Assembly: GCA_003139775.1 (NCBI GenBank) | Contig: PLGI01000039.1 | Span: forward strand, 245-55,475 | Source: Syntrophaceae bacterium | Lineage (GTDB): Bacteria > Desulfobacterota > Syntrophia > Syntrophales > Smithellaceae | Length of the DNA stretch: 55,231 nt | Direction of reading: 5' to 3' | Shown: positions 1-55,231 of the stretch, piece after piece | Layout of the letters: each line of letters opens with the position of its first letter | Numbering within the stretch: position 1 is the first letter of the stretch | The notes under the pieces: model-generated | The model's database searches: none | What the model was told of the DNA's origin: nothing | What the model saw: the letters and a program-made list of their open reading frames with translations, nothing else | Position numbers and translations under genes: made by a program

Positions 1-1479
1 TAAACCCATTTCTGTGGCAATCGCCCGGGCCAGATCGGATACCCGCTGCTGATGACCCGCAGTATAGGGATCTTTCATTTCCACGGTCATGGAGATGGAT
101 TGGACCGTGGCTCCCAGAACTTTTCTCAGCCGCTCAAAGCTCTGTTTACGTTCTTCCTCCGCCTGCTTGCGCTCAGTGATGTCGCGCAGGGTTCCGGCAA
201 TACCACATGGTCTGCCATCTGGATCGGTAAATATGCTTGCCGTGAGTGATGCGTATGCCTGTGTGCCGTCCTTCTTCTTCAGAAAAACTTCATAATCCCG
301 GAGGAATCCATTCGGGGATATCTCTGCTAAAAGTCCTCCCTGGTCATTTGGGCTGACATAGACATCCGTAACCGGCTTTCCGATGAGTTCATCAGGAGAC
401 CATCCCGTAAGACGATACAGCGATGGAGAGAGGACTCGGATGATACCCTTCTCATCTGTCTGATAGTAGAGGTCCTCGAATGATTCAAAAATCCGCCGAT
501 ACTTGATTTCGCTTTCCATCAAGGCAGCCTCTATTGTTTTACGTTCTGTAATATCCGTTAAGGAAATCATAGCTGTGGGTTTATCTTCATATTTGATGGG
601 GTTTCCGGTCAGAATGACCCATTTTTCCAAACCGTTTTTTGCAATGATTTTGAATTCGTAAGCACGCGGCATCACCTTTCCCTGTTGACGATTGTGGCCC
701 CTCTCTTTTATCATATCCCGGTAATCCGGGTGCACAATATCCCAAAAGTGCATGCCGCAGAGTTCCTTTTCCGTGTAACCGGAAATTTCCTCAGCCGCAC
801 GATTCGCATAAATCCAACGGTCTCCCTGATGCATCATGATGGCAAAAGAGCTGGATTCGGCCAGCATGCGGAATTTTTCTTCACTGTTTATTAATTTCTT
901 TTCCGCCTGCTTGCGTTCGGTGATATCCCGGTTCACCGAAAGTATCCCGATCATCTTGTTTTCCTTGTCGCGCTGAGATGAAACGCTAAGCTCCAGACAG
1001 ATGATGGATCCATCCTTTTTGTATTCTTCAACCTCCAGGACGCGGATTCTCCCGGGATCGGCGGTCCCGGTGGCTTCTAATTTCATTTCTTCTTCAAAGA
1101 CCGTCAGCAGGATCTGCATGGATTCGGGAGTCATAAACTGTTCGAGGGTCATATTCATGGCCTCCTCAACGGTGTATCCATGTGTACGCATAATGGAAGG
1201 GCTGATATAGGTAAAGCGCAGATTCATATCCGTGGCGACAATGAGATCTGCCGTGTTTTCGGCAATCAGGCGGTATTTTTCTTCGCTCTCCCTTAGCTCC
1301 TCATTCACCTGTATGAGCTCCTGGGAACTCAGATCAAAGGCCCTCTCAAGCATGAGCCTGTCCGCGTCATTCTCGTGATAGGCCTTATCCACGGCCTTGA
1401 TGAATTCTTGAAACTCCTCTGGAAGAGAAGCTGTATCTTTAAGATAGCTCTTTATCTGTCTTCGGATAAGGCTGTGCAT
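1..1479 (-). CDS. PAS-PAS-PAS-HD-GYP signalling protein (C-terminus cut by window edge)
   Basis: The frame is open from ATG at 1479 to the window edge, 493 codons without a stop. After an N-terminal helix (begins MHSLIRRQIKSYL) come three PAS domains, each ending in a PAC-type ending (DITERKQAE or DITERKTIE), then a linker and the start of an HD domain with the motif DPYTAGHQQRV, as in HD-GYP proteins. The family hydrolyses cyclic di-GMP in response to signals sensed by the PAS domains. No membrane segment is visible, so it is probably cytoplasmic. It starts 4 bp after the stop of the FIST gene, so the two are very likely co-transcribed. The catalytic HD pair and GYP motif lie outside the window, so activity cannot be judged. 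A PAS/HD response regulator without GYP is the alternative. Confidence 0.85.
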   Translation of the reverse strand, partial: MHSLIRRQIKSYLKDTASLPEEFQEFIKAVDKAYHENDADRLMLERAFDLSSQELIQVNEELRESEEKYRLIAENTADLIVATDMNLRFTYISPSIMRTHGYTVEEAMNMTLEQFMTPESMQILLTVFEEEMKLEATGTADPGRIRVLEVEEYKKDGSIICLELSVSSQRDKENKMIGILSVNRDITERKQAEKKLINSEEKFRMLAESSSFAIMMHQGDRWIYANRAAEEISGYTEKELCGMHFWDIVHPDYRDMIKERGHNRQQGKVMPRAYEFKIIAKNGLEKWVILTGNPIKYEDKPTAMISLTDITERKTIEAALMESEIKYRRIFESFEDLYYQTDEKGIIRVLSPSLYRLTGWSPDELIGKPVTDVYVSPNDQGGLLAEISPNGFLRDYEVFLKKKDGTQAYASLTASIFTDPDGRPCGIAGTLRDITERKQAEEERKQSFERLRKVLGATVQSISMTVEMKDPYTAGHQQRVSDLARAIATEMGL

Positions 1480-1483
1480 AAGT

Positions 1484-2608
1484 TCATCTCTCGCTCAAGG
1501 ATGTGATGGTCATAGTCTGGTTATGTAGTTCGCACTTGCCGCCCTTGGCAAAGGGCGATATCTCGCCATAAGAATAGAATCCTGTATAAGTGACGCCTTT
1601 CCCCAGGATGTCGCGCACCCCTTCCACTTCTTCTTCAATACGCTGTTTGAGGATAAGCTTTCTTCCCACGCAACTGATAAGGATTGCGAGTTCAGGGCTG
1701 ATGTGTCGCATGGTTTCAGCCGATGTCCTGGCTGCAATTACCGCGCCGTCGATGAGTCGTTCAAAGTTGGCCTTCATGAGGCGGGCATAGGTATTTTCGG
1801 GCATGTTGCCCGCAAAGGTCATGCTCTGGTCTGTTTCGTCTATCGATAGAAGCGTTCTCACCACAGGCCTTAATGCATCATTCATCCTGAGGCTTAAGGG
1901 GAAGAGGAGACCCGTGGCGGGAAGGCCCTTTGCGTGCTCTCCGAGGTATTGCTTGTACAGAGCCAGGGCTGATTTACCGTCAAGTTCATAGAGAATGTTT
2001 CCCTTGGAGCGGGTAATAAGTCGCTCCGGTCCGAATGTGTCCCAGCCACCGAAAGATCCGTAACCGACCTGCAGCTTGCTTCCATAGAAACCGATGGCCC
2101 CAACGGCATCCCTTGTCGGTTCGTTGTTGAGCAGGACATATGTCTCCTGGAACCTGTCGCCGTCTCCGGAAAGACCTCCGGTAAGTGGTGTCCCGAGAGG
2201 AAGATTTTTCGTGAGCCCTCTGACGAGTTCGGAGCCGTTTATGTTGAGACCTTCGGAAAGGACAAAGACATGTTTGAGGTCGTCCGCGGCAAGGGATATC
2301 GCCAGTTCAGAACCTGCCTTATAGCTGTCCTCTATGCTGGTGACCTTAACCATGGCACCTCGAACCCTGGTTGATGAAAAAGAAACGGCAGTGACGATCA
2401 GAGAATTATCAAGCACCTGAGTCCCCATAATTTCGCCTGCAGTAGAGCACCCGAAGATACATGCATTCGGGTATGCCGCCCGGATCATATCGATGAGGCC
2501 TTTTTCCTTAATTCTTTTTGTTGCGCCGAAGAGGAGGACGAGATTTGCCTGTTCTCCTAGAGTGCCCTGCAAAAGACCATTTGTAATGATATATTGTTCT
2601 GTCTTCAT
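1484..2608 (-). CDS. FIST N/C-domain sensory protein
   Basis: A 374-residue protein with the full FIST layout: an N-terminal domain (about residues 20-210) with the core FGCSTAGEI and the glycine-rich stretch LTGGLSGDGDRF, and a C-terminal FIST_C domain ending FYSYGEISPFAKGGKCELHN, the usual signature of the end of the family. FIST proteins are proposed ligand sensors for small molecules such as amino acids, usually linked to signal-transduction proteins. Here the next gene downstream is a PAS/HD-GYP protein, which fits a shared signalling role. The ATG at 2608 follows a GGGAGGA ribosome site. No signal peptide or membrane span is seen. The ligand cannot be predicted. Confidence 0.88.
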   Translation of the reverse strand: MKTEQYIITNGLLQGTLGEQANLVLLFGATKRIKEKGLIDMIRAAYPNACIFGCSTAGEIMGTQVLDNSLIVTAVSFSSTRVRGAMVKVTSIEDSYKAGSELAISLAADDLKHVFVLSEGLNINGSELVRGLTKNLPLGTPLTGGLSGDGDRFQETYVLLNNEPTRDAVGAIGFYGSKLQVGYGSFGGWDTFGPERLITRSKGNILYELDGKSALALYKQYLGEHAKGLPATGLLFPLSLRMNDALRPVVRTLLSIDETDQSMTFAGNMPENTYARLMKANFERLIDGAVIAARTSAETMRHISPELAILISCVGRKLILKQRIEEEVEGVRDILGKGVTYTGFYSYGEISPFAKGGKCELHNQTMTITSLSER

Positions 2609-2630
2609 AATAATCCTCCCTTAAAAAAAT

Positions 2631-2739
2631 AGTGGAGCTCCCTCCGGCAGGAGCCGGAGGCTCCTTACAATAACGCGACCTCCCGCGTGTTACCCGCATT
2701 CCTCCCCCGGCTGAAGCCGGGGTATTCCAAACCGCGGGA
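2631..2739. repeat. Palindromic repeat family P, copy 1
   Basis: Two strong hairpins in series: one built on GGAGCCTCCGGCTCC-type arms (about 2635-2665) and one on CCCCCGGCTGAAGCCGGGG (about 2704-2723), linked by GACCTCCCGCG and GTTACCCGCATT. The same modules in the same order recur near 45.81-45.92 kb and 50.68-50.87 kb. It lies directly upstream of the FIST gene's ribosome binding site, so it would form part of the leader if transcription starts above it. Confidence 0.85.
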
Positions 2740-3117
2740 TTGATAAGGCATTAATTTCTTACTTTGGGATACTATATGAAAGATGATTTTGAGTGTCAAT
2801 GGAATAGTGACCACAAAACATGAAGTGAGTTGCAGACGTTTGTTGTCGGGCATCATTACTGTCCGGTTAATTAAAATTTATTACATTGAAAAATGAATAA
2901 TAACAAAGAAATACGTTTTTTCGGCTTAATGCGGAAAAACGGGGTCTCTTTTTGCCAATTTTTATTCCCATGCGAAGACATACGCAAAAAGATTTTATTC
3001 CCAGCAGGAATTGCCGCCATAGCCATCCTGGCAGTTTTCACCTGACAGCAACGTGGTTAATGGAAAAACAGTAGCGAACTCTTTAATCGTACTTTGCAGA
3101 TAACATCAGAATTATAA
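2740..3117. other. Intergenic stretch without a supported gene
   Basis: AT-rich spacer between the FIST gene and the LexA-like gene. A 50-codon plus-strand reading frame (2893-3045, ending in the hydrophobic run ILFPAGIAAIAILAVF) is present but has no ribosome binding site and no recognisable domain, so it is not called. A promoter for the FIST gene must lie here or above, but I see no convincing -35/-10 pair. Confidence 0.5.
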
Positions 3118-3705
3118 TTATTTATGATATTTTCTTACAACTGCAGTGATAACACCGGCTATGCGCAGATCATTTTGCGGTATGATAGGGGGGTATTTAG
3201 GATTTGCCGCTTCGAGAGTCACCACTTTCCCTTTTCTGCAGAAATATTTCATCGTCCAGTTACCATCCACTTCGGCCAAAATTATATCGCCGTTTTTGGG
3301 CTCTTTATTTTTTTCAACAATAACCAGGTCTTTCTCCCTAATCCCCGCATCAATCATAGAGTCGCCGGTTACAGAAAGCAAAAATGATTTTTCCGGATGC
3401 CTGACCAGATATTCGTCGAAAGAAATAATACCTCGTAGTTCTTCTTCCGCAGGCGTTGGAACTCCGGCGCAAACTTCTCCGGCAAGCATTAAAGCAAGCG
3501 GGTTGCGCACCGGCAATAAAAATCCTTTAGCATCTTTTTGCAAAAGTCCGGCGGATAATAATTTATTCACCCAAAAATAAACAACACTCTTGGAACGTAC
3601 TCCAATAATTTCAGCAATTTCCGAATATGTCGGCATGCGCCGGTTTTCGCGGAAAAAGGCAGTGATTTTTTTCTCTACATCCTGTAAAGTTCGCTTGACT
3701 TTCAT
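3118..3705 (-). CDS. lexA: LexA-family SOS repressor / S24 self-cleaving protease
   Basis: From ATG 3705 this is 195 residues: an N-terminal winged helix-turn-helix (residues 8-60, TYSEIAEIIGVRSKSVV) and a C-terminal S24 domain. The self-cleavage site is the Ala80-Gly81 pair in GEVCAGVP. The catalytic dyad is Ser116 (TGDSM) and Lys153 (WTMKYF). In LexA, RecA filaments trigger cleavage and release the SOS genes, and recA lies 4 kb away. The frame can be extended to a TTG at 3741, but that start overlaps a TAGAAC-N4-GTTCTA palindrome and a TTGACA box, so an internal start (ATG 3705 or 3714) is preferred. The wing-helix sequence is not the enterobacterial type; a prophage-like or UmuD-associated S24 regulator is the alternative. 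Confidence 0.8.
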   Translation of the reverse strand: MKVKRTLQDVEKKITAFFRENRRMPTYSEIAEIIGVRSKSVVYFWVNKLLSAGLLQKDAKGFLLPVRNPLALMLAGEVCAGVPTPAEEELRGIISFDEYLVRHPEKSFLLSVTGDSMIDAGIREKDLVIVEKNKEPKNGDIILAEVDGNWTMKYFCRKGKVVTLEAANPKYPPIIPQNDLRIAGVITAVVRKYHK

Positions 3706-3718
3706 GGAAAACATGGTA

Positions 3719-3734
3719 TAGAACAATCGTTCTA
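3719..3734. promoter_or_regulatory. Candidate LexA operator overlapping the lexA promoter
   Basis: TAGAACAATCGTTCTA has perfect 6-bp inverted arms with a 4-bp spacer, the GAAC-N4-GTTC layout known for Gram-positive-type LexA boxes. On the minus strand it sits directly after TTGACA (3741-3736) and runs into TATACC, so it fills the space between a -35 and a -10. This is a typical autoregulation arrangement. I do not see the same palindrome in the 100 bp upstream of recA. Confidence 0.6.
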
Positions 3735-3750
3735 TTGTCAAGAGATTTAA

Positions 3751-3944
3751 TGAGACTCGCTGAAAACGAATGAAGTGAATAACCTAAAGGTCACTGTAGG
3801 TTTGAAGCGTTAGTCGAATTATCCCAGGAGCGTAACGACGCGGGATTTGAGACCAAAGTTTCAGAAGCGTAGCGTATAACCTAAAGGTCATCTGCGACTG
3901 AAATTTGCTGGTCGAATTATCCCCGAAGCGTAGTGAAGGGGGAT
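3751..3944. repeat. Tandem pair of modular hairpin repeats with TAACCT-AGGTCA inserts
   Basis: Two related units in tandem. Each ends in GTCGAATTATCCC followed by a hairpin closing in GGGAT (3814-3846 and 3910-3944). Each carries the 14-bp core TAACCTAAAGGTCA (3780-3793 and 3877-3890) in the loop of an outer hairpin; in unit 2 the outer arms are AAGTTTCAG and CTGAAATTT. It fills most of the gap between lexA and pgpA. The same modules recur in many other gaps of the window. Confidence 0.85.
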
Positions 3945-3986
3945 TCTAGGTTTTCGCAACTATGATTTTTTTGTTTCGGAGGAATT

Positions 3987-4442
3987 TTGAACAAAAAACT
4001 GATAACATTTCTGGCAACGGGATTCGGCTCCGGACTTGCGCCTTTTGCTCCCGGGACATTCGGCACATTAGTTGGTGTCGTGATTTGCCTCCTTTGTTTG
4101 CCCCTGCCCTGGCCATTGCGCTTACTGACCGTGCTTACTTTATCGGCTTTATCTATTTATGTCGCCCAACGGGCGGAAAAAATTTATCAAAAGAAAGATG
4201 ACCAGCGCATAGTTATTGATGAAATTGTAGGCTTTCAGATAACAATGCTGCCGGTGGCGATAACCATACTGCATCTTTGTGTTGGCTTTGTTCTGTTTAG
4301 AATTTTTGATATTTTAAAACCTTTCCCCATTAACAATCTGCAGAGACTGCCCGGCGGATGGGGTGTTGTGATTGATGATGTTGCCGCCGGAATTTACGCG
4401 GCTGTAATTCTGTTTGCTTTAAACTATGCGGGTATCGTATGA
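3987..4442 (+). CDS. pgpA: Phosphatidylglycerophosphatase A
   Basis: A 151-residue membrane protein of the PgpA family, which dephosphorylates phosphatidylglycerophosphate to phosphatidylglycerol at the inner membrane. Seen: the N-terminal signature FGSGLAPFAPGTFGTLVG, the acidic motif VIDEIVGFQ, and the C-terminal RLPGGWGVVIDDVAAGIYA with its paired aspartates; three to four hydrophobic segments. The start is a TTG at 3987, chosen because a strong GGAGGAA lies 5-10 bp ahead and no ATG fits. The stop overlaps the cinA start (ATGA), so the two are translationally coupled. Confidence 0.93.
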   Translation: MNKKLITFLATGFGSGLAPFAPGTFGTLVGVVICLLCLPLPWPLRLLTVLTLSALSIYVAQRAEKIYQKKDDQRIVIDEIVGFQITMLPVAITILHLCVGFVLFRIFDILKPFPINNLQRLPGGWGVVIDDVAAGIYAAVILFALNYAGIV

Positions 4443-5698
4443 AGATTGGTATCCTAACAATTGGCAACGAATTAATGAACGGACGCACCGCCGACACTAA
4501 TGCTTCGTTTATCGCGCGGGAAATTAATCTGCAGAGTTGGCAGGTGGAAGCGATAATGTCCGTGGGGGATGATTTCGCGTCTATTAAAAATCGGCTGGAT
4601 TATCTTATGTCTTTGACAGACGCCGTAATCTGCTCAGGAGGATTGGGGCCGACCGCAGATGATATTACCACCGCCGCGATCGCTCAGGCTTTTGGCCTTC
4701 CTTTATATACTGATGAAAATGTTCTGACTTATATTAAAGACATTTTCACCAAATTCAATTTACGCTGGGTGGAAAATAACGCCAAGCAAGCGATGTTCCC
4801 GCAGGGAGCGGAAGTAATTCCCAACTCCAGAGGCACGGCGCCGGGCTTTTCCCTATCTGTTGAGGGAAAACTGATTTTTGTTATTCCCGGAGTTCCTGCC
4901 GAAGCGAAATTGATGATAACTCACGGAGTCATTCCCGCTCTGCGCAAACAATTTCCGCAAAACGAACAACATGCCGCAAAACAGACCATCAAGACCTTTG
5001 GGCTTTCTGAAGCCGCCGTTGATGACAGACTGAAGGATATTGATTTTAAATCCCTCGGTGTGAACATCGGCTTTTATCCGGTGTTTCCCGAAAACCATAT
5101 TGTCTTGATATCGCGCAGCAAAACTCAAGACCAAGCTCAAATAAATCTGCAAAAAGCGCAGGATAAAGTCTCCGCCAGAGTGCAGGATTATATTTTTTCC
5201 TACGGAGAAAAAACACTGGAAGAAGTTATTGCCGCTCTTTTAACGGAGAAAAAACTGACCATCGCGGTGGCGGAATCCTGCACGGGAGGATTGATTACCA
5301 ACCGCCTCACGGATGTATCCGGTAGTTCGGATTATCTTGAACGCGGACTGGTCACTTATAGCAATGCGGCTAAAATCAGTATGCTGGGCGTTCCCGCGGA
5401 CATCATCGAAAAACAAGGAGCGGTAAGCGAGGAAACCGCGCGGCTCATGGCCGAAGGCGTTCGCAAATTAGCGGGCACTGATTTAGGAATTTCCTCAACC
5501 GGCATCGCCGGACCAACCGGCGGAAGCAAGGAAAAACCGGTGGGTACTGTTTATATCGCGCTGGCTGACTCGAAACAGACCATTTGCCGCCATTACGCTT
5601 ACAGGTGGGATCGCAAAAGAAATAAAGACATGTTTTCCGAAGCGGCGCTGTTTTTGCTGAAAAATTATTTGCAGGGAAAAATTAATGACACTCGCTGA
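4439..5698 (+). CDS. cinA: CinA: MoCF-domain / NMN amidohydrolase (PncC) fusion
   Basis: 419 residues in the standard two-domain form. The N-terminal MoaB/MogA-like domain (about 1-170) contains GNELMNGRTADTNA and SGGLGPTADD; the C-terminal PncC domain (about 260-415) contains AVAESCTGGL and GIAGPTGGSKEKPVG with the catalytic Ser/Thr region. The family removes the amide of nicotinamide mononucleotide and recycles pyridine nucleotides. It is coupled to pgpA by an ATGA overlap and belongs to the conserved cinA-thpR-recA neighbourhood. The last codons (Asp-Thr-Arg-stop) coincide with GACACTCGCTGA, the edge of an intergenic repeat, so the C-terminal tail is repeat-derived. Confidence 0.95.
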   Translation: MKIGILTIGNELMNGRTADTNASFIAREINLQSWQVEAIMSVGDDFASIKNRLDYLMSLTDAVICSGGLGPTADDITTAAIAQAFGLPLYTDENVLTYIKDIFTKFNLRWVENNAKQAMFPQGAEVIPNSRGTAPGFSLSVEGKLIFVIPGVPAEAKLMITHGVIPALRKQFPQNEQHAAKQTIKTFGLSEAAVDDRLKDIDFKSLGVNIGFYPVFPENHIVLISRSKTQDQAQINLQKAQDKVSARVQDYIFSYGEKTLEEVIAALLTEKKLTIAVAESCTGGLITNRLTDVSGSSDYLERGLVTYSNAAKISMLGVPADIIEKQGAVSEETARLMAEGVRKLAGTDLGISSTGIAGPTGGSKEKPVGTVYIALADSKQTICRHYAYRWDRKRNKDMFSEAALFLLKNYLQGKINDTR

Positions 5699-5764
5699 GA
5701 GCTAGTGCAATGACGCTCGAAACGTCAGTGGAATTATCCCGCTTGCGAAGCTTAGCGGGATAAT
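5687..5764. repeat. Hairpin repeat overlapping the cinA stop codon
   Basis: Begins with GACACTCGCTGA, which recurs as TCAGCGAGTGTC at 26.95 kb and twice near 47.3-47.4 kb. It ends with a perfect 10-bp stem, ATTATCCCGC (5733-5742) and GCGGGATAAT (5755-5764), with a 12-base loop. It could also act as a transcript-end structure, although no T-run follows. Confidence 0.75.
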
Positions 5765-5818
5765 ATCAATTATATTAAGCTTGCTTTAGGGTTCGATTTA
5801 AAGGGGAAATTTTAGAGT

Positions 5819-6406
5819 ATGACAGCCGATTCCGAAAAAAATATCCGCGCATTTCTGGCTATTGACCCCCCGGAAAATATCTTACAGGCAATGTCCCGTC
5901 TGCAGGAAAAATTAAAGCGGGAAATCAGCGGCCGGATCAGTTGGACAAAGCCGCAGGGTCAGCATCTGACCTTAAAGTTTTTCGGTGATATTTCAACGGA
6001 GGATGTAAAAAATATTTGCTCTGCTGTGCAAAACAGGGCAACTTCAGAACAATCTTTGAATTTGAAAATTGAAAAGCTGGGCGTGTTTCCTGGTGCCCGC
6101 AGGCCGCTGGTTATCTGGTGCGGTGTGACGGATGATGTGGAAAAGCTCTCCGGCCTCCAGAAACAACTGGATAGTGATTTTGCGGGCATCGGTTTCCCCA
6201 GGGAAAATCGGCCTTTTCGGGCGCATCTGACCATTGGCCGGATTAAGGATCCATCTGGTTTGACAGGAATCAGTGAAGCCTTGACTAAATACAACGCCTT
6301 TGCCGCCGGGGAATTCAGTTGCAAGGAATTAATTTTGTTTCAGAGCCGCTTGACTCCACAGGGTGCAATTTACACAAAGCTGGCGGAATTTGCTTTGAGT
6401 GGATGA
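5819..6406 (+). CDS. thpR: RNA 2',3'-cyclic phosphodiesterase (2'-5' RNA ligase family)
   Basis: 195 residues, normal for ThpR/LigT of the 2H phosphoesterase superfamily. Both catalytic HxTx motifs are present: HLTLKFFG (His49, Thr51) and HLTIGRI (His136, Thr138). N-terminal RAFLAIDPPENI is typical of the family. The enzyme hydrolyses 2',3'-cyclic phosphates on RNA ends; its biological role is uncertain. It lies between cinA and recA, as in many deltaproteobacteria, but is separated from recA here by about 1 kb holding an orphan gene. ATG 5819 follows a GGGGAAA site. Confidence 0.93.
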   Translation: MTADSEKNIRAFLAIDPPENILQAMSRLQEKLKREISGRISWTKPQGQHLTLKFFGDISTEDVKNICSAVQNRATSEQSLNLKIEKLGVFPGARRPLVIWCGVTDDVEKLSGLQKQLDSDFAGIGFPRENRPFRAHLTIGRIKDPSGLTGISEALTKYNAFAAGEFSCKELILFQSRLTPQGAIYTKLAEFALSG

Positions 6407-6450
6407 TATATTTTAAAAATGATGAGCAAACAAAAAAGAGCATTCTATTA

Positions 6451-6511
6451 TGTCATTCCCGCGCAAGCGGGCGAAGTGCCCCTATAGTGACCTTTAGGTT
6501 ATTTAGGGTAA
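6451..6511. repeat. CATTCCCGC-type repeat with nested TAACCT-AGGTCA unit (left flank of orphan gene)
   Basis: Starts with TGTCATTCCCGCGCAAGCGGG, a hairpin-forming REP-like unit, followed by TGACCTTTAGGTTA (6488-6501) lying between halves of an ACCCTA...AGGGGCA palindrome read on the minus strand. The 11-bp TGTCATTCCCG (6451-6461) is perfectly inverted at 7321-7331 on the far side of the orphan gene. Confidence 0.7.
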
Positions 6512-6564
6512 ATCCAGAAAACGAAAAGAGTGAACACGTCCAAACTTTATTGAGAGACATGATT

Positions 6565-7272
6565 ATGAAAAAGAAAATAATAACAGTATGTATACTTGTG
6601 GTATGTGTCGCAACTTATTTTCTAATACCGCATATTAAAATTATATTAATCATTAAAAATAGTTATTCAAAGGATAAAACTCCATATATGTATGTAGTTC
6701 CCTCGGATGAAGAAATTGTGAATAACAAAATTGGTGTTAATAAATACAATAATAATTACTCGTTCTGTAACATTAAATTCAAAACACCTTTTAAAGCTAT
6801 AACAAAGAATACTAGCGACGATTGTCAAAAAAATATAAAGATTATTCGATTTGCTAACTGTAAATCAATTATCATCGATAATGGTAAGACGATGACACCG
6901 AAGATGAAAACAATGTTTGCGGCTATAAATAAAACAAGATCAAACATGCATACAAATAACGATTTTGATATTTACAATGTGTGCCTTAACGTTACACCTG
7001 ACAAAATATCAATATTTTCATCTCTTGGTGAGAAAACAAAAATGTTGACGTTACTTTTATTGAAACAATCTTTCACACCAGCAATTGATGTTATTGGTAT
7101 CTACAAATATAAAACAAATAATATAAGTAGTTTTAGATTTGATTTAAGAGATAACAGACACATAATATATCTTTTTAATAGCAACAATAACTACATTGCA
7201 AATTTGAGTTTTTACATGTTTACTGTAGAAGAAATAGATAATATTCTGTCAAGTTGCGTTTTAAATATTTAA
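6565..7272 (+). CDS. AT-rich orphan gene, predicted membrane-anchored protein
   Basis: About 235 residues from ATG 6565 (ATG 6559 equally possible; the frame is open further upstream, but that part is repeat DNA). One N-terminal hydrophobic segment (about residues 4-28, IITVCILVVCVATYFLI) should act as a membrane anchor or uncleaved signal. The rest is Asn/Lys/Ile-rich and recognised as no family. Base and codon use are far more AT-rich than thpR and recA on either side, and inverted CATTCCCGC repeats flank it, suggesting recent acquisition. It breaks the usual thpR-recA adjacency. Function unknown. Confidence 0.6.
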   Translation: MKKKIITVCILVVCVATYFLIPHIKIILIIKNSYSKDKTPYMYVVPSDEEIVNNKIGVNKYNNNYSFCNIKFKTPFKAITKNTSDDCQKNIKIIRFANCKSIIIDNGKTMTPKMKTMFAAINKTRSNMHTNNDFDIYNVCLNVTPDKISIFSSLGEKTKMLTLLLLKQSFTPAIDVIGIYKYKTNNISSFRFDLRDNRHIIYLFNSNNNYIANLSFYMFTVEEIDNILSSCVLNI

Positions 7273-7285
7273 ATGAACAAAACTG

Positions 7286-7331
7286 AATTCCCGCCTTCGT
7301 ACCCTAAAGGGCATCCACGACGGGAATGACA
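7286..7331. repeat. GAATTCCCGCC...CGGGAATGACA hairpin repeat (right flank of orphan gene)
   Basis: ATTCCCG and CGGGAAT arms enclose CCTTCGT followed by ACCCTAAAGGGCA (7301-7313), itself a palindrome. A near-identical copy lies at about 21893-21941. The enclosed ACCCTAAAGGGCATC resembles TAACCTAAAGGTCATC found elsewhere, so it looks like a smaller unit inserted in the loop of a REP-like hairpin. Confidence 0.75.
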
Positions 7332-7388
7332 AAATGATATTGAATAAATAAATTATAAAAAATAACAGGGTGAGGAGGTTATTGTATT

Positions 7389-8411
7389 ATGTGTGCAGAT
7401 ATGGACAGATCAAAAGCCATGGATTTGGCAATTACGCAGATAGAAAGGCAGTTCGGCAAGGGATCGATTATGAAACTGGGTGGCGCGGAGCCGGTTGCCA
7501 TTGTTCCGGCCATTTCCACCGGATCGCTCAGCCTTGATATAGCATTGGGGACTTTTGGCGTCCCGCGCGGCAGGGTTATTGAAATCTATGGGCCGGAATC
7601 AGGCGGAAAAACCACATTGGCTCTGCACATCGTTGCCGAAGCGCAAAAGAAAAACGGGATTGCGGCTTTTATCGATGCAGAACACGCCCTCGATGTAACC
7701 TATGCCAAAAAAATCGGCGTGAATACCGATGAGCTCTTAATTTCTCAGCCGGACTCGGGCGAACAGGCGCTGGAAATAGCGGAAACTCTTGTGCGCAGCG
7801 GCGCTCTTGATGTATTGGTTGTCGATTCCGTAGCCGCGCTGGTTCCCAAAGCGGAACTGGAAGGCGAAATGGGCGATGCCCAAATGGGTTTACAGGCGCG
7901 CCTCATGTCGCAGGCACTGCGCAAACTCACCGGCAGTATCAGCAAGTCCAAAACAACAGTAATTTTTATCAATCAGCTGCGCATGAAAATCGGCGTCTTC
8001 TTCGGCAATCCGGAAACGACAACCGGAGGCAATGCGCTGAAATTCTATTCATCCCAACGGCTCGACATCCGCAAGATGACTTCCATCAAAAATGGCCAGG
8101 ATGTGATTGGTTTCAGAACCAAAGTTAAAGTGGTAAAAAACAAAATGGCTCCTCCCTTCCGGGAAGCGGAATTTGATATAATCTTCGGCGAAGGTATTTC
8201 GCGCGAAGGCGACGTGCTGGATCTGGCGGCGGGAAATGGGATCATTGAAAAAAGCGGCGCCTGGTATTCCTACAAGGGTGACAGAATAGGCCAGGGCCGG
8301 GACAATTCAAGAGTTTTCCTGAAAGAAAATCCCGAAGTTATGGCGCAGGTTGAAAACGATGTGCGCGCCAAGCTGGGTATTGTGGCTAAAGAGCAGGAAG
8401 AAGATAAGTGA
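7389..8411 (+). CDS. recA: Recombinase RecA
   Basis: 340 residues, full length. Seen: Walker [10 protein letters not shown] at 68-76 (third Ser of the more usual GPESSGKTT is Gly here), Walker B region [10 protein letters not shown], and the L2 signature [19 protein letters not shown]. RecA coats single-stranded DNA, drives strand exchange and acts as co-protease for LexA cleavage. ATG 7389 has GAGGAGG about 10 bp ahead. The stop overlaps the recX GTG start by 4 bp, so recX is coupled and RecX can damp RecA activity. The upstream 1 kb of repeats and orphan gene implies recA has its own promoter, which I could not identify with confidence. Confidence 0.98.
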
Positions 8412-8902
8412 AAGTTTTAGATCTGGCGGCAGCCAGGCAAAAAGCGTATCGCCTTTTGTCTCTGCGGCCGCATTCGGAAAAAGAGCTGGAAAAGAAACTG
8501 CGGGAAAAAGGTTTTCCCGCAGTTGTCATTAAAGAAACACTGGAAAAACTCCACGATTTGAAGTATCTCAATGACGAGTCTTTTGCCACCGGGTGGGCGC
8601 GCAATCTGGCGATAAATAAACTATGGGGCAATCGAAAAATAATCTCCAGCTTGCAGGAAAAAGGCATCGGGGCGCAATTAATTGATGAAGCGATCGCCGC
8701 TGCCCGGCTCGAAATTTCGGAAGAAGAAGCGATAGCGATTTTAGTCAAAAAAAAGGCAGCCAAAAAGAAGCCGGCTGTTTTTGATGTAAAAGAAAAATAT
8801 AAAATTTTTCAGAGCCTGATGGGACGAGGTTTCCCGCCGGGTTTGACTCTAAATAAATTGGGAAAGGCAGCGGAGGAAGAGTTCAATGGTGAAAACGGGT
8901 AA
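8408..8902 (+). CDS. recX: Regulatory protein RecX
   Basis: 164 residues, usual RecX size, made of three-helix repeats: [17 protein letters not shown] and [18 protein letters not shown] are the standard first and second repeat sequences. RecX binds the RecA filament groove and inhibits recombination and co-protease activity. Start is GTG 8408, overlapping the recA stop (GTGA). The 3' end overlaps the start of alaS by 17 bp. Confidence 0.95.
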
Positions 8903-11528
8903 CGCGATACGGGAAAGTTTTATAAAGTTTTTTGAAAGCAAAGGGCATACGATAGTGAGTAGTTCATCGCTGATCCCCAAAGATGACCCTACCCTGCTTT
9001 TCACCAATGCCGGCATGGTGCAATTCAAAAACGCGTTTTTAGGATTGGAAAACCGCGGCTACACACGGGCGGTCACCTGCCAGAAATGCGCGCGCGCCGG
9101 CGGCAAACACAATGACTTGGAAAATGTCGGCGTCACCGCCCGCCATCATACTTTTTTCGAAATGCTCGGCAATTTTTCTTTCGGTGATTATTTCAAAGAA
9201 GATGCCATCGCCTGGGCATGGGAATATTTAATCGACGTGGTCAAACTTCCCAAGGAAAAACTTTGGATAACAATTTTTAAAGACGACAACGAGGCTTTTG
9301 AAATCTGGACCAAAAAGATGAAAGTGCCCCAAGACCGCATTGTCCGCATGGGAGAAAAAAGCAATTTCTGGATGATGGGAGAAACCGGCCCCTGCGGCCC
9401 CTGCTCCGAAATCCTTTATGATCAAGGCTCAAGCGTCGGTTGCGGCCGTCCCGAATGCGATATAAATTGCGACTGCGACCGCCACCTGGAAATATGGAAT
9501 CTGGTATTTACTCAGTATGATCGCGATGAAAACGGAAAGTTAAATCCGCTGGCCAAGCCCAGCATCGATACAGGCATGGGACTGGAGAGGCTCACCGCCG
9601 TGATTCAGGGTATGAAGAGTAACTACGACACAGACTTGTTCACACCGATCATTCATTTTATGGAAAAAACTTCCGGCAAAACCTACGGCAAAAACGCGGA
9701 GGATGATGTCTCCATCAGGGTCATTGCCGATCACAGCCGCGCGTTAACTTTCCTGATCGGCGACGGCATAACGCCCAGCAATGAAGGCCGGGGCTATGTG
9801 CTCCGACGCATTTTACGCCGTGCCGCGCGCCACGGGAAAATGCTGGGCATCAACAAACCGTTTTTAAACGAAAGCGCTCACATCGTAATTGATATGATGA
9901 AAGGCGTTTATCCCGATCTGGTGGAAAAAGCCTCTTTCATTACTAAAATGATTTTAAATGAAGAACAGCGTTTCATGGAAACGCTTGACGCCGGACTGCG
10001 CATCCTGAATGAAGAAACAGCGGCGCTGAAAAAAGACGGTAAGTCGATTCTCCCCGGTTCGCTGGTTTTTAAACTCTACGATACTTTCGGATTCCCAACG
10101 GATTTGACGGCGGACATCGTCAAGCGCGATGGCTTTACTCTGGATAATGACGGCTTTGAAGCCGAGATGGAACAGCAAAGGATAAGAGCCCGCGGCGCGT
10201 GGAAAGGCAGCGGCGAGGAAGCTGTTGCTGAATGTTATTTAAAGGCTTCGAGTTCGGGAATTGTCAGTGAATTTTGCGGCTATGAAGGCGCGATTAAGGC
10301 GCAATCGAAAGTCGCCGCTATCTTCATGAATGGACAATCCGTGCAAAGCGCGAAGGAAGGACAGGACGCGGAGATCGTTCTAACGGTTACGCCTTTTTAC
10401 GGCGAATCCGGCGGACAGGCCGGCGATACAGGCTTCTTGGAAGGGACCGGTTTTATCTTTAGAGTTTCGGATACCAAAAAGCCTGTTGATAAATTTATTG
10501 TCCACAAGGGAATTGTTCAGGAAGGAAAAATAAAAGTCGGCGATGCGGTACAATTGATTGTTGATGAAGAAAGACGAAAAGCTATTGCCGCCAATCATTC
10601 CGGCACTCACATTCTGCAGGCGGCGCTCAAAGCCGTTCTAGGCGATCATATCAAGCAATCCGGTTCGCTTGTCAATGCCGAGCGGCTGCGCTTTGACTTT
10701 ACCCATTTTTCCAAAATCAGCGATGATGAGATGCAACGCGTGGAAGACATCGCCAACGACATAATTCGCAAAAATCTCGACGTGCAGACGGAAGTCTGCG
10801 CGCTCGAAGACGCGCTCAAAACCGGCGCGACCGCTGTGTTTGATGAAAAATACGGCGCGACTGTCCGCATTGTGAAAATGGGAGAGATGAGCATGGAGCT
10901 TTGCGGCGGCACGCATGTGCTGCGTACGGGTGATATCGGTTTGTTGAAGGTTGTTCATGAATCGGCCATTGCCGCGGGCGTGCGCAGAATCGAAGCCGTT
11001 ACCGGCAAGGAAGCGCTCACGTATGTTCAGAAGGCGGAAGAAGAACTCAAAAAAGCCGCTGGTTTATTTAAAGCCAATCCTCTGGAGCTAGCGGACAGAA
11101 CCGAAAAATTGATTAAACATACAAGAGAACTGGAAAAAGAAATTGAAACCCTCAAAGGAAAACTTGCCGCCAAAGATTCCGGTGATTTGATCGGTCAAGC
11201 GAAGGACATCGGCGGTGTGAAAGTGCTGGCAGTGGAGGTGAGTATAGCTGACGCCAAGACACTGCGCGACTTCGGCGATAAACTGCGCGACAAAATGGAA
11301 TCCGGCATTATTCTTCTAGGAAGTAAGGCCGGCGAAAAAGCATTGCTGTTGTGCATGGTCACTAAAGATTTAGCTGGAAAATATCACGCCGGAAATATCA
11401 TTAAGGAACTCGCTCCGCTTGTCGGCGGCAGCGGCGGCGGCAGACCAGACATGGCCCAGGCTGGTGGCACCCAGCCGGAAAATTTAAGCAAAGTTTTTCC
11501 CGCACTGGAAAAAATATTGTTAAGGTAA
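8886..11528 (+). CDS. alaS: Alanyl-tRNA synthetase
   Basis: 880 residues, full length for bacterial AlaRS. The N-terminal class II core begins with IRESFIKFFESKGH and contains the motif 1 region DPTLLFTNAGMVQFKN; the editing domain has the zinc/active-site motifs HSGTH and CGGTH; the C-Ala domain ends with GGSGGGRPDMAQAGG. It charges tRNA-Ala and clears mischarged Ser/Gly. Start ATG 8886 lies inside recX with GGAGGAAGAG ahead, giving tight coupling; recX-alaS adjacency is common in proteobacteria. Confidence 0.98.
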   Translation: MVKTGNAIRESFIKFFESKGHTIVSSSSLIPKDDPTLLFTNAGMVQFKNAFLGLENRGYTRAVTCQKCARAGGKHNDLENVGVTARHHTFFEMLGNFSFGDYFKEDAIAWAWEYLIDVVKLPKEKLWITIFKDDNEAFEIWTKKMKVPQDRIVRMGEKSNFWMMGETGPCGPCSEILYDQGSSVGCGRPECDINCDCDRHLEIWNLVFTQYDRDENGKLNPLAKPSIDTGMGLERLTAVIQGMKSNYDTDLFTPIIHFMEKTSGKTYGKNAEDDVSIRVIADHSRALTFLIGDGITPSNEGRGYVLRRILRRAARHGKMLGINKPFLNESAHIVIDMMKGVYPDLVEKASFITKMILNEEQRFMETLDAGLRILNEETAALKKDGKSILPGSLVFKLYDTFGFPTDLTADIVKRDGFTLDNDGFEAEMEQQRIRARGAWKGSGEEAVAECYLKASSSGIVSEFCGYEGAIKAQSKVAAIFMNGQSVQSAKEGQDAEIVLTVTPFYGESGGQAGDTGFLEGTGFIFRVSDTKKPVDKFIVHKGIVQEGKIKVGDAVQLIVDEERRKAIAANHSGTHILQAALKAVLGDHIKQSGSLVNAERLRFDFTHFSKISDDEMQRVEDIANDIIRKNLDVQTEVCALEDALKTGATAVFDEKYGATVRIVKMGEMSMELCGGTHVLRTGDIGLLKVVHESAIAAGVRRIEAVTGKEALTYVQKAEEELKKAAGLFKANPLELADRTEKLIKHTRELEKEIETLKGKLAAKDSGDLIGQAKDIGGVKVLAVEVSIADAKTLRDFGDKLRDKMESGIILLGSKAGEKALLLCMVTKDLAGKYHAGNIIKELAPLVGGSGGGRPDMAQAGGTQPENLSKVFPALEKILLR

Positions 11529-11533
11529 ATTAA

Positions 11534-11677
11534 ATGAAGGCAAAAAGTAGAAACATTATTAGAAAGAAACGAGTTGCAATTGCAAGACGTGCATCTGAGG
11601 CTTTTTTGAACTTTAAAAAAGGATTTATAGAGCAAGGTTCAGTGAAAGATTTGCATAAGAACATCGAAAGCATTTAA
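11534..11677 (+). CDS. 47-residue basic small protein ahead of the R-M genes
   Basis: An ATG-to-TAA frame of 47 codons, very basic (starts MKAKSRNIIRKKRVAIARR) and probably helical. It fits exactly between alaS (stop 11528) and the methyltransferase (start 11689), with 5-bp and 11-bp gaps. Ribosome binding is poor (TAAATTAA only). It could be a small regulator or accessory protein of the restriction-modification unit, but no controller-protein helix-turn-helix is recognisable. A chance frame remains possible. Confidence 0.4.
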   Translation: MKAKSRNIIRKKRVAIARRASEAFLNFKKGFIEQGSVKDLHKNIESI

Positions 11678-11688
11678 ATAAAGTTATT

Positions 11689-13209
11689 ATGGCGCTTGAA
11701 TCTTTAAATATGTTAGATCATGTTCGTCAATCATTTAACGCCGTGACGAGCAGGATTGATCGTTCTCGGATTGGTCAATTCCTCACTCCCGCCTCAATCG
11801 CCTATTTTATGTCGTCGCTTTTTGAAACCAAAACAAAAGAAGTTATAATTCTTGACCCCGGAGCGGGCGCAGGCATTCTGTTTGCGGCTTGTGTGGACAA
11901 ATTGCTTTCGCAAAAAAAGTTGCCTCTTTCTATAGAAATTGTTGCCTACGAAACAGACAGAACTATTTTACCATATCTTCAGGAAACAATGGATCGGTGT
12001 GCAGAGCAATGCGCAGAGAAGAATGTTCCTTTCAGGGGAATAATAAGAAAAGAAGATTTTATTTCTTACGCAATATCCGAAACGGAAGAATCTCTTTTTG
12101 CCACTCCGATTAAGCATTTCACCCATGCCATCCTTAATCCGCCCTACAAGAAAATCAACGGTGATACGGAAATGAGAACAATGCTCTATTCAGCAGGCAT
12201 CGAAGTGGCAAACCTTTACGCCGCCTTTGTGTGGTTGTCGATGCGATTGCTTGAACCGGGAGGCCAAATAGTAGCAATAACGCCGCGAAGTTTCTGCAAT
12301 GGGCCATATTTTAAAAAATTTCGCGTTGCTTTTCTGGAAATGTTGAGTTTCAGGCGAATTCATGTGTTCGCATCACGCAACAAAGCTTTCGGCGATGATA
12401 ATGTGTTACAGGAAAATATCATCTATTCCGCTATCCGGGAAACCAAAAAGCCTCAGCATGTCATTATCTCCGCATCGGACAGAGATGATTTCAATAATGC
12501 CAGTAAATTAATAATACCCTATAACCACATTGTGTATCCTGATGATCGGGATGCTTTTATTCATCTAGGTATTGATGATACCACAATGCAAATCATGAAA
12601 AGAATGCAGTGTTTTAAATCGACACTCGACAAACTTAATTTATGTGTTTCTACAGGACGAACTGTGGATTTCAGGGCAAAGAAACATCTGCATCACTTGC
12701 CTCAGAAAGGCACCGCACCATTGATTTACCCGTGTCATTTTCAAGACGGCTTCATCAGTTGGCCTCTCGAGTCAGGGAAAAAACCAAATGCTATCGTCGC
12801 ATCGCCCGAAACTTCTGATCTCTTCGTAGAAAAGGGATACTATGTTCTTATAAAAAGATTTTCTTCCAAAGAACAAAAACGGCGCGTGATGGCAGCGATA
12901 TATGATCCTTTAAGAATTGATGCTCCTCTTGTCAGTTTTGAGAACCATTTGAATTACTTCCACCGGAATAACAAAGGATTACCCGAAAAGCTGGCAAAGG
13001 GACTTGCCCTATATCTTAATTCTTCAGTTGTTGATCAGTATTTTCGTTTATTCAGCGGACACACGCAAGTTAATGCCACAGACTTGCGCAAAATACCTTA
13101 CCCCAATGAGAAACAGCTTATGAGACTTGGCAATCATGTGCGGGGGAAAATGCCTAATCAGGAGACTATTGACGACATCATAGAAAAGGAGTGTGGAAAT
13201 TGTGCCTAA
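11689..13209 (+). CDS. N6-adenine DNA methyltransferase, BsuBI/PstI-type R-M system
   Basis: 506 residues of a gamma-class N6-adenine methyltransferase: SAM-binding motif I DPGAGAGILF (56-65), acidic motif II AYETD, and catalytic motif IV NPPYKK (150-155), followed by a target-recognition half containing YPCHFQDGFISWP. It would methylate adenine in the recognition site to protect host DNA. Its partner nuclease gene overlaps its 3' end. Composition is somewhat AT-richer than alaS. The recognition sequence cannot be read off; CTGCAG is suggested only by family. Confidence 0.88.
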   Translation: MALESLNMLDHVRQSFNAVTSRIDRSRIGQFLTPASIAYFMSSLFETKTKEVIILDPGAGAGILFAACVDKLLSQKKLPLSIEIVAYETDRTILPYLQETMDRCAEQCAEKNVPFRGIIRKEDFISYAISETEESLFATPIKHFTHAILNPPYKKINGDTEMRTMLYSAGIEVANLYAAFVWLSMRLLEPGGQIVAITPRSFCNGPYFKKFRVAFLEMLSFRRIHVFASRNKAFGDDNVLQENIIYSAIRETKKPQHVIISASDRDDFNNASKLIIPYNHIVYPDDRDAFIHLGIDDTTMQIMKRMQCFKSTLDKLNLCVSTGRTVDFRAKKHLHHLPQKGTAPLIYPCHFQDGFISWPLESGKKPNAIVASPETSDLFVEKGYYVLIKRFSSKEQKRRVMAAIYDPLRIDAPLVSFENHLNYFHRNNKGLPEKLAKGLALYLNSSVVDQYFRLFSGHTQVNATDLRKIPYPNEKQLMRLGNHVRGKMPNQETIDDIIEKECGNCA

Positions 13210-14170
13210 AAAAATAAACAAGAAAAAAGCTGAACAAAAAATAATGGACGCTTTAAATATACTCAATGCATTGGGGTTGCCCAGACAGCAACTCAATGAA
13301 CGATCTGCGCTGACGCTTCTTTCTTTACTTTCTCTTGAACCTGAAAGTGGATGGGCGGATGCAAGTGACCCTTTAATGGGTATCACTCCTATGATGGATT
13401 TTTTTTCCGAACACTACGGGAAAAAATATGCGCCAAACACCCGCGAAACAGTGCGTCGTCAAACTGTTCATCAATTTCTGCAGGCAGCGTTGATTATCGC
13501 TAATCCTGATAAATCTTCCAGACCGACCAACAGCCCCAAAGCCGTTTATCAGATTGAACCATCCGCTCTTAAATTGCTGAGGAGTTTCGGCAAACCAGAA
13601 TGGAAAGGAAATCTGAATAAATATCAGCTCAAAGTAAAAACGCTCACAAAGCTTTATGAGCGAGAAAGGGAAATGCAGAGATTGCCTGTCAAGATGGCAG
13701 ATGGTCAGGAGATCAAACTTTCACCCGGCGGACAGAATGTTCTGGTAAAGAAAATCGTTGAAGATTTCTGTTCTTTATTTACTCCCGGAGGCCACATTAT
13801 TTATGTAGGTGATACTCAATCAAAATGGTCTTATTACAATGCAAAAACTCTGGTGACACTTGGTGTAACCATAGAAGAACACGGTAAAATGCCTGATGTC
13901 GTTGTGTATCATATAAAAAAGAATTGGCTCGTGCTGATTGAAGCTGTAACCAGTCATGGGCCGGTCAATCCGAAACGGCGGCAGGAATTAAAGAAATTAT
14001 TTATCGGATCATCTGCCGGTTTGGTTTTTGTTACGGCATTTATTGATCGACACGCCATGTTGAAATACTTAAACGACATCTCATGGGAAACTGAAGTCTG
14101 GGTTGCCGAATCTCCTACACATTTGATTCACTTCAACGGCGAGCGTTTCCTCGGGCCGTATGAGGATTAA
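13202..14170 (+). CDS. BsuBI/PstI-family type II restriction endonuclease
   Basis: About 322 residues. The C-terminal catalytic domain is distinctive: PDVVVYHIKKNWLVLIEAV then HGPVNPKRRQELKKL, ETEVWVAESPTHLIHFNG and a GPY ending, all characteristic of the BsuBI/PstI REase family, a PD-(D/E)xK variant. Family members cleave CTGCAG. The GTG at 13202 is preferred to the GTG at 13193 because AAAGGAG ends at 13191, too close to the first. It overlaps the methyltransferase, so expression is coupled. The protein looks intact. Confidence 0.85.
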   Translation: MPKKINKKKAEQKIMDALNILNALGLPRQQLNERSALTLLSLLSLEPESGWADASDPLMGITPMMDFFSEHYGKKYAPNTRETVRRQTVHQFLQAALIIANPDKSSRPTNSPKAVYQIEPSALKLLRSFGKPEWKGNLNKYQLKVKTLTKLYEREREMQRLPVKMADGQEIKLSPGGQNVLVKKIVEDFCSLFTPGGHIIYVGDTQSKWSYYNAKTLVTLGVTIEEHGKMPDVVVYHIKKNWLVLIEAVTSHGPVNPKRRQELKKLFIGSSAGLVFVTAFIDRHAMLKYLNDISWETEVWVAESPTHLIHFNGERFLGPYED

Positions 14171-14205
14171 TGTAAAAAGATAATTATCGGAAACAATAAA
14201 TCAAT

Positions 14206-14808
14206 ATGCGCATATCAATTATCCTTGCACATCCTGACCCCGAAAGCTTCAATCACGCCATTGCGCAGACGGTAGTTGACGCACTAAAAGCGAACGGGTA
14301 TAGAGTCTTTTTTCACGATCTATATCAAGAAAAATTTGATCCGCGGCTAAACCTTGAAGAATTAGCCAAAGACTCGATCTTACCAGCCGTAATAAGAAAA
14401 CATTGTGATGAGATTGCCGCGGCGTCTGGCATAGTGATTGTGCATCCAAACTGGTGGGGTCAGCCTCCGGCCATCTTGAAGGGCTGGGTGGATAGAGTGA
14501 TTCGTCCCGGTGTCGCCTACGAGTTTCTGGAAGGTGACACAGGCGAAGGCATCCCCAACGGATTGCTCAAAGCGAGGGCGGCGCTTGTCTTCAATACATC
14601 CAACACGGAATCAGAAAGAGAAAAAGATGTTTTTGGCGATCCGTTGGAAACGATCTGGAGAAATTGCATCTTTGGCCTCTGCGGTATCACCAACTTTCAC
14701 CGCCGAATGTTCAATGTTGTCGTCACAAGCACAGAAGACCAACGCAAGGATTGGTTAAATGACGTTGAAAAAGATATTGATACTTTCTTTCCCAAAGATA
14801 CAGTTTAA
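14206..14808 (+). CDS. Flavodoxin-fold NAD(P)H:quinone oxidoreductase
   Basis: 200 residues of the flavodoxin_2 / KefF-MdaB family. Seen: N-terminal ILAHPDPESFNHAIA, the flavin-binding loop VHPNWWGQPPAILKGWVDR, and the FNTSNT loop later on. These FMN/FAD proteins reduce quinones or drug-like acceptors with NAD(P)H by two-electron transfer, avoiding radicals. It sits just before an SDR gene in a run of redox and stress genes; the two are 42 bp apart and may be co-transcribed. Substrate unknown. Confidence 0.85.
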   Translation: MRISIILAHPDPESFNHAIAQTVVDALKANGYRVFFHDLYQEKFDPRLNLEELAKDSILPAVIRKHCDEIAAASGIVIVHPNWWGQPPAILKGWVDRVIRPGVAYEFLEGDTGEGIPNGLLKARAALVFNTSNTESEREKDVFGDPLETIWRNCIFGLCGITNFHRRMFNVVVTSTEDQRKDWLNDVEKDIDTFFPKDTV

Positions 14809-14850
14809 ATATTGCCAGCTGATAACAGCGAAAAAAAAGGAGATGCATTT

Positions 14851-15639
14851 ATGACGAAACATAAAGAAGTCGAAGGGAAAACAAATAAACTTCTTTCCGG
14901 CAAGACGGCGATTGTTACCGGCGCAAGCTCCGGCATCGGCCGAGCCACGGCTATGACACTGGCGCAGGCGGGTGCGGCGGTGGTGCTTTTTGCCCGGCGA
15001 AAAGACAGGCTTACCAAATTGGCCGCTGATATTCAGGCACAAGGCGGCAACGCTTATGCTGTCGCGGGTGATGCCGGTCTTCTCTCTGATATTGATATAT
15101 TGCTGGAACGCACACTGGGCTGGAAAGAAGGCGGCGGCAAGTACGACATCGTTGTAGTCAATGCCGGACGAGGATTGGCAGGCAGTATACTTTTAAGCGA
15201 TAATTCTCAATGGCAGGAACTCTACCAAACCAATGTTATTGGCGCCGCCTATCTGATGCGCCAAGCGGGGCATTACATGGTGACAAAAAAAAACGGCGAT
15301 ATAGTTGCGATTGGTTCTGTTGTGGGAAGAAACATATCGCCCTTCAGCGCGTTTTATGGCTCCAGTAAATTCGCCATCGGCGCGATCGCGGAAGGCCTGC
15401 GTCAGGAAGTTTGCGCGCATGGAGTGCGCGTATCTCTGGTTATGCCCGGTATTGTAACCAGCGGATTTCAGAAAGTGGCAGGCTACGACGAAGATAATTT
15501 CTACAAAGGAATTGCTCACATGGGCAAACTGCTGGAGCCGCAAGCTATCGCCGACGGCATTTGCTGGCTTTTAATGCAACCTCCGCATGTGAATGTGAGC
15601 GAGATTATGATCAGGCCGACAGGGCAGAACTATCCCTGA
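14851..15639 (+). CDS. Short-chain dehydrogenase/reductase (SDR)
   Basis: 262 residues from ATG 14851, chosen because AAAGGAG lies 8 bp ahead; the frame could extend to TTG 14812 but without a site. Classical SDR motifs: cofactor loop TGASSGIGRATA, NAG (VNAGRGLAG), catalytic Ser in IGSVVGRN, and YGSSK with the catalytic Tyr and Lys. FARRKDRL after beta-2 suggests NADP(H). It oxidises or reduces an alcohol/ketone that cannot be named. The TGA stop abuts the left terminal repeat of a MITE-like element. Confidence 0.88.
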   Translation: MTKHKEVEGKTNKLLSGKTAIVTGASSGIGRATAMTLAQAGAAVVLFARRKDRLTKLAADIQAQGGNAYAVAGDAGLLSDIDILLERTLGWKEGGGKYDIVVVNAGRGLAGSILLSDNSQWQELYQTNVIGAAYLMRQAGHYMVTKKNGDIVAIGSVVGRNISPFSAFYGSSKFAIGAIAEGLRQEVCAHGVRVSLVMPGIVTSGFQKVAGYDEDNFYKGIAHMGKLLEPQAIADGICWLLMQPPHVNVSEIMIRPTGQNYP

Positions 15640-15762
15640 TTCCATTTAAATCAAAGCGCTCTCCGCGTTGGCAGCGTCGTCGGTTTCCTCAACGTATATA
15701 TAATAATACGCCTCGTCGCCTCCTCCTTGCCGCCTTGATATCATCTTTGATTTAAATGGAAT
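15639..15762. mobile_element. MITE-like element with 18-bp terminal inverted repeats, copy 1
   Basis: 124 bp bounded by ATTCCATTTAAATCAAAG (15639-15656) and its perfect inverse (15745-15762). The interior contains TTGGCAGCGTCGTCGG, CCTCAACGTATA and ACGCCTCGTCGCC and can fold on itself. A second copy in the opposite orientation is at 38938-39044. No coding capacity, so any movement must depend on a transposase elsewhere. Confidence 0.85.
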
Positions 15763-15792
15763 ATGATATTGCTACCAGCGTAAAGGTATAAA

Positions 15793-16500
15793 ATGAACAT
15801 CACGGCAAAAGAAATCAGCAAACGCTTGCAGAAAATGGGGGATAAGGAAGATGCTCGGTTTCTACAGGGATTTTTTAAAACCGGCATCGGACAATACGGC
15901 GAAGGAGATATTTTCCTGGGTATTCGCGTTCCGGCGCTGCGGAAGCTGGCCAAAGAATACAAGGCTCTGCCGCTCAAAGAAGTATTGTTGTTGCTGCGAT
16001 CTCCTTATCACGAGGTGAGGCTATTCGCGCTCATCTTGTTTGTTAACGCTTTTGCCCAAGGTGATGAATCTATCGAAAAGAAAATATATGACCTGTATAT
16101 GGCGAACACCAGATACATCAACAACTGGGATCTGGTGGATATTTCCGCGCCCAATATTGTGGGAGCGTTTTTAATGGAGAGAAGCAAAAAGCCTCTTTAC
16201 CAATTGGCGAAATCAAAGAGCCTCTGGGAGCGGCGCATGGCGACCCTCGCTACTTTTTACTTTATCAAAAACAATCAATTCGCGGATGCTCTCAAGATCG
16301 CCGGAATTTTACTGCAAGACAAAGAAGATTTAATTCACAAGGCTGCCGGTTGGATGCTGCGCGAAGTTGGCAAACGTAATATTGATAGTGCGGAATCATT
16401 TTTACAAAAGCATTGCCAGATAATGCCCAGAACCATGCTGCGTTATGCTATAGAAAGATTTGCTCCATCAAAAAGGCGCAGGTATCTGGAAGGCGGATGA
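15793..16500 (+). CDS. DNA alkylation repair protein, AlkD-like HEAT-repeat glycosylase
   Basis: 235 residues of helical HEAT-like repeats matching the AlkC/AlkD family: GIRVPALRKLAKEY, LLLRSPYHEVRLFAL, NNWDLVDISAPNIVG with the conserved Trp-Asp of the lesion cleft, WERRMATLATFYFI and HKAAGWMLREVGKR. AlkD excises bulky or cationic N3/N7-alkyl purines without flipping the base. The gene stands alone between the MITE-like element and an OsmC gene. It could serve DNA repair alongside the recA cluster, but no shared regulatory site is visible. Confidence 0.9.
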   Translation: MNITAKEISKRLQKMGDKEDARFLQGFFKTGIGQYGEGDIFLGIRVPALRKLAKEYKALPLKEVLLLLRSPYHEVRLFALILFVNAFAQGDESIEKKIYDLYMANTRYINNWDLVDISAPNIVGAFLMERSKKPLYQLAKSKSLWERRMATLATFYFIKNNQFADALKIAGILLQDKEDLIHKAAGWMLREVGKRNIDSAESFLQKHCQIMPRTMLRYAIERFAPSKRRRYLEGG

Positions 16501-16543
16501 GGATGCTCAGAACAGATAACTATTTTAATGAGGTTAAAATAAT

Positions 16544-16942
16544 ATGGAAATGAAATATGACATTACATTTGGCGGAAATAAAAAGGTAGATGCGCATTAT
16601 CGCGGTTTTACCATTCATTCAGATCAGCCGGTAACCAGTGGCGGTGACAATACAGCGCTCTCACCTTTTGAATTATTTCTGGCATCTATCGGCATGTGCA
16701 CGGGTTTCTATGTTTTAGCCTTTTGTCAGTCGCGTTCTATTTCCACAGACAATATTAAAATAACACAAGCGGTTATCCGAAACGACGCGACACACATGGT
16801 GGAAAAAGTCATGATTGATATAGATCTGCCGCCGGACTTTCCGGAGAAATACAAAGCCGCGGTTATAAAGACTGCTCAGTCCTGTTCGGTAAAAAAGTTT
16901 CTGGACTCGCCTCCCGAAATTAAAATATCAATAAACAATTGA
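16544..16942 (+). CDS. OsmC family protein (YhfA-like)
   Basis: 132 residues. The OsmC fold is shown by GGDNTALSPFELFLASIGMCTGFYV with the first redox cysteine, and by KTAQSCSVKKFL with the second. OsmC/Ohr proteins are thiol peroxidases for organic hydroperoxides, though the YhfA-like branch is not well characterised. It is convergent with a second OsmC gene on the opposite strand about 80 bp away. The two share only family-level similarity, so this is not a recent duplication. Confidence 0.88.
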   Translation: MEMKYDITFGGNKKVDAHYRGFTIHSDQPVTSGGDNTALSPFELFLASIGMCTGFYVLAFCQSRSISTDNIKITQAVIRNDATHMVEKVMIDIDLPPDFPEKYKAAVIKTAQSCSVKKFLDSPPEIKISINN

Positions 16943-17024
16943 CCATAATTAACCTTTGGCATAATACCATTTCGCTTTCACCGGCAAGATCAGCTAAATG
17001 GAAAGCGACCTGGCGTGAGTTAAT

Positions 17025-17498
17025 TTATATTGGCTCTATATGCTCCAGCACTAAAGCATCCTTTATTTCGATGCATCCTTTAATGCTTTGGGCGGCAGGA
17101 CAAAACTGTAAATAAGAAGAAAAAGCCGTCTGCGCTTCGGGCACTTTTTCCGTATGTATCTTCAGATGATATTTAACGCGAATCTGGGTTATTTTAAGAA
17201 CACCACCGAAGTTTTCGATATCTCCTTCCACATCAGCATGATAACGATCCTCAGAAGTTGAAATTTTATCTCTGGCCAGTAGCGTGGACAGTGTTCCCAT
17301 CATGCAGGCACCTGTCGCCGCGATAATATGATCAAGCGTTGCGGCATGTTCTTTTTCCGGCTCTATTTTATAAAATTTCTTTATCCCTCCATGGACTCCA
17401 TAGTAAATCGGCTCATCAAGCCCCTCAATTAGTGCTTTTCTTGTGGGGCCAATTCCCCGTATAATTTTAATGCGTGATGTATGGACTACTTCTCCCAT
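17025..17498 (-). CDS. OsmC family protein, second paralogue
   Basis: 157 residues. Family motifs: PEKEHAATLDHIIAATGACM with the first redox cysteine and FCPAAQSIKG with the second, spaced as in OsmC proteins. Likely a thiol-dependent peroxidase. ATG 17498 has a strong GGGGAGG just ahead. MarC lies upstream on the same strand with a 74-bp gap containing a hairpin, so they may or may not be one transcript. Confidence 0.85.
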   Translation of the reverse strand: MGEVVHTSRIKIIRGIGPTRKALIEGLDEPIYYGVHGGIKKFYKIEPEKEHAATLDHIIAATGACMMGTLSTLLARDKISTSEDRYHADVEGDIENFGGVLKITQIRVKYHLKIHTEKVPEAQTAFSSYLQFCPAAQSIKGCIEIKDALVLEHIEPI

Positions 17499-17547
17499 TT
17501 GACACCTCCCCTTGTTATTTTACGGAATATAATCAGCCTTAGTAAAG

Positions 17548-17571
17548 CCCTCGCCCAGCTGGAGCCGAGGG
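17548..17571. terminator. Hairpin between marC and osmC genes
   Basis: CCCTCG (17548-17553) pairs with CGAGGG (17566-17571) around GCTGG; it starts 2 bp beyond the MarC stop. It resembles the CCCCCGGCTTCAGCCGGGGGATTAA hairpin of repeat family P in shape and in the trailing GATTAAA, so it may be a degenerate partial copy. No T-run, so termination is uncertain. Confidence 0.4.
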
Positions 17572-17572
17572 A

Positions 17573-18166
17573 TTAAAATTTAATACCTTGAACAATAAAT
17601 ATGGCAATACCCCTGCGGATAATCATTACGGCGATTGCCGCTAGAAGCAGGCTGGTTATTTTGGATATTGTCTTTGAACCTGTTTTACCAAGAACACGAT
17701 TGATCAATGGAGCTGAAAGAAAAATACCACCGGCGATCAAAATATTGATAATAATCGCCAGAGATGTAATGACCAAAGTGTGCTCATTAATTAGAAGCAT
17801 TGACGTGGTCAACACCGCCGGCCCTGTTATCAGCGGCACACCGATGGGCACGGCGCCCATGCTATCCAGATCGATAGGATATGGACTTTTATCGGTGGAA
17901 ATAATTTCTCTGATCGAGATTATTAAAAGGAGCATCCCGCCGGCGATCATGAAATCGGCAACCGTGATACCGAGCAAGTTCAGTATTATTGTACCCAAGG
18001 CAATAAAGGCCAGAGCAACAATTAATGCCGTAATCATCGATTGAAAAACAACACGCCTGATTTTTTGCGGCTCAATCCCCTCGGTCAGATTTATAAATAG
18101 CGGCAAAACGCCAAAAGCATTTACGGCTACAAAAAGAGGCACAAAACACAACCAAAATGATTTCAT
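17573..18166 (-). CDS. MarC family integral membrane protein
   Basis: 197 residues with six predicted membrane helices and the family pattern: N-terminal FVAVNAFGVLPLFINLTEG, LLLIISIREI, and the central AVPIGVPLITGPAVLTT motif. MarC/UPF0056 proteins sit in the inner membrane; their transport substrate is unknown and an early link to multiple antibiotic resistance was not confirmed. ATG 18166. A hairpin repeat lies upstream in the promoter region. Confidence 0.9.
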   Translation of the reverse strand: MKSFWLCFVPLFVAVNAFGVLPLFINLTEGIEPQKIRRVVFQSMITALIVALAFIALGTIILNLLGITVADFMIAGGMLLLIISIREIISTDKSPYPIDLDSMGAVPIGVPLITGPAVLTTSMLLINEHTLVITSLAIIINILIAGGIFLSAPLINRVLGKTGSKTISKITSLLLAAIAVMIIRRGIAIFIVQGIKF

Positions 18167-18237
18167 TATATTAAGAGTTCCTAATGTTTAATCTATTTAG
18201 TTATATTATATCAGATTACTTTAAAAATGTTGCAAAT

Positions 18238-18324
18238 AATGAGACCCAAGTTTCAGAAGCATAGCGCGCTGAAACTTGTTGGTCGAATTATCCCCGAAGC
18301 GAAGCGTAGTGGGATAAATGACAC
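18238..18324. repeat. Modular hairpin repeat, uninserted form
   Basis: GAGACC leads into a perfect 10-bp stem, CAAGTTTCAG (18247-18256) and CTGAAACTTG (18269-18278), then GTCGAATTATCCC with a second hairpin to GTGGGAT and a trailing ATGACACCC. This copy has no TAACCT-AGGTCA unit in its loop and serves as the empty reference for copies that do, such as 3840-3944 and 26880-26940. Confidence 0.8.
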
Positions 18325-18462
18325 CCTTCACTCTTCTCTTTTTCCCGGCACCCAGCAAAAATATTAATTGAAATAAAATAAATTGGGCATATATATAATC
18401 ACGTGGATTTTTAAATACATTATTTTCCGAGTGACCCATAAAATAAAAAAGCGAGGTGAACT

Positions 18463-18963
18463 ATGAAGAAGAAAGATTATCTCCGGCTGGTATTAATTTT
18501 GGCCATCTTTTTTTTAGCCTTGGGTGGCTGGCTGCTTCATCTGCGGATACATCCGATTGCCAAAGACGCGGAAAATTACATACCCCTTCTCGCCGGGTGT
18601 ATCAGCGTGATCGTCATTCCTGTTTTATTTATTTTTCGATCAACAATTCCTTTTGCTTATCTTCTCAATGGCATGACGGTAATCATCGGCACAATCACTA
18701 TGACTCATTTTTCCATTGAAAACCACCCGCCAGTATGGACTATACAGACAATCTTGTTGGGAACTTGCCTACCTGATATTCTGATGCTTTGGGGGAAATT
18801 TGCCGTGGGCAAAGCCCTTTTTGATCTTGATCCTGTAATAAACCGGCCCGACGCGCCGATGAGCAGCGGCAGATTTTTCCGTTTTCCGAATATGGGTTTT
18901 TGGTTTGCGCATCTTATCACATTAACCGCCGTTTACCTTATCGGTAGTTATTTTTGGAAATAG
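18463..18963 (+). CDS. Hypothetical multi-pass membrane protein
   Basis: 166 residues with about five hydrophobic segments (starting LVLILAIFFLALGGWLL and ending LITLTAVYLIGSYFW). A conserved-looking loop IRPDAPM-like (NRPDAPMSSGRFFRFPN) lies before the last helix. No family recognised. GCGAGGTG precedes ATG 18463. Its TAG stop is embedded in the ribosome binding site of a 28-codon gene, so the two are probably translated as a pair. Function unknown. Confidence 0.7.
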   Translation: MKKKDYLRLVLILAIFFLALGGWLLHLRIHPIAKDAENYIPLLAGCISVIVIPVLFIFRSTIPFAYLLNGMTVIIGTITMTHFSIENHPPVWTIQTILLGTCLPDILMLWGKFAVGKALFDLDPVINRPDAPMSSGRFFRFPNMGFWFAHLITLTAVYLIGSYFWK

Positions 18964-18972
18964 GAGGGCATC

Positions 18973-19059
18973 ATGAAATATTTTATATTATTCCAGCCAG
19001 GCTGGTGGGTATTACATGTTCTCGCAATCCTGCTGCTTCTCTTGATCGGTCATCTGTAA
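18973..19059 (+). CDS. 28-residue single-span membrane miniprotein
   Basis: ATG 18973 to TAA 19059. The peptide starts MKYFILFQPGWWVLHVLAI and continues in a leucine-rich run, one clear membrane helix with a short polar start. It has one of the best ribosome sites in the window, TAGGAGGG, overlapping the stop of the preceding membrane-protein gene. That coupling argues it is real, possibly a small partner subunit. No family recognised. Confidence 0.55.
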   Translation: MKYFILFQPGWWVLHVLAILLLLLIGHL

Positions 19060-19095
19060 ACCGCCAAGTAGAGTCCGAAATCCAGTTTTCCTTCT

Positions 19096-19259
19096 CCCCC
19101 TTTTGTAAAGGGGGATTGAGGGGGATTCAATGACATTAGTTGAAAATGAGTGTAACGAAATTTGAAACGTAAATGGAATTGTCCCTTGTGCGGAGCACAT
19201 AGGGATCTCCCTACATGCCGATACAAAATCTCCCCTAACCCCTCTTTATAAAAGAGGGG
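19096..19259. repeat. CCCCCTTTT/AAAGGGGG hairpin repeat pair
   Basis: Two related palindromes facing each other: CCCCCTTTTGTAAAGGGGG (19096-19114) followed by ATTGAGGGGGATTC, and CCCCTCTTTATAAAAGAGGGG (19239-19259) preceded by ATCTCCCCTAAC. Between them lie ATGGAATTGTCCC...TAGGGAT of the modular hairpin family. The outer palindrome type is the host for a triple nested insertion at 27.0 kb. Confidence 0.7.
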
Positions 19260-19379
19260 AATCCAGAAAAAATCTTCACCCTTTTCATTACTCATTTAAT
19301 AGTTGCATTGTTTTCAATAATTTGCATAAATGAGTCCCAATCTTAATAAAAACACATATTCCCGTTGTGAGGTTTGTCT

Positions 19380-19787
19380 ATGATCGAAAATACCATAGCA
19401 GCATGGCACAAAATAATTAAAACGAAGGATGCAGCCGGTTTGGATAATATTCTGGCTGATAATGTTGTCTTCCATTCCCCGATTGTTCATACGCCACAAG
19501 AGGGAAAGCCAATCACCATACTTTATCTTACCGCGGCACTTTATGTTTTTAATAATGACAGCTTTAAATATTTAAAAGAGGTTATTTCGGGCAACAATGC
19601 CGTTTTGGAGTTTTCTACGGTGATAGAAGGAATCACCGTTAATGGCGTGGACATGATCACCTGGGGCGCGGATGGCAGGATTACCGAATTCAAAGTCATG
19701 GTTCGCCCGCTCAAAGCCATCAACCTAATCCATAAAATAATGAAACTCGAGCTTCAGAAACAAAGTACACTGAAGCTCGGAAGTTGA
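19380..19787 (+). CDS. NTF2-like / SnoaL-type small protein
   Basis: 135 residues from ATG 19380 (TGAGG about 8 bp ahead; a TTG at 19374 is less likely). The sequence has the NTF2-like alpha/beta order: an N-terminal helix with WHKIIKTKDAAGLDNILADNV, then FHSPIVHTPQEGK, and a C-terminal strand TWGADGRITEFKVMVRPLKA. Such folds bind or isomerise small ligands; this one has no assigned substrate. The last few codons (LKLGS) are encoded by the edge of an intergenic repeat, so the tail is probably not ancestral. Confidence 0.7.
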   Translation: MIENTIAAWHKIIKTKDAAGLDNILADNVVFHSPIVHTPQEGKPITILYLTAALYVFNNDSFKYLKEVISGNNAVLEFSTVIEGITVNGVDMITWGADGRITEFKVMVRPLKAINLIHKIMKLELQKQSTLKLGS

Positions 19788-19817
19788 ATTATCCCCGAAG
19801 CATAGCGTAGTGGGATG
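19765..19817. repeat. Modular hairpin repeat overlapping a gene end
   Basis: CTGAAGCTCGGAAGTTGAATTATCCCCGAAGCATAGCGTAGTGGGAT repeats the GAATTATCCCC...GTGGGAT hairpin seen at 18.28 kb. It begins inside the coding region of the NTF2-like gene and supplies its stop codon. Short form without an inserted TAACCT-AGGTCA unit. Confidence 0.65.
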
Positions 19818-19859
19818 ATGGGAGAGATGCTGCAAAAGATTAAATGAAAGGAAATTGAC

Positions 19860-20678
19860 ATGCCTTATTCAAAATATACAACATTAGTTCATATTTTAGA
19901 CCAAATTCGGAGAGAAGCCCCGTCGGAATACAAAAGATATCATGTATTAGAAACTGACACAGATAAACTAGATCAAGCTAGATCAAGAACTTTTATTCAT
20001 TTATTTTTAAAAGTTCGGTTTGGCCTGCTTGATTTTAAAGAGAGAGAATATTTCATAACAGACCAGTCCTTTGACGGTGGTGTAGATGCTTATTTTATCA
20101 ATGAAGAAAATAAAAGAGTTTATTTCATCCAATCGAAATTTAGGACAAACAAAGATAACTTTCAGGAAAAAGATATTTCGTTTGACGAACTACTAAGAAT
20201 GGATGTTGACAGAATTACCGAAGGAAAAGAAACTGACGAAGATGGTAACAAGTATAATGGCAAAATAAAACAACTTCAAAGAGACATTAACAATGTCTCT
20301 GACATAGGACGATATTCTTATGAAATAATAATACTTGCCAATCTAAAAGACTGCTCACCCAGTCAATTAAGAAGAATGACAGGTGTTTTTTCTGCAACAG
20401 TATTTGACTGTGAAAGAACATATAACGAGTTAGTTTTCCCTGTCGTCTCAGGTAGCTACTATAATGAAAAAGAGCTTTGTATTCGTCTGAATTTGTCAAA
20501 TACGACTCTTTCTAGTTCCAGAATAAGTTATAATGTTAATACCAAATTTAAATCTTGCGATATAAGTATAGTTTTTGTGTCAACAAGCGAGATAGGAAAC
20601 ATTTTATATAAATACAAGAACTCTATTTTAAAAATGAACCTCCCCGCAGCAAGCTGCGGGGTATCTCATGGTTGGTAG
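19860..20678 (+). pseudogene. AIPR abortive-infection protein, N-terminal fragment
   Basis: 272 codons, of which the first 257 are original. The N-terminal part has a PD-(D/E)xK nuclease-like core (FDGGVDAYFI with Asp76, then YFIQSKF with Gln91 and Lys93), as in Mrr-type domains attached to AIPR proteins. The frame then runs into a 98-bp palindromic insert and stops after 15 foreign residues. Removing the insert joins this frame to the fragment downstream (NSIL then FNPRSYLEL), giving about 620 residues, normal for the family. AIPR proteins (PF10592) are linked to phage-resistance abortive infection. The gene is AT-rich relative to its neighbours. As it stands it is probably non-functional. 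Confidence 0.8.
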
Positions 20679-20729
20679 CTACTCTCCAAGCGAAGCAAGC
20701 TTCGGGGAATATTACCCGGAGAGATTTAA
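20632..20729. mobile_element. 98-bp palindromic insert in the AIPR gene, flanked by TTTAA repeats
   Basis: Two hairpins: CCCCGCAGC/GCTGCGGGG (20642-20661) and CGAAGC/GCTTCG (20691-20704), the second framed by CTCTCC and GGAGAG (20682-20687, 20718-20723). TTTAA occurs on both sides (20627-20631 and 20725-20729), consistent with a 5-bp target duplication. The length of 98 (2 modulo 3) explains the frame break. GC content is much higher than in the host gene. Confidence 0.75.
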
Positions 20730-21820
20730 TATTCAATCCAAGGAGTTATTTGGAACTTGCTAATAACACTGTTAACAAAGATATATCAAAAACAATAACA
20801 GAACGAACAACAAATGAATTCGCATTATTCAACAATGGCATAACCATGTTGTCTGAAGGCACTAATTTTAATGAAAGAGTCGGGGCTAAAGATCAAGCCC
20901 AAGTAGTTGTGACAAATCCTCAAATCATTAATGGTGGGCAAACGGCATACACACTCAGCAGACTTTATGAGCAATCAATAAAAGGCTTAATCCCCCTCAA
21001 TATTTTTGACAATAAAGAGGTATTAGTCAAAATTATCACTTTTAATATTGAACCAGGAGATGACGAGGCACAGCGACTTTCATTGATTGAAGATATTTCA
21101 AAAGCGACAAATCAACAGACACCTGTTGATGAAGCAGATAGAAGGTCAAATGACAAAATCCAAATTGAAATACAAAAAGAATTATTTGAAAGATATGGAT
21201 TTTATTACGAAAGAAAAAGGGGTGAGTATGCAGATGGTATTCGCGAAAAATATATTAACAGGTCTCAAATTGTTGACAGAGACACATTCTTAAGACTTTG
21301 CCTGGCATGTGATTTTCATCCAGCTGCTGCCAGACGTAACAGTTCTACAGTTTTATTTCGCGAAGATAATTTCTCTAAAATATTGTCAGACAAAAACCGA
21401 GCTCATGAATATTTTTTCGCTTACCGATGCTATTTATTATTGAACGATATTGAAAGACAATTCACAAAAGAACCAAATAATCAATTTGGCGTAGTAAATT
21501 ATGGTCAAGCCTTACGGTACGGGAAATATGCTGTTATTTCCGTTTGTAATTTATTATCACAAGATAAAACACTTGAAAGTGTAAAACAACTAGTAGAACT
21601 CATTTTGTCGAATTGGCTGAAGTTTGAGTCATACGCTATTTCTATGCCAACGAACTCAGCATATTTCAGAATATATATTGATCCGGACACCGAAGAGAAA
21701 CAAAAGGAGTTGAACTATTCTGGTTATTACAAAGGTCGAACTTTAGATTTAGATTTAGTCAAATTCTTTATTGAGATACCAATGAAAAAGCAAGAAGGTG
21801 AACAAGGCGATGCACATTAA
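20672..21820 (+). pseudogene. AIPR abortive-infection protein, C-terminal fragment
   Basis: Reading frame of 382 codons; the first 19-20 are encoded by the insert and the rest is the AIPR domain proper: FNPRSYLELANNTVNKDIS, FALFNNGITML, and NPQIINGGQTAYTLSRLYE, the conserved asparagine/glycine motifs of PF10592. The apparent ATG at 20672 lies inside the palindromic insert and has GTATCTC before it, not a ribosome site, so independent translation is doubtful. Together with the upstream fragment it represents one interrupted defence gene. Confidence 0.8.
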
Positions 21821-21892
21821 CGAATCTGGAGACGCCAGACTAGTTATTTTTCTTGACAATCACAATCGACGAACCACGCTTAGTAGTATTCT

Positions 21893-21941
21893 GGATTCCC
21901 GCCTTCATACCCTAAAGGGCATCTGCGACGGGAATGACAGG
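21893..21941. repeat. GATTCCCGCC...CGGGAATGAC hairpin repeat, copy 2
   Basis: GGATTCCCGCCTTCATA, then ACCCTAAAGGGCA (21909-21921), TCTGCGA and CGGGAATGAC. Almost the same as 7286-7331. The central ACCCTAAAGGGCATCTGCGAC has the same tail (CATCTGCGAC) as the TAACCT-AGGTCA unit at 3877-3899, showing that both are versions of one insertable unit. Confidence 0.75.
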
Positions 21942-21974
21942 CGAAGGTAAAAGACGCGCAAGGCGGCGCTGTTT

Positions 21975-22826
21975 ATGATAAGGATTCCCGAAAAAATAAT
22001 CGATTTCCATGTGCATCTGTTTCCGGATAAACTTTTTGACGCCATATGGGATTCCTTTGTTAGAAATTATAACTGGAACATAATTCATCGATATTATTAC
22101 GAGGAGTGCATCGCGCGTCTGAGGCAATCAGGCGTCAGTACAATTGTTTATTCCAACTACGCCCACCGTGCCGGTATCGCAGAAGGACTGAACCGGTGGA
22201 ACATAAAAATCCTTGAGGAATATGAAGATCTCTATTGTTTCGCGGCGTATCACCCGGACGATGATAATGCGCTGGAAATGGCAGAAAGGCTTCTCGAAAA
22301 CCCGAAGATACTCGGGTTCAAGCTCCATCTTCTTGTCTAGAATTTTTATCCGTCCGACGCGCGTCTCTTCCCCCTGTACGAGATAGTAATCAGAAAAAAT
22401 AAACACATATTGTTTCACACGGGAACTGGACCGGTGGGGAATAAATATGTCGGTCTTGAACATTTCATGAAAGTGGTAAAAAAATTCCCGGAACTCCCCG
22501 CCACTGTTGCCCATCTGGGAGCGCATGAATACGCCGGTTTCATCGAGCTTCTTGACTGGTGTCCGCGATTGTACCTGGACACCGCTTTCTGTTTTATGTC
22601 GCCGCCGTATACGGGATATAACCTGGGTTCTGATTATCTTGAAAAATATAAATCAAGAATTTTATACGGGTCGGATTATCCGAACCTGATAATGCCGTGG
22701 GAGGATGAGATTGAGAATCTGCTTAAAATGAACCTCTCGCAGGAATTTTACGATAAAATTTTTTATGATAACGGCATGGCCCTGATCCGTTCTCTGGCTG
22801 GAAAAAAGGAAGGTCTTATCAATTGA
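21975..22826 (+). pseudogene. Amidohydrolase (TIM-barrel) interrupted by one in-frame TAG
   Basis: 283 codons in a single frame, broken only by TAG at 22338-22340. Before it: the metal motif DFHVHLF (His12, His14) and the strand GFKLHLLV; after it, without any shift: NFYPSDARLFPLYE, FHTGTGPVG, AHLGAHEYAGF and the late metal ligand YGSDYPN. This is the order of PF04909 amidohydrolases, whose metal centre hydrolyses or decarboxylates cyclic or aromatic substrates. Related proteins read roughly KLHPLVQNFYP, so the TAG likely replaces a CAG (Gln) by one C-to-T change. Termination there would lose half the active site. Readthrough or sequencing error would restore a full protein. A SET-domain gene overlaps the end by one base. 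Confidence 0.8.
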
Positions 22827-23335
22827 TGCAAGTTGCGAAAAAATTAAAGCCAGCCGCCAAGACGGCCAATTCCAGATCCGGAATATCTACCGGCGGTCGC
22901 CGCACTCAAGTGCGCGAATCGGGCATCCACGGCAAGGGCGTCTATGCCATCCGTCCCATCAAGGCCGGCGACAAGGTATTGGAGTATAAGGGCGAGATCA
23001 TCACCTGGAAAAAAGCTGAGGCCCGCCACCCGCATGATGCAAGCCAACCCAACCACACCTTCTATTTTCATCTGGACGATGGCCACGTCATCGACGCCAA
23101 GCACATCGGCAACTCCGCCAAATGGATCAATCATTCCTGCAAACCAAATCTGGAAGTCGAACAGAATGGCTACCGTATCTTTCTTAACGCCCTGCGCGAT
23201 ATCAAAATCGGGGAAGAACTCTCTTACGATTACGGTCTGGTGATCGATATCCGCAAGACAGCCCGGGTCAAAAAGGACTTCGCCTGCCGATGCGGCGCCA
23301 CCGGTTGCCGCGGCACTATGCTGAATTGTAAATGA
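22826..23335 (+). CDS. SET-domain protein lysine methyltransferase with post-SET motif
   Basis: 169 residues. A basic N-terminal tail (1-27, KKLKPAAKTANSRSG) precedes a SET domain: GIHGKGVYAIRPIKAGDKV, INHSCKPNLE (101-110) and GEELSYDYG (129-137). The C-terminus has the post-SET zinc motif CRCGATGC (Cys154, 156, 161), which with Cys105 would bind one Zn and close the lysine channel. SET enzymes transfer methyl groups from SAM to protein lysines. The substrate is unknown; the window also encodes an H1-like basic protein. ATG 22826 shares its A with the upstream TGA; a TTG at 22823 is less likely. GC is higher than in the preceding genes. Confidence 0.9.
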   Translation: MQVAKKLKPAAKTANSRSGISTGGRRTQVRESGIHGKGVYAIRPIKAGDKVLEYKGEIITWKKAEARHPHDASQPNHTFYFHLDDGHVIDAKHIGNSAKWINHSCKPNLEVEQNGYRIFLNALRDIKIGEELSYDYGLVIDIRKTARVKKDFACRCGATGCRGTMLNCK

Positions 23336-23429
23336 ATAGGGACAAGGGAAAACGTGAAAAGTGAAGTGTGAAAAGAAAAGATTTAAGTAAAGCCCATCCC
23401 TACCCCGCTCTTTTTTCACTATTCACTTT

Positions 23430-23456
23430 CTTCCCTCGCAGATCACGCGAGGGAAG
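23430..23456. terminator. Bidirectional hairpin between convergent genes
   Basis: Perfect 10-bp stem CTTCCCTCGC (23430-23439) / GCGAGGGAAG (23447-23456) with a 7-base loop, placed between the SET gene (plus) and the acyl-CoA synthetase gene (minus). No T-run on either side, so it is a structural guess. A GTGAAAAGTGAAGTG inverted repeat surrounds it on the SET side. Confidence 0.5.
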
Positions 23457-23469
23457 AAAGAATGGAAGG

Positions 23470-25272
23470 TTATTTTTTGTAAAGCGCTTCGATCCGATCG
23501 TTTAGTCTGTCCAGAACAACTTTACGTTTGAGTTTCATCGTCTGTGTCAGTGTGCCATTATCCAGACTGAACGGCTCCGGAAGAATCAGGAATTTTTTCG
23601 GAATTTCATAACCGCCGAACTTGCCTTTAAGTTGTTTGGTAACCGCTTCGCTGATCATATCGATAATATCCTGACGCTCCACCAGCATTTTAATGTCCGT
23701 CGGCAATCCTTTTTCTTTGGCGTAGTGCAGCAGAACATCAAAATCAGGAACGATAATGCAAATGTTGTAAGGCCGGTTCAGGCCATAAACTACAGCCTGC
23801 TGAACAAAAGAAGCCAGACAAATGTTTTCCTCCAGCGAGACAGGGAAGCAGAATTTGCCGTTTTCCAGTTTATACTGTTCTTTGATGCGGCCGGTGATGA
23901 AAAGGTATCCGTCCTTGTCCAGACGTCCGCGATCGCCGGTGCGGAAACCTCCGTCCGGTGTAAGGGCGACTTTGGTATCTTCCGGCCGGTTATGATAGCC
24001 TTTCATGACATTGGGACCGTAAATAATAATTTCACCATCCGTTGCACCTTCTTCAACCACGGAATTGTCGATGACTATTTTGACCTTGTCAATAGCCTTG
24101 CCAACGCTGCCCAGCCGGTAAGCAATAGAGCCGTTCATCGTGGCGCCCGGCGATGTTTCCGTCAGCCCGTAACAATCATAGATGGGAATGCCGATGTCGA
24201 AGAAGAACTTGGATATCTCAATATTCATGGCCGCGCTGCCGGTCATGGCGCCAATCAATCTGCCGCCCATACGTTCTTTGATTTTCCTGAAGACAATTTT
24301 ATCCGCCAGCTTGAATTTGAGATTGGTTATAAAATCGGACTGGCCTTTATCCGCGAGTTCCCGTTTTTTCTTGGCCGCCTCTACACCCATTACGAAGAGA
24401 GCTCTGGCCACTCCACCATCCTTGTTCATTTTGTTCCACAGACCGTCATAAATCCGGTTGAAAACTGTGGGGACGGCAACTATAAAGGTTGGCTTGACTG
24501 AAACTATATCATTGATAATGGTTTTGGCGCTTTCCGCCAGGCCCATCGCGCCCCCCAGACGGATAATAGCGAACAACTCAGCGGACTGGCCGAAAGTATG
24601 AGCCCAGGGCAGAATGGTCAGAGTAACAACGTCATTTTCATAGAGTTCCGGATACAATTTGAGGCCGGCATGTGCATTACTGGTGAAGTTCATGTGCATC
24701 AACAACACGCCTTTGGGATTGCCGGTTGTGCCCGATGTATAGATGAGTTCGGCCACATCTTCGGCCTTCGGACTCTTCGGAGCAACGGATTTGGCCGCGC
24801 CTTTCTTTTCGAGTGCGGCCATCGAATTCTCACCATCGGAGTCGATGATAAAAATGTGTTTAAGCGTCGGAATATCTTTCGGAAAATCCTTTATTTTCTC
24901 GTAGATTTCCGGCTTGGAAACGAAGAGGACTTTTATCCCACTGTCGGCAATGATGTATTTCCAGATCTGGACGAGTTCCGCTTCATACATGGGAACAAAA
25001 CGAGCGATGCGTCCCCAGGTAGCAAAAGCCGCAACAGGCCATTCCACTCGATTGTTGGCGATAACACCGACGACGTCTCCGTTGCCAATTCCAAGCTGGG
25101 CAAGCCCCGCACGGAGATTATTGATGCGGGTTCCTACTTCTTTATACGTCACCCATTCGTAAACACCGTTTTTGTTTTTAGTGCCGAAAAGTTTTCTATC
25201 GGCGAATTTGACGACGCTTTCTTCCCACCAATCAATCAGATTGTCAGGCTTGTCTAGTATAAAGGTATGCAT
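23470..25272 (-). CDS. Long-chain acyl-CoA synthetase (AMP-forming)
   Basis: 600 residues of the ANL adenylate-forming family. Seen: P-loop YTSGTTGNPKGVLL, the A5 motif YGLTETSPGATMNG, the A7 region FRTGDRGRLDKDGYLFITGRIKEQ, and a C-terminal lysine-bearing segment. It activates a fatty acid with ATP and CoA, as needed for beta-oxidation or lipid synthesis; the length and FITGRIKEQYKLENGKF match FadD15-type enzymes. The start is ATG 25272 because GGAGGAATTTCAT sits just before it; an upstream in-frame ATG (25287) overlaps that site. Probably a single-gene transcript. Chain-length preference cannot be seen. Confidence 0.92.
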   Translation of the reverse strand: MHTFILDKPDNLIDWWEESVVKFADRKLFGTKNKNGVYEWVTYKEVGTRINNLRAGLAQLGIGNGDVVGVIANNRVEWPVAAFATWGRIARFVPMYEAELVQIWKYIIADSGIKVLFVSKPEIYEKIKDFPKDIPTLKHIFIIDSDGENSMAALEKKGAAKSVAPKSPKAEDVAELIYTSGTTGNPKGVLLMHMNFTSNAHAGLKLYPELYENDVVTLTILPWAHTFGQSAELFAIIRLGGAMGLAESAKTIINDIVSVKPTFIVAVPTVFNRIYDGLWNKMNKDGGVARALFVMGVEAAKKKRELADKGQSDFITNLKFKLADKIVFRKIKERMGGRLIGAMTGSAAMNIEISKFFFDIGIPIYDCYGLTETSPGATMNGSIAYRLGSVGKAIDKVKIVIDNSVVEEGATDGEIIIYGPNVMKGYHNRPEDTKVALTPDGGFRTGDRGRLDKDGYLFITGRIKEQYKLENGKFCFPVSLEENICLASFVQQAVVYGLNRPYNICIIVPDFDVLLHYAKEKGLPTDIKMLVERQDIIDMISEAVTKQLKGKFGGYEIPKKFLILPEPFSLDNGTLTQTMKLKRKVVLDRLNDRIEALYKK

Positions 25273-25287
25273 ATGAAATTCCTCCAT

Positions 25288-25815
25288 GTTTTATGTCCAC
25301 ACGGGGAATCTCATCCCCTGCGGGTTTTTTATACAACAATATCTCGTTCACCCCCCACAGGTCTTATTATTATAAGACATTTCTCTGGAAAATGCAATCA
25401 AAACATGGATGTAATTCAAAATGACCGGAGGTCATTGGTTTTCCATTGATATTAGCTGCTTCTCACAAGTAGTGAACTGTTCATATTCTCTGATTAATGT
25501 TTTTTAAAAAAGAGATATAATCACAATTAAATAAATGAACTGTTATTCCTATGATTAATTTTCCCTTCGTCGACTTATGCTGATGCTCGACGGCATTAAC
25601 TGATTTCAAAGTAGATATTCTCATAACGATATTGTTTTTTAGCCTTTTCCATTTGCTTTCATTGGACGTTGCCATGGCGCCGCTTATATGATTCGAATGC
25701 TTTTTTTTACCTTGATCGTTAAAATCGACTGCTTGCGTTATCCGTTATTATCGGCTGAAAAGCCGGTGTGAAACGTTTATTATTTTCAAATCATTAAACA
25801 GAAAGGAGAAGGATT
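25288..25815. other. Long intergenic region between acyl-CoA synthetase and dodecin
   Basis: About 530 bp with no supported gene. It holds GGGGAATCTCATCCCC followed by a T-rich run (25302-25332, terminator-like on the plus strand) and a short CGGCTGAAAAGCCG stem with a GAAA loop (about 25752-25765) upstream of dodecin. A 64-codon minus-strand frame (25481-25675) has no ribosome site or recognisable domain and is not called. Confidence 0.5.
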
Positions 25816-26022
25816 ATGAGCAGCATTTATAAAGTCGTTGAAATTATCGGGGGCAGTGAAAAATCATGGGAAGACGCTGCAAAAAAGGCTGTTGAACTGG
25901 GTGCAAAAAGTCTGAAGGAAGTCAGGGTTGCGGAAGTCAAGGAACTCGACATGAGAGTTGAAGAGGGCAAAGTGGTAGAGTATCGCGCGAAACTGAGAGT
26001 GTCGTTCAAATACACGCCTTAG
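25816..26022 (+). CDS. Dodecin
   Basis: 68 residues, the exact size of bacterial dodecins, with the family sequence: YKVVEIIGGSEKSWEDAAKKAV (Trp18 is the flavin-stacking residue), LGAKSLKEVRVAEVKELDM and YRAKLRVSFKY. Dodecins form hollow 12-mers that bind and buffer flavins (or CoA). AGAAAGGAGAAGG gives a strong ribosome site before ATG 25816. A flavodoxin-like gene lies on the other strand 150 bp away, so a shared flavin theme is possible. Confidence 0.95.
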   Translation: MSSIYKVVEIIGGSEKSWEDAAKKAVELGAKSLKEVRVAEVKELDMRVEEGKVVEYRAKLRVSFKYTP

Positions 26023-26093
26023 TAGAATTTCAGCTCTTAAGCGCCAATGCTGCGCCGGACGCAGGAAACAATCCAATAGTTAAAACTATTATA

Positions 26094-26115
26094 GCGGCGG
26101 AAATATTTCCGCCGC
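26094..26115. terminator. 22-bp perfect palindrome downstream of dodecin
   Basis: GCGGCGG-AAATATTT-CCGCCGC, a perfect 22-bp palindrome 70 bp beyond the dodecin stop and between convergent genes. It makes a strong stem but no T-run follows, so it may be a transcript-end stabiliser rather than an intrinsic terminator. Confidence 0.55.
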
Positions 26116-26172
26116 TGGCGAGGGTGGGATTGTGCCGTAAACCATAGTCTCGTCATCGTTGAGGGGAAAAAG

Positions 26173-26628
26173 TTAATAGATGCCTATCTGGCAGCCGCCA
26201 GCGATTGTAGCGCCCAATTCATGGCATTGACTTATAATTTCTTCCGTAATGGCGCCCTTGGCGATAACTGGCTTGAAAACAGTTTTAAACTTATAGCCCA
26301 GAGCGATACGCTCTATTGCTCTGAGTGCGCCTGTTCCGTCGTTACCCGCGCTGATGAAAACAACAAAAGGTTTGCGGAAGACTTTTTCCTGCGCGCCGGA
26401 ATAAGTGCGGTCAAAAAAGTCCTTCACCATTCCTGACATGTAACCGAAATTTTCTGGCGTGCCGAGAGCGAATCCGTCGGCTGTCAATAAATCATCAAGA
26501 GTGGCGTCAGCCGCTTTTTTCAAAATCACATCCACGCCTTCAATCCCACGCGCACCTTCTGCAACGGCATGCGCCATCTTTTCTGTATTGCCTGTCTGAG
26601 AATGATAAACGATTAATATTTTAGCCAT
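26173..26628 (-). CDS. Flavodoxin-family protein
   Basis: 151 residues with a flavodoxin fold: phosphate-binding loop YHSQTGNTEKMA, the loop LGTPENFGYMSGMVKDFFDRTY that contacts the isoalloxazine ring, and the late strand FVVFISAGNDGTGA. Such proteins carry FMN and pass electrons or reduce quinones; this short form is seen in anaerobes next to redox genes. ATG 26628. Not as short or acidic as electron-carrier flavodoxins, so a WrbA/iron-sulfur-flavoprotein-like enzyme is possible. Confidence 0.85.
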   Translation of the reverse strand: MAKILIVYHSQTGNTEKMAHAVAEGARGIEGVDVILKKAADATLDDLLTADGFALGTPENFGYMSGMVKDFFDRTYSGAQEKVFRKPFVVFISAGNDGTGALRAIERIALGYKFKTVFKPVIAKGAITEEIISQCHELGATIAGGCQIGIY

Positions 26629-26673
26629 GTTTTTGTGAAACTCCTATTCCGAAAGCGCAGTGAAGCAGAGGGT

Positions 26674-27046
26674 CTAATACCCGTGATTCACCATCGATTT
26701 TTTTTGATGATACATTAAGAGAGAAAGAGACGTCAATGACATTCTCCATAATTACCCTCTTTTTGTGCTTATTATCCCTCGGCGCTTAGCGCTTGGTATA
26801 ATTCCCAATAGCCTTTGGCTATTGGATAATTCGACTTACAAACTTTAATGCGCTATGCTTTTAAGGTTTGAGTCTCATTACGTCCAGCAAGTTTCAGTCG
26901 TAGATGACCTTCAGGTTATTCACTTTGTTTCTGAAGCTTGGGTCTCATTATCAGCGAGTGTCACTAAGTTTCATTGAAAATCCCCCTAATTCCCCCTTTT
27001 ACCCTAATAACCTAAAGGTCACGCGAGGGCACGAGAGAAAAGGGGG
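26674..27046. repeat. Large cluster of nested hairpin repeats upstream of the ars operon
   Basis: Series of modules: ATACCCGTGATT; TTATCCC...TTGGTATAATTCCC; CCAATAGCCTTTGGCTATTGG; TTCGACTTACAAACTTTAA; then CAAGTTTCAGT (26888-26898), a 22-bp insert CGTAGATGACCTTCAGGTTATT (26899-26920), and the right arm of the hairpin CTGAAGCTTG; TCAGCGAGTGTCA; and last a triple nest at 26992-27046 (CCCCCTTTT, ACCCT, AATAACCTAAAGGTCACGCG, AGGGCACGAGAG, AAAAGGGGG). No coding capacity. The cluster ends 23 bp before the arsR promoter. Confidence 0.85.
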
Positions 27047-27068
27047 AGGAAATGAAAGAAAAATAATA

Positions 27069-27097
27069 TTGACACAACATGGCTATTTGGCTATATT
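27069..27097 (+). promoter_or_regulatory. Sigma-70 promoter of the arsR operon with possible ArsR site
   Basis: TTGACA (27069-27074), a 17-bp spacer and TATATT (27092-27097). The spacer holds the direct repeat GGCTAT-TT-GGCTAT (27081-27094), a reasonable place for ArsR to bind and block the promoter, although known ArsR operators are usually inverted. AAAGGAGAG follows 13-20 bp later, ahead of ATG 27125. Confidence 0.75.
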
Positions 27098-27124
27098 CCC
27101 ATAGACGATAAAGGAGAGATCAAA

Positions 27125-27457
27125 ATGAAAAGCATGGTAAAACATCAGCATGAAGCGCGGGCGAAAATAATCAAGGCCATGGCACATCCCAGCAGGCTGT
27201 TTATCATTGAGGAACTAAGCAAGCATGAACGCTGCGTGGGTGAACTCACCGACATGATCGGGGCCGATGCTTCGACAATTTCCAAACACTTGAGCGTTTT
27301 GAAAAACGCCGGTCTGGTGGCTGATGAAAAAAGGGCAAATTCCATTTACTATACCTTGCGCTGCCCCTGCGTCATGGACTTTGTCGGTTGTGTGGAAGAT
27401 GTTTTGTCGGCCAATGCTAAACAACACAATGAGATTTTAAAATCTTGCAAGAAATAA
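27125..27457 (+). CDS. arsR: ArsR-family metalloregulator
   Basis: 110 residues with the ArsR winged helix: [14 protein letters not shown], recognition region [20 protein letters not shown] and wing [12 protein letters not shown]. Cysteines lie at 37 (HERCVGEL, the alpha-3 position of the classical CVC site), 80 and 82 (RCPC) and 89, so arsenite could be bound by a Cys set that is not the enterobacterial one. It would repress the operon until As(III) or Sb(III) binds. First gene of arsR-acr3-VKOR/DsbA, with its own promoter. Confidence 0.9.
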
Positions 27458-27491
27458 TTTTTTTCAAGAAAAAATAATTAGAGGGGAATTT

Positions 27492-28532
27492 ATGTCGGAA
27501 CATGTTGCCAGTAAATTATCATTTTTGGATCGCTTTCTGACTTTGTGGATTTTCGTGGCCATGATTCTGGGGGTGGGACTTGGTTATTTCATTCCCGGCG
27601 TCGAGGCCTTCATCAATAAATTTAATGTGGGCACAACCAACATCCCCATTGCCTTTGGTCTCATTTTGATGATGTATCCGCCGTTTGCCAAAGTGAAGTA
27701 CGAGGAATTACCCCAAGTTTTTCATAATGGAAAAGTTCTGGGATTATCGCTGGTACAGAACTGGCTGATCGGGCCGGTCTTAATGTTTATTCTGGCGATT
27801 GTGTTTCTACCCGATAAGCCTGAATATATGGTAGGCCTGATCATGATTGGGCTCGCGCGCTGTATAGCCATGGTAATCGTCTGGAACGAACTGGCGAAAG
27901 GAAATACGGAATATGCCGCCGGTCTTGTTGCCTTCAACAGTATTTTTCAAGTTCTTTTTTACAGCGCTTTTGCCTGGTTTTTTATTACAGTCCTGCCACC
28001 CTATTTCGGATTTTCCGGCAGTATCGTCGAGGTAAGTATCGGACAGATTGCCAAAAGCGTTTTTATCTACCTGGGCATTCCCTGCATTGCCGGAGCATTG
28101 ACCAGACTTATCGGTGTTAAGCTCATGGGGAAAGAGAAGTATCATTCGCGCTTTGTGCCACTGATCTCGCCGCTCACACTCATAGCGCTGCTTTTCACCA
28201 TCGTGGTGATGTTCAGCCTGAAAGGCAACCTGATCATTACACTCCCGTTGGATGTCATCCGCATCGCCATCCCGCTGCTCATCTATTTTTTGATCATGTT
28301 TCTAGTCTCTTTCTATCTGGGAAAAAAGATGGGCGCGGATTACTCTAAAACCACGACTCTGGCCTTTACGGCGGCCAGCAATAATTTTGAACTGGCGATT
28401 GCCGTGGCCATTGCCGTCTTCGGCATTAATTCCGGCGTTGCTTTTGCGGCCGTCATCGGCCCGCTGGTGGAAGTGCCGGTAATGATCGGTCTGGTCAATG
28501 TGGCTTTAAAATTTAGAAAGAAATTTTTTTAA
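27492..28532 (+). CDS. acr3: Acr3-type arsenite efflux permease
   Basis: 346 residues with ten hydrophobic segments of the Acr3 (BASS) family. Seen: [37 protein letters not shown], and [18 protein letters not shown] with the conserved cysteine needed for arsenite transport in Acr3 proteins; a late [19 protein letters not shown] matches too. It exports As(OH)3 driven by the membrane potential. GAGGGGAA precedes ATG 27492; 34 bp after arsR. Confidence 0.95.
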
Positions 28533-28572
28533 ATATGAGATATAGAAAAACGCGCTGAGGACACTATCACTA

Positions 28573-29601
28573 ATGATCATAAAAAAATATCGCAATATTA
28601 TAACAATTGCATTATCGCTGATTGGCATCGGCCTCATGGCGTATTACGACTACTGCGATACGGCGTGCAGTTATCTGAAAGGCGATATCTGGGGCATTAA
28701 TCTCAAATGGGTCGGCATCGCTTATATGACGGCCATCATTGTCTTCGCCGCTTTCAGGCAAACGCCTTTTGTGCGGGCGCTTTTGGCCGCTGGGCTGGGC
28801 GTGGAAGTCCATCTATATGCCTTCCAAATGCAAAACGATGTTTATTGCCCTTTCTGTCTTGCATTCTCGGTAATGTTGATTTTGTCGTTTATAATTAATT
28901 ATGAAGTTCCTTCCGCGTGGCGTGAAAACCGCCGCCGGATGTGGCTATATTTTCTCGGGGAGGTTGATTTTCCTATGTTCAGGATTCATAAACTGCCGTT
29001 ATTGCTTTTTAGTTTGTTGGGATATTTAACTATTTTATTTACTTTTTCCGGTTCCGTCACACCGGCCTATGGGCAAACAATTGACAAGGTCGTCCCTTCT
29101 CTGGGCAAAGGGCCTTACGAGATTATTATGTTCGCCGATTATTTCTGCCCGCCTTGCCGACGCATTGATACAAAAGCTGAACCGCTGTTGAAGAAATTGC
29201 TGACAACAAACAAGGTGAAAATAACGTTTATTGACGTTCCTATTCATAGCCCCACGTCCATTTACGACAAATATTATCTTTACGCGATAAATGCCAATCC
29301 CGGCGCAAATAGCGTTCTTCATATCCGCAAAAAACTTTTTGATGCAGCACAGGACAGACACATCCAGACAGAAGACGCTTTGGTCGTTTATCTGAATGAG
29401 CAGAAAATTTCATGGAAAATATTTGATGAAAAATCAATGTTAACAATGCTCAGCGACATCATTAAAAAAAATAAAATCCAAGCCACACCCACATGTGTTA
29501 TCAGATATTCAGCCTCGGATGTCCGAAAATTTGTCGGTGAGGACGAAATATGGAGTGGGCTGACTACATTGAAGACGCATATATCAGCAGGAAAGAAGTA
29601 A
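28573..29601 (+). CDS. VKOR-DsbA fusion (disulfide-forming membrane protein)
   Basis: 342 residues. An N-terminal VKOR domain (about 1-120) with four membrane segments has the loop cysteines CDTAC (28, 32) and the active pair YCPFC (92, 95). After another membrane span (about 142-160) comes a periplasmic thioredoxin/DsbA-like domain with FADYFCPPCRRID (Cys192-Cys195) and the cis-Pro loop ATPTC. VKOR oxidises its thioredoxin partner and passes electrons to quinone, so this is a self-contained disulfide-forming device. It follows acr3 by 40 bp on the same strand, inside the ars operon, hinting at a role with arsenic-sensitive thiols; that role is inference. It could instead run as a reductase. 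Confidence 0.88.
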   Translation: MIIKKYRNIITIALSLIGIGLMAYYDYCDTACSYLKGDIWGINLKWVGIAYMTAIIVFAAFRQTPFVRALLAAGLGVEVHLYAFQMQNDVYCPFCLAFSVMLILSFIINYEVPSAWRENRRRMWLYFLGEVDFPMFRIHKLPLLLFSLLGYLTILFTFSGSVTPAYGQTIDKVVPSLGKGPYEIIMFADYFCPPCRRIDTKAEPLLKKLLTTNKVKITFIDVPIHSPTSIYDKYYLYAINANPGANSVLHIRKKLFDAAQDRHIQTEDALVVYLNEQKISWKIFDEKSMLTMLSDIIKKNKIQATPTCVIRYSASDVRKFVGEDEIWSGLTTLKTHISAGKK

Positions 29602-29610
29602 TCTCTGGAG

Positions 29611-29730
29611 AGGCGGCAATTCGCTGTGGGCTAATTTCTATGCCTCTGTTGTCGGCGTCTGGCGTATTTTGTCACGCTCACGTAAGCTCCCATGTTACAG
29701 GAATTGATAGGCTGCGGCTAGCTTGTCGCC
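29611..29730. repeat. Imperfect long inverted repeat between the fusion gene and the MFS gene
   Basis: GAGAGGCGGCAATTCGC at the left is matched imperfectly by the inverse of GCTAGCTTGTCGCCTAGAGA at the right, with a GGCGTATTTTGTCACGCTCACG centre. The general shape (GC-rich arms, GCGTA-type centre) recalls the interior of the MITE-like element at 15.7 kb, but sequence identity is low. Confidence 0.4.
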
Positions 29731-29778
29731 TAGAGACATAAACGCAATATATTAAAACTGAACTGGCAGTATTGTGAA

Positions 29779-30975
29779 ATGCGTTTACGGGAAAAAATCG
29801 CTGAATTTTTCGGCCTGAGAAAAAGTATGGTGGCCTTGCTCGCCATGGTCGTTCTGGTCGGCCTGGGGGAGAAAATGGCCGAGCGTTTTTTGCCGATTTA
29901 CCTTATGGCTCTGGGCAGCGGCGCGCTTACGATCGGCCTGCTCAGCGGCATGACCAATCTTCTTTCCGCCCTCTATTCCTTCCCCGGCGGCTATTTGAGC
30001 GACCGTCTGGGCTACAAGAAGGCGCTGCTGGTTTTCAACTTGATTGCCCTGTTGGGTTACGCCATTGTCATTATTTTCCCCTACTGGCAGGCTGTGCTTA
30101 TCGGCGCAATATTTTTCCTTTCCTGGTCGGCGATATCTCTTCCGGCAACCATGAGCCTTGTTTCCCGCGTGCTGCCGCAGTATAAACGCACCATGGGCGT
30201 TTCGCTGCATTCGCTTGTCCGGCGTCTGCCAATGGCTCTGGGGCCAATCATCGGCGGAGTTTTAATCGGCATCTATGGGGAAAAATCGGGAGTGAGATTG
30301 GCCTTCGTGGGAGCTTTCATTCTGGGTATCGTTTCTCTTCTTCTGCAGCAAGTTATGATTGAAGATGATAAAGGCGCACGGGGAAAAGCGGAGAAGCGTC
30401 CTTCGCGCCTCTGGCAGTATATGAATCCCGCGCTGCGCAATTTGCTTGTTTCCGATATTCTTATCCGTTTTGCAGAACAGATTCCATATGCCTTTGTAGT
30501 TGTCTGGTGCATAAAATATAATGGTATCACTGCTACTGATTTTGGAATTCTTACCGCTATTGAAATGACCACTGCCTTTTTGATCTATTTGCCGGTGGCC
30601 TATCTGGCTGACCGTTCTACGAAGAAACCTTTCGTCGTGATCACTTTTTTCAATTTTACTCTTTTCCCGCTTGTCATCTTTTTTGCGCACTCTTTCTGGA
30701 TGATGGTTGTAGCTTTTATAATCCGCGGTCTCAAGGAATTTGGCGAACCGACGCGCAAAGCGTTGATTATGGATCTGGCGCCGGAAGATAAAAAGGCCGG
30801 AATGTTCGGTCTATACTATTTGGTTCGGGATATCATTGTATCCATCGGCGCTTTCGGCGGAGCCTTCCTCTGGCAAATGTCGCCACAGGTTAATTTCTTT
30901 ACTGCCTTTGCTTGCGGACTTATCGGAACTATTTATTTCTGGATATTCGGGAAAGATCTGATTTCTTCAGCATAG
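29779..30975 (+). CDS. MFS transporter
   Basis: 398 residues, about 12 membrane helices. The loop 2-3 signature GGYLSDRLGYKKALL identifies the major facilitator superfamily; a second half begins near LLVSDILIRFAEQIPYAF and contains YLADRSTKKPFVV, the repeat of that motif, and RGLKEFGEPTRKALIMDLAP. Probably an exporter. It lies 177 bp behind the VKOR-DsbA gene in the same direction, with a repeat between, so operon membership is unclear. ArsJ (the MFS exporter of arseno-phosphoglycerate) normally pairs with a GAPDH gene, absent here. Substrate unknown. Confidence 0.85.
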   Translation: MRLREKIAEFFGLRKSMVALLAMVVLVGLGEKMAERFLPIYLMALGSGALTIGLLSGMTNLLSALYSFPGGYLSDRLGYKKALLVFNLIALLGYAIVIIFPYWQAVLIGAIFFLSWSAISLPATMSLVSRVLPQYKRTMGVSLHSLVRRLPMALGPIIGGVLIGIYGEKSGVRLAFVGAFILGIVSLLLQQVMIEDDKGARGKAEKRPSRLWQYMNPALRNLLVSDILIRFAEQIPYAFVVVWCIKYNGITATDFGILTAIEMTTAFLIYLPVAYLADRSTKKPFVVITFFNFTLFPLVIFFAHSFWMMVVAFIIRGLKEFGEPTRKALIMDLAPEDKKAGMFGLYYLVRDIIVSIGAFGGAFLWQMSPQVNFFTAFACGLIGTIYFWIFGKDLISSA

Positions 30976-31063
30976 GAAAATCTAGTGACTTCCCTGCCCA
31001 AACAGAAATAATTTTCAACAATAATTATTATGTAGTCCCCAAGCTGACACTGCTTTATGTCAT

Positions 31064-31098
31064 GAAAAAAACGCGGCCAATCACTTGGACTGGCCGCG
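31064..31098 (-). terminator. Intrinsic terminator of the Rho_N-like gene
   Basis: On the minus strand CGCGGCCA (31098-31091) pairs with TGGCCGCG (31079-31072) around an 11-base loop and is followed directly by a run of seven T. It lies 75 bp beyond the stop of the 119-residue gene and also faces the MFS gene from the other side. Confidence 0.85.
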
Positions 31099-31172
31099 CT
31101 GTGCGGCAAAGGGATTTCGCCGGCAAATGTAACTGTAATATTTTAACAATACGTTTACGCCGATTCCGCAGT

Positions 31173-31532
31173 TCAGGCCGCGGCAAAGCGTCTTGATTTT
31201 TTTTTCAATTGACTGATCTGATGCCGCAGCCGAAGGGCTTTTTCGCTTTCCTTAGACTCCAGCACCTGCAATCTCAAAGCTTTCAGTTCATGAATTTTTG
31301 CCTTGAGTTCAGGTTTGGTCATCTTGATTTTGCCGATATGCTTCTTTTTTTTGGCGGGTGTTTCATCCTTTATGCCCCGCGCTTCTTTGATAAAGGCGAT
31401 GAGTTCCTCTTTCTTCATTTCGTGGACCGCCTTTTCATGCGGAATTTCCGAGGCGAGCTCCCGCAATTCCTTAACAGTCAACTTTTCCAGATGTTTTTCG
31501 TCGTGTTCTTTCTTATGAGTTTCTTCTGACAT
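31173..31532 (-). CDS. Small Rho N-terminal-like (SAP-fold) protein
   Basis: 119 residues. An acidic/His-rich start (SEETHKKEHDEKHLEK), then LTVKELRELASEI...MKKEELIAFIKEA (about 17-52), which matches the Rho_N/SAP-like helix-extended-helix fold, then a very basic linker (PAKKKKHIGKIKM) and a coiled-coil region (about 70-115, LKAKIHELKALRLQVLESKE). Rho_N and SAP folds bind nucleic acid. There is no Rho ATPase domain, so it is not a termination factor itself. AAGGAGG precedes ATG 31532 and a good terminator follows, so it is a single-gene unit. Role unknown. Confidence 0.75.
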   Translation of the reverse strand: MSEETHKKEHDEKHLEKLTVKELRELASEIPHEKAVHEMKKEELIAFIKEARGIKDETPAKKKKHIGKIKMTKPELKAKIHELKALRLQVLESKESEKALRLRHQISQLKKKSRRFAAA

Positions 31533-31584
31533 CGTGCACAGACCTCCTTATTTTTTATATTTAGGACTCAACTTGCAATGCATA

Positions 31585-31750
31585 AATCACGGGTATGAAA
31601 CCCCAAAGCAAGCTTTGGAAACTTTTTTTCTAGAGCATGCTGCTGGGTATTCAACCCTCCGCCTTTGGCGGGATTGTTCGACTTACAAATTTTAACGTGT
31701 GACCTTTAGGTTATGCGTTTCACTTTTAAAATTTGAGTCTCACAAATAAA
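31585..31750. repeat. Repeat cluster with ACGGGTAT element and TAACCT-AGGTCA unit
   Basis: Fills much of the 380-bp gap between the divergent Rho_N-like and START genes. AATCACGGGTATGAAACCCC followed by AAAGCAAGCTTTGG (31585-31620) recurs at about 32.95 kb (inverted) and 38.88 kb. Then come CAACCCTCCGCC/GGCGGGATTG and the unit TGACCTTTAGGTTA (31700-31713) in the loop between AAATTTTAA and TTTTAAAATTT arms. Confidence 0.75.
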
Positions 31751-31806
31751 TGTGTAGGTTTTTATACCACAACCTATATTAAGGTTCAACCCGATCTGCA
31801 TATTTC

Positions 31807-31835
31807 TTGACAAATCATTTCCTACATGTAATAGG
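31807..31835 (+). promoter_or_regulatory. Possible promoter of the START-domain gene
   Basis: TTGACA (31807-31812) with a weak -10 (TAATAG or AATAGG) 16-17 bp further on. It is the only good -35 in the gap and lies about 75 bp before ATG 31912, which has GGGAGGA ahead. The -10 match is poor, so confidence is modest. Confidence 0.4.
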
Positions 31836-31911
31836 TTTTCGCGTTATTTTGGCGTCAAAATGCTGAACAGGCCCCAAAAAAAATATCAAACAAAACAAGC
31901 GGGAGGATTTT

Positions 31912-32619
31912 ATGGCTAAAAGAAATTTTATCATAACCGTAGTACTGATGCTTTTAATTGTTGCCTCAACCAGTTTTGCCGCCGACAGATATCAATGGAG
32001 ACTTGTCGACACTAAAGATGGATGCCAGATATATACGAGTGTAGTCAACGGCAGAGATTATGTCGCGGCTAAAGCTACATGCGTTATCCCCGCTAGAATT
32101 GAAGTAATTGGCGTGGTCATCAGAGATATTGCCAATTATCCTGAATGGATGGAAGATTGCAAAGATACAAAAATTTTAAAAACAGTAGATGACGAAAACG
32201 ATGTTTTTATATTCTGGATCCGTCAACATGTTACTCTGCTTACAGACAGGGATATGGTAATTAAAAGCAGGGTAAAAATGAATCTTGAAAAAGGTCAGGA
32301 TCTTATTTACGGCGACTTAACCAACGAAATGAGCTACGATGCAGGCAAAGGATATGTCAGAATGCCTTCATTTAATTCATTATTTACACTCGATTGGATT
32401 GACCGTGAGAACACCAGGGTAACTTATATGATAGACCCGGATCTTGGCAAAGGAGTGCCATCGTCGATTGCTAATAGCGTAATCAAAAAGACTCCATATA
32501 AATCTTTAAAGAAAATGATGAAAATGGTGAAAATGAGTAAATATATTGAGTCCGCCAGGACATCTAAATACAATAAGTTAGTTGAGGATGCTATGAAGGC
32601 TGGATTTGTAAAACCTTAA
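31912..32619 (+). CDS. Secreted START-domain (lipid-binding) protein
   Basis: 235 residues. Signal peptide 1-23 (hydrophobic FIITVVLMLLIVASTSF, cleavage after SFA). The rest is a START/SRPBCC fold: WRLVDTKDGCQIYTS, VIRDIANYPEWMEDCKDTKIL, FWIRQHVTLLTDRDMV and FTLDWIDRENTRVTYMID. Such domains hold a lipid or other hydrophobic ligand in a deep pocket; secreted bacterial members are seen in several proteobacteria. It would act in the periplasm, perhaps carrying lipid. Single gene; ligand unknown. Confidence 0.85.
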   Translation: MAKRNFIITVVLMLLIVASTSFAADRYQWRLVDTKDGCQIYTSVVNGRDYVAAKATCVIPARIEVIGVVIRDIANYPEWMEDCKDTKILKTVDDENDVFIFWIRQHVTLLTDRDMVIKSRVKMNLEKGQDLIYGDLTNEMSYDAGKGYVRMPSFNSLFTLDWIDRENTRVTYMIDPDLGKGVPSSIANSVIKKTPYKSLKKMMKMVKMSKYIESARTSKYNKLVEDAMKAGFVKP

Positions 32620-32674
32620 CACCGCCACAATATATTTCATTTTTCCTATTGTGACATATTTGTTGAGTCAACGC

Positions 32675-32703
32675 TTGACATTCTAATTTGAAAAATATAT
32701 AAG
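32675..32703 (+). promoter_or_regulatory. Sigma-70 promoter of tRNA-Glu
   Basis: TTGACA (32675-32680), exactly 17 bp, TATAAG (32698-32703), about 29 bp before the first base of tRNA-Glu. Confidence 0.8.
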
Positions 32704-32731
32704 GCGCAGTTCACATAAAAATTACTCGGAT

Positions 32732-32807
32732 GTCCCCATCGTCTAGTGGCCTAGGACACGGGCCTTTCACGCCTGTAACCGGGGTTCGACTCCCCGTGGG
32801 GACGCCA
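32732..32807 (+). tRNA. tRNA-Glu (anticodon TTC)
   Basis: 76 bases with encoded CCA. Acceptor stem GTCCCC/GGGGAC, D-arm with TCTAGTGGCCTAGGACA, anticodon loop CTTTCAC giving TTC, and T-arm CCGGGGTTCGACTCCCCG. Has its own promoter upstream and a terminator downstream, so it is a single-tRNA transcript. Confidence 0.97.
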
Positions 32808-32825
32808 ATATACAAATAAAAATGG

Positions 32826-32852
32826 AAACTTAGAAAAAGTTTGCCCTTTTTT
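32826..32852 (+). terminator. Intrinsic terminator of tRNA-Glu
   Basis: AAACTT (32826-32831) and AAGTTT (32837-32842) form a short stem, followed by GCCC and six T. Weak stem but correct layout and place. Confidence 0.6.
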
Positions 32853-32992
32853 AATGAGTCCCAAGTTTTAGAAGCGAAGCGCGCTGAAACTTGCTGGACG
32901 AATTATCCCACGTGCGAAGCTAAGTGGGACTATACACCTCAACTTGCTGCAAATGTTCCCAAAGCTTGCTTTTGGGTTCATACCCGTGATTA
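32853..32992. repeat. Modular hairpin repeat plus ACGGGTAT element
   Basis: AATGAGTCCCAAGTTT...CTGAAACTTGCTGG, then GACGAATTATCCCACG...GTGGGACTAT (the modular family, no inserted unit), followed by TTCCCAAAGCTTGCTTTTGGG and TTCATACCCGTGATT, the inverted ACGGGTAT element (about 32955-32990). It ends just downstream of the H1-like gene's stop. Confidence 0.75.
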
Positions 32993-33006
32993 TCTCGATA
33001 TGTATC

Positions 33007-33498
33007 TTATTCTTCTTTCTTCTTACTTGCTCGTTTTTTTGGTGCAGCTTCATCCGCCTCAGCTGTTTGCTTCTTTGGCTTTTTGGGTGCCGCTTCATCC
33101 GCGGCAGCAGATTGCTTTTTAGGTTCTTTAGGCGCTGTTTCATCCTTGGCAGCCGGTTGTTTCTTCGGTTCTTTATCAGCCGCGTCCACCTTCTTTTTTT
33201 GTTTCGGCTCCGCCTGTTTTGGCGCTGGTTCTGATTTTTCATCTTTCTTCGCCGCCAGGTCGGCTAACTTTTGCACTTTAGCCTGCGCTAATACCTGGTT
33301 AAGCTGAACAAACTTCTCAACCGCCGCAATTCTTACCTTAGTCTCTCTAATTTTTGATTTCAGGCTCTTAACAAGAGGGTCGCTTTGAGCTTTTTCTTTG
33401 CTGATCCCTTTTTGATCTAATTGCTGCAATCGCAGGGCCAGTTTTTTTTCAAATATCCTGAGTTGTTCAATCCTTACATTTTTACTCTTTGATGCCAT
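33007..33498 (-). CDS. Histone-H1-like Lys/Ala/Pro-rich protein with coiled coil
   Basis: 163 residues. Residues 8-85 are a predicted coiled coil (IEQLRIFEKKLALRLQQLDQ and onward); residues 86-163 are a disordered, highly basic tail. The tail contains three near-identical 15-residue repeats of the form EPKKQxAAxDExAPK (110-124, 125-139, 140-154) and ends RASKKKEE. Lys/Ala/Pro tails of this kind bind DNA in bacterial H1-like proteins, so a nucleoid or DNA-bridging role is plausible but inferred. ATG 33498 follows GGAGAGGG. Upstream of it (33499-33620) is AT-rich spacer. Confidence 0.75.
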   Translation of the reverse strand: MASKSKNVRIEQLRIFEKKLALRLQQLDQKGISKEKAQSDPLVKSLKSKIRETKVRIAAVEKFVQLNQVLAQAKVQKLADLAAKKDEKSEPAPKQAEPKQKKKVDAADKEPKKQPAAKDETAPKEPKKQSAAADEAAPKKPKKQTAEADEAAPKKRASKKKEE

Positions 33499-33620
33499 TT
33501 TTCCCTCTCCTTGTGTTTTTAAAAATTTGCATCTTTAAATAACAATATTTTCACTTTAAAGCTATAAATATTATTACTATTTATAAGATTAATTTTCTCT
33601 CTGAAACTACCATCAGTTTT

Positions 33621-34793
33621 TCATTTTAGCGCCAAAAACCCGACGACTTCAATATGCTCGGTTTGCGGAAACATATCCACAGGCAAGAGACTCCGCAAAT
33701 CATAACCGCATTCATTTAAATATTTAACATCTCGCGCCTGCGTGGCTGGATTGCAGGAAATATAAATAATCTTTTGCGGTTGCAAATCTACAATTGCTTT
33801 TAACACTGCTTTTTCACAGCCACTCCGGGGAGGGTCAATAACAGTCAACGAAATTTCATCTCCCGGCGGTAAAAATTCCCTCCGTAATACGTTTTCGATA
33901 TCCCCATGAATAAACTTTACGTTTTTCACACCGGCATTTTCGGCATTTATTTGAGCATGCTTTACTGATTTTTCATTTATTTCTATGCCTATAACATTTT
34001 TAGCATAGGGCGCAAGAAAAATAGAAAACAGCCCGCTGCCGCAATAGGCATCAACCAAAGTACTTATTTCATTAGTTGTGGCCAGACGGCAAACCTCATC
34101 AACCAATTGATCCGTCAAATATAAATTGGCCTGAAAAAATCCATCGCGGGGCACCAGAAAATTTTCCCCCTTCACTACCCTGACAATTGATTCCTTTTTG
34201 CTTGCCTGATCAACAAAAAAATCTGACCAAATTGTCAGTTGCGCATCCGTATTGCGTCGCAACTGCTTATTTTCCCTGAGAGAGCGCATTTTTTCATTAA
34301 TTGTTTCTTCCATGATTTCGCAATGTTCGATGTCCACAAGCTTGCCGCCGGAAATATCTAAAAAACCGATTTTCCAGCCATTCGACACAACTTCGGTATG
34401 ATACTGGGCCTTCCCCCGATAATGATAAATCTTTGGCGCGGCTATTGGCTCCAAAACAGGCGGAGATGCAATTTTGCCGATTTTCCAAAAAGCTTCCTGG
34501 ACCTGCTTTTTTTTGATTTCCAACTGATGTTCATAATCTAAGTGCTGATAGCAACAACCGCCGCAATTTTCATAATAATGGCATAAGGGTTTTATTCGCA
34601 TTAGTGATGGCGTGATTATTTTTAATATCTTACCGCGGACAAATTTCTTTTTCAGCTGAGTGATTTCAATTTCCAGTTCATCGCCTGGAGCGGCAAAGGG
34701 AACAAAGACCACAAAATTATCAATGCGGCCAACGCCTTCCCCGCCGAAAGCTATTGATTCAATTTTTATTATCACGCGATCTTTGAGCTGCAA
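33621..34793 (-). CDS. 23S rRNA/tRNA uracil-C5 methyltransferase, RlmD/TrmA family
   Basis: About 390 residues from TTG 34793; GGAGG lies 7 bp ahead, so the longer frame to 34841 is not used. Layout: N-terminal TRAM domain (VIIKIESIAFGGEGVGRI), a [4Fe-4S] motif in CHYYENCGGCCYQHL, then the SAM fold with VDAYCGSGLFSIFLAP, IGIEINEKSVKHAQ, the PPR loop VIDPPRSGCE and the catalytic cysteine in ISCNPATQARD. It methylates C5 of uridine; the cluster motif favours the RlmD/RlmC group over TrmA. Divergent from the rhomboid gene. Confidence 0.92.
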   Translation of the reverse strand: MQLKDRVIIKIESIAFGGEGVGRIDNFVVFVPFAAPGDELEIEITQLKKKFVRGKILKIITPSLMRIKPLCHYYENCGGCCYQHLDYEHQLEIKKKQVQEAFWKIGKIASPPVLEPIAAPKIYHYRGKAQYHTEVVSNGWKIGFLDISGGKLVDIEHCEIMEETINEKMRSLRENKQLRRNTDAQLTIWSDFFVDQASKKESIVRVVKGENFLVPRDGFFQANLYLTDQLVDEVCRLATTNEISTLVDAYCGSGLFSIFLAPYAKNVIGIEINEKSVKHAQINAENAGVKNVKFIHGDIENVLRREFLPPGDEISLTVIDPPRSGCEKAVLKAIVDLQPQKIIYISCNPATQARDVKYLNECGYDLRSLLPVDMFPQTEHIEVVGFLALK

Positions 34794-34923
34794 AACAATC
34801 CTCCTTTTATGTAGATAACATATAGTCAAAGTAGCCGTCAATTCGGATCAGTATTTTTCTTTACAACTCGGGCTAATGTTGTTAATTAAGTTTTTAGTAA
34901 AAAGAGTTTTTACGAGGCCGTTA

Positions 34924-35769
34924 ATGTCTTCAGAAAGAAAATCCATATTGTGTCCCAATTGCCGCAAGCTGATCAGCATGGACGAGCCTACCTGTCCTTA
35001 TTGCGGACTTATACGCCCCGGTTTGCACAATACCGCAGGTATCATTCGAAAGATTTTTCTTGGCTCTGATCCGATTAGAACCATTATCTATATTAACATT
35101 GCTTTTTATTTTCTATCGCTACTTTTGGATCCGGAAGGAATTTTGGCCGGCGGCGGTTCTTTTAGTTTCTTGTCACCGTCAAATCAAAGCCTTTTTTTAT
35201 TAGGAGCAAGCGGCACCATCCCCGTAATCCAGGCTCATCGTTTTTGGACTTTAATTTCCGCCTCGTTCCTGCACGGCGGAATTCTGCATATTGCCTTCAA
35301 CATGATGGCGTTATACCAACTGGGACCATTTGTTTTGCGGGAATTCGGGTTTCATCGCTTTATCAATCTATATATTATTACCGGAGCCTGTGGTTTTGCG
35401 GCTTCCGTCCTGTTCGGCGTTCCCTTCACCATCGGAGCTTCCGCCAGTATCTGCGGATTAATCGGCGCCATCATATATTACGGCAAAAGCCGCGGCGGCT
35501 CTTACGGAGAAGCCATATATAAACAGGCAATGGGCTGGGTCGTAGGGTTAATATTCTTCGGATTAATATTCCCCGGCATAAATAACTGGGCGCACGGCGG
35601 CGGAATATTATCAGGAATACTCCTGGCGTTCCTGATGGGCTATAACGACAATAAACAGGAAAGTGCCTGGAGCAAGCTTTTGGCCTATGCCTGCATCCTG
35701 CTTACGGCGGTAATTTTAATCTGGGCGGTCATCTCTTCATTGCTGATTGGCAGAGGAATCGCGATATAG
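34924..35769 (+). CDS. Rhomboid intramembrane serine protease with N-terminal zinc ribbon
   Basis: 281 residues from ATG 34924 (GAGG 7 bp ahead; an upstream in-frame ATG at 34876 lacks a site). A zinc ribbon (CPNC at 10-13, CPYC at 24-27) precedes six membrane segments. Rhomboid features: HIAFNMMAL with the oxyanion Asn126, GASASICGLIG with the nucleophile Ser173, and NWAHGGG with the catalytic His224. It cleaves membrane proteins within the bilayer. The zinc ribbon is cytosolic and may bind a partner. The next gene, an M16C protease, starts 31 bp later. Confidence 0.9.
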   Translation: MSSERKSILCPNCRKLISMDEPTCPYCGLIRPGLHNTAGIIRKIFLGSDPIRTIIYINIAFYFLSLLLDPEGILAGGGSFSFLSPSNQSLFLLGASGTIPVIQAHRFWTLISASFLHGGILHIAFNMMALYQLGPFVLREFGFHRFINLYIITGACGFAASVLFGVPFTIGASASICGLIGAIIYYGKSRGGSYGEAIYKQAMGWVVGLIFFGLIFPGINNWAHGGGILSGILLAFLMGYNDNKQESAWSKLLAYACILLTAVILIWAVISSLLIGRGIAI

Positions 35770-35800
35770 TAAAATTAAAAACAATAAGGAGCATTATTGA

Positions 35801-38782
35801 ATGTCCGATCAATCAACTTCCCCCCAGCCGACGCTGCAAGCTGGTGATGAATTACATGGATTTAAAGTTTTGCGCGTGGAAGCATTTCCCGAAATACGAA
35901 TTACCGCTTACGAAATCGAGCACAAAAAGACCGGCGCCAAAGTTCTGCATCTGCACTCGTTGGACCGTGAAAATTTATACGCGATTGGTTTTCGTACTCC
36001 GCCGGCTGATTCGACGGGACTGCCGCATATCCTGGAACATTCCGTGCTGGCGGGCTCCGAAAAATATCCGCTTAAAGACGTTTTTAAAGAATTGATCCGT
36101 TCAACACTGCAAACTTTTATCAACGCTTTCACTTATCCGGACAAAACGATTTATCCGGTAGCGAGTCAGATAAAAGCCGATTTTTTCAACCTGGCCCGTG
36201 TTTATACTGATTTAGTGCTGAATCCGCGCATGCTTAAGGAAACTTTTTTACAGGAAGGTCACCACCTTGAATTTTCCGTGCCGGATGATTTATCCAGCGA
36301 CCTGATTATTTCCGGCATAGTTTACAATGAAATGAAGGGGGCATACTCATCTCCTGATTCGTTGATGTATAAAGCTATACAGGAAAATCTCTACCCCGAC
36401 AGCGTTTATGCCTTTGATTCCGGCGGCGATCCCGATGTGATTCCCACACTCACGTATGAACAGTTTCGGGAATTTCATCGCTCTTATTATTCACCGACCA
36501 ACGCGCGATTTTTTATTTACGGTGATATCACGACCTCCGAGCATCTCGCATTTCTCGCCGAAATGCTTACCGGTTTTTATCGCGTGGAAATAGACTCTTC
36601 TATCAAAAGCCAGAAACGTCTGACGGCATCCCGCACTATCCGGAGTACTTATCCCATAGGAAAAGATGAACCGATCGATCATAAAACGATGGTAAACATC
36701 GCTTGGATGATGTCCGATAACGCCGACTATGAAACTTCACTTATTTTGGAAATCATCGCCGCGCTTCTTGTGGGCAGCGCGGCCAGTCCTTTGCGCAAAG
36801 CGTTGATTGATTCCGGTTTGGGCGAAGATCTCTCCCCGATAAGCGGCATTGAAGCTGACTTGAAGCAGTTAATGTTTTGCGCAGGCCTAAGAAATACGCA
36901 AAGTTCGGACGTGCAAAATATTGAACAGTTGATTTTTGATACAATAAAAATTATTGTGGCCAATGGTTTTGATAAAGAACTAATCGAAGGCGTCCTGCAT
37001 CAAATCGAATTTCACGGCAAAGAAATAGTTCGCGGCTCTTACCCTTACGGCATTTCTTTAATGGGCAATGTGTTTCAGACATGGCTCTATGACGGCGATC
37101 CCTTAATCGGATTGGATTTTTCCCGGATAATTGAAGATATTCGGCGGCGTTGGACAGATAATCCGCAAATATTCCAAAAGATGACAAAGCTTTGGTTTTT
37201 AGATAATCCCCATCGCCTCCTGGCGATTATGGAACCGGATGCCGATTTCAACGAAAAGAAAGAAAAAGCTTATCAGGATAAAATGGCCGAATTGAAATCA
37301 TCGCTGACAGAAAGAACATTGGCGCAAATAAACGCTCAGGCGGCCCAGTTGAAGAAATTTCAATCGGAACCGGATTCGCCGGAAGCCGCGGCAACTATAC
37401 CAAAATTAAAGCTCGAAGATATTCGGCAATCAATAGAAACAATTCCGACACAGAACGCTTTGATCGGAGGTGTACCAACCCTCGAGCATGACCTGTTTAC
37501 CAACGGCATTGCTTATGTGGATCTGGTATTTGATATCGCGCATGTGCCGGAAAACCTTCAAACATATCTTCCGCTTATGGGCAAAATCATTACCGGAATG
37601 GGAGCCGCCGGTTTCACTTATGAAGAGATAGCCAAGCGCATCGCCCTGAAGATGGGTGGCTTTGGCTATGATCTGGCCACTGGCTTTTCCGCAGACGCCG
37701 GTACAAGCTGGCAAAAGATGGTTTTTTCTTTTAGTACGCTTTACCGCAATTTTCCGGAAGCGATAAATATTGTCAGCGATATTATTTTCGCCGGCGATTT
37801 GAGTCAGGAAGCGCGGATGCGAGATTTGATCTCCGAGAGAAAGAATAATTTGCAAGCGGCAATCGTCCCTTCCGGCCACCTTTTTGCTAAAATGGCGGCA
37901 GGCGCGGCGCTTACCCTTCCGGCATACCGGGATGAACAATGGCATGGCCGCACACAACTAAAATTTGTGCAAAATACAGCCAATGATTTCGACTCGGCAA
38001 AACAAGATTTGCGCGAAAAGCTGGAAGCGTTACAAAAAATTTTATTTAACAAAGAAAACCTGGTCATCAATGTAACTGCCGAGGTTAATGGGTTGAAAAT
38101 TGCAGAAGAAAATATTTTAAACTTTTTGGATAAACTGCCGTCAGCAACAATGGCACGGATGGAAACAAAACCTGCTCTGGCTCCCATATCTGCCGGCATT
38201 TCCATACCCGCGCAGGTGTCTTATGTTGCCTATGTCTTGCCAGCGCCTGCTTATATTGATCCGGCTTCCGCTCTGTTGATGATCTCCGCCAAAGAACTAT
38301 CCAACAATTATCTTTACAAGTATATCCGTGTGCAGGGCGGAGCTTATGGCGGAATGTCTTCTTTTGATTCATCGCTGGGACTGTTTTCTTTTCTTTCCTA
38401 TCGCGACCCGCACATTGTGGAAACACTGCAAGTATTCAAAGACGCGCAAGCTTTCTATTCCCAAAATGAAATTCCCACCGGGGAGATGGAAAAGGCAATC
38501 ATCAGCACCATTGGCATGCTGGATAAACCATCAGATCCGGCAGGCCGCGGCCATATTGCCTTGATGCGCAGTTTTTCCGGAATAAATGACGATATGCGGC
38601 AAAAATTTAGAAACGATATTTTGTCCGCTACTCCGCGGAAGTTAAAAGATACTTTAGTTGATTATTTTTCTGAAGCCGCAAAATCAGCGGCTGTGGCCGT
38701 ATATTCCGCTCCGGAAAAGTTAAAAGAAGCCAATAACAGGCTGGAAGAAAAACTTGTGATGGAACATCTTTTTGAACCATAG
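35801..38782 (+). CDS. M16C (presequence-type) zinc metalloprotease
   Basis: 993 residues, the length of PreP/Cym1 enzymes. The inverted zinc motif HILEH (His76, Glu79, His80) is followed by SVLAGSEKYPLKDVFKEL, specific for M16C, and the third ligand region GIVYNEMKGAYSSPD. Two halves joined by a helical linker form a closed chamber that degrades unstructured peptides. It has no signal peptide, so it acts in the cytoplasm. AAGGAG precedes ATG 35801. Co-transcribed with the rhomboid gene, making a two-protease operon. Confidence 0.95.
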   Translation: MSDQSTSPQPTLQAGDELHGFKVLRVEAFPEIRITAYEIEHKKTGAKVLHLHSLDRENLYAIGFRTPPADSTGLPHILEHSVLAGSEKYPLKDVFKELIRSTLQTFINAFTYPDKTIYPVASQIKADFFNLARVYTDLVLNPRMLKETFLQEGHHLEFSVPDDLSSDLIISGIVYNEMKGAYSSPDSLMYKAIQENLYPDSVYAFDSGGDPDVIPTLTYEQFREFHRSYYSPTNARFFIYGDITTSEHLAFLAEMLTGFYRVEIDSSIKSQKRLTASRTIRSTYPIGKDEPIDHKTMVNIAWMMSDNADYETSLILEIIAALLVGSAASPLRKALIDSGLGEDLSPISGIEADLKQLMFCAGLRNTQSSDVQNIEQLIFDTIKIIVANGFDKELIEGVLHQIEFHGKEIVRGSYPYGISLMGNVFQTWLYDGDPLIGLDFSRIIEDIRRRWTDNPQIFQKMTKLWFLDNPHRLLAIMEPDADFNEKKEKAYQDKMAELKSSLTERTLAQINAQAAQLKKFQSEPDSPEAAATIPKLKLEDIRQSIETIPTQNALIGGVPTLEHDLFTNGIAYVDLVFDIAHVPENLQTYLPLMGKIITGMGAAGFTYEEIAKRIALKMGGFGYDLATGFSADAGTSWQKMVFSFSTLYRNFPEAINIVSDIIFAGDLSQEARMRDLISERKNNLQAAIVPSGHLFAKMAAGAALTLPAYRDEQWHGRTQLKFVQNTANDFDSAKQDLREKLEALQKILFNKENLVINVTAEVNGLKIAEENILNFLDKLPSATMARMETKPALAPISAGISIPAQVSYVAYVLPAPAYIDPASALLMISAKELSNNYLYKYIRVQGGAYGGMSSFDSSLGLFSFLSYRDPHIVETLQVFKDAQAFYSQNEIPTGEMEKAIISTIGMLDKPSDPAGRGHIALMRSFSGINDDMRQKFRNDILSATPRKLKDTLVDYFSEAAKSAAVAVYSAPEKLKEANNRLEEKLVMEHLFEP

Positions 38783-38812
38783 ATCAGGATCGCTAACTCC
38801 CGCAATAAGAAA

Positions 38813-38840
38813 CGGCGGTTAAAATAATCTTTAACCGCCG
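38813..38840. terminator. Hairpin after the M16C protease gene
   Basis: CGGCGGTTAAA (38813-38823) and TTTAACCGCCG (38830-38840), an 11-bp perfect stem with a 6-base loop, 31 bp beyond the stop. No T-run, but position and strength suggest it ends the rhomboid-M16C transcript. Confidence 0.6.
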
Positions 38841-38879
38841 CACGCATTAAACTATTCCGGACAAATTTTTTACTTGAAC

Positions 38880-38920
38880 AGAATCACGGATATGAACTCC
38901 AAAGCAAGCTTTCGAGTTTC
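38880..38920. repeat. ACGGGTAT element, third copy
   Basis: GAATCACGGATATGAACTCC followed by AAAGCAAGCTTTCGAGTTTC. Same element as at 31585 and (inverted) 32955, here slightly diverged (CGGATAT for CGGGTAT). Confidence 0.65.
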
Positions 38921-38937
38921 ACAAATAAGTTACTTAT

Positions 38938-39044
38938 ACCATTTCTAAATCAAAGATGATATCGAGGCGACGAGGCGTATTATGTATACGTTGAGGAAGC
39001 CGACGACGCTGCCAACAAAGACAGCGCTTTGATTTAAAAATGGT
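38938..39044. mobile_element. MITE-like element with 18-bp terminal inverted repeats, copy 2
   Basis: 107 bp bounded by ACCATTTCTAAATCAAAG (38938-38955) and the inverse of ACCATTTTTAAATCAAAG (39027-39044). Read on the minus strand, its interior matches copy 1 (15639-15762) over TTGGCAGCGTCGTCGG, CTTCCTCAACGTATA and ACGCCTCGTCGCC; copy 1 has about 17 extra bases. It ends 1 bp from the atpC stop codon. Confidence 0.85.
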
Positions 39045-39045
39045 G

Positions 39046-39450
39046 TTATTTTTCAGAAACACTTAGACGCACTATCGCCCGGGCCAACGCAGCACGCATT
39101 TTTTCGTATTCGACATCATCTTTGGCTATCTGCGCCAGGCGGGCTTCCGCGTTATCTTTCGCTTTCAGAGCCCTGTCTTTATCAATATGGTCAGACCTTT
39201 CAGCTGTTTCAATCAGAATTGTAACTTTATTGGCGGTAACTTCCGCGTAACCGGTATTGACCGAATAATGGGCTTTTTTGTTGTCTTGAATGAAATTCAA
39301 CTCGCCAATATCCACGGAACTTAAAAATGCTTCATGACCGCGCAATACGCCGAATTCACCTTCCGTACCTGGGATGGTAACTTCTTCCACCTTGCCCGAA
39401 AAGGTCATCTTTTCCGGAGTTACAATTTCCAACATCAATTCATCCGCCAT
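39046..39450 (-). CDS. atpC: ATP synthase F1 epsilon subunit
   Basis: 134 residues. The N-terminal beta-sandwich carries [38 protein letters not shown], the family signature; the C-terminal helical pair ([16 protein letters not shown] onward) is the part that can brake the rotor. Last gene of the operon, 20 bp after atpD. The stop codon nearly touches a MITE-like element. Confidence 0.97.
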
Positions 39451-39470
39451 TTACTTTCTCCAACTACAAT

Positions 39471-40940
<1,470 letters not shown>

Positions 40941-41816
40941 TTATCCCTTCGCTAGAGCTTCAGTACCACCGACAATGTCCATCAACTCTGCCGTAATCGC
41001 CGCTTGTCTTGCCTTGTTCATCTTTAAGGTCAATGATTTGATTATATCTTCGCAGTTGCTAGTGGCATTATCCATTGCCGCCATCCTTGCACCGTTTTCA
41101 CCGGCCGACGTTTCCAGAAGAGCACGAAAAACCAAAACATGAACATACATGGTTAAAAGCTTCTTTAACAAAATTTCCTCAGATGGTTCATACGAATAAT
41201 CCAGTTTTTTGTCGGCATCGACATCAACATCTTGTCCAATGGAGGGCAAAGGAAATAACCTTATTATTGTTGGTCGCTGCACGGAAACATTAACGAATTG
41301 ATTATAAATCAAGTAAAGCTCATCATACTCTTCCTTGATAAACGGGGCTATCACATCATCCGAAATAGAAACCGACAGGGTCATATCAAATTTACTTAAA
41401 ATATCAACCCATTGCCCAATAATGTTCGCCTTCTTACGAAAATAATCCCTTCCCTTGCGTCCAACGCTAAGTAAAGAGATTTCTTTCCCCTCACTGCTTT
41501 TATCTTTTAAAAATCTTTCTGTTGCCTTGATCAGGTTGGTATTGAAACCGCCGCAAAGGCCACGATCAGAAGTCATGCAAACTACCCGAATTTTTTTCGG
41601 ATCGCGGACAGCCAAAAGCGGATGAGACATGGTATTCACACGCAAGGCCAAACTATTGAGCACGTCCATAAACTTGCCTGCATACGGACGGAAGTTCTCC
41701 ATCCTTACTTGAGAGGACTTAAATTTCGACGCAGCTACCATGTTCATAGCACGTGTGATCTGCTTCGTTTTTTGAACGGCGCTTACTTTTCTTTTTATAT
41801 CTTTGAGCGAGGCCAC
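40941..41816 (-). CDS. atpG: ATP synthase F1 gamma subunit
   Basis: 291 residues with the two gamma-subunit ends: N-terminal DIKRKVSAVQKTKQITRAMNMVAASK and C-terminal RMAAMDNATSNCEDII...NKARQAAITAELMDIVGG. TSDRGLCGGFNTNL is the central signature. It forms the rotating shaft in the alpha3beta3 ring. 33 bp after atpA, 63 bp before atpD. Confidence 0.97.
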   Translation of the reverse strand: MASLKDIKRKVSAVQKTKQITRAMNMVAASKFKSSQVRMENFRPYAGKFMDVLNSLALRVNTMSHPLLAVRDPKKIRVVCMTSDRGLCGGFNTNLIKATERFLKDKSSEGKEISLLSVGRKGRDYFRKKANIIGQWVDILSKFDMTLSVSISDDVIAPFIKEEYDELYLIYNQFVNVSVQRPTIIRLFPLPSIGQDVDVDADKKLDYSYEPSEEILLKKLLTMYVHVLVFRALLETSAGENGARMAAMDNATSNCEDIIKSLTLKMNKARQAAITAELMDIVGGTEALAKG

Positions 41817-41849
41817 TACAAAATTCTCCCAACGAATTAATTATTAAAA

Positions 41850-43364
41850 TTATTCTGCAACAAAAACAGAATCAAATGCTGTCATCAGCTCTTTCATTTT
41901 CTTTTCCAATTCCGGCGATATTATTTTCTTTTCTTCAATTTCCTTCATTACATCCGGATACTTGCTTTCCACAAAACTCAGCAGTTGCTGCTCATAGACA
42001 CGGACTTTTTCAACTTCATATTTATCGATAAAGCCTCTGGTGCCAGCAAAAAGGATTACAACTTCCTGAGAAAGAGACATAGGCACAAACTGAGGCTGCT
42101 TGAGTAATTCCACCAAACGCACACCACGATCCAACTGCGCCTGCGTTGATTTATCAAGATCGCTACCGAACTGAGCGAAGGCCGCTAATTCGCGGTATTG
42201 TGCCAGATCAAGTTTTAGAGTTCCGGCGACCTGCTTCATGGCTTTAACCTGCGCCGCGCCACCTACTCGGGATACCGACAAACCAACATTGATTGCCGGA
42301 CGAATGCCGGAGAAGAATGAACTTGGTTCCAGATAAACCTGACCATCAGTAATGGAAATAACATTTGTCGGAATGTAAGCCGAAACGTCACCGGCCTGAG
42401 TTTCAATAACAGGCAGAGCTGTCAATGATCCGCTACCCAGTTCCTTGCTTACACGACAAGCTCTCTCGAGCAAACGGGAATGGTTATAAAAAATATCGCC
42501 AGGATACGCTTCACGTCCTGGAGGACGGCGCAGCAACAGTGAAATCTGACGGTAAGCTACAGCCTGTTTGGAAAGATCGTCGTAAATAATTAATGCATCC
42601 TCACCTTTATCACGGAAATACTCGCCGATAGAGCAACCGGCATAAGCGGCAATATACTGCAAAGTTGCCGGGTCACTGGCACAACCGGCCACGACACAGG
42701 TATACGACATAGCATCATGCTTTTTTAGATTTTCCACAACCTGCGCCACGGTAGATTTTTTCTGCCCGATAGCAACATAGATACATTTAATTCCGGTATC
42801 TTTTTGTCTGATGATTGAGTCTACGCAAATTGCCGTTTTACCAATCTGGCGGTCACCGATAATAAGTTCACGCTGTCCGCGGCCAATTGGTGTCATGGCA
42901 TCGACAGCTTTCAATCCTGTGTACATGGGTTGATTAACTGGCTGGCGTTTAATAACTCCGGGAGCAACCATTTCAATACGGCGGAACTCATTGCTTTCAA
43001 TCGGTCCCTTGCCATCAAGTGGTGTGCCAGTTGCATCAATTACACGTCCCAGCAATCCTTCACCAACCGGCACTTGTGCGATCTTGCCGGTTCTCTTGAC
43101 GATGTCGCCTTCTTTGATATGAGTAACTTCACCTAAAACCGCAACACCGACATTGTCTGCTTCCAGATTAAGAACCATGCCCAAAATGCCGCCGGGAAAT
43201 TCCAGAAGCTCCATCGCCATTGCATTCTGTACGCCGTATACTCTGGCAATACCATCACCAACGGATAAGACAGTTCCTGTTTCGCTTATATCCAGCTTTT
43301 TTTCATAGCTTTTTATTTGCTCAGAAATAATTTGACTAATTTCTTCCGCTTTAATTGTTTCCAT
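41850..43364 (-). CDS. atpA: ATP synthase F1 alpha subunit
   Basis: 504 residues. P-loop GDRQIGKT (170-177), the region [33 protein letters not shown], and the C-terminal [17 protein letters not shown] with the arginine finger. Non-catalytic nucleotide-binding subunit that completes each active site. Starts 3 bp after the atpH stop. Confidence 0.98.
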
Positions 43365-43367
43365 GCC

Positions 43368-43910
43368 CTATCTAGCCTCCCCTAAGAGATTCCTCATATT
43401 GTTCAATTGATTTTTGATGCTGCCATCGTAAAGTGTATCGCCAACCCCAAGAACTATACCACCCAACAGGCTGGGATCATTTTCTACAAATAATTCAACT
43501 TGCCGGCCGGTTAACTTCTCCAGACTGGAGTTGATGTAACTTTGCATTTTGCTGGAAAGAGGAAATGCTGTTTTTAAATCTACCCTTACTTTTTTAAGCA
43601 CTTCATCCATTAATTGGCGATAGCAGATGACTATGTCATGCAGAATATCGATCCTTTTTTTATCCACCAATAATTTTAAGAAACTTATGGTCATGCCGGA
43701 TAACTGCAATTTGCCAATTATACTTTCCACAACACCTTTCTTGCTTCCCTGCTCAAAAACCGGATTAGCCAAAAAGTCGCTTAAAGCTTTGTTTTGAGCA
43801 ATAATCGATGCAAACTGATTAAGCTCTTCATAATAGCGCTCTATCTGTTTTCCCTCAGTTGCAATTTCAAAAAAAGCACGCGCATAACGTTTGGAAATAT
43901 TGCTGATCAA
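43368..43910 (-). CDS. atpH: ATP synthase delta subunit
   Basis: 180 residues. N-terminal helical domain begins ISKRYARAFFEIATE; the C-terminal signature NPSLLGGIVL-like segment reads NDPSLLGGIVLGVGDTLYDGSIKNQL. It joins the b stalk to the top of F1. Overlaps atpF by 4 bp (ATGA). Confidence 0.95.
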   Translation of the reverse strand: MISNISKRYARAFFEIATEGKQIERYYEELNQFASIIAQNKALSDFLANPVFEQGSKKGVVESIIGKLQLSGMTISFLKLLVDKKRIDILHDIVICYRQLMDEVLKKVRVDLKTAFPLSSKMQSYINSSLEKLTGRQVELFVENDPSLLGGIVLGVGDTLYDGSIKNQLNNMRNLLGEAR

Positions 43911-44482
43911 TTTCTTATTACCACCTTATCCATATATTCTTTAACCATTACCTCGTGATCCTGTGCTGTAATGCTTCGTTTAAGAATTTCTTCAGCCATT
44001 TGCACCGACAATTGAACTGCCTGCGCCTTCAGCTGGTCTGACGCCCCCTTTAACTCCTGCTCAATGCGCATACGGGCATCTTCTTTCATCTTTATAGCGG
44101 CTTTTTCGGCATCTTCAATAATCTTTTGTTTTTCGGTAATACCCTGAGCCTTAATCATCTCAAAAATACCGTCAATTTCCACTGAGGCTTTATCGATTTT
44201 CTCCGAATATTCACGGTATTTTTTTTCGGCTTCTGCCTTTTTTTCTACCGATTCTTCAAGAGTTTTCTTAATCTCCGCACGACGCCCGGAAAAAAATTCT
44301 TTTATCTGGGCAGCTAAAAGCCAATAAAGCAAACCAACCAACACAATAAAATCAAAAGTCTTCTTGCCTAAATCAATCCACTCTTTGGAATCGTGACCAC
44401 CCTCACCTTCAGCGGCAGCAAAAGCAATACTGATTGAAATTAGAAAGATAAACAACGTAAAGAAGAAAATCTTTTTTTTCAT
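43907..44482 (-). CDS. atpF: ATP synthase F0 b subunit
   Basis: 191 residues. It opens with a signal-peptide-like segment (KKKIFFFTLFIFLISISIAFA), then an acidic loop GEGGHDS, a membrane span (FDFIVLVGLLYWLLAAQI) and a long charged helix (FFSGRRAEIKKTLEES and on) that forms the stator. The leader is nearly the same as that of the b' gene next to it, at both protein and DNA level, while the rest differs. Overlaps both neighbours by 4 bp. Confidence 0.93.
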   Translation of the reverse strand: MKKKIFFFTLFIFLISISIAFAAAEGEGGHDSKEWIDLGKKTFDFIVLVGLLYWLLAAQIKEFFSGRRAEIKKTLEESVEKKAEAEKKYREYSEKIDKASVEIDGIFEMIKAQGITEKQKIIEDAEKAAIKMKEDARMRIEQELKGASDQLKAQAVQLSVQMAEEILKRSITAQDHEVMVKEYMDKVVIRN

Positions 44483-44997
44483 TGTACCGGCCTCCCCAAC
44501 ACTTTCCGGGCAATCTCCAAAGATAATTCCTTGGAATGGCTATCCAAAATTAGCTTGGCCTTTTCAACTTCCTTATCCATTTTTTGCTGAAATTCCCGCG
44601 CAATGACAGGTATTTCATTGCGAACAACATCAATTATGTTTTTAGCCTGATTTACGCCTTCTTGAATTATTTCTTTTTTTAGTTCCGAGCCTTTAATTTT
44701 GGCTTGTTTTAATTTTTCCTCATATTCAGCAACTCTTTTTTCTACTGATTCATTAAAGAGCTTAATTTCGTTTTCCGACTCTTCAAGTTGTTTTTTGCGT
44801 CTTTCAATTATGGATAAAATTGGTTTGTAAAGCAGGATATTAAGTACAAACATTAAACTCAGGAATAAACCCATTTGGATCAGAAGGGTATAATCAGGAA
44901 TGACTGCAACCAGTGACTTTTGTTCAGCGCCAAAAGCAACACTAATTGAAATTAGAAAGAAACTGAAAAAGGTAAAGAAGGAAAGCAGTTTTTTCAT
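44479..44997 (-). CDS. atpF': ATP synthase F0 b' subunit
   Basis: 172 residues from ATG 44997 (CAGGAGAT ahead; the frame to 45042 is not used). Leader LLSFFTFFSFFLISISVAFG, then AEQKSLVAVIPDYTLLIQMGLF, a membrane span (LFLSLMFVLNILLYKPIL) and a stator helix starting IIERRKKQLEESE. Separate b and b' genes imply a heterodimeric stator. It is the first gene of this operon; a and c subunits (atpB, atpE) are not in the window and are presumably in another cluster, as in other deltaproteobacteria. Confidence 0.92.
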   Translation of the reverse strand: MKKLLSFFTFFSFFLISISVAFGAEQKSLVAVIPDYTLLIQMGLFLSLMFVLNILLYKPILSIIERRKKQLEESENEIKLFNESVEKRVAEYEEKLKQAKIKGSELKKEIIQEGVNQAKNIIDVVRNEIPVIAREFQQKMDKEVEKAKLILDSHSKELSLEIARKVLGRPVQ

Positions 44998-45328
44998 TTG
45001 TTTATCTCCTGCATGTTTTATAAAAACCAACGGGCAAAACATTTGTTTACTTGTCAGTTTTTATCAATATGCATAACTTCAAATGCATGAAGTTTTTCAT
45101 TCAATACTGTTTTGAATAATCTAATAACAGAAAGGATGGAAAACCTTACTCTTGATACTCAAAACCTCGGGTTACTAATCATAACATTATTTGCTTGTCA
45201 AGCATTTTCTGACCGTCAGTCTAAATTTTTTTAATTACTGTATTTTTTACAATAATAATATAATGTTAAAAGCAATTAGTGCGGCTGTATTTGAATGACT
45301 TCTCATAAGGTCTGTCTGCAGGTTTAGC
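44998..45328. other. Gap between bactofilin and the ATP synthase operon
   Basis: Should contain the promoter of the F1 operon, read on the minus strand. The only good -35 is TTGACA (45201-45196); a TATGATTAGTAA stretch follows but at a poor spacing. A GACTGACGGTCAG imperfect palindrome lies just above. No gene seen. Confidence 0.4.
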
Positions 45329-45712
45329 TCACGATAAATCTGCTTGATGAACGTCCTTTTTCTTCTCCACTTCCTCAGCCATATGAGCTCTACCATCAAA
45401 AAAAGCGCCTTCTTCCATGATAAACACCGGTGTGTGAACATCGCCCCAAAATTTGCCTGTGGGGTGTATATTAATTTTTTCTTTTACTTCAATGTTGCCT
45501 TGCACATCACCACTTATGTAAATACTTTTGACCTCAATGTCTGCCTTAACCAGCGCGCCTCCTCCAACGACTAATGATCCTTGTCCAAAAATTTCTCCTT
45601 GAAAATTGCCATCGATGCGAACAGATCCGTTAAAGATAAGTTTACCGATAAATTCTGCGCCCTGGCCTAAAAAAGCTTTAATTTCTTCGCTTTCTTTCTT
45701 TTTTTCCCACAC
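45329..45712 (-). CDS. Bactofilin
   Basis: 127 residues. The central part is the bactofilin beta-helix: FIGKLIFNGSVRIDGNFQGEI, GSLVVGGGALVKADIEVKSIYISGDVQGNIEVKEKINI with its repeating turn pattern. The N-terminal tail and the Glu/Lys tail are short. Bactofilins polymerise without nucleotide and place cell-wall enzymes. The start is GTG 45712. Following mrdA-rodA, it fits the rod-shape group; a family P repeat separates it from rodA. Confidence 0.92.
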   Translation of the reverse strand: MWEKKKESEEIKAFLGQGAEFIGKLIFNGSVRIDGNFQGEIFGQGSLVVGGGALVKADIEVKSIYISGDVQGNIEVKEKINIHPTGKFWGDVHTPVFIMEEGAFFDGRAHMAEEVEKKKDVHQADLS

Positions 45713-45807
45713 GGCATCCCCCTTATGGTTTTTTATATCAAATTATATTAATCAATTTGCCTCTTTCAACAACGCTTTCGATTACCTTATACTTATCGGA
45801 TATTAAT

Positions 45808-45917
45808 CCCGCGGCTTGGAATCCCCCGGCTTCAGCCGGGGGATTAATGCGGTGTAACCCGCGGGAGGTCTCATTATTGTAGGGAGCCTCCGGCTCCTGC
45901 CGGAGGTGGCTACACTT
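45808..45917. repeat. Palindromic repeat family P, copy 2 (uninterrupted)
   Basis: CCCGCGGCTTGGAAT, hairpin CCCCCGGCTTCAGCCGGGGG (45823-45842), ATTAATGCGGTGTAA, CCCGCGGGAGGT closing on the first CCGCGGG, CTCATTATTGTA, and hairpin GGGAGCCTCCGGCTCC...GGAGG. It gives the full, uninterrupted order of modules used to interpret the copy at 50.7 kb. It lies between rodA and bactofilin. Confidence 0.85.
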
Positions 45918-45918
45918 A

Positions 45919-47034
45919 CTAGCGCTGCAAAATAAATCTGCGCGCACTTACATTCATTAATATTCCTATCGCCGCCATTAAAGAAAGCATCGCAGACCCG
46001 CCGTAACTTAAAAAAGGGAGCGGAATGCCAACAACCGGCAATATTCCTAAAACCATTCCTATATTGATAAAAACTTCCCACGAAATAAGAGCAGTTATTC
46101 CGAATGCTATTATTGTGCCTAATAAATCTCTGGCTTGCAAGGCAATTTTTATTCCCCAAAAAATAATAGCCATAAACATGATGATCAAAATCAGGCCGCC
46201 AACAAAGCCCCACTCCTCAGCAAAAACAGAAAAGACAAAATCGGTTTGCTGCTCAGGTAAAAATTTTAACTGGGTTTGGGAACCACTTAAAAAGCCCTTG
46301 CCGAAAATTTCTCCAGAACCGACAGCAATCATTGACTGGATGATATGATAACCGGCACCTAAGGGATCGTTTTCGGGATTAAGAAATGTAATTAATCTGT
46401 CTTTTTGATAATCTTTTAAAAAATGCCAGCCAATGGGAATTAATATCAAAACACCGGCCAAAGCGATGATCAAAGATTTCCAATCAACTCCAATAAAAAA
46501 AACAATGGAAATGAAAATAATAATTAAGATTAGCGCTGTGCCTAAATCCGGCTGCTTTAAAATCATCAAAAAAGGAACGAAAACGATTAAAAAAGGAACG
46601 AAGAGCTCTTTTAATTTATAAGGTTCATTGGATTTGTGATCATCAAAATAACGCGCTAAAGTAATTATTATCACCAGTTTCATTAATTCCGAAGGCTGAA
46701 GGGCAAAGCCACCGCCACCAAGCCACCGCTGTGAGCCATGTGCTGCATAACCAAAAAGATACACAAACACTAAAAGCGCGATAGAAATACCGTAAATTAC
46801 ATAAGCGCCCTGAATAATTACACGGTAATCGATGAAAAAGATAATCATCATGAAAATTAATCCCAGTGCAATCCATTGAATTTGCTTTAGGTAAAGAGGG
46901 AATTGTCCTTCACTGGCACTAAAGCCCGTAGAATAGATATTTAAAATGCCGATCACACAAACGGAGAGCACGAGCGCTAGAAGCGTCCAGTCAAAATGCT
47001 GAAAAATGCGACGATCAAATTTTAAAAAAATCAT
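45919..47034 (-). CDS. rodA: RodA SEDS peptidoglycan polymerase
   Basis: 371 residues, about ten membrane helices. SEDS signatures: GYAAHGSQRWLGGGGFALQPSELMKL region, LKQPDLGTALILI, and the C-terminal GILPVVGIPLPFLSYGGSAML. It polymerises lipid II glycan strands in the elongation complex with PBP2. mrdA is upstream on the same strand but 424 bp away because of repeats. ATG 47034. Confidence 0.96.
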   Translation of the reverse strand: MIFLKFDRRIFQHFDWTLLALVLSVCVIGILNIYSTGFSASEGQFPLYLKQIQWIALGLIFMMIIFFIDYRVIIQGAYVIYGISIALLVFVYLFGYAAHGSQRWLGGGGFALQPSELMKLVIIITLARYFDDHKSNEPYKLKELFVPFLIVFVPFLMILKQPDLGTALILIIIFISIVFFIGVDWKSLIIALAGVLILIPIGWHFLKDYQKDRLITFLNPENDPLGAGYHIIQSMIAVGSGEIFGKGFLSGSQTQLKFLPEQQTDFVFSVFAEEWGFVGGLILIIMFMAIIFWGIKIALQARDLLGTIIAFGITALISWEVFINIGMVLGILPVVGIPLPFLSYGGSAMLSLMAAIGILMNVSARRFILQR

Positions 47035-47058
47035 GAGACTTCCTTCGCTTTAGTAACA

Positions 47059-47458
47059 ATCATTAAAACAATCACGGGTATTAAACCCTCAGCTTCGCGG
47101 AATAATTTCCAATAGCCTTTGGCTATTGGATAGCCCCGCGTCGCTTCGCTCCTGGGATCAATTCCATTTACGCTTCAAATTTCGTTTCACTCATTTTCAG
47201 CGTAGGTCATTGATTCGACCGCCAAACCTCAGTGCGCTTCGCTTCTGAAGTTTGGGACTCATTATGACTTTCTCTTCCTGCTAGTCAGCGAGTGTCAAAT
47301 CCCCCGCCGCTTTGCTTCGGGGATAATTCCACTTACGCTTCAAACTTCGCTACATTCGTTTTACCACGGCGCTACGCGCCTGGTATAGTTCGCCTTACGC
47401 TTCAAACTTCACATCGTTCGTTTTCAGCTTGGCTCACTGTCAGCGAGTGTCATTAAAG
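47059..47458. repeat. Large mosaic of hairpin repeats between mrdA and rodA
   Basis: At least four modular units end to end. Visible modules: ATCACGGGTATTAAACCC; CCAATAGCCTTTGGCTATTGG (also at 26.8 kb); CCGCGTCGCTTCGCTCCTGGGAT; CAAATTTCGTTTCACTCATTTTCAGC; CTTCTGAAGTTTGGGACTCATTA; TCAGCGAGTGTCA (twice); and ACGGCGCTACGCGCCTGGTAT. No coding capacity. It replaces the usual close coupling of the two genes. Confidence 0.85.
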
Positions 47459-49348
47459 TTAATGGTTTACTTTATTTACCGGCTGGCTTTGCGCCATAAC
47501 TTGCGGTTGTTTATTTTTTTTCTTTCCTTCAAAATACGCAGTTAATATCTTATGGGCGACTGGAGCGGCAACCGCACCGCCGCCGCCGGCATTCTCCAAA
47601 ATCACCGCGACAGCTATCTCCGGATTTTTGAGCGGAGCGTAACAAACAAACAAAGCGTGATCTTTGTAAAAAGCGCCTATTTTTTTCATGCGGCGCGCTT
47701 TTTCATTTTCGGGCAATCCAAGGACTTGTGAAGTGCCTGTTTTGCCGCAAACATCGATATTTAACATTCTGGCGGCGTGACCGGTGCCCCCGGGTTCATT
47801 AACTACTCCCCATAAAGCACTGTTTAAAATCTCAACAGTTTTGGGACTTAATTTTAATTCCCCCCTTTTTTCCGGCAGAAATTCTTTATATATTTTTCCG
47901 TCCGTTGACTCGATATATTTTACTAAACGCGGCCGCCATAAAGTACCGCCATTGGCGAAAGTACTGAAGGCGTTAGCTAATTGCAGAGGGGTTGTCAAAT
48001 TAAATCCCTGCCCAATCGATATGGATATAGTCTCCCCCATCTGCCAGGCACTTTTTCTCCTCTTTAATTTCCATTCTTTTGTTGGTATCAATCCGCTTTT
48101 TTCACCAGGTAAATCAATGCCGGAAGCCTCTCCCAGACCAAAACGTTTTGCATACTCAGCTATCTTGTCCACTCCCAACATTTTCCCCACTGTATAAAAA
48201 TAAACATCACATGACTCAACAATGGCTTGATGGAGATTAACCCAACCGTGACCATGTTTATTCCAACAACGATAAGTTCTGTTACCGAGGGTAAAGGACC
48301 CCTTGCAAAGTACTTTAGTATCGGGAGTAATGATGCCCTCTTCCAATGCCGCAGCGGCAACGATTAGCTTGTAAGTTGAACCGGGAGGATATTGCCCGGA
48401 AATTGCCTTGTTGGATAAAGGAGACAATGGATTATTTTGCAGCTTGTCCCATTGATCATAAGAAATTCCGCTGTTAAACAAGTTAGGATCAAAAGAAGGC
48501 GAACTGAACATGGCCAGCACCGAGCCATCGCGTGTATCCAAAACAACGGCCGCTCCGGCTCTGCCTTCAAAGGCCTCTCCCACGGCCTTTTGTAAGTCAG
48601 CGTCTATGGTCAAAACGAGATTGTAACCGGAAACAGGATCATTACGTCCTAAATTTTTAATTTCTTTTCCGTAAACATTTACTTCAACCAGTTCCGCTCC
48701 GCGACGGCCGCGAATGTAGGCGTCGAAAAACTTTTCCAAACCATGCTTCCCTAAAATATCACCGTAGGCATATTCGTCATTACTCTTTTCCATGTCCTCT
48801 TGACTGATTTCTCCCGTGTACCCGATAATTGGAGCCAGCATTTCTCCGTCCAGATACAAACGAACCGGTGAAACATCAATATATATGCCCGGCAAATTCA
48901 GCGCATTGGTTTCGACGAGAGCAACTTTTTCCATGCTCACATTTTTTTCTAATTTGATCGGTGAATATGGTTTCGCGGTTTTAGAAATAGACTGATCATA
49001 AGAAAACTCCAGAGATTTACTTTTATAGATGTCTTTAAGTTTCTCCACCGATAATTCGCTACCCTTAACTTTGCTGGGTATGTAAATCACATCAAATGAA
49101 GGCCTGTTATCCACCAGAACGATACCATTTCTGTCCATGATCAGGCCGCGCAAAGGCTTGATTCTCCGAAAACGGACAGAGTTATTTTCCGATTTTTGAC
49201 TAAATTCTGTTCCCTTGACGACTTGTAAATAACCCAATCTAACAATTAGAATAGAAATGGCGATCACTAATAAGGCGACGACGATTTTTATTTTCTGCCG
49301 AAATTCGACCGGTTCCTGTCCGCTTAGCAGGCTATACCGCTTTTCCAT
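47459..49348 (-). CDS. mrdA: Penicillin-binding protein 2 (elongation transpeptidase)
   Basis: 629 residues. Short cytoplasmic tail, one membrane anchor (about 21-42), a dimerisation/pedestal domain with RRIKPLRGLIMDRNG, and the transpeptidase domain: STYK (Ser324, Lys327), SCD (379-381) in place of the common SxN, and KTGT (536-539). It cross-links peptidoglycan during cell elongation in the periplasm and is the beta-lactam target of the rod complex. It overlaps the end of mreD by 17 bp. The repeat mosaic begins right at its stop. Confidence 0.96.
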   Translation of the reverse strand: MEKRYSLLSGQEPVEFRQKIKIVVALLVIAISILIVRLGYLQVVKGTEFSQKSENNSVRFRRIKPLRGLIMDRNGIVLVDNRPSFDVIYIPSKVKGSELSVEKLKDIYKSKSLEFSYDQSISKTAKPYSPIKLEKNVSMEKVALVETNALNLPGIYIDVSPVRLYLDGEMLAPIIGYTGEISQEDMEKSNDEYAYGDILGKHGLEKFFDAYIRGRRGAELVEVNVYGKEIKNLGRNDPVSGYNLVLTIDADLQKAVGEAFEGRAGAAVVLDTRDGSVLAMFSSPSFDPNLFNSGISYDQWDKLQNNPLSPLSNKAISGQYPPGSTYKLIVAAAALEEGIITPDTKVLCKGSFTLGNRTYRCWNKHGHGWVNLHQAIVESCDVYFYTVGKMLGVDKIAEYAKRFGLGEASGIDLPGEKSGLIPTKEWKLKRRKSAWQMGETISISIGQGFNLTTPLQLANAFSTFANGGTLWRPRLVKYIESTDGKIYKEFLPEKRGELKLSPKTVEILNSALWGVVNEPGGTGHAARMLNIDVCGKTGTSQVLGLPENEKARRMKKIGAFYKDHALFVCYAPLKNPEIAVAVILENAGGGGAVAAPVAHKILTAYFEGKKKNKQPQVMAQSQPVNKVNH

Positions 49349-49826
49349 AGAAAGATACCTCTACCCGACGCATCAGGTAAAAAAATACGGGAGCAAACAA
49401 GCTGACAATCAAAACCTGCGGCAAAAAAACAAAATACATATTTACTAATACGTCAAATTTAAAAGCTAAATAATAAAATAAAATCACCATAAGCTCTTTC
49501 AGAAAAGCGCAAAAGAAACTAAACAAGGCAATAATATATATTTTTTCGGTAGCCAGCCGGCCCGAAGCAAAAAATGAACATAAAAAAATGACAACATAAA
49601 TAAAAGTGAATAACCCAAGCACCGAACCCGAAACGCAATCAAATACAAATCCAAGAACAAATGCCAGTATTGATCCTCTAATTAAATCAAGACGAAATCC
49701 GGCATAAATAACAACAATTAACGATAGTTCGAACACCAACCGGCCGGAAAAAATTATATCGGTAATAGTTGATTGCAATATTACTAATAATATTGATAAA
49801 AATGGTAGTACTAAATAATAAAGCAT
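49332..49826 (-). CDS. mreD: Rod-shape protein MreD
   Basis: 164 residues with five hydrophobic segments and the usual pattern of MreD, including FVFDCVSGSVLGLFTF in the middle and a phenylalanine-rich second half. Integral inner-membrane part of the elongasome linking MreC with PBP2/RodA. It starts 2 bp after the mreC stop and overlaps mrdA. Confidence 0.9.
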   Translation of the reverse strand: MLYYLVLPFLSILLVILQSTITDIIFSGRLVFELSLIVVIYAGFRLDLIRGSILAFVLGFVFDCVSGSVLGLFTFIYVVIFLCSFFASGRLATEKIYIIALFSFFCAFLKELMVILFYYLAFKFDVLVNMYFVFLPQVLIVSLFAPVFFYLMRRVEVSFYGKAV

Positions 49827-49828
49827 TG

Positions 49829-50656
49829 TTATTTAATTTTATTTTCCTCGGAAACTAAAATTAATATTTCCTCCAATTTAGAAAAATCAACGAACGGAGC
49901 AACATTAATTTTCAAAAAAAGACCGTCATCCTGCCGGTCAACATGACTGACTTGACCAATCAGCAAACCCTTGGGAAATACACCGCCCATGCCGGAAGAA
50001 ACAATAACGTCTCCTTCTTTAACGTCCTGAGTTTTAGAAATATATTTCAATATAAGCCCGCGTGGACCTGCTCCACTGATAATGCCCTGTGTCCGTGTTC
50101 GCTGCACAATCGCGCCAACGTTACTGTTTTCATCAATAAACAATAATACTTTAGAAGCATGCCAGGAAACATCAATCAGGCGGCCGATTAATCCCGGGGG
50201 CGCAATGACCGGCATGCCGGTTTTCAGGCCATGAACCGCACCTTTATTGATCAATATCGTTTTAGAAAGCGCAGCCTGCTCTCTACCAATAACCCGCGCG
50301 GAAATAAAATGGTAATCATAATCATCTGTAAGAGATAGAAGCTTCCTCAGTCTTTGCGCTTCAAGATAACCCTCTTGATATAAAATTAGAGTCGATTTGA
50401 ATTCGTTAATTTTATTTTTTAAATTTTTATTTTCTTCTTTAATCCCGACCAGAAGAACATAGCGCAGCCAGGCATCCTTTATACCTGTGACGGAAGCGCT
50501 CAAAACTTTTTGCACAGGCGCAACCGCTTCTAATACAATTTTTTTGAAGAAACTTCCATCCGCCCCATACTTCAAATTATAGGAAAACATAATCAGGGCC
50601 ATGATAAGAAGAGTAACGATGAAGATAGCTGTCTTGTATTTCCTTAAAAAAAACAT
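49829..50656 (-). CDS. mreC: Rod-shape protein MreC
   Basis: 275 residues. One N-terminal membrane span (FIVTLLIMALIMFSYN), a periplasmic coiled coil (about 75-110, GIKEENKNLKNKINEFKS), then the double beta-barrel with ARVIGREQAALSKTILINKGA, GMPVIAPPGLIGRLIDVS, LLFIDENSNVGAIVQRTRTQG and DVIVSSGMGGVFPKGLLIGQV. MreC bridges MreB, MreD and PBP2. A family P repeat lies between it and mreB. Confidence 0.95.
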   Translation of the reverse strand: MFFLRKYKTAIFIVTLLIMALIMFSYNLKYGADGSFFKKIVLEAVAPVQKVLSASVTGIKDAWLRYVLLVGIKEENKNLKNKINEFKSTLILYQEGYLEAQRLRKLLSLTDDYDYHFISARVIGREQAALSKTILINKGAVHGLKTGMPVIAPPGLIGRLIDVSWHASKVLLFIDENSNVGAIVQRTRTQGIISGAGPRGLILKYISKTQDVKEGDVIVSSGMGGVFPKGLLIGQVSHVDRQDDGLFLKINVAPFVDFSKLEEILILVSEENKIK

Positions 50657-50682
50657 TTTTTACCCAATAGGAAAATAATGCA

Positions 50683-50868
50683 TCCCGCGACTTGTAATCC
50701 CCCGGCTCCAGCCTGGGGAGGAATGCGCCGTAACTCGCGGGAGGTTGCTTTATCCTCTGCTTCGCGGGATAATTCAACTGCAAGCTTCAGTGCACTTTGT
50801 TTCTGAAGCTTGGGTTTCATTATTATTAGGGAGCCTCCGGCTCCCCTGCAGGAGGGGGCTCCACTAAC
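50683..50868. repeat. Palindromic repeat family P, copy 3, interrupted by another hairpin repeat
   Basis: The left half (to GCGGGAGGT, about 50745) and the right half (CATTATTATTAGGGAGCCTCC, from about 50818) match family P copy 2. Between them sits a modular hairpin unit: TATCCTCTGCTTCGCGGGATAATTC, then CAAGCTTCAG (50781-50790) and CTGAAGCTTG (50803-50812), a perfect 10-bp stem, and GGGTTT. One repeat family has inserted into another. Located between mreB and mreC. Confidence 0.8.
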
Positions 50869-50922
50869 GCTGCATCGAACGCTATCTGCTGGATATAGAT
50901 TGTATTATGCCCCGAATGTTTT

Positions 50923-51960
<1,038 letters not shown>

Positions 51961-52015
51961 TTATCCTCCCGTATTTTCACGAATTTAAGATAATGACTTT
52001 TCCACAGAGTTATTT

Positions 52016-52044
52016 TCTATACCGTATTTCATTATCCTAATCAA
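52016..52044 (-). promoter_or_regulatory. Sigma-70 promoter of mreB
   Basis: On the minus strand TTGATT (52044-52039), 17 bp, TATAGA (52021-52016), about 55 bp before the mreB ATG. The opposite side of this gap carries TATAATAATA (52081-52090), a possible -10 for the divergent ppiD-like gene, but without a clear -35. Confidence 0.6.
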
Positions 52045-52145
52045 CGCCTTTTTAAATTATGTTTGCATTTTGCAAATGACTATAATAATAAAGTAAAAGT
52101 TTTATTTGTTGTTGGACAAATTCATTATCCTTTCGAGGTGCTTTT

Positions 52146-53741
52146 ATGTTGAGATTTTTTCGTAAACACGCGCGTGGCTGGTTCATGATTGCAATTATAG
52201 GAATCATCATTATTGTCTTTGTTCTTTACTTCGGTTCCAACAGAGGCAATAACACCGCAAATGCAATTGCCACAATCGATAAAAAAATAATCAGCGATGC
52301 AGAATTTCGTAACGAATATGGAAAATTGTTGGATAGGGCCCAGCTTAGCTTGGGCGCGAAGCTTACTCCGGAAATACTCAAGAAGATGGATCTCAAACGA
52401 CAAGCGTATAATGATTTGCTGAATCGGCAGATTATAATTGCTAAGGCCGAGGATTTAAAGATTCAAGTTTCCGATGAGGAATTAAGAAATATGCTCATGT
52501 CGGTTCCGGCATTGCAAACAAACGGTGTATTTGATGAACGCAAATACCAGCAAGCACTTCGCTATATTAAACTTTCCGCCGAAGATTTCGAAGCTCTCCA
52601 AAAAGCCGATCTAATTACGAATAAAATTGAAACTATTGTACGTGAAGGCATTAAAATTTCTGATCAGGAAATTTACGACTTGTATGCTTTGCAGAACCAA
52701 AAAATTAACGTTAATTTTGTGCAAATTTCCGGTAAAGATATCAAAAAGAAAATTACTCCGACCCAAACCGAATTGGAAGACTATCTGAAGCGTAACAGTA
52801 ATTTATTTCGTATCGCCGAACAGATGAAATTTAAATATATATTTTTCGCGGGCGATTCTTTTTCGCCAGATATCAGTGATTCCGATGTTAGAAGCTATTA
52901 CGTGAGCTACAAAGATAAATATAAGACGAAAGACGGCAAACAATTACCGTTGGCCGATGTTAAGAGCACCATAGTTAAAGAATTAAAGAAAACAAGGGGA
53001 ATGCAAAGCGCTTACGTTGAGGCGAAAAAGGCTCATGATATTATTTATCAAGAAGATAAATTTGAGGATTATGGCAATAAAAATAATTTAGAAATTCATG
53101 ATGTGGAGTTTTTCCCGATTAATAAACCACCGCAGGAATTTACATCCATTAATAATTTTACCACTATAATTTTAGATTTGCAGAAAGACGAAATCAGTAA
53201 AGTCTTTGCCGCCGAAAATGGCTATTATCTTTTGAAAGTTATCGATAAAAAACCCGCTTACTTGCCGAAACTGAACACCATAGAAAATGAAGTCCAGAGC
53301 CGCTTTATAGAAAGCGAAATGCAAATTCTTGCCGAAAAAGAAGCTAAGTCAATTTTGGATAGTACAAAATCAGGAGAAACTCTCGATAAAATCGCCGCAA
53401 AATACGGTTTGAAAGTTAACGAAACAGGGTTCTTCCAGCCAGGGAATTCTATTCCCAAGTTGGGATCTAACCAGGATGTGGCTGAAGTTCTTTTTCAACT
53501 CTCGACCAATAAACCGTACGCGGTAAAGCCGCTTTTCATCAATAATACTTATGTAATATTAAAGCTCAAGGATGTGAGTAAACTGGATGGGAAAGACTTT
53601 GAAGCAAAAAAAGACCTATATAAAAAGACATTGATTTCCATCAAAAGAGAAGAAGCCATGAAGACATGGTTGGAGGGCAATAAAGCGGCCATGATTAAGG
53701 AAAAAAGAATTAAGATTAAAAAACAAGTAGAGGATCTATGA
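52146..53741 (+). CDS. PpiD/SurA-type membrane-anchored periplasmic chaperone
   Basis: 531 residues. A short cytoplasmic start (LRFFRKHARGWF), one membrane anchor (about 13-30, MIAIIGIIIIVFVLYFG), then a SurA_N-like helical domain (IDKKIISDAEFRNEYGKLL, LNRQIIIAKAEDLKIQVSDEELRNML, FDERKYQQALRYIKLSAEDFE). The C-terminal half contains a rotamase-like region ending KVFAAENGYYLLKVIDKKPAYLP, but the parvulin core looks degenerate. It probably helps outer-membrane or secreted proteins leave the translocon and fold. Closest known type is PpiD; peptidyl-prolyl isomerase activity is doubtful. CGAGGTG ahead of ATG 52146. Confidence 0.87.
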   Translation: MLRFFRKHARGWFMIAIIGIIIIVFVLYFGSNRGNNTANAIATIDKKIISDAEFRNEYGKLLDRAQLSLGAKLTPEILKKMDLKRQAYNDLLNRQIIIAKAEDLKIQVSDEELRNMLMSVPALQTNGVFDERKYQQALRYIKLSAEDFEALQKADLITNKIETIVREGIKISDQEIYDLYALQNQKINVNFVQISGKDIKKKITPTQTELEDYLKRNSNLFRIAEQMKFKYIFFAGDSFSPDISDSDVRSYYVSYKDKYKTKDGKQLPLADVKSTIVKELKKTRGMQSAYVEAKKAHDIIYQEDKFEDYGNKNNLEIHDVEFFPINKPPQEFTSINNFTTIILDLQKDEISKVFAAENGYYLLKVIDKKPAYLPKLNTIENEVQSRFIESEMQILAEKEAKSILDSTKSGETLDKIAAKYGLKVNETGFFQPGNSIPKLGSNQDVAEVLFQLSTNKPYAVKPLFINNTYVILKLKDVSKLDGKDFEAKKDLYKKTLISIKREEAMKTWLEGNKAAMIKEKRIKIKKQVEDL

Positions 53742-53744
53742 TTC

Positions 53745-53828
53745 GACTTACCAATTTCAACGTGTGACCTCGCGTGACCTTCAGGTTATTAGGTTATACG
53801 CTACGCTTTTGAAATTGGAATCTCATTA
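53745..53828. repeat. Hairpin repeat with self-nested TAACCT-AGGTCA unit
   Basis: Outer arms CCAATTTCAA (53751-53760) and TTGAAATTGG. In the loop, CGTGTGACCT (53761-53770) and AGGTTATACG (53791-53800) are the two halves of one unit, split by a complete 20-bp copy, CGCGTGACCTTCAGGTTATT (53771-53790). The uninterrupted form of the outer unit is CGTGTGACCTTTAGGTTATGCG at 31696-31717. Confidence 0.85.
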
Positions 53829-53858
53829 AAAAGGGAAGAGTTGGCAAAAACTCTTCCC
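53828..53858 (-). terminator. Intrinsic terminator of tRNA-Ala
   Basis: On the minus strand GGGAAGAG and CTCTTCCC (53858-53851, 53840-53833) form an 8-bp stem with a 10-base loop, followed by TTTTT (53832-53828). Ten bases beyond the tRNA's CCA end. Confidence 0.85.
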
Positions 53859-53867
53859 TCTAATCAT

Positions 53868-53943
53868 TGGTGGAGATGAGCGGGATCGAACCGCTGGCCT
53901 CTTGAATGCCATTCAAGCGCTCTCCCAGCTGAGCTACACCCCC
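53868..53943 (-). tRNA. tRNA-Ala (anticodon GGC)
   Basis: 76 bases with encoded CCA. Acceptor GGGGGTG/CATCTCC (two G-U pairs), D-arm GCTCAGCTGGGAGAGC, anticodon stem-loop CTTGAATGGCATTCAAG giving GGC, T-arm GCGGTTCGATCCCGC. Divergent from tRNA-Leu. A TTGACA box on the minus strand (53999-53994) with TTAAGG 17 bp on is a possible promoter. Confidence 0.97.
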
Positions 53944-54010
53944 AATAAGACTTCTTGAATTGAGCAGCCCCCTTAACATGTACATTTATGGCTTGTCAAC
54001 AGTTTTTAGC

Positions 54011-54038
54011 TTGACTTTTTGCACCCCGTCTATATAAT
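54011..54038 (+). promoter_or_regulatory. Sigma-70 promoter of tRNA-Leu
   Basis: TTGACT (54011-54016), 16 bp, TATAAT (54033-54038), 11 bp before the first tRNA base. Confidence 0.8.
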
Positions 54039-54048
54039 CGCTGACCGT

Positions 54049-54135
54049 GCCGGAGTGGTGAAACTGGTAGACGCAGGGGACTCAAAATCCCCCGTTCGCA
54101 AGGACATCTCGGTTCGATTCCGAGCTCCGGCACCA
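54049..54135 (+). tRNA. tRNA-Leu (anticodon CAA)
   Basis: 87 bases with encoded CCA, class II with a long variable arm (CGTTCGCAAGGACATC region). Acceptor GCCGGAG/CTCCGGC, D-arm with GTGGTGAAACTGGTAGAC, anticodon loop CTCAAAA giving CAA, T-arm TCGGTTCGATTCCGA. Reads UUG codons. Confidence 0.96.
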
Positions 54136-54545
54136 ATTATAAAAAAGTGATGATTCAAGACCTATCCACCTATTTCCGTACAGATTAGTAAGAAATCAGA
54201 GGCATAAGAAAGACGCCTCGCATGATGAATTTAGAGAAGCTCCTTTAGAAAAAACCGAGGGATCTTCGATACGTACTTAAGTTACTGCTTTTTTATTAGT
54301 CTGCCTGTAACGTGCAGACATGATTACAGTATTCGACAAGCAAACTTCAGTCGCAGATGACCTTTAGGTTACGCACTCTGCTTCTGAAGCTTGGGTCTCA
54401 TTAACTTTCCAATTCCGACTTTTGACCTCGTGTAACCTCGCGTGACCTTCAGGTTATTAGGTTATGCGCTTCGCTTTCGCTTCCTTCTTTGGTTGAAGGC
54501 CGCAATAAAAGAAATAACTGAATTAATATTTTTCACGTCATCAGA
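54136..54545. repeat. Intergenic region with repeats (two TAACCT-AGGTCA units, one self-nested)
   Basis: The first 200 bp hold no gene; a GTCTGC/GCAGAC hairpin lies at 54299-54319. Then CAAACTTCAGTCGCAGATGACCTTTAGGTTA (54341-54371) lies in the loop of a hairpin closed by CTTCTGAAGCTTGGGTCTCATTAA. At 54423-54468 TGACCT, CGTGTAACCT and AGGTTATGCG surround the 20-bp unit CGCGTGACCTTCAGGTTATT (54439-54458), the same 20 bases as at 53771. Confidence 0.8.
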
Positions 54546-55091
54546 CTATTCAACACAAGAAATTTTATGAAATGTTGATATCTCTCTTATAGGGATTTTT
54601 TTCTTTAACAATTCTTCAGGAGAATTGTCTTTTAAACAATAAGATTGTTCCAAATAAATATAGACCGGAGACATTTTTGAATTGAATATTTTTGATTCAA
54701 TCAACATTTCATTAAAAGATTCAAAAATTCCTAAATCTTCTTTAATAAACCCTCTTATCTCCGGAACGGGACTATCTTCTATAGGACTATTCACTATTTC
54801 AATATAACCAATGTAGTTTTTATTTTTTTCTACGTCTAAACTCGCTACTGGATTTAAAATAATACTAATATTTTCAAATTCTGAAACTGGAATGCCCCCT
54901 CTATAGTAAACATGACTTATTCTATTTGACCCAAATGATGTTGATTTATGTTTTTCCAAAAACGTTGTTAATTTATGTTTTTCTAAAATAACAAAATTAA
55001 TTGGCAAAGGAGCGTTTATAAGTTTATGAAGCTCCTTCAACATTTCAGGTGACCATGTTGTCGGGAGTCGTTTTTGGTCATCTTGGGACAT
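54546..55091 (-). CDS. Hypothetical AT-rich protein with small internal duplication
   Basis: 181 residues, not recognised. It starts MSQDDQKRLPTTWSPEML; ATG 55091 has a usable GTAAGGAT ahead. No signal peptide or membrane span. Residues 37-44 and 46-53 read LEKHKLTT and LEKHKSTS, a tandem duplication also visible in the DNA (about 54940-54990). It is much more AT-rich than the nearby core genes and sits beside two tRNAs, a common integration site for foreign DNA. Could be a phage or island gene; function unknown. The last 140 bases of the window beyond it show no gene. Confidence 0.6.
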   Translation of the reverse strand: MSQDDQKRLPTTWSPEMLKELHKLINAPLPINFVILEKHKLTTFLEKHKSTSFGSNRISHVYYRGGIPVSEFENISIILNPVASLDVEKNKNYIGYIEIVNSPIEDSPVPEIRGFIKEDLGIFESFNEMLIESKIFNSKMSPVYIYLEQSYCLKDNSPEELLKKKIPIREISTFHKISCVE

Positions 55092-55231
55092 GATTTTAAT
55101 CCTTACCTTTCACTTTCAATCATTTTAAACACTCACATCTTATAGTTATTCTCCCATGTAAGGTTTTACGAGTCATCACACTAAGGTTGCCCAGAAAATT
55201 AACGATTTCTGATTGAAGAACTAAACCGCTG

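What the first reader, a model, noticed from the sequence alone, without database searches (positions are those of the whole stretch)
53761..53800. A 20-bp unit inserted into the centre of a copy of itself
CGTGTGACCT and AGGTTATACG are two halves of one unit (whole form CGTGTGACCTTTAGGTTATGCG at 31696-31717), separated by CGCGTGACCTTCAGGTTATT (53771-53790). The insertion point is the exact palindrome centre. It suggests that the centre of the unit is the target site for further units.
Basis: seen in the sequence. Interest (0 to 1): 0.7.

Follow-up and report, generated by a model that had tools for sequence, protein, structure and literature searches.

The report
Hairpin repeats that insert inside themselves
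An uncultured bacterium carries over a hundred copies of an 18-21 base hairpin sequence that sits at exact, predictable points in the tips of other hairpins, including its own, building hairpins nested like Russian dolls.

Summary
At 53761-53800 one hairpin unit is opened near its centre by a second; the net insert is 18 bp (53771-53788), not 20.

The genome (Syntrophaceae-like draft) holds 114 exact cores. For 86 of 112 units a related empty site exists; control windows gave 4 of 148. Inserts are mostly 18, 20 or 21 bp: a 14-nt hairpin core plus a 5' tag of 4, 6 or 7 nt.

Against sister genome G014, six sites differ by exactly one unit (18, 20, 20, 21, 21, 21 bp), two of them in this window.

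Tag predicts the base left of the insert: 7-nt G (40/40), 6-nt C (41/44), 4-nt A/T (161/181). The unit's loop offers only the 6-nt and 4-nt targets; those nest, 7-nt units do not (0/32).

Best reading: REP-like miniature elements moved as single-stranded hairpins by a RAYT/IS200-type enzyme, the tag choosing the target. Discrete gain or loss of units is shown; direction is unresolved and the enzyme inferred. REPs within palindromes are known (PMC3733652); I found no report of self-nesting or a tag-target rule.

The parts
53742..53829 (+). host palindromic element TTCGAC..TCTCATTA that carries the nested units
   Evidence: arms CCAATTTCAA/TTGAAATTGG; element absent at the orthologous place in G010, G001, G008 and G007
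53761..53770 (+). left half of the outer 4-nt-tag unit (CGTGTGACCT)
53771..53788 (+). inner 4-nt-tag unit, 18 bp, the net insert
   Evidence: removing it gives 43 of 44 bases of an uninterrupted copy in L151
53789..53796 (+). right half of the outer unit (TTAGGTTA)
31696..31713 (+). single 4-nt-tag unit, 18 bp, not nested
54351..54371 (+). 7-nt-tag unit, 21 bp
   Evidence: absent at the orthologous host in G014, L299 (sequences printed)
54429..54438 (+). left half of the outer unit of the second nest
54439..54456 (+). inner 4-nt-tag unit of the second nest, 18 bp
   Evidence: absent in G014 L299, which reads TGACCT^TTAGGTTA
54457..54464 (+). right half of the outer unit of the second nest
6482..6501 (+). 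6-nt-tag unit, 20 bp, inside a C/G-stem core (halves GTGCCC 6476-6481 and TTTAGGGTA 6502-6510)
27008..27025 (-). 4-nt-tag unit, 18 bp, inside a C/G-stem core (TGCCCT^TTAGGGTA)
26898..26918 (+). 7-nt-tag unit, 21 bp, in a TTCGAC-type host
3780..3799 (-). 6-nt-tag unit, 20 bp
3877..3897 (-). 7-nt-tag unit, 21 bp
7300..7320 (-). 7-nt-tag unit with C/G stem in a CATTCCCG-type repeat
   Evidence: no related empty site found for this copy
21908..21928 (-). 7-nt-tag unit with C/G stem in a CATTCCCG-type repeat
   Evidence: no related empty site found for this copy

Best explanation
The units are REP-like miniature mobile hairpins: a 14-nt imperfect palindrome (TGACC-TTYA-GGTTA, or the C/G-stem form TGCCC-TTYA-GGGTA; a G.T pair is kept in both) with a 5' tag of 4 nt (CNYG), 6 nt (CTATAG, CCACGG, CCATGG and the like) or 7 nt (TCGYAGA and the like). 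SHOWN: filled and empty sites differ by exactly one unit, with no duplication longer than a possible single base; tag class goes with the flanking base (W^T, C^TTY, G^Y); sites lie at or near the tips of many palindromic repeats, including the unit's own loop, where TGACC^TT fits the 6-nt tag and TGACCT^TT the 4-nt tag, hence recursive nesting. INFERRED: the unit moves as single-stranded DNA by a Y1 HUH transposase of the RAYT/TnpA-REP or IS200/IS605 kind, the extruded tips of other hairpins supply the single-stranded target, and the tag acts as the guide that picks the cut.
For: Related empty sites for 86 of 112 units, 82 of them with inserts of 18-21 bp, against 4 of 148 control windows. Six orthologous present/absent sites against G014. 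Tag-flank rule in both stem forms: G 40/40, C 41/44, A/T 161/181; shuffles reaching it 0 of 2000 in each of two sets. Nesting offsets match the rule and the 7-nt class never nests, 0 of 32. In 48 of 86 rebuilt hosts the junction is in a predicted apical loop, about 15 expected. Stem position 3 changes with its partner: 37 of 42 variant cores Watson-Crick paired, 3 wobble, 2 mismatched. RAYT-like proteins occur in G000, G010 and G021. PMC8266576 (passages) reports that TnpA-REP enzymes cut single-stranded REPs at CT or CA, that for one enzyme changing the tag changes the cut, and one REP with a 5-bp stem and loop TTTA.
Against: No Y1 gene is flanked by units on both sides; of 37 Y1 loci two have units within about 160 bp on one side, little more than chance if units are intergenic. 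Three genomes with units show no Y1 match: G026 (49 units, 93% complete), G012 (27, 79%), G008 (15, 98%). Rank correlation over 33 genomes is modest, rho 0.43, P 0.013, not corrected for phylogeny. The 7-nt class is in a predicted apical loop in only 7 of 24. 20 of 181 4-nt-tag units and 3 of 44 6-nt-tag units break the flank rule. Direction (gain or exact loss) is not settled; at L070 an outgroup, G013, has a filled host in the same gap. I could not match tag bases to targets by a simple complementarity.
Confidence: 0.55

Rival explanations
1. The units are mobile as described, but another enzyme moves them: a DDE transposase, a site-specific recombinase, or an RNA intermediate copied back by a reverse transcriptase.
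For: G026, G012 and G008 hold units without a detected Y1 gene; Y1 genes are not bracketed by units.
Against: No duplication longer than one base, hairpin shape and tag-linked target are those of the IS200/RAYT group. Drafts can miss genes, and a genome can keep units after losing the enzyme. No other enzyme family was searched here.
Confidence: 0.25
2. Units rarely move by themselves: a few old insertions spread inside mobile host elements and by gene conversion between hosts with shared arms.
For: Host elements do come and go (88 bp missing in G014 at L034/L269). Many filled copies share one host type, for example seven of the nested CCACGG-tag units in 7-nt-tag hosts.
Against: Units occur in several unrelated palindromes, in both orientations of one of them (L018 and L020), and six orthologous hosts differ by the unit alone. 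Conversion from a filled paralogue could still explain some of the six.
Confidence: 0.14
3. Replication slippage or template switching at a hairpin tip copies both arms and so makes nested palindromes.
For: Inserting a palindrome into its own centre looks like duplicating both arms; G021 has 18-bp head-to-tail arrays (L202, L203).
Against: Inserted tag or stem often differs from the host's: CGCG inside CGTG in the window; A/T stem in C/G stem 6 times and the reverse 7 times. Insert lengths are fixed across unrelated hosts.
Confidence: 0.06

Closest known systems
GTAG-tagged REPs (PMC3733652; abstract and sections 5, 7 and 16 read)
   Same: Small high-copy palindromes with stems of mostly 6-9 bp, short loops often TY, frequent G.T pairs, an unpaired 5' tag (GTAG, degenerate to GYAG or GYRG). 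The 7-nt tag TCGYAGA contains GYAG. Section 7 reports REPs lying within other palindromes in three species.
   Different: 18-21 bp rather than 20-40; two of three tag classes lack GTAG; no REPtron seen; recursive self-nesting and a tag-target rule are not in the sections read.
RAYT / TnpA-REP transposases (PMC8266576, PMC6006769; passages read)
   Same: Single-strand hairpin recognition, tag-guided choice of cut site, small REPs with loop TTTA in Marinomonas.
   Different: Here the enzyme is not identified; what is seen is insertion products, which those passages do not describe.
IS200/IS605 insertion sequences (as described in PMC8266576 passages)
   Same: Hairpin ends and guide-selected targets; absence of target duplication is recalled, not from a call.
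   Different: Units are 18-21 bp, non-coding, with a single hairpin rather than one at each end.
IS elements that target REPs, such as IS1397, ISKpn1, IS621, ISPpu9 (PMC1525189; passages read)
   Same: Palindromic repeats serve as precise insertion targets.
   Different: There a gene-bearing IS inserts; here the repeat itself inserts, also into itself.
Yeast mitochondrial GC clusters (PMC4478555; passages read)
   Same: Short palindromic mobile elements that merge with one another; mechanism unsettled.
   Different: They carry a putative AG target-site duplication and lie in organelles.

Membership tests
GTAG-type REP | short, high-copy, mostly extragenic palindrome (20-40 bp) | tested here: met
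   114 exact cores in 3.4 Mb; in the window 10 of 11 cores lie outside the main ORFs. Length 18-21 bp is at or just under the lower limit.
GTAG-type REP | stem of about 6-9 bp with short loop (often TY) | tested here: met
   6-bp stem TGACCT/AGGTTA with one G.T pair and loop TY; covarying third base pair
GTAG-type REP | unpaired 5' GTAG-like tag, 7-nt class | tested here: met
   TCGCAGA, TCGTAGA and TCGTGGA contain GYAG or GYRG; TCATAGA does not
GTAG-type REP | unpaired 5' GTAG-like tag, 4-nt and 6-nt classes | tested here: not met
   tags CNYG and CTATAG/CCACGG/CCATGG
REPtron (RAYT with its own REPs) | RAYT gene flanked by the repeats | tested here: not met
   0 of 37 Y1 loci flanked on both sides; 2 have units within about 160 bp on one side
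REPtron (RAYT with its own REPs) | a RAYT present in genomes that hold the repeats | tested here: inconclusive
   Y1 matches in 30 of 39 genomes but none in G026, G012 and G008, which hold units; NF047646 score above cut-off for G021 and just below it for three proteins of G000 and G010
IS200/IS605-type transposition | insertion without target-site duplication | tested here: met
   six orthologous sites and 86 related empty sites; a one-base duplication cannot be excluded where the boundary slides
IS200/IS605-type transposition | guide sequence next to the hairpin selects the target | tested here: inconclusive
   tag class goes with flanking base but no base-pairing scheme was established
MITE of a DDE transposon | target-site duplication of several bases | tested here: not met
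   none at the six orthologous sites
Bridge-RNA (IS110) recombination | recombinase gene with bridge RNA | not tested
   no search made

The most novel reading that the evidence does not exclude
A self-targeting hairpin system: the short 5' tag of each unit acts as a guide that sets the target dinucleotide, tags and stems are exchangeable modules, and because the unit's own loop holds the target for two of the three tags, each insertion makes a new target, so hairpins grow inwards without a built-in limit.
Probability: 0.5. Interest if true: 0.85.

Novelty: new variant of a known kind. Interest (0 to 1): 0.72.

Why it matters
How REPs spread is called poorly understood (PMC8266576, start of abstract seen in a listing). 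Here related genomes show what looks like the movement itself: exact ends, at most one duplicated base, and a one-base target rule that goes with the tag. That makes the guide model for REPs directly testable. It also describes repeats that build recursive palindromes, which bears on genome stability and on assembly and annotation of such genomes.

Tried and rejected
Slippage and arm duplication: rejected for inserts that differ from their host in tag or stem. Chance: rejected. Linkage of units to Y1/RAYT genes: 37 loci scanned, none flanked on both sides; two have units about 160 bp away on one side. A uniform model gives 0.01-0.03 per gene, but the real chance is several times higher if units are intergenic, so I do not count it as support. 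Virus contigs: the 24-bp nested pattern gave 0 matches. Rfam on the window: three tRNAs only. A lagging-strand orientation bias was not tested; the window holds units on both strands. L014/L300, L060/L351 and L170/L351 also differ by exact units but match only through repeats, so they are not counted as orthologous. Units with no recognised tag (22 of 141 in G000, 24 of 170 elsewhere) were left out of the tag-flank counts; 8 of those 22 are nested. The tag classes were defined after seeing the data. The other-genome set includes loci fetched because they matched the nested pattern, which inflates 4-nt tags with T upstream; the G000 counts are nearly free of this. Units near a stretch end were dropped (112 kept of 114 distinct contexts). 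Paper searches that returned no report of self-nesting or of these units: (open-licence full text only; listings seen, seven papers opened in part).

Full report
WHAT IS THERE. The window lies in a 3.4-Mb draft genome of 206 contigs. The 24-bp nested pattern occurs in 40 stretches of the species-genome collection, all from MAGs titled Syntrophaceae, Smithella or Deltaproteobacteria. At 53761-53800 the halves CGTGTGACCT and AGGTTATACG flank CGCGTGACCTTCAGGTTATT as described. Set against an uninterrupted core (TGACCTTYAGGTTA) the net insertion is 18 bp, 53771-53788, one base 5' of the dyad.

COPY NUMBER. RTGACCTTYAGGTTA occurs 114 times exactly and 0 times reversed; the GTGACC form within one mismatch 141 times against 1 reversed. 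Of the 60 genomes searched (own included) 36 hold it: 34 of 36 of the family, own included, and 2 of 24 from other families (G039 one copy, G052 four); the highest count is 175, in G021. The nested 33-bp form occurs 13 times at up to 3 mismatches. A second stem form, TGCCCTTYAGGGTA, makes up 36 of 42 matches to TGBCCTTYAGGNTA; one more is T-A, three are wobble pairs, two are mismatched. The third stem base thus changes with its partner.

FIXED-LENGTH INSERTIONS. For each unit a script removed 10-32 bp and asked whether the joined flanks occur elsewhere in the roughly 310 kb of this genome held (overlaps included). 86 of 112 units gave at least 36 of 44 matching bases: 27 inserts of 18 bp, 6 of 19, 25 of 20, 24 of 21 and four of other lengths. 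Windows displaced from units gave 4 of 148. For C/G-stem units 13 of 28 gave a match, 12 of them with inserts of 18-21 bp.

UNIT ANATOMY. The main length classes are a 14-nt core plus a 5' tag: 4 nt (CGCG, CGTG, CATG, CTTG), 6 nt (CTATAG, CCACGG, CTACAG, CCATGG) or 7 nt (TCGCAGA, TCGTAGA, TCATAGA). No duplication longer than one base is seen; for the 7-nt class and for 4-nt units after A the boundary can slide by one base.

ORTHOLOGOUS SITES. I located 14 of 17 pieces (plus one weak paralogue match) in G014 and 25 of 29. In several (L032, L034, L042, L030) the host around the queried unit is missing in G014. In six places the host is shared and only a unit differs. Two are in the window, against L299: 54439-54456 (18 bp; G014 reads TGACCT^TTAGGTTA) and 54351-54371 (21 bp; not in the gap listing, read from the sequences). 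The others are a second unit in L032 against L253 (21 bp, one base off the core), L015/L340 (20 bp), L025/L351 (20 bp) and L070/L336 (21 bp). One nest, L035/L265, is present in both. All six are extra in G000, as follows from choosing loci by G000 units. Outgroups mostly lack the host or carry another, and G013 has a filled host in the same gap at L070, so gain is likely but not proven.

TARGET RULE. The base just left of the insert: 7-nt tag G in 40 of 40 (32 in G000, 8 elsewhere); 6-nt tag C in 41 of 44 (32 of 35 and 9 of 9); 4-nt tag A or T in 45 of 52 in G000 and 116 of 129 elsewhere. The base to the right: T in 44 of 44 for 6-nt; T or C in 40 of 40 for 7-nt; T in 50 of 52 (G000) and 108 of 129 (elsewhere) for 4-nt. 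Shuffled labels reached the association in 0 of 2000 runs in each set. The rule holds for both stem forms, so it goes with the tag, not the stem. Empty sites carry the same bases, so they belong to the target. Related copies count separately, the classes were defined after seeing the data, and the other-genome set is partly selected for nests; the number of independent events is smaller than these counts.

WHY IT NESTS. The core's loop reads TGACC^T^TYAGG: a C^T site, then a T^T site. Accordingly 17 of 17 nested 6-nt-tag units lie after core base 5 and 11 of 13 nested 4-nt-tag units after base 6, while 0 of 32 7-nt-tag units are nested. In all 38 of 141 units are nested in that count; a recursive scan gave 39 of 147, five of them called at three levels, against 8 of 9650 random sites. 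L393 alternates C/G, A/T and C/G stems in three perfect shells; the outer matches of some other three-level calls are degenerate. Tandem 18-bp arrays in G021 (L202, L203) fit the rule too, since a 4-nt-tag unit followed by T ends in an A^T site, though slippage could also make them.

TARGETS ARE HAIRPIN TIPS. Hosts include TTCGAC..CTCATTA elements, CATTCCCG..CGGGAAT repeats, a GAGGCGTAT..ATACG repeat hit in both orientations, CCCTCC..GGAGGG and CCGG-type repeats; a good part stayed unclassified by the script. In 48 of 86 rebuilt hosts the junction lies in a predicted apical loop, about 15 expected: 19 of 25 for 20 bp, 17 of 27 for 18 bp, only 7 of 24 for 21 bp, which tends to sit at the stem-loop edge.

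MECHANISM. Shown: discrete units, near-absence of duplication, tag-linked targets, hairpin-tip preference in two classes. Inferred: single-strand transposition by a Y1 HUH enzyme. PMC8266576 (passages) reports cutting of single-stranded REPs at CT or CA, tag-dependent choice for one enzyme, and a Marinomonas REP with a 5-bp stem and loop TTTA, like TGACC-TTYA-GGTTA here. G000 encodes a RAYT-like protein with a DnaA-like C-terminus (78.3 bits, cut-off 80) and an IS200 TnpA; G021 has a RAYT over the cut-off. Against: no Y1 gene is flanked by units on both sides, G026, G012 and G008 hold units without a Y1 match, and the correlation over 33 genomes is modest (rho 0.43).

KNOWN OR NEW. PMC3733652 (section 7) records REPs within other palindromes in three species, so hairpin-in-hairpin placement alone is not new. 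I found no report of exact boundaries from orthologues, tag-linked targets or recursive self-nesting (searches; open-licence texts only). I call it a new variant of REP-like elements; since two of three tag classes lack a GTAG-like tag and the REPtron arrangement was not met, strict membership is not claimed.

Noticed in passing
53741-53832 against G010 (L226): The TTCGAC..TCTCATTA host looks like an insert at ATT: window ..CTATG-ATT-CGAC..TCTC-ATT-AAAAAGGG, G010 ..CTATA-ATT-AAAAAGGG. It may be a second mobile palindromic family with a 3-bp duplication.
   Followed up: partly
L032 1471-1686 against L253 (G014): A 216-bp block of several joined hairpins is missing as one piece in G014, again with ATT on both sides.
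   Followed up: partly
3747-3945, 26795-26951, 47099-47424: Long mosaics of joined hairpin modules (ATTATCCC..GGGAT, TAATGAGAC..GTCGAA) between genes; modules seem to share their joints.
   Followed up: no
2631-2745, 45801-45916, 50682-50753: Another large palindromic repeat family around CCCCCGGCTTCAGCCGGGGG.
   Followed up: no
L202, L203, L205 (genome G021): Head-to-tail 18-bp arrays of the 4-nt-tag unit, three to four copies.
   Followed up: partly
L074, L213 (genome G052, another family of the order): Four units, three on one 4.6-kb contig; transfer or binning contamination is possible.
   Followed up: no
L224 (genome G014, contig C198): The tRNA-Ala gene next to the nested site is interrupted after its 3' end; the matching tRNA region lies about 20 kb further on, suggesting an integrated element.
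   Followed up: no
L318 (G021) and L368 (G010): Two Y1 transposase genes have units about 160 bp away on one side; possibly remnants of a REPtron, possibly chance.
   Followed up: partly
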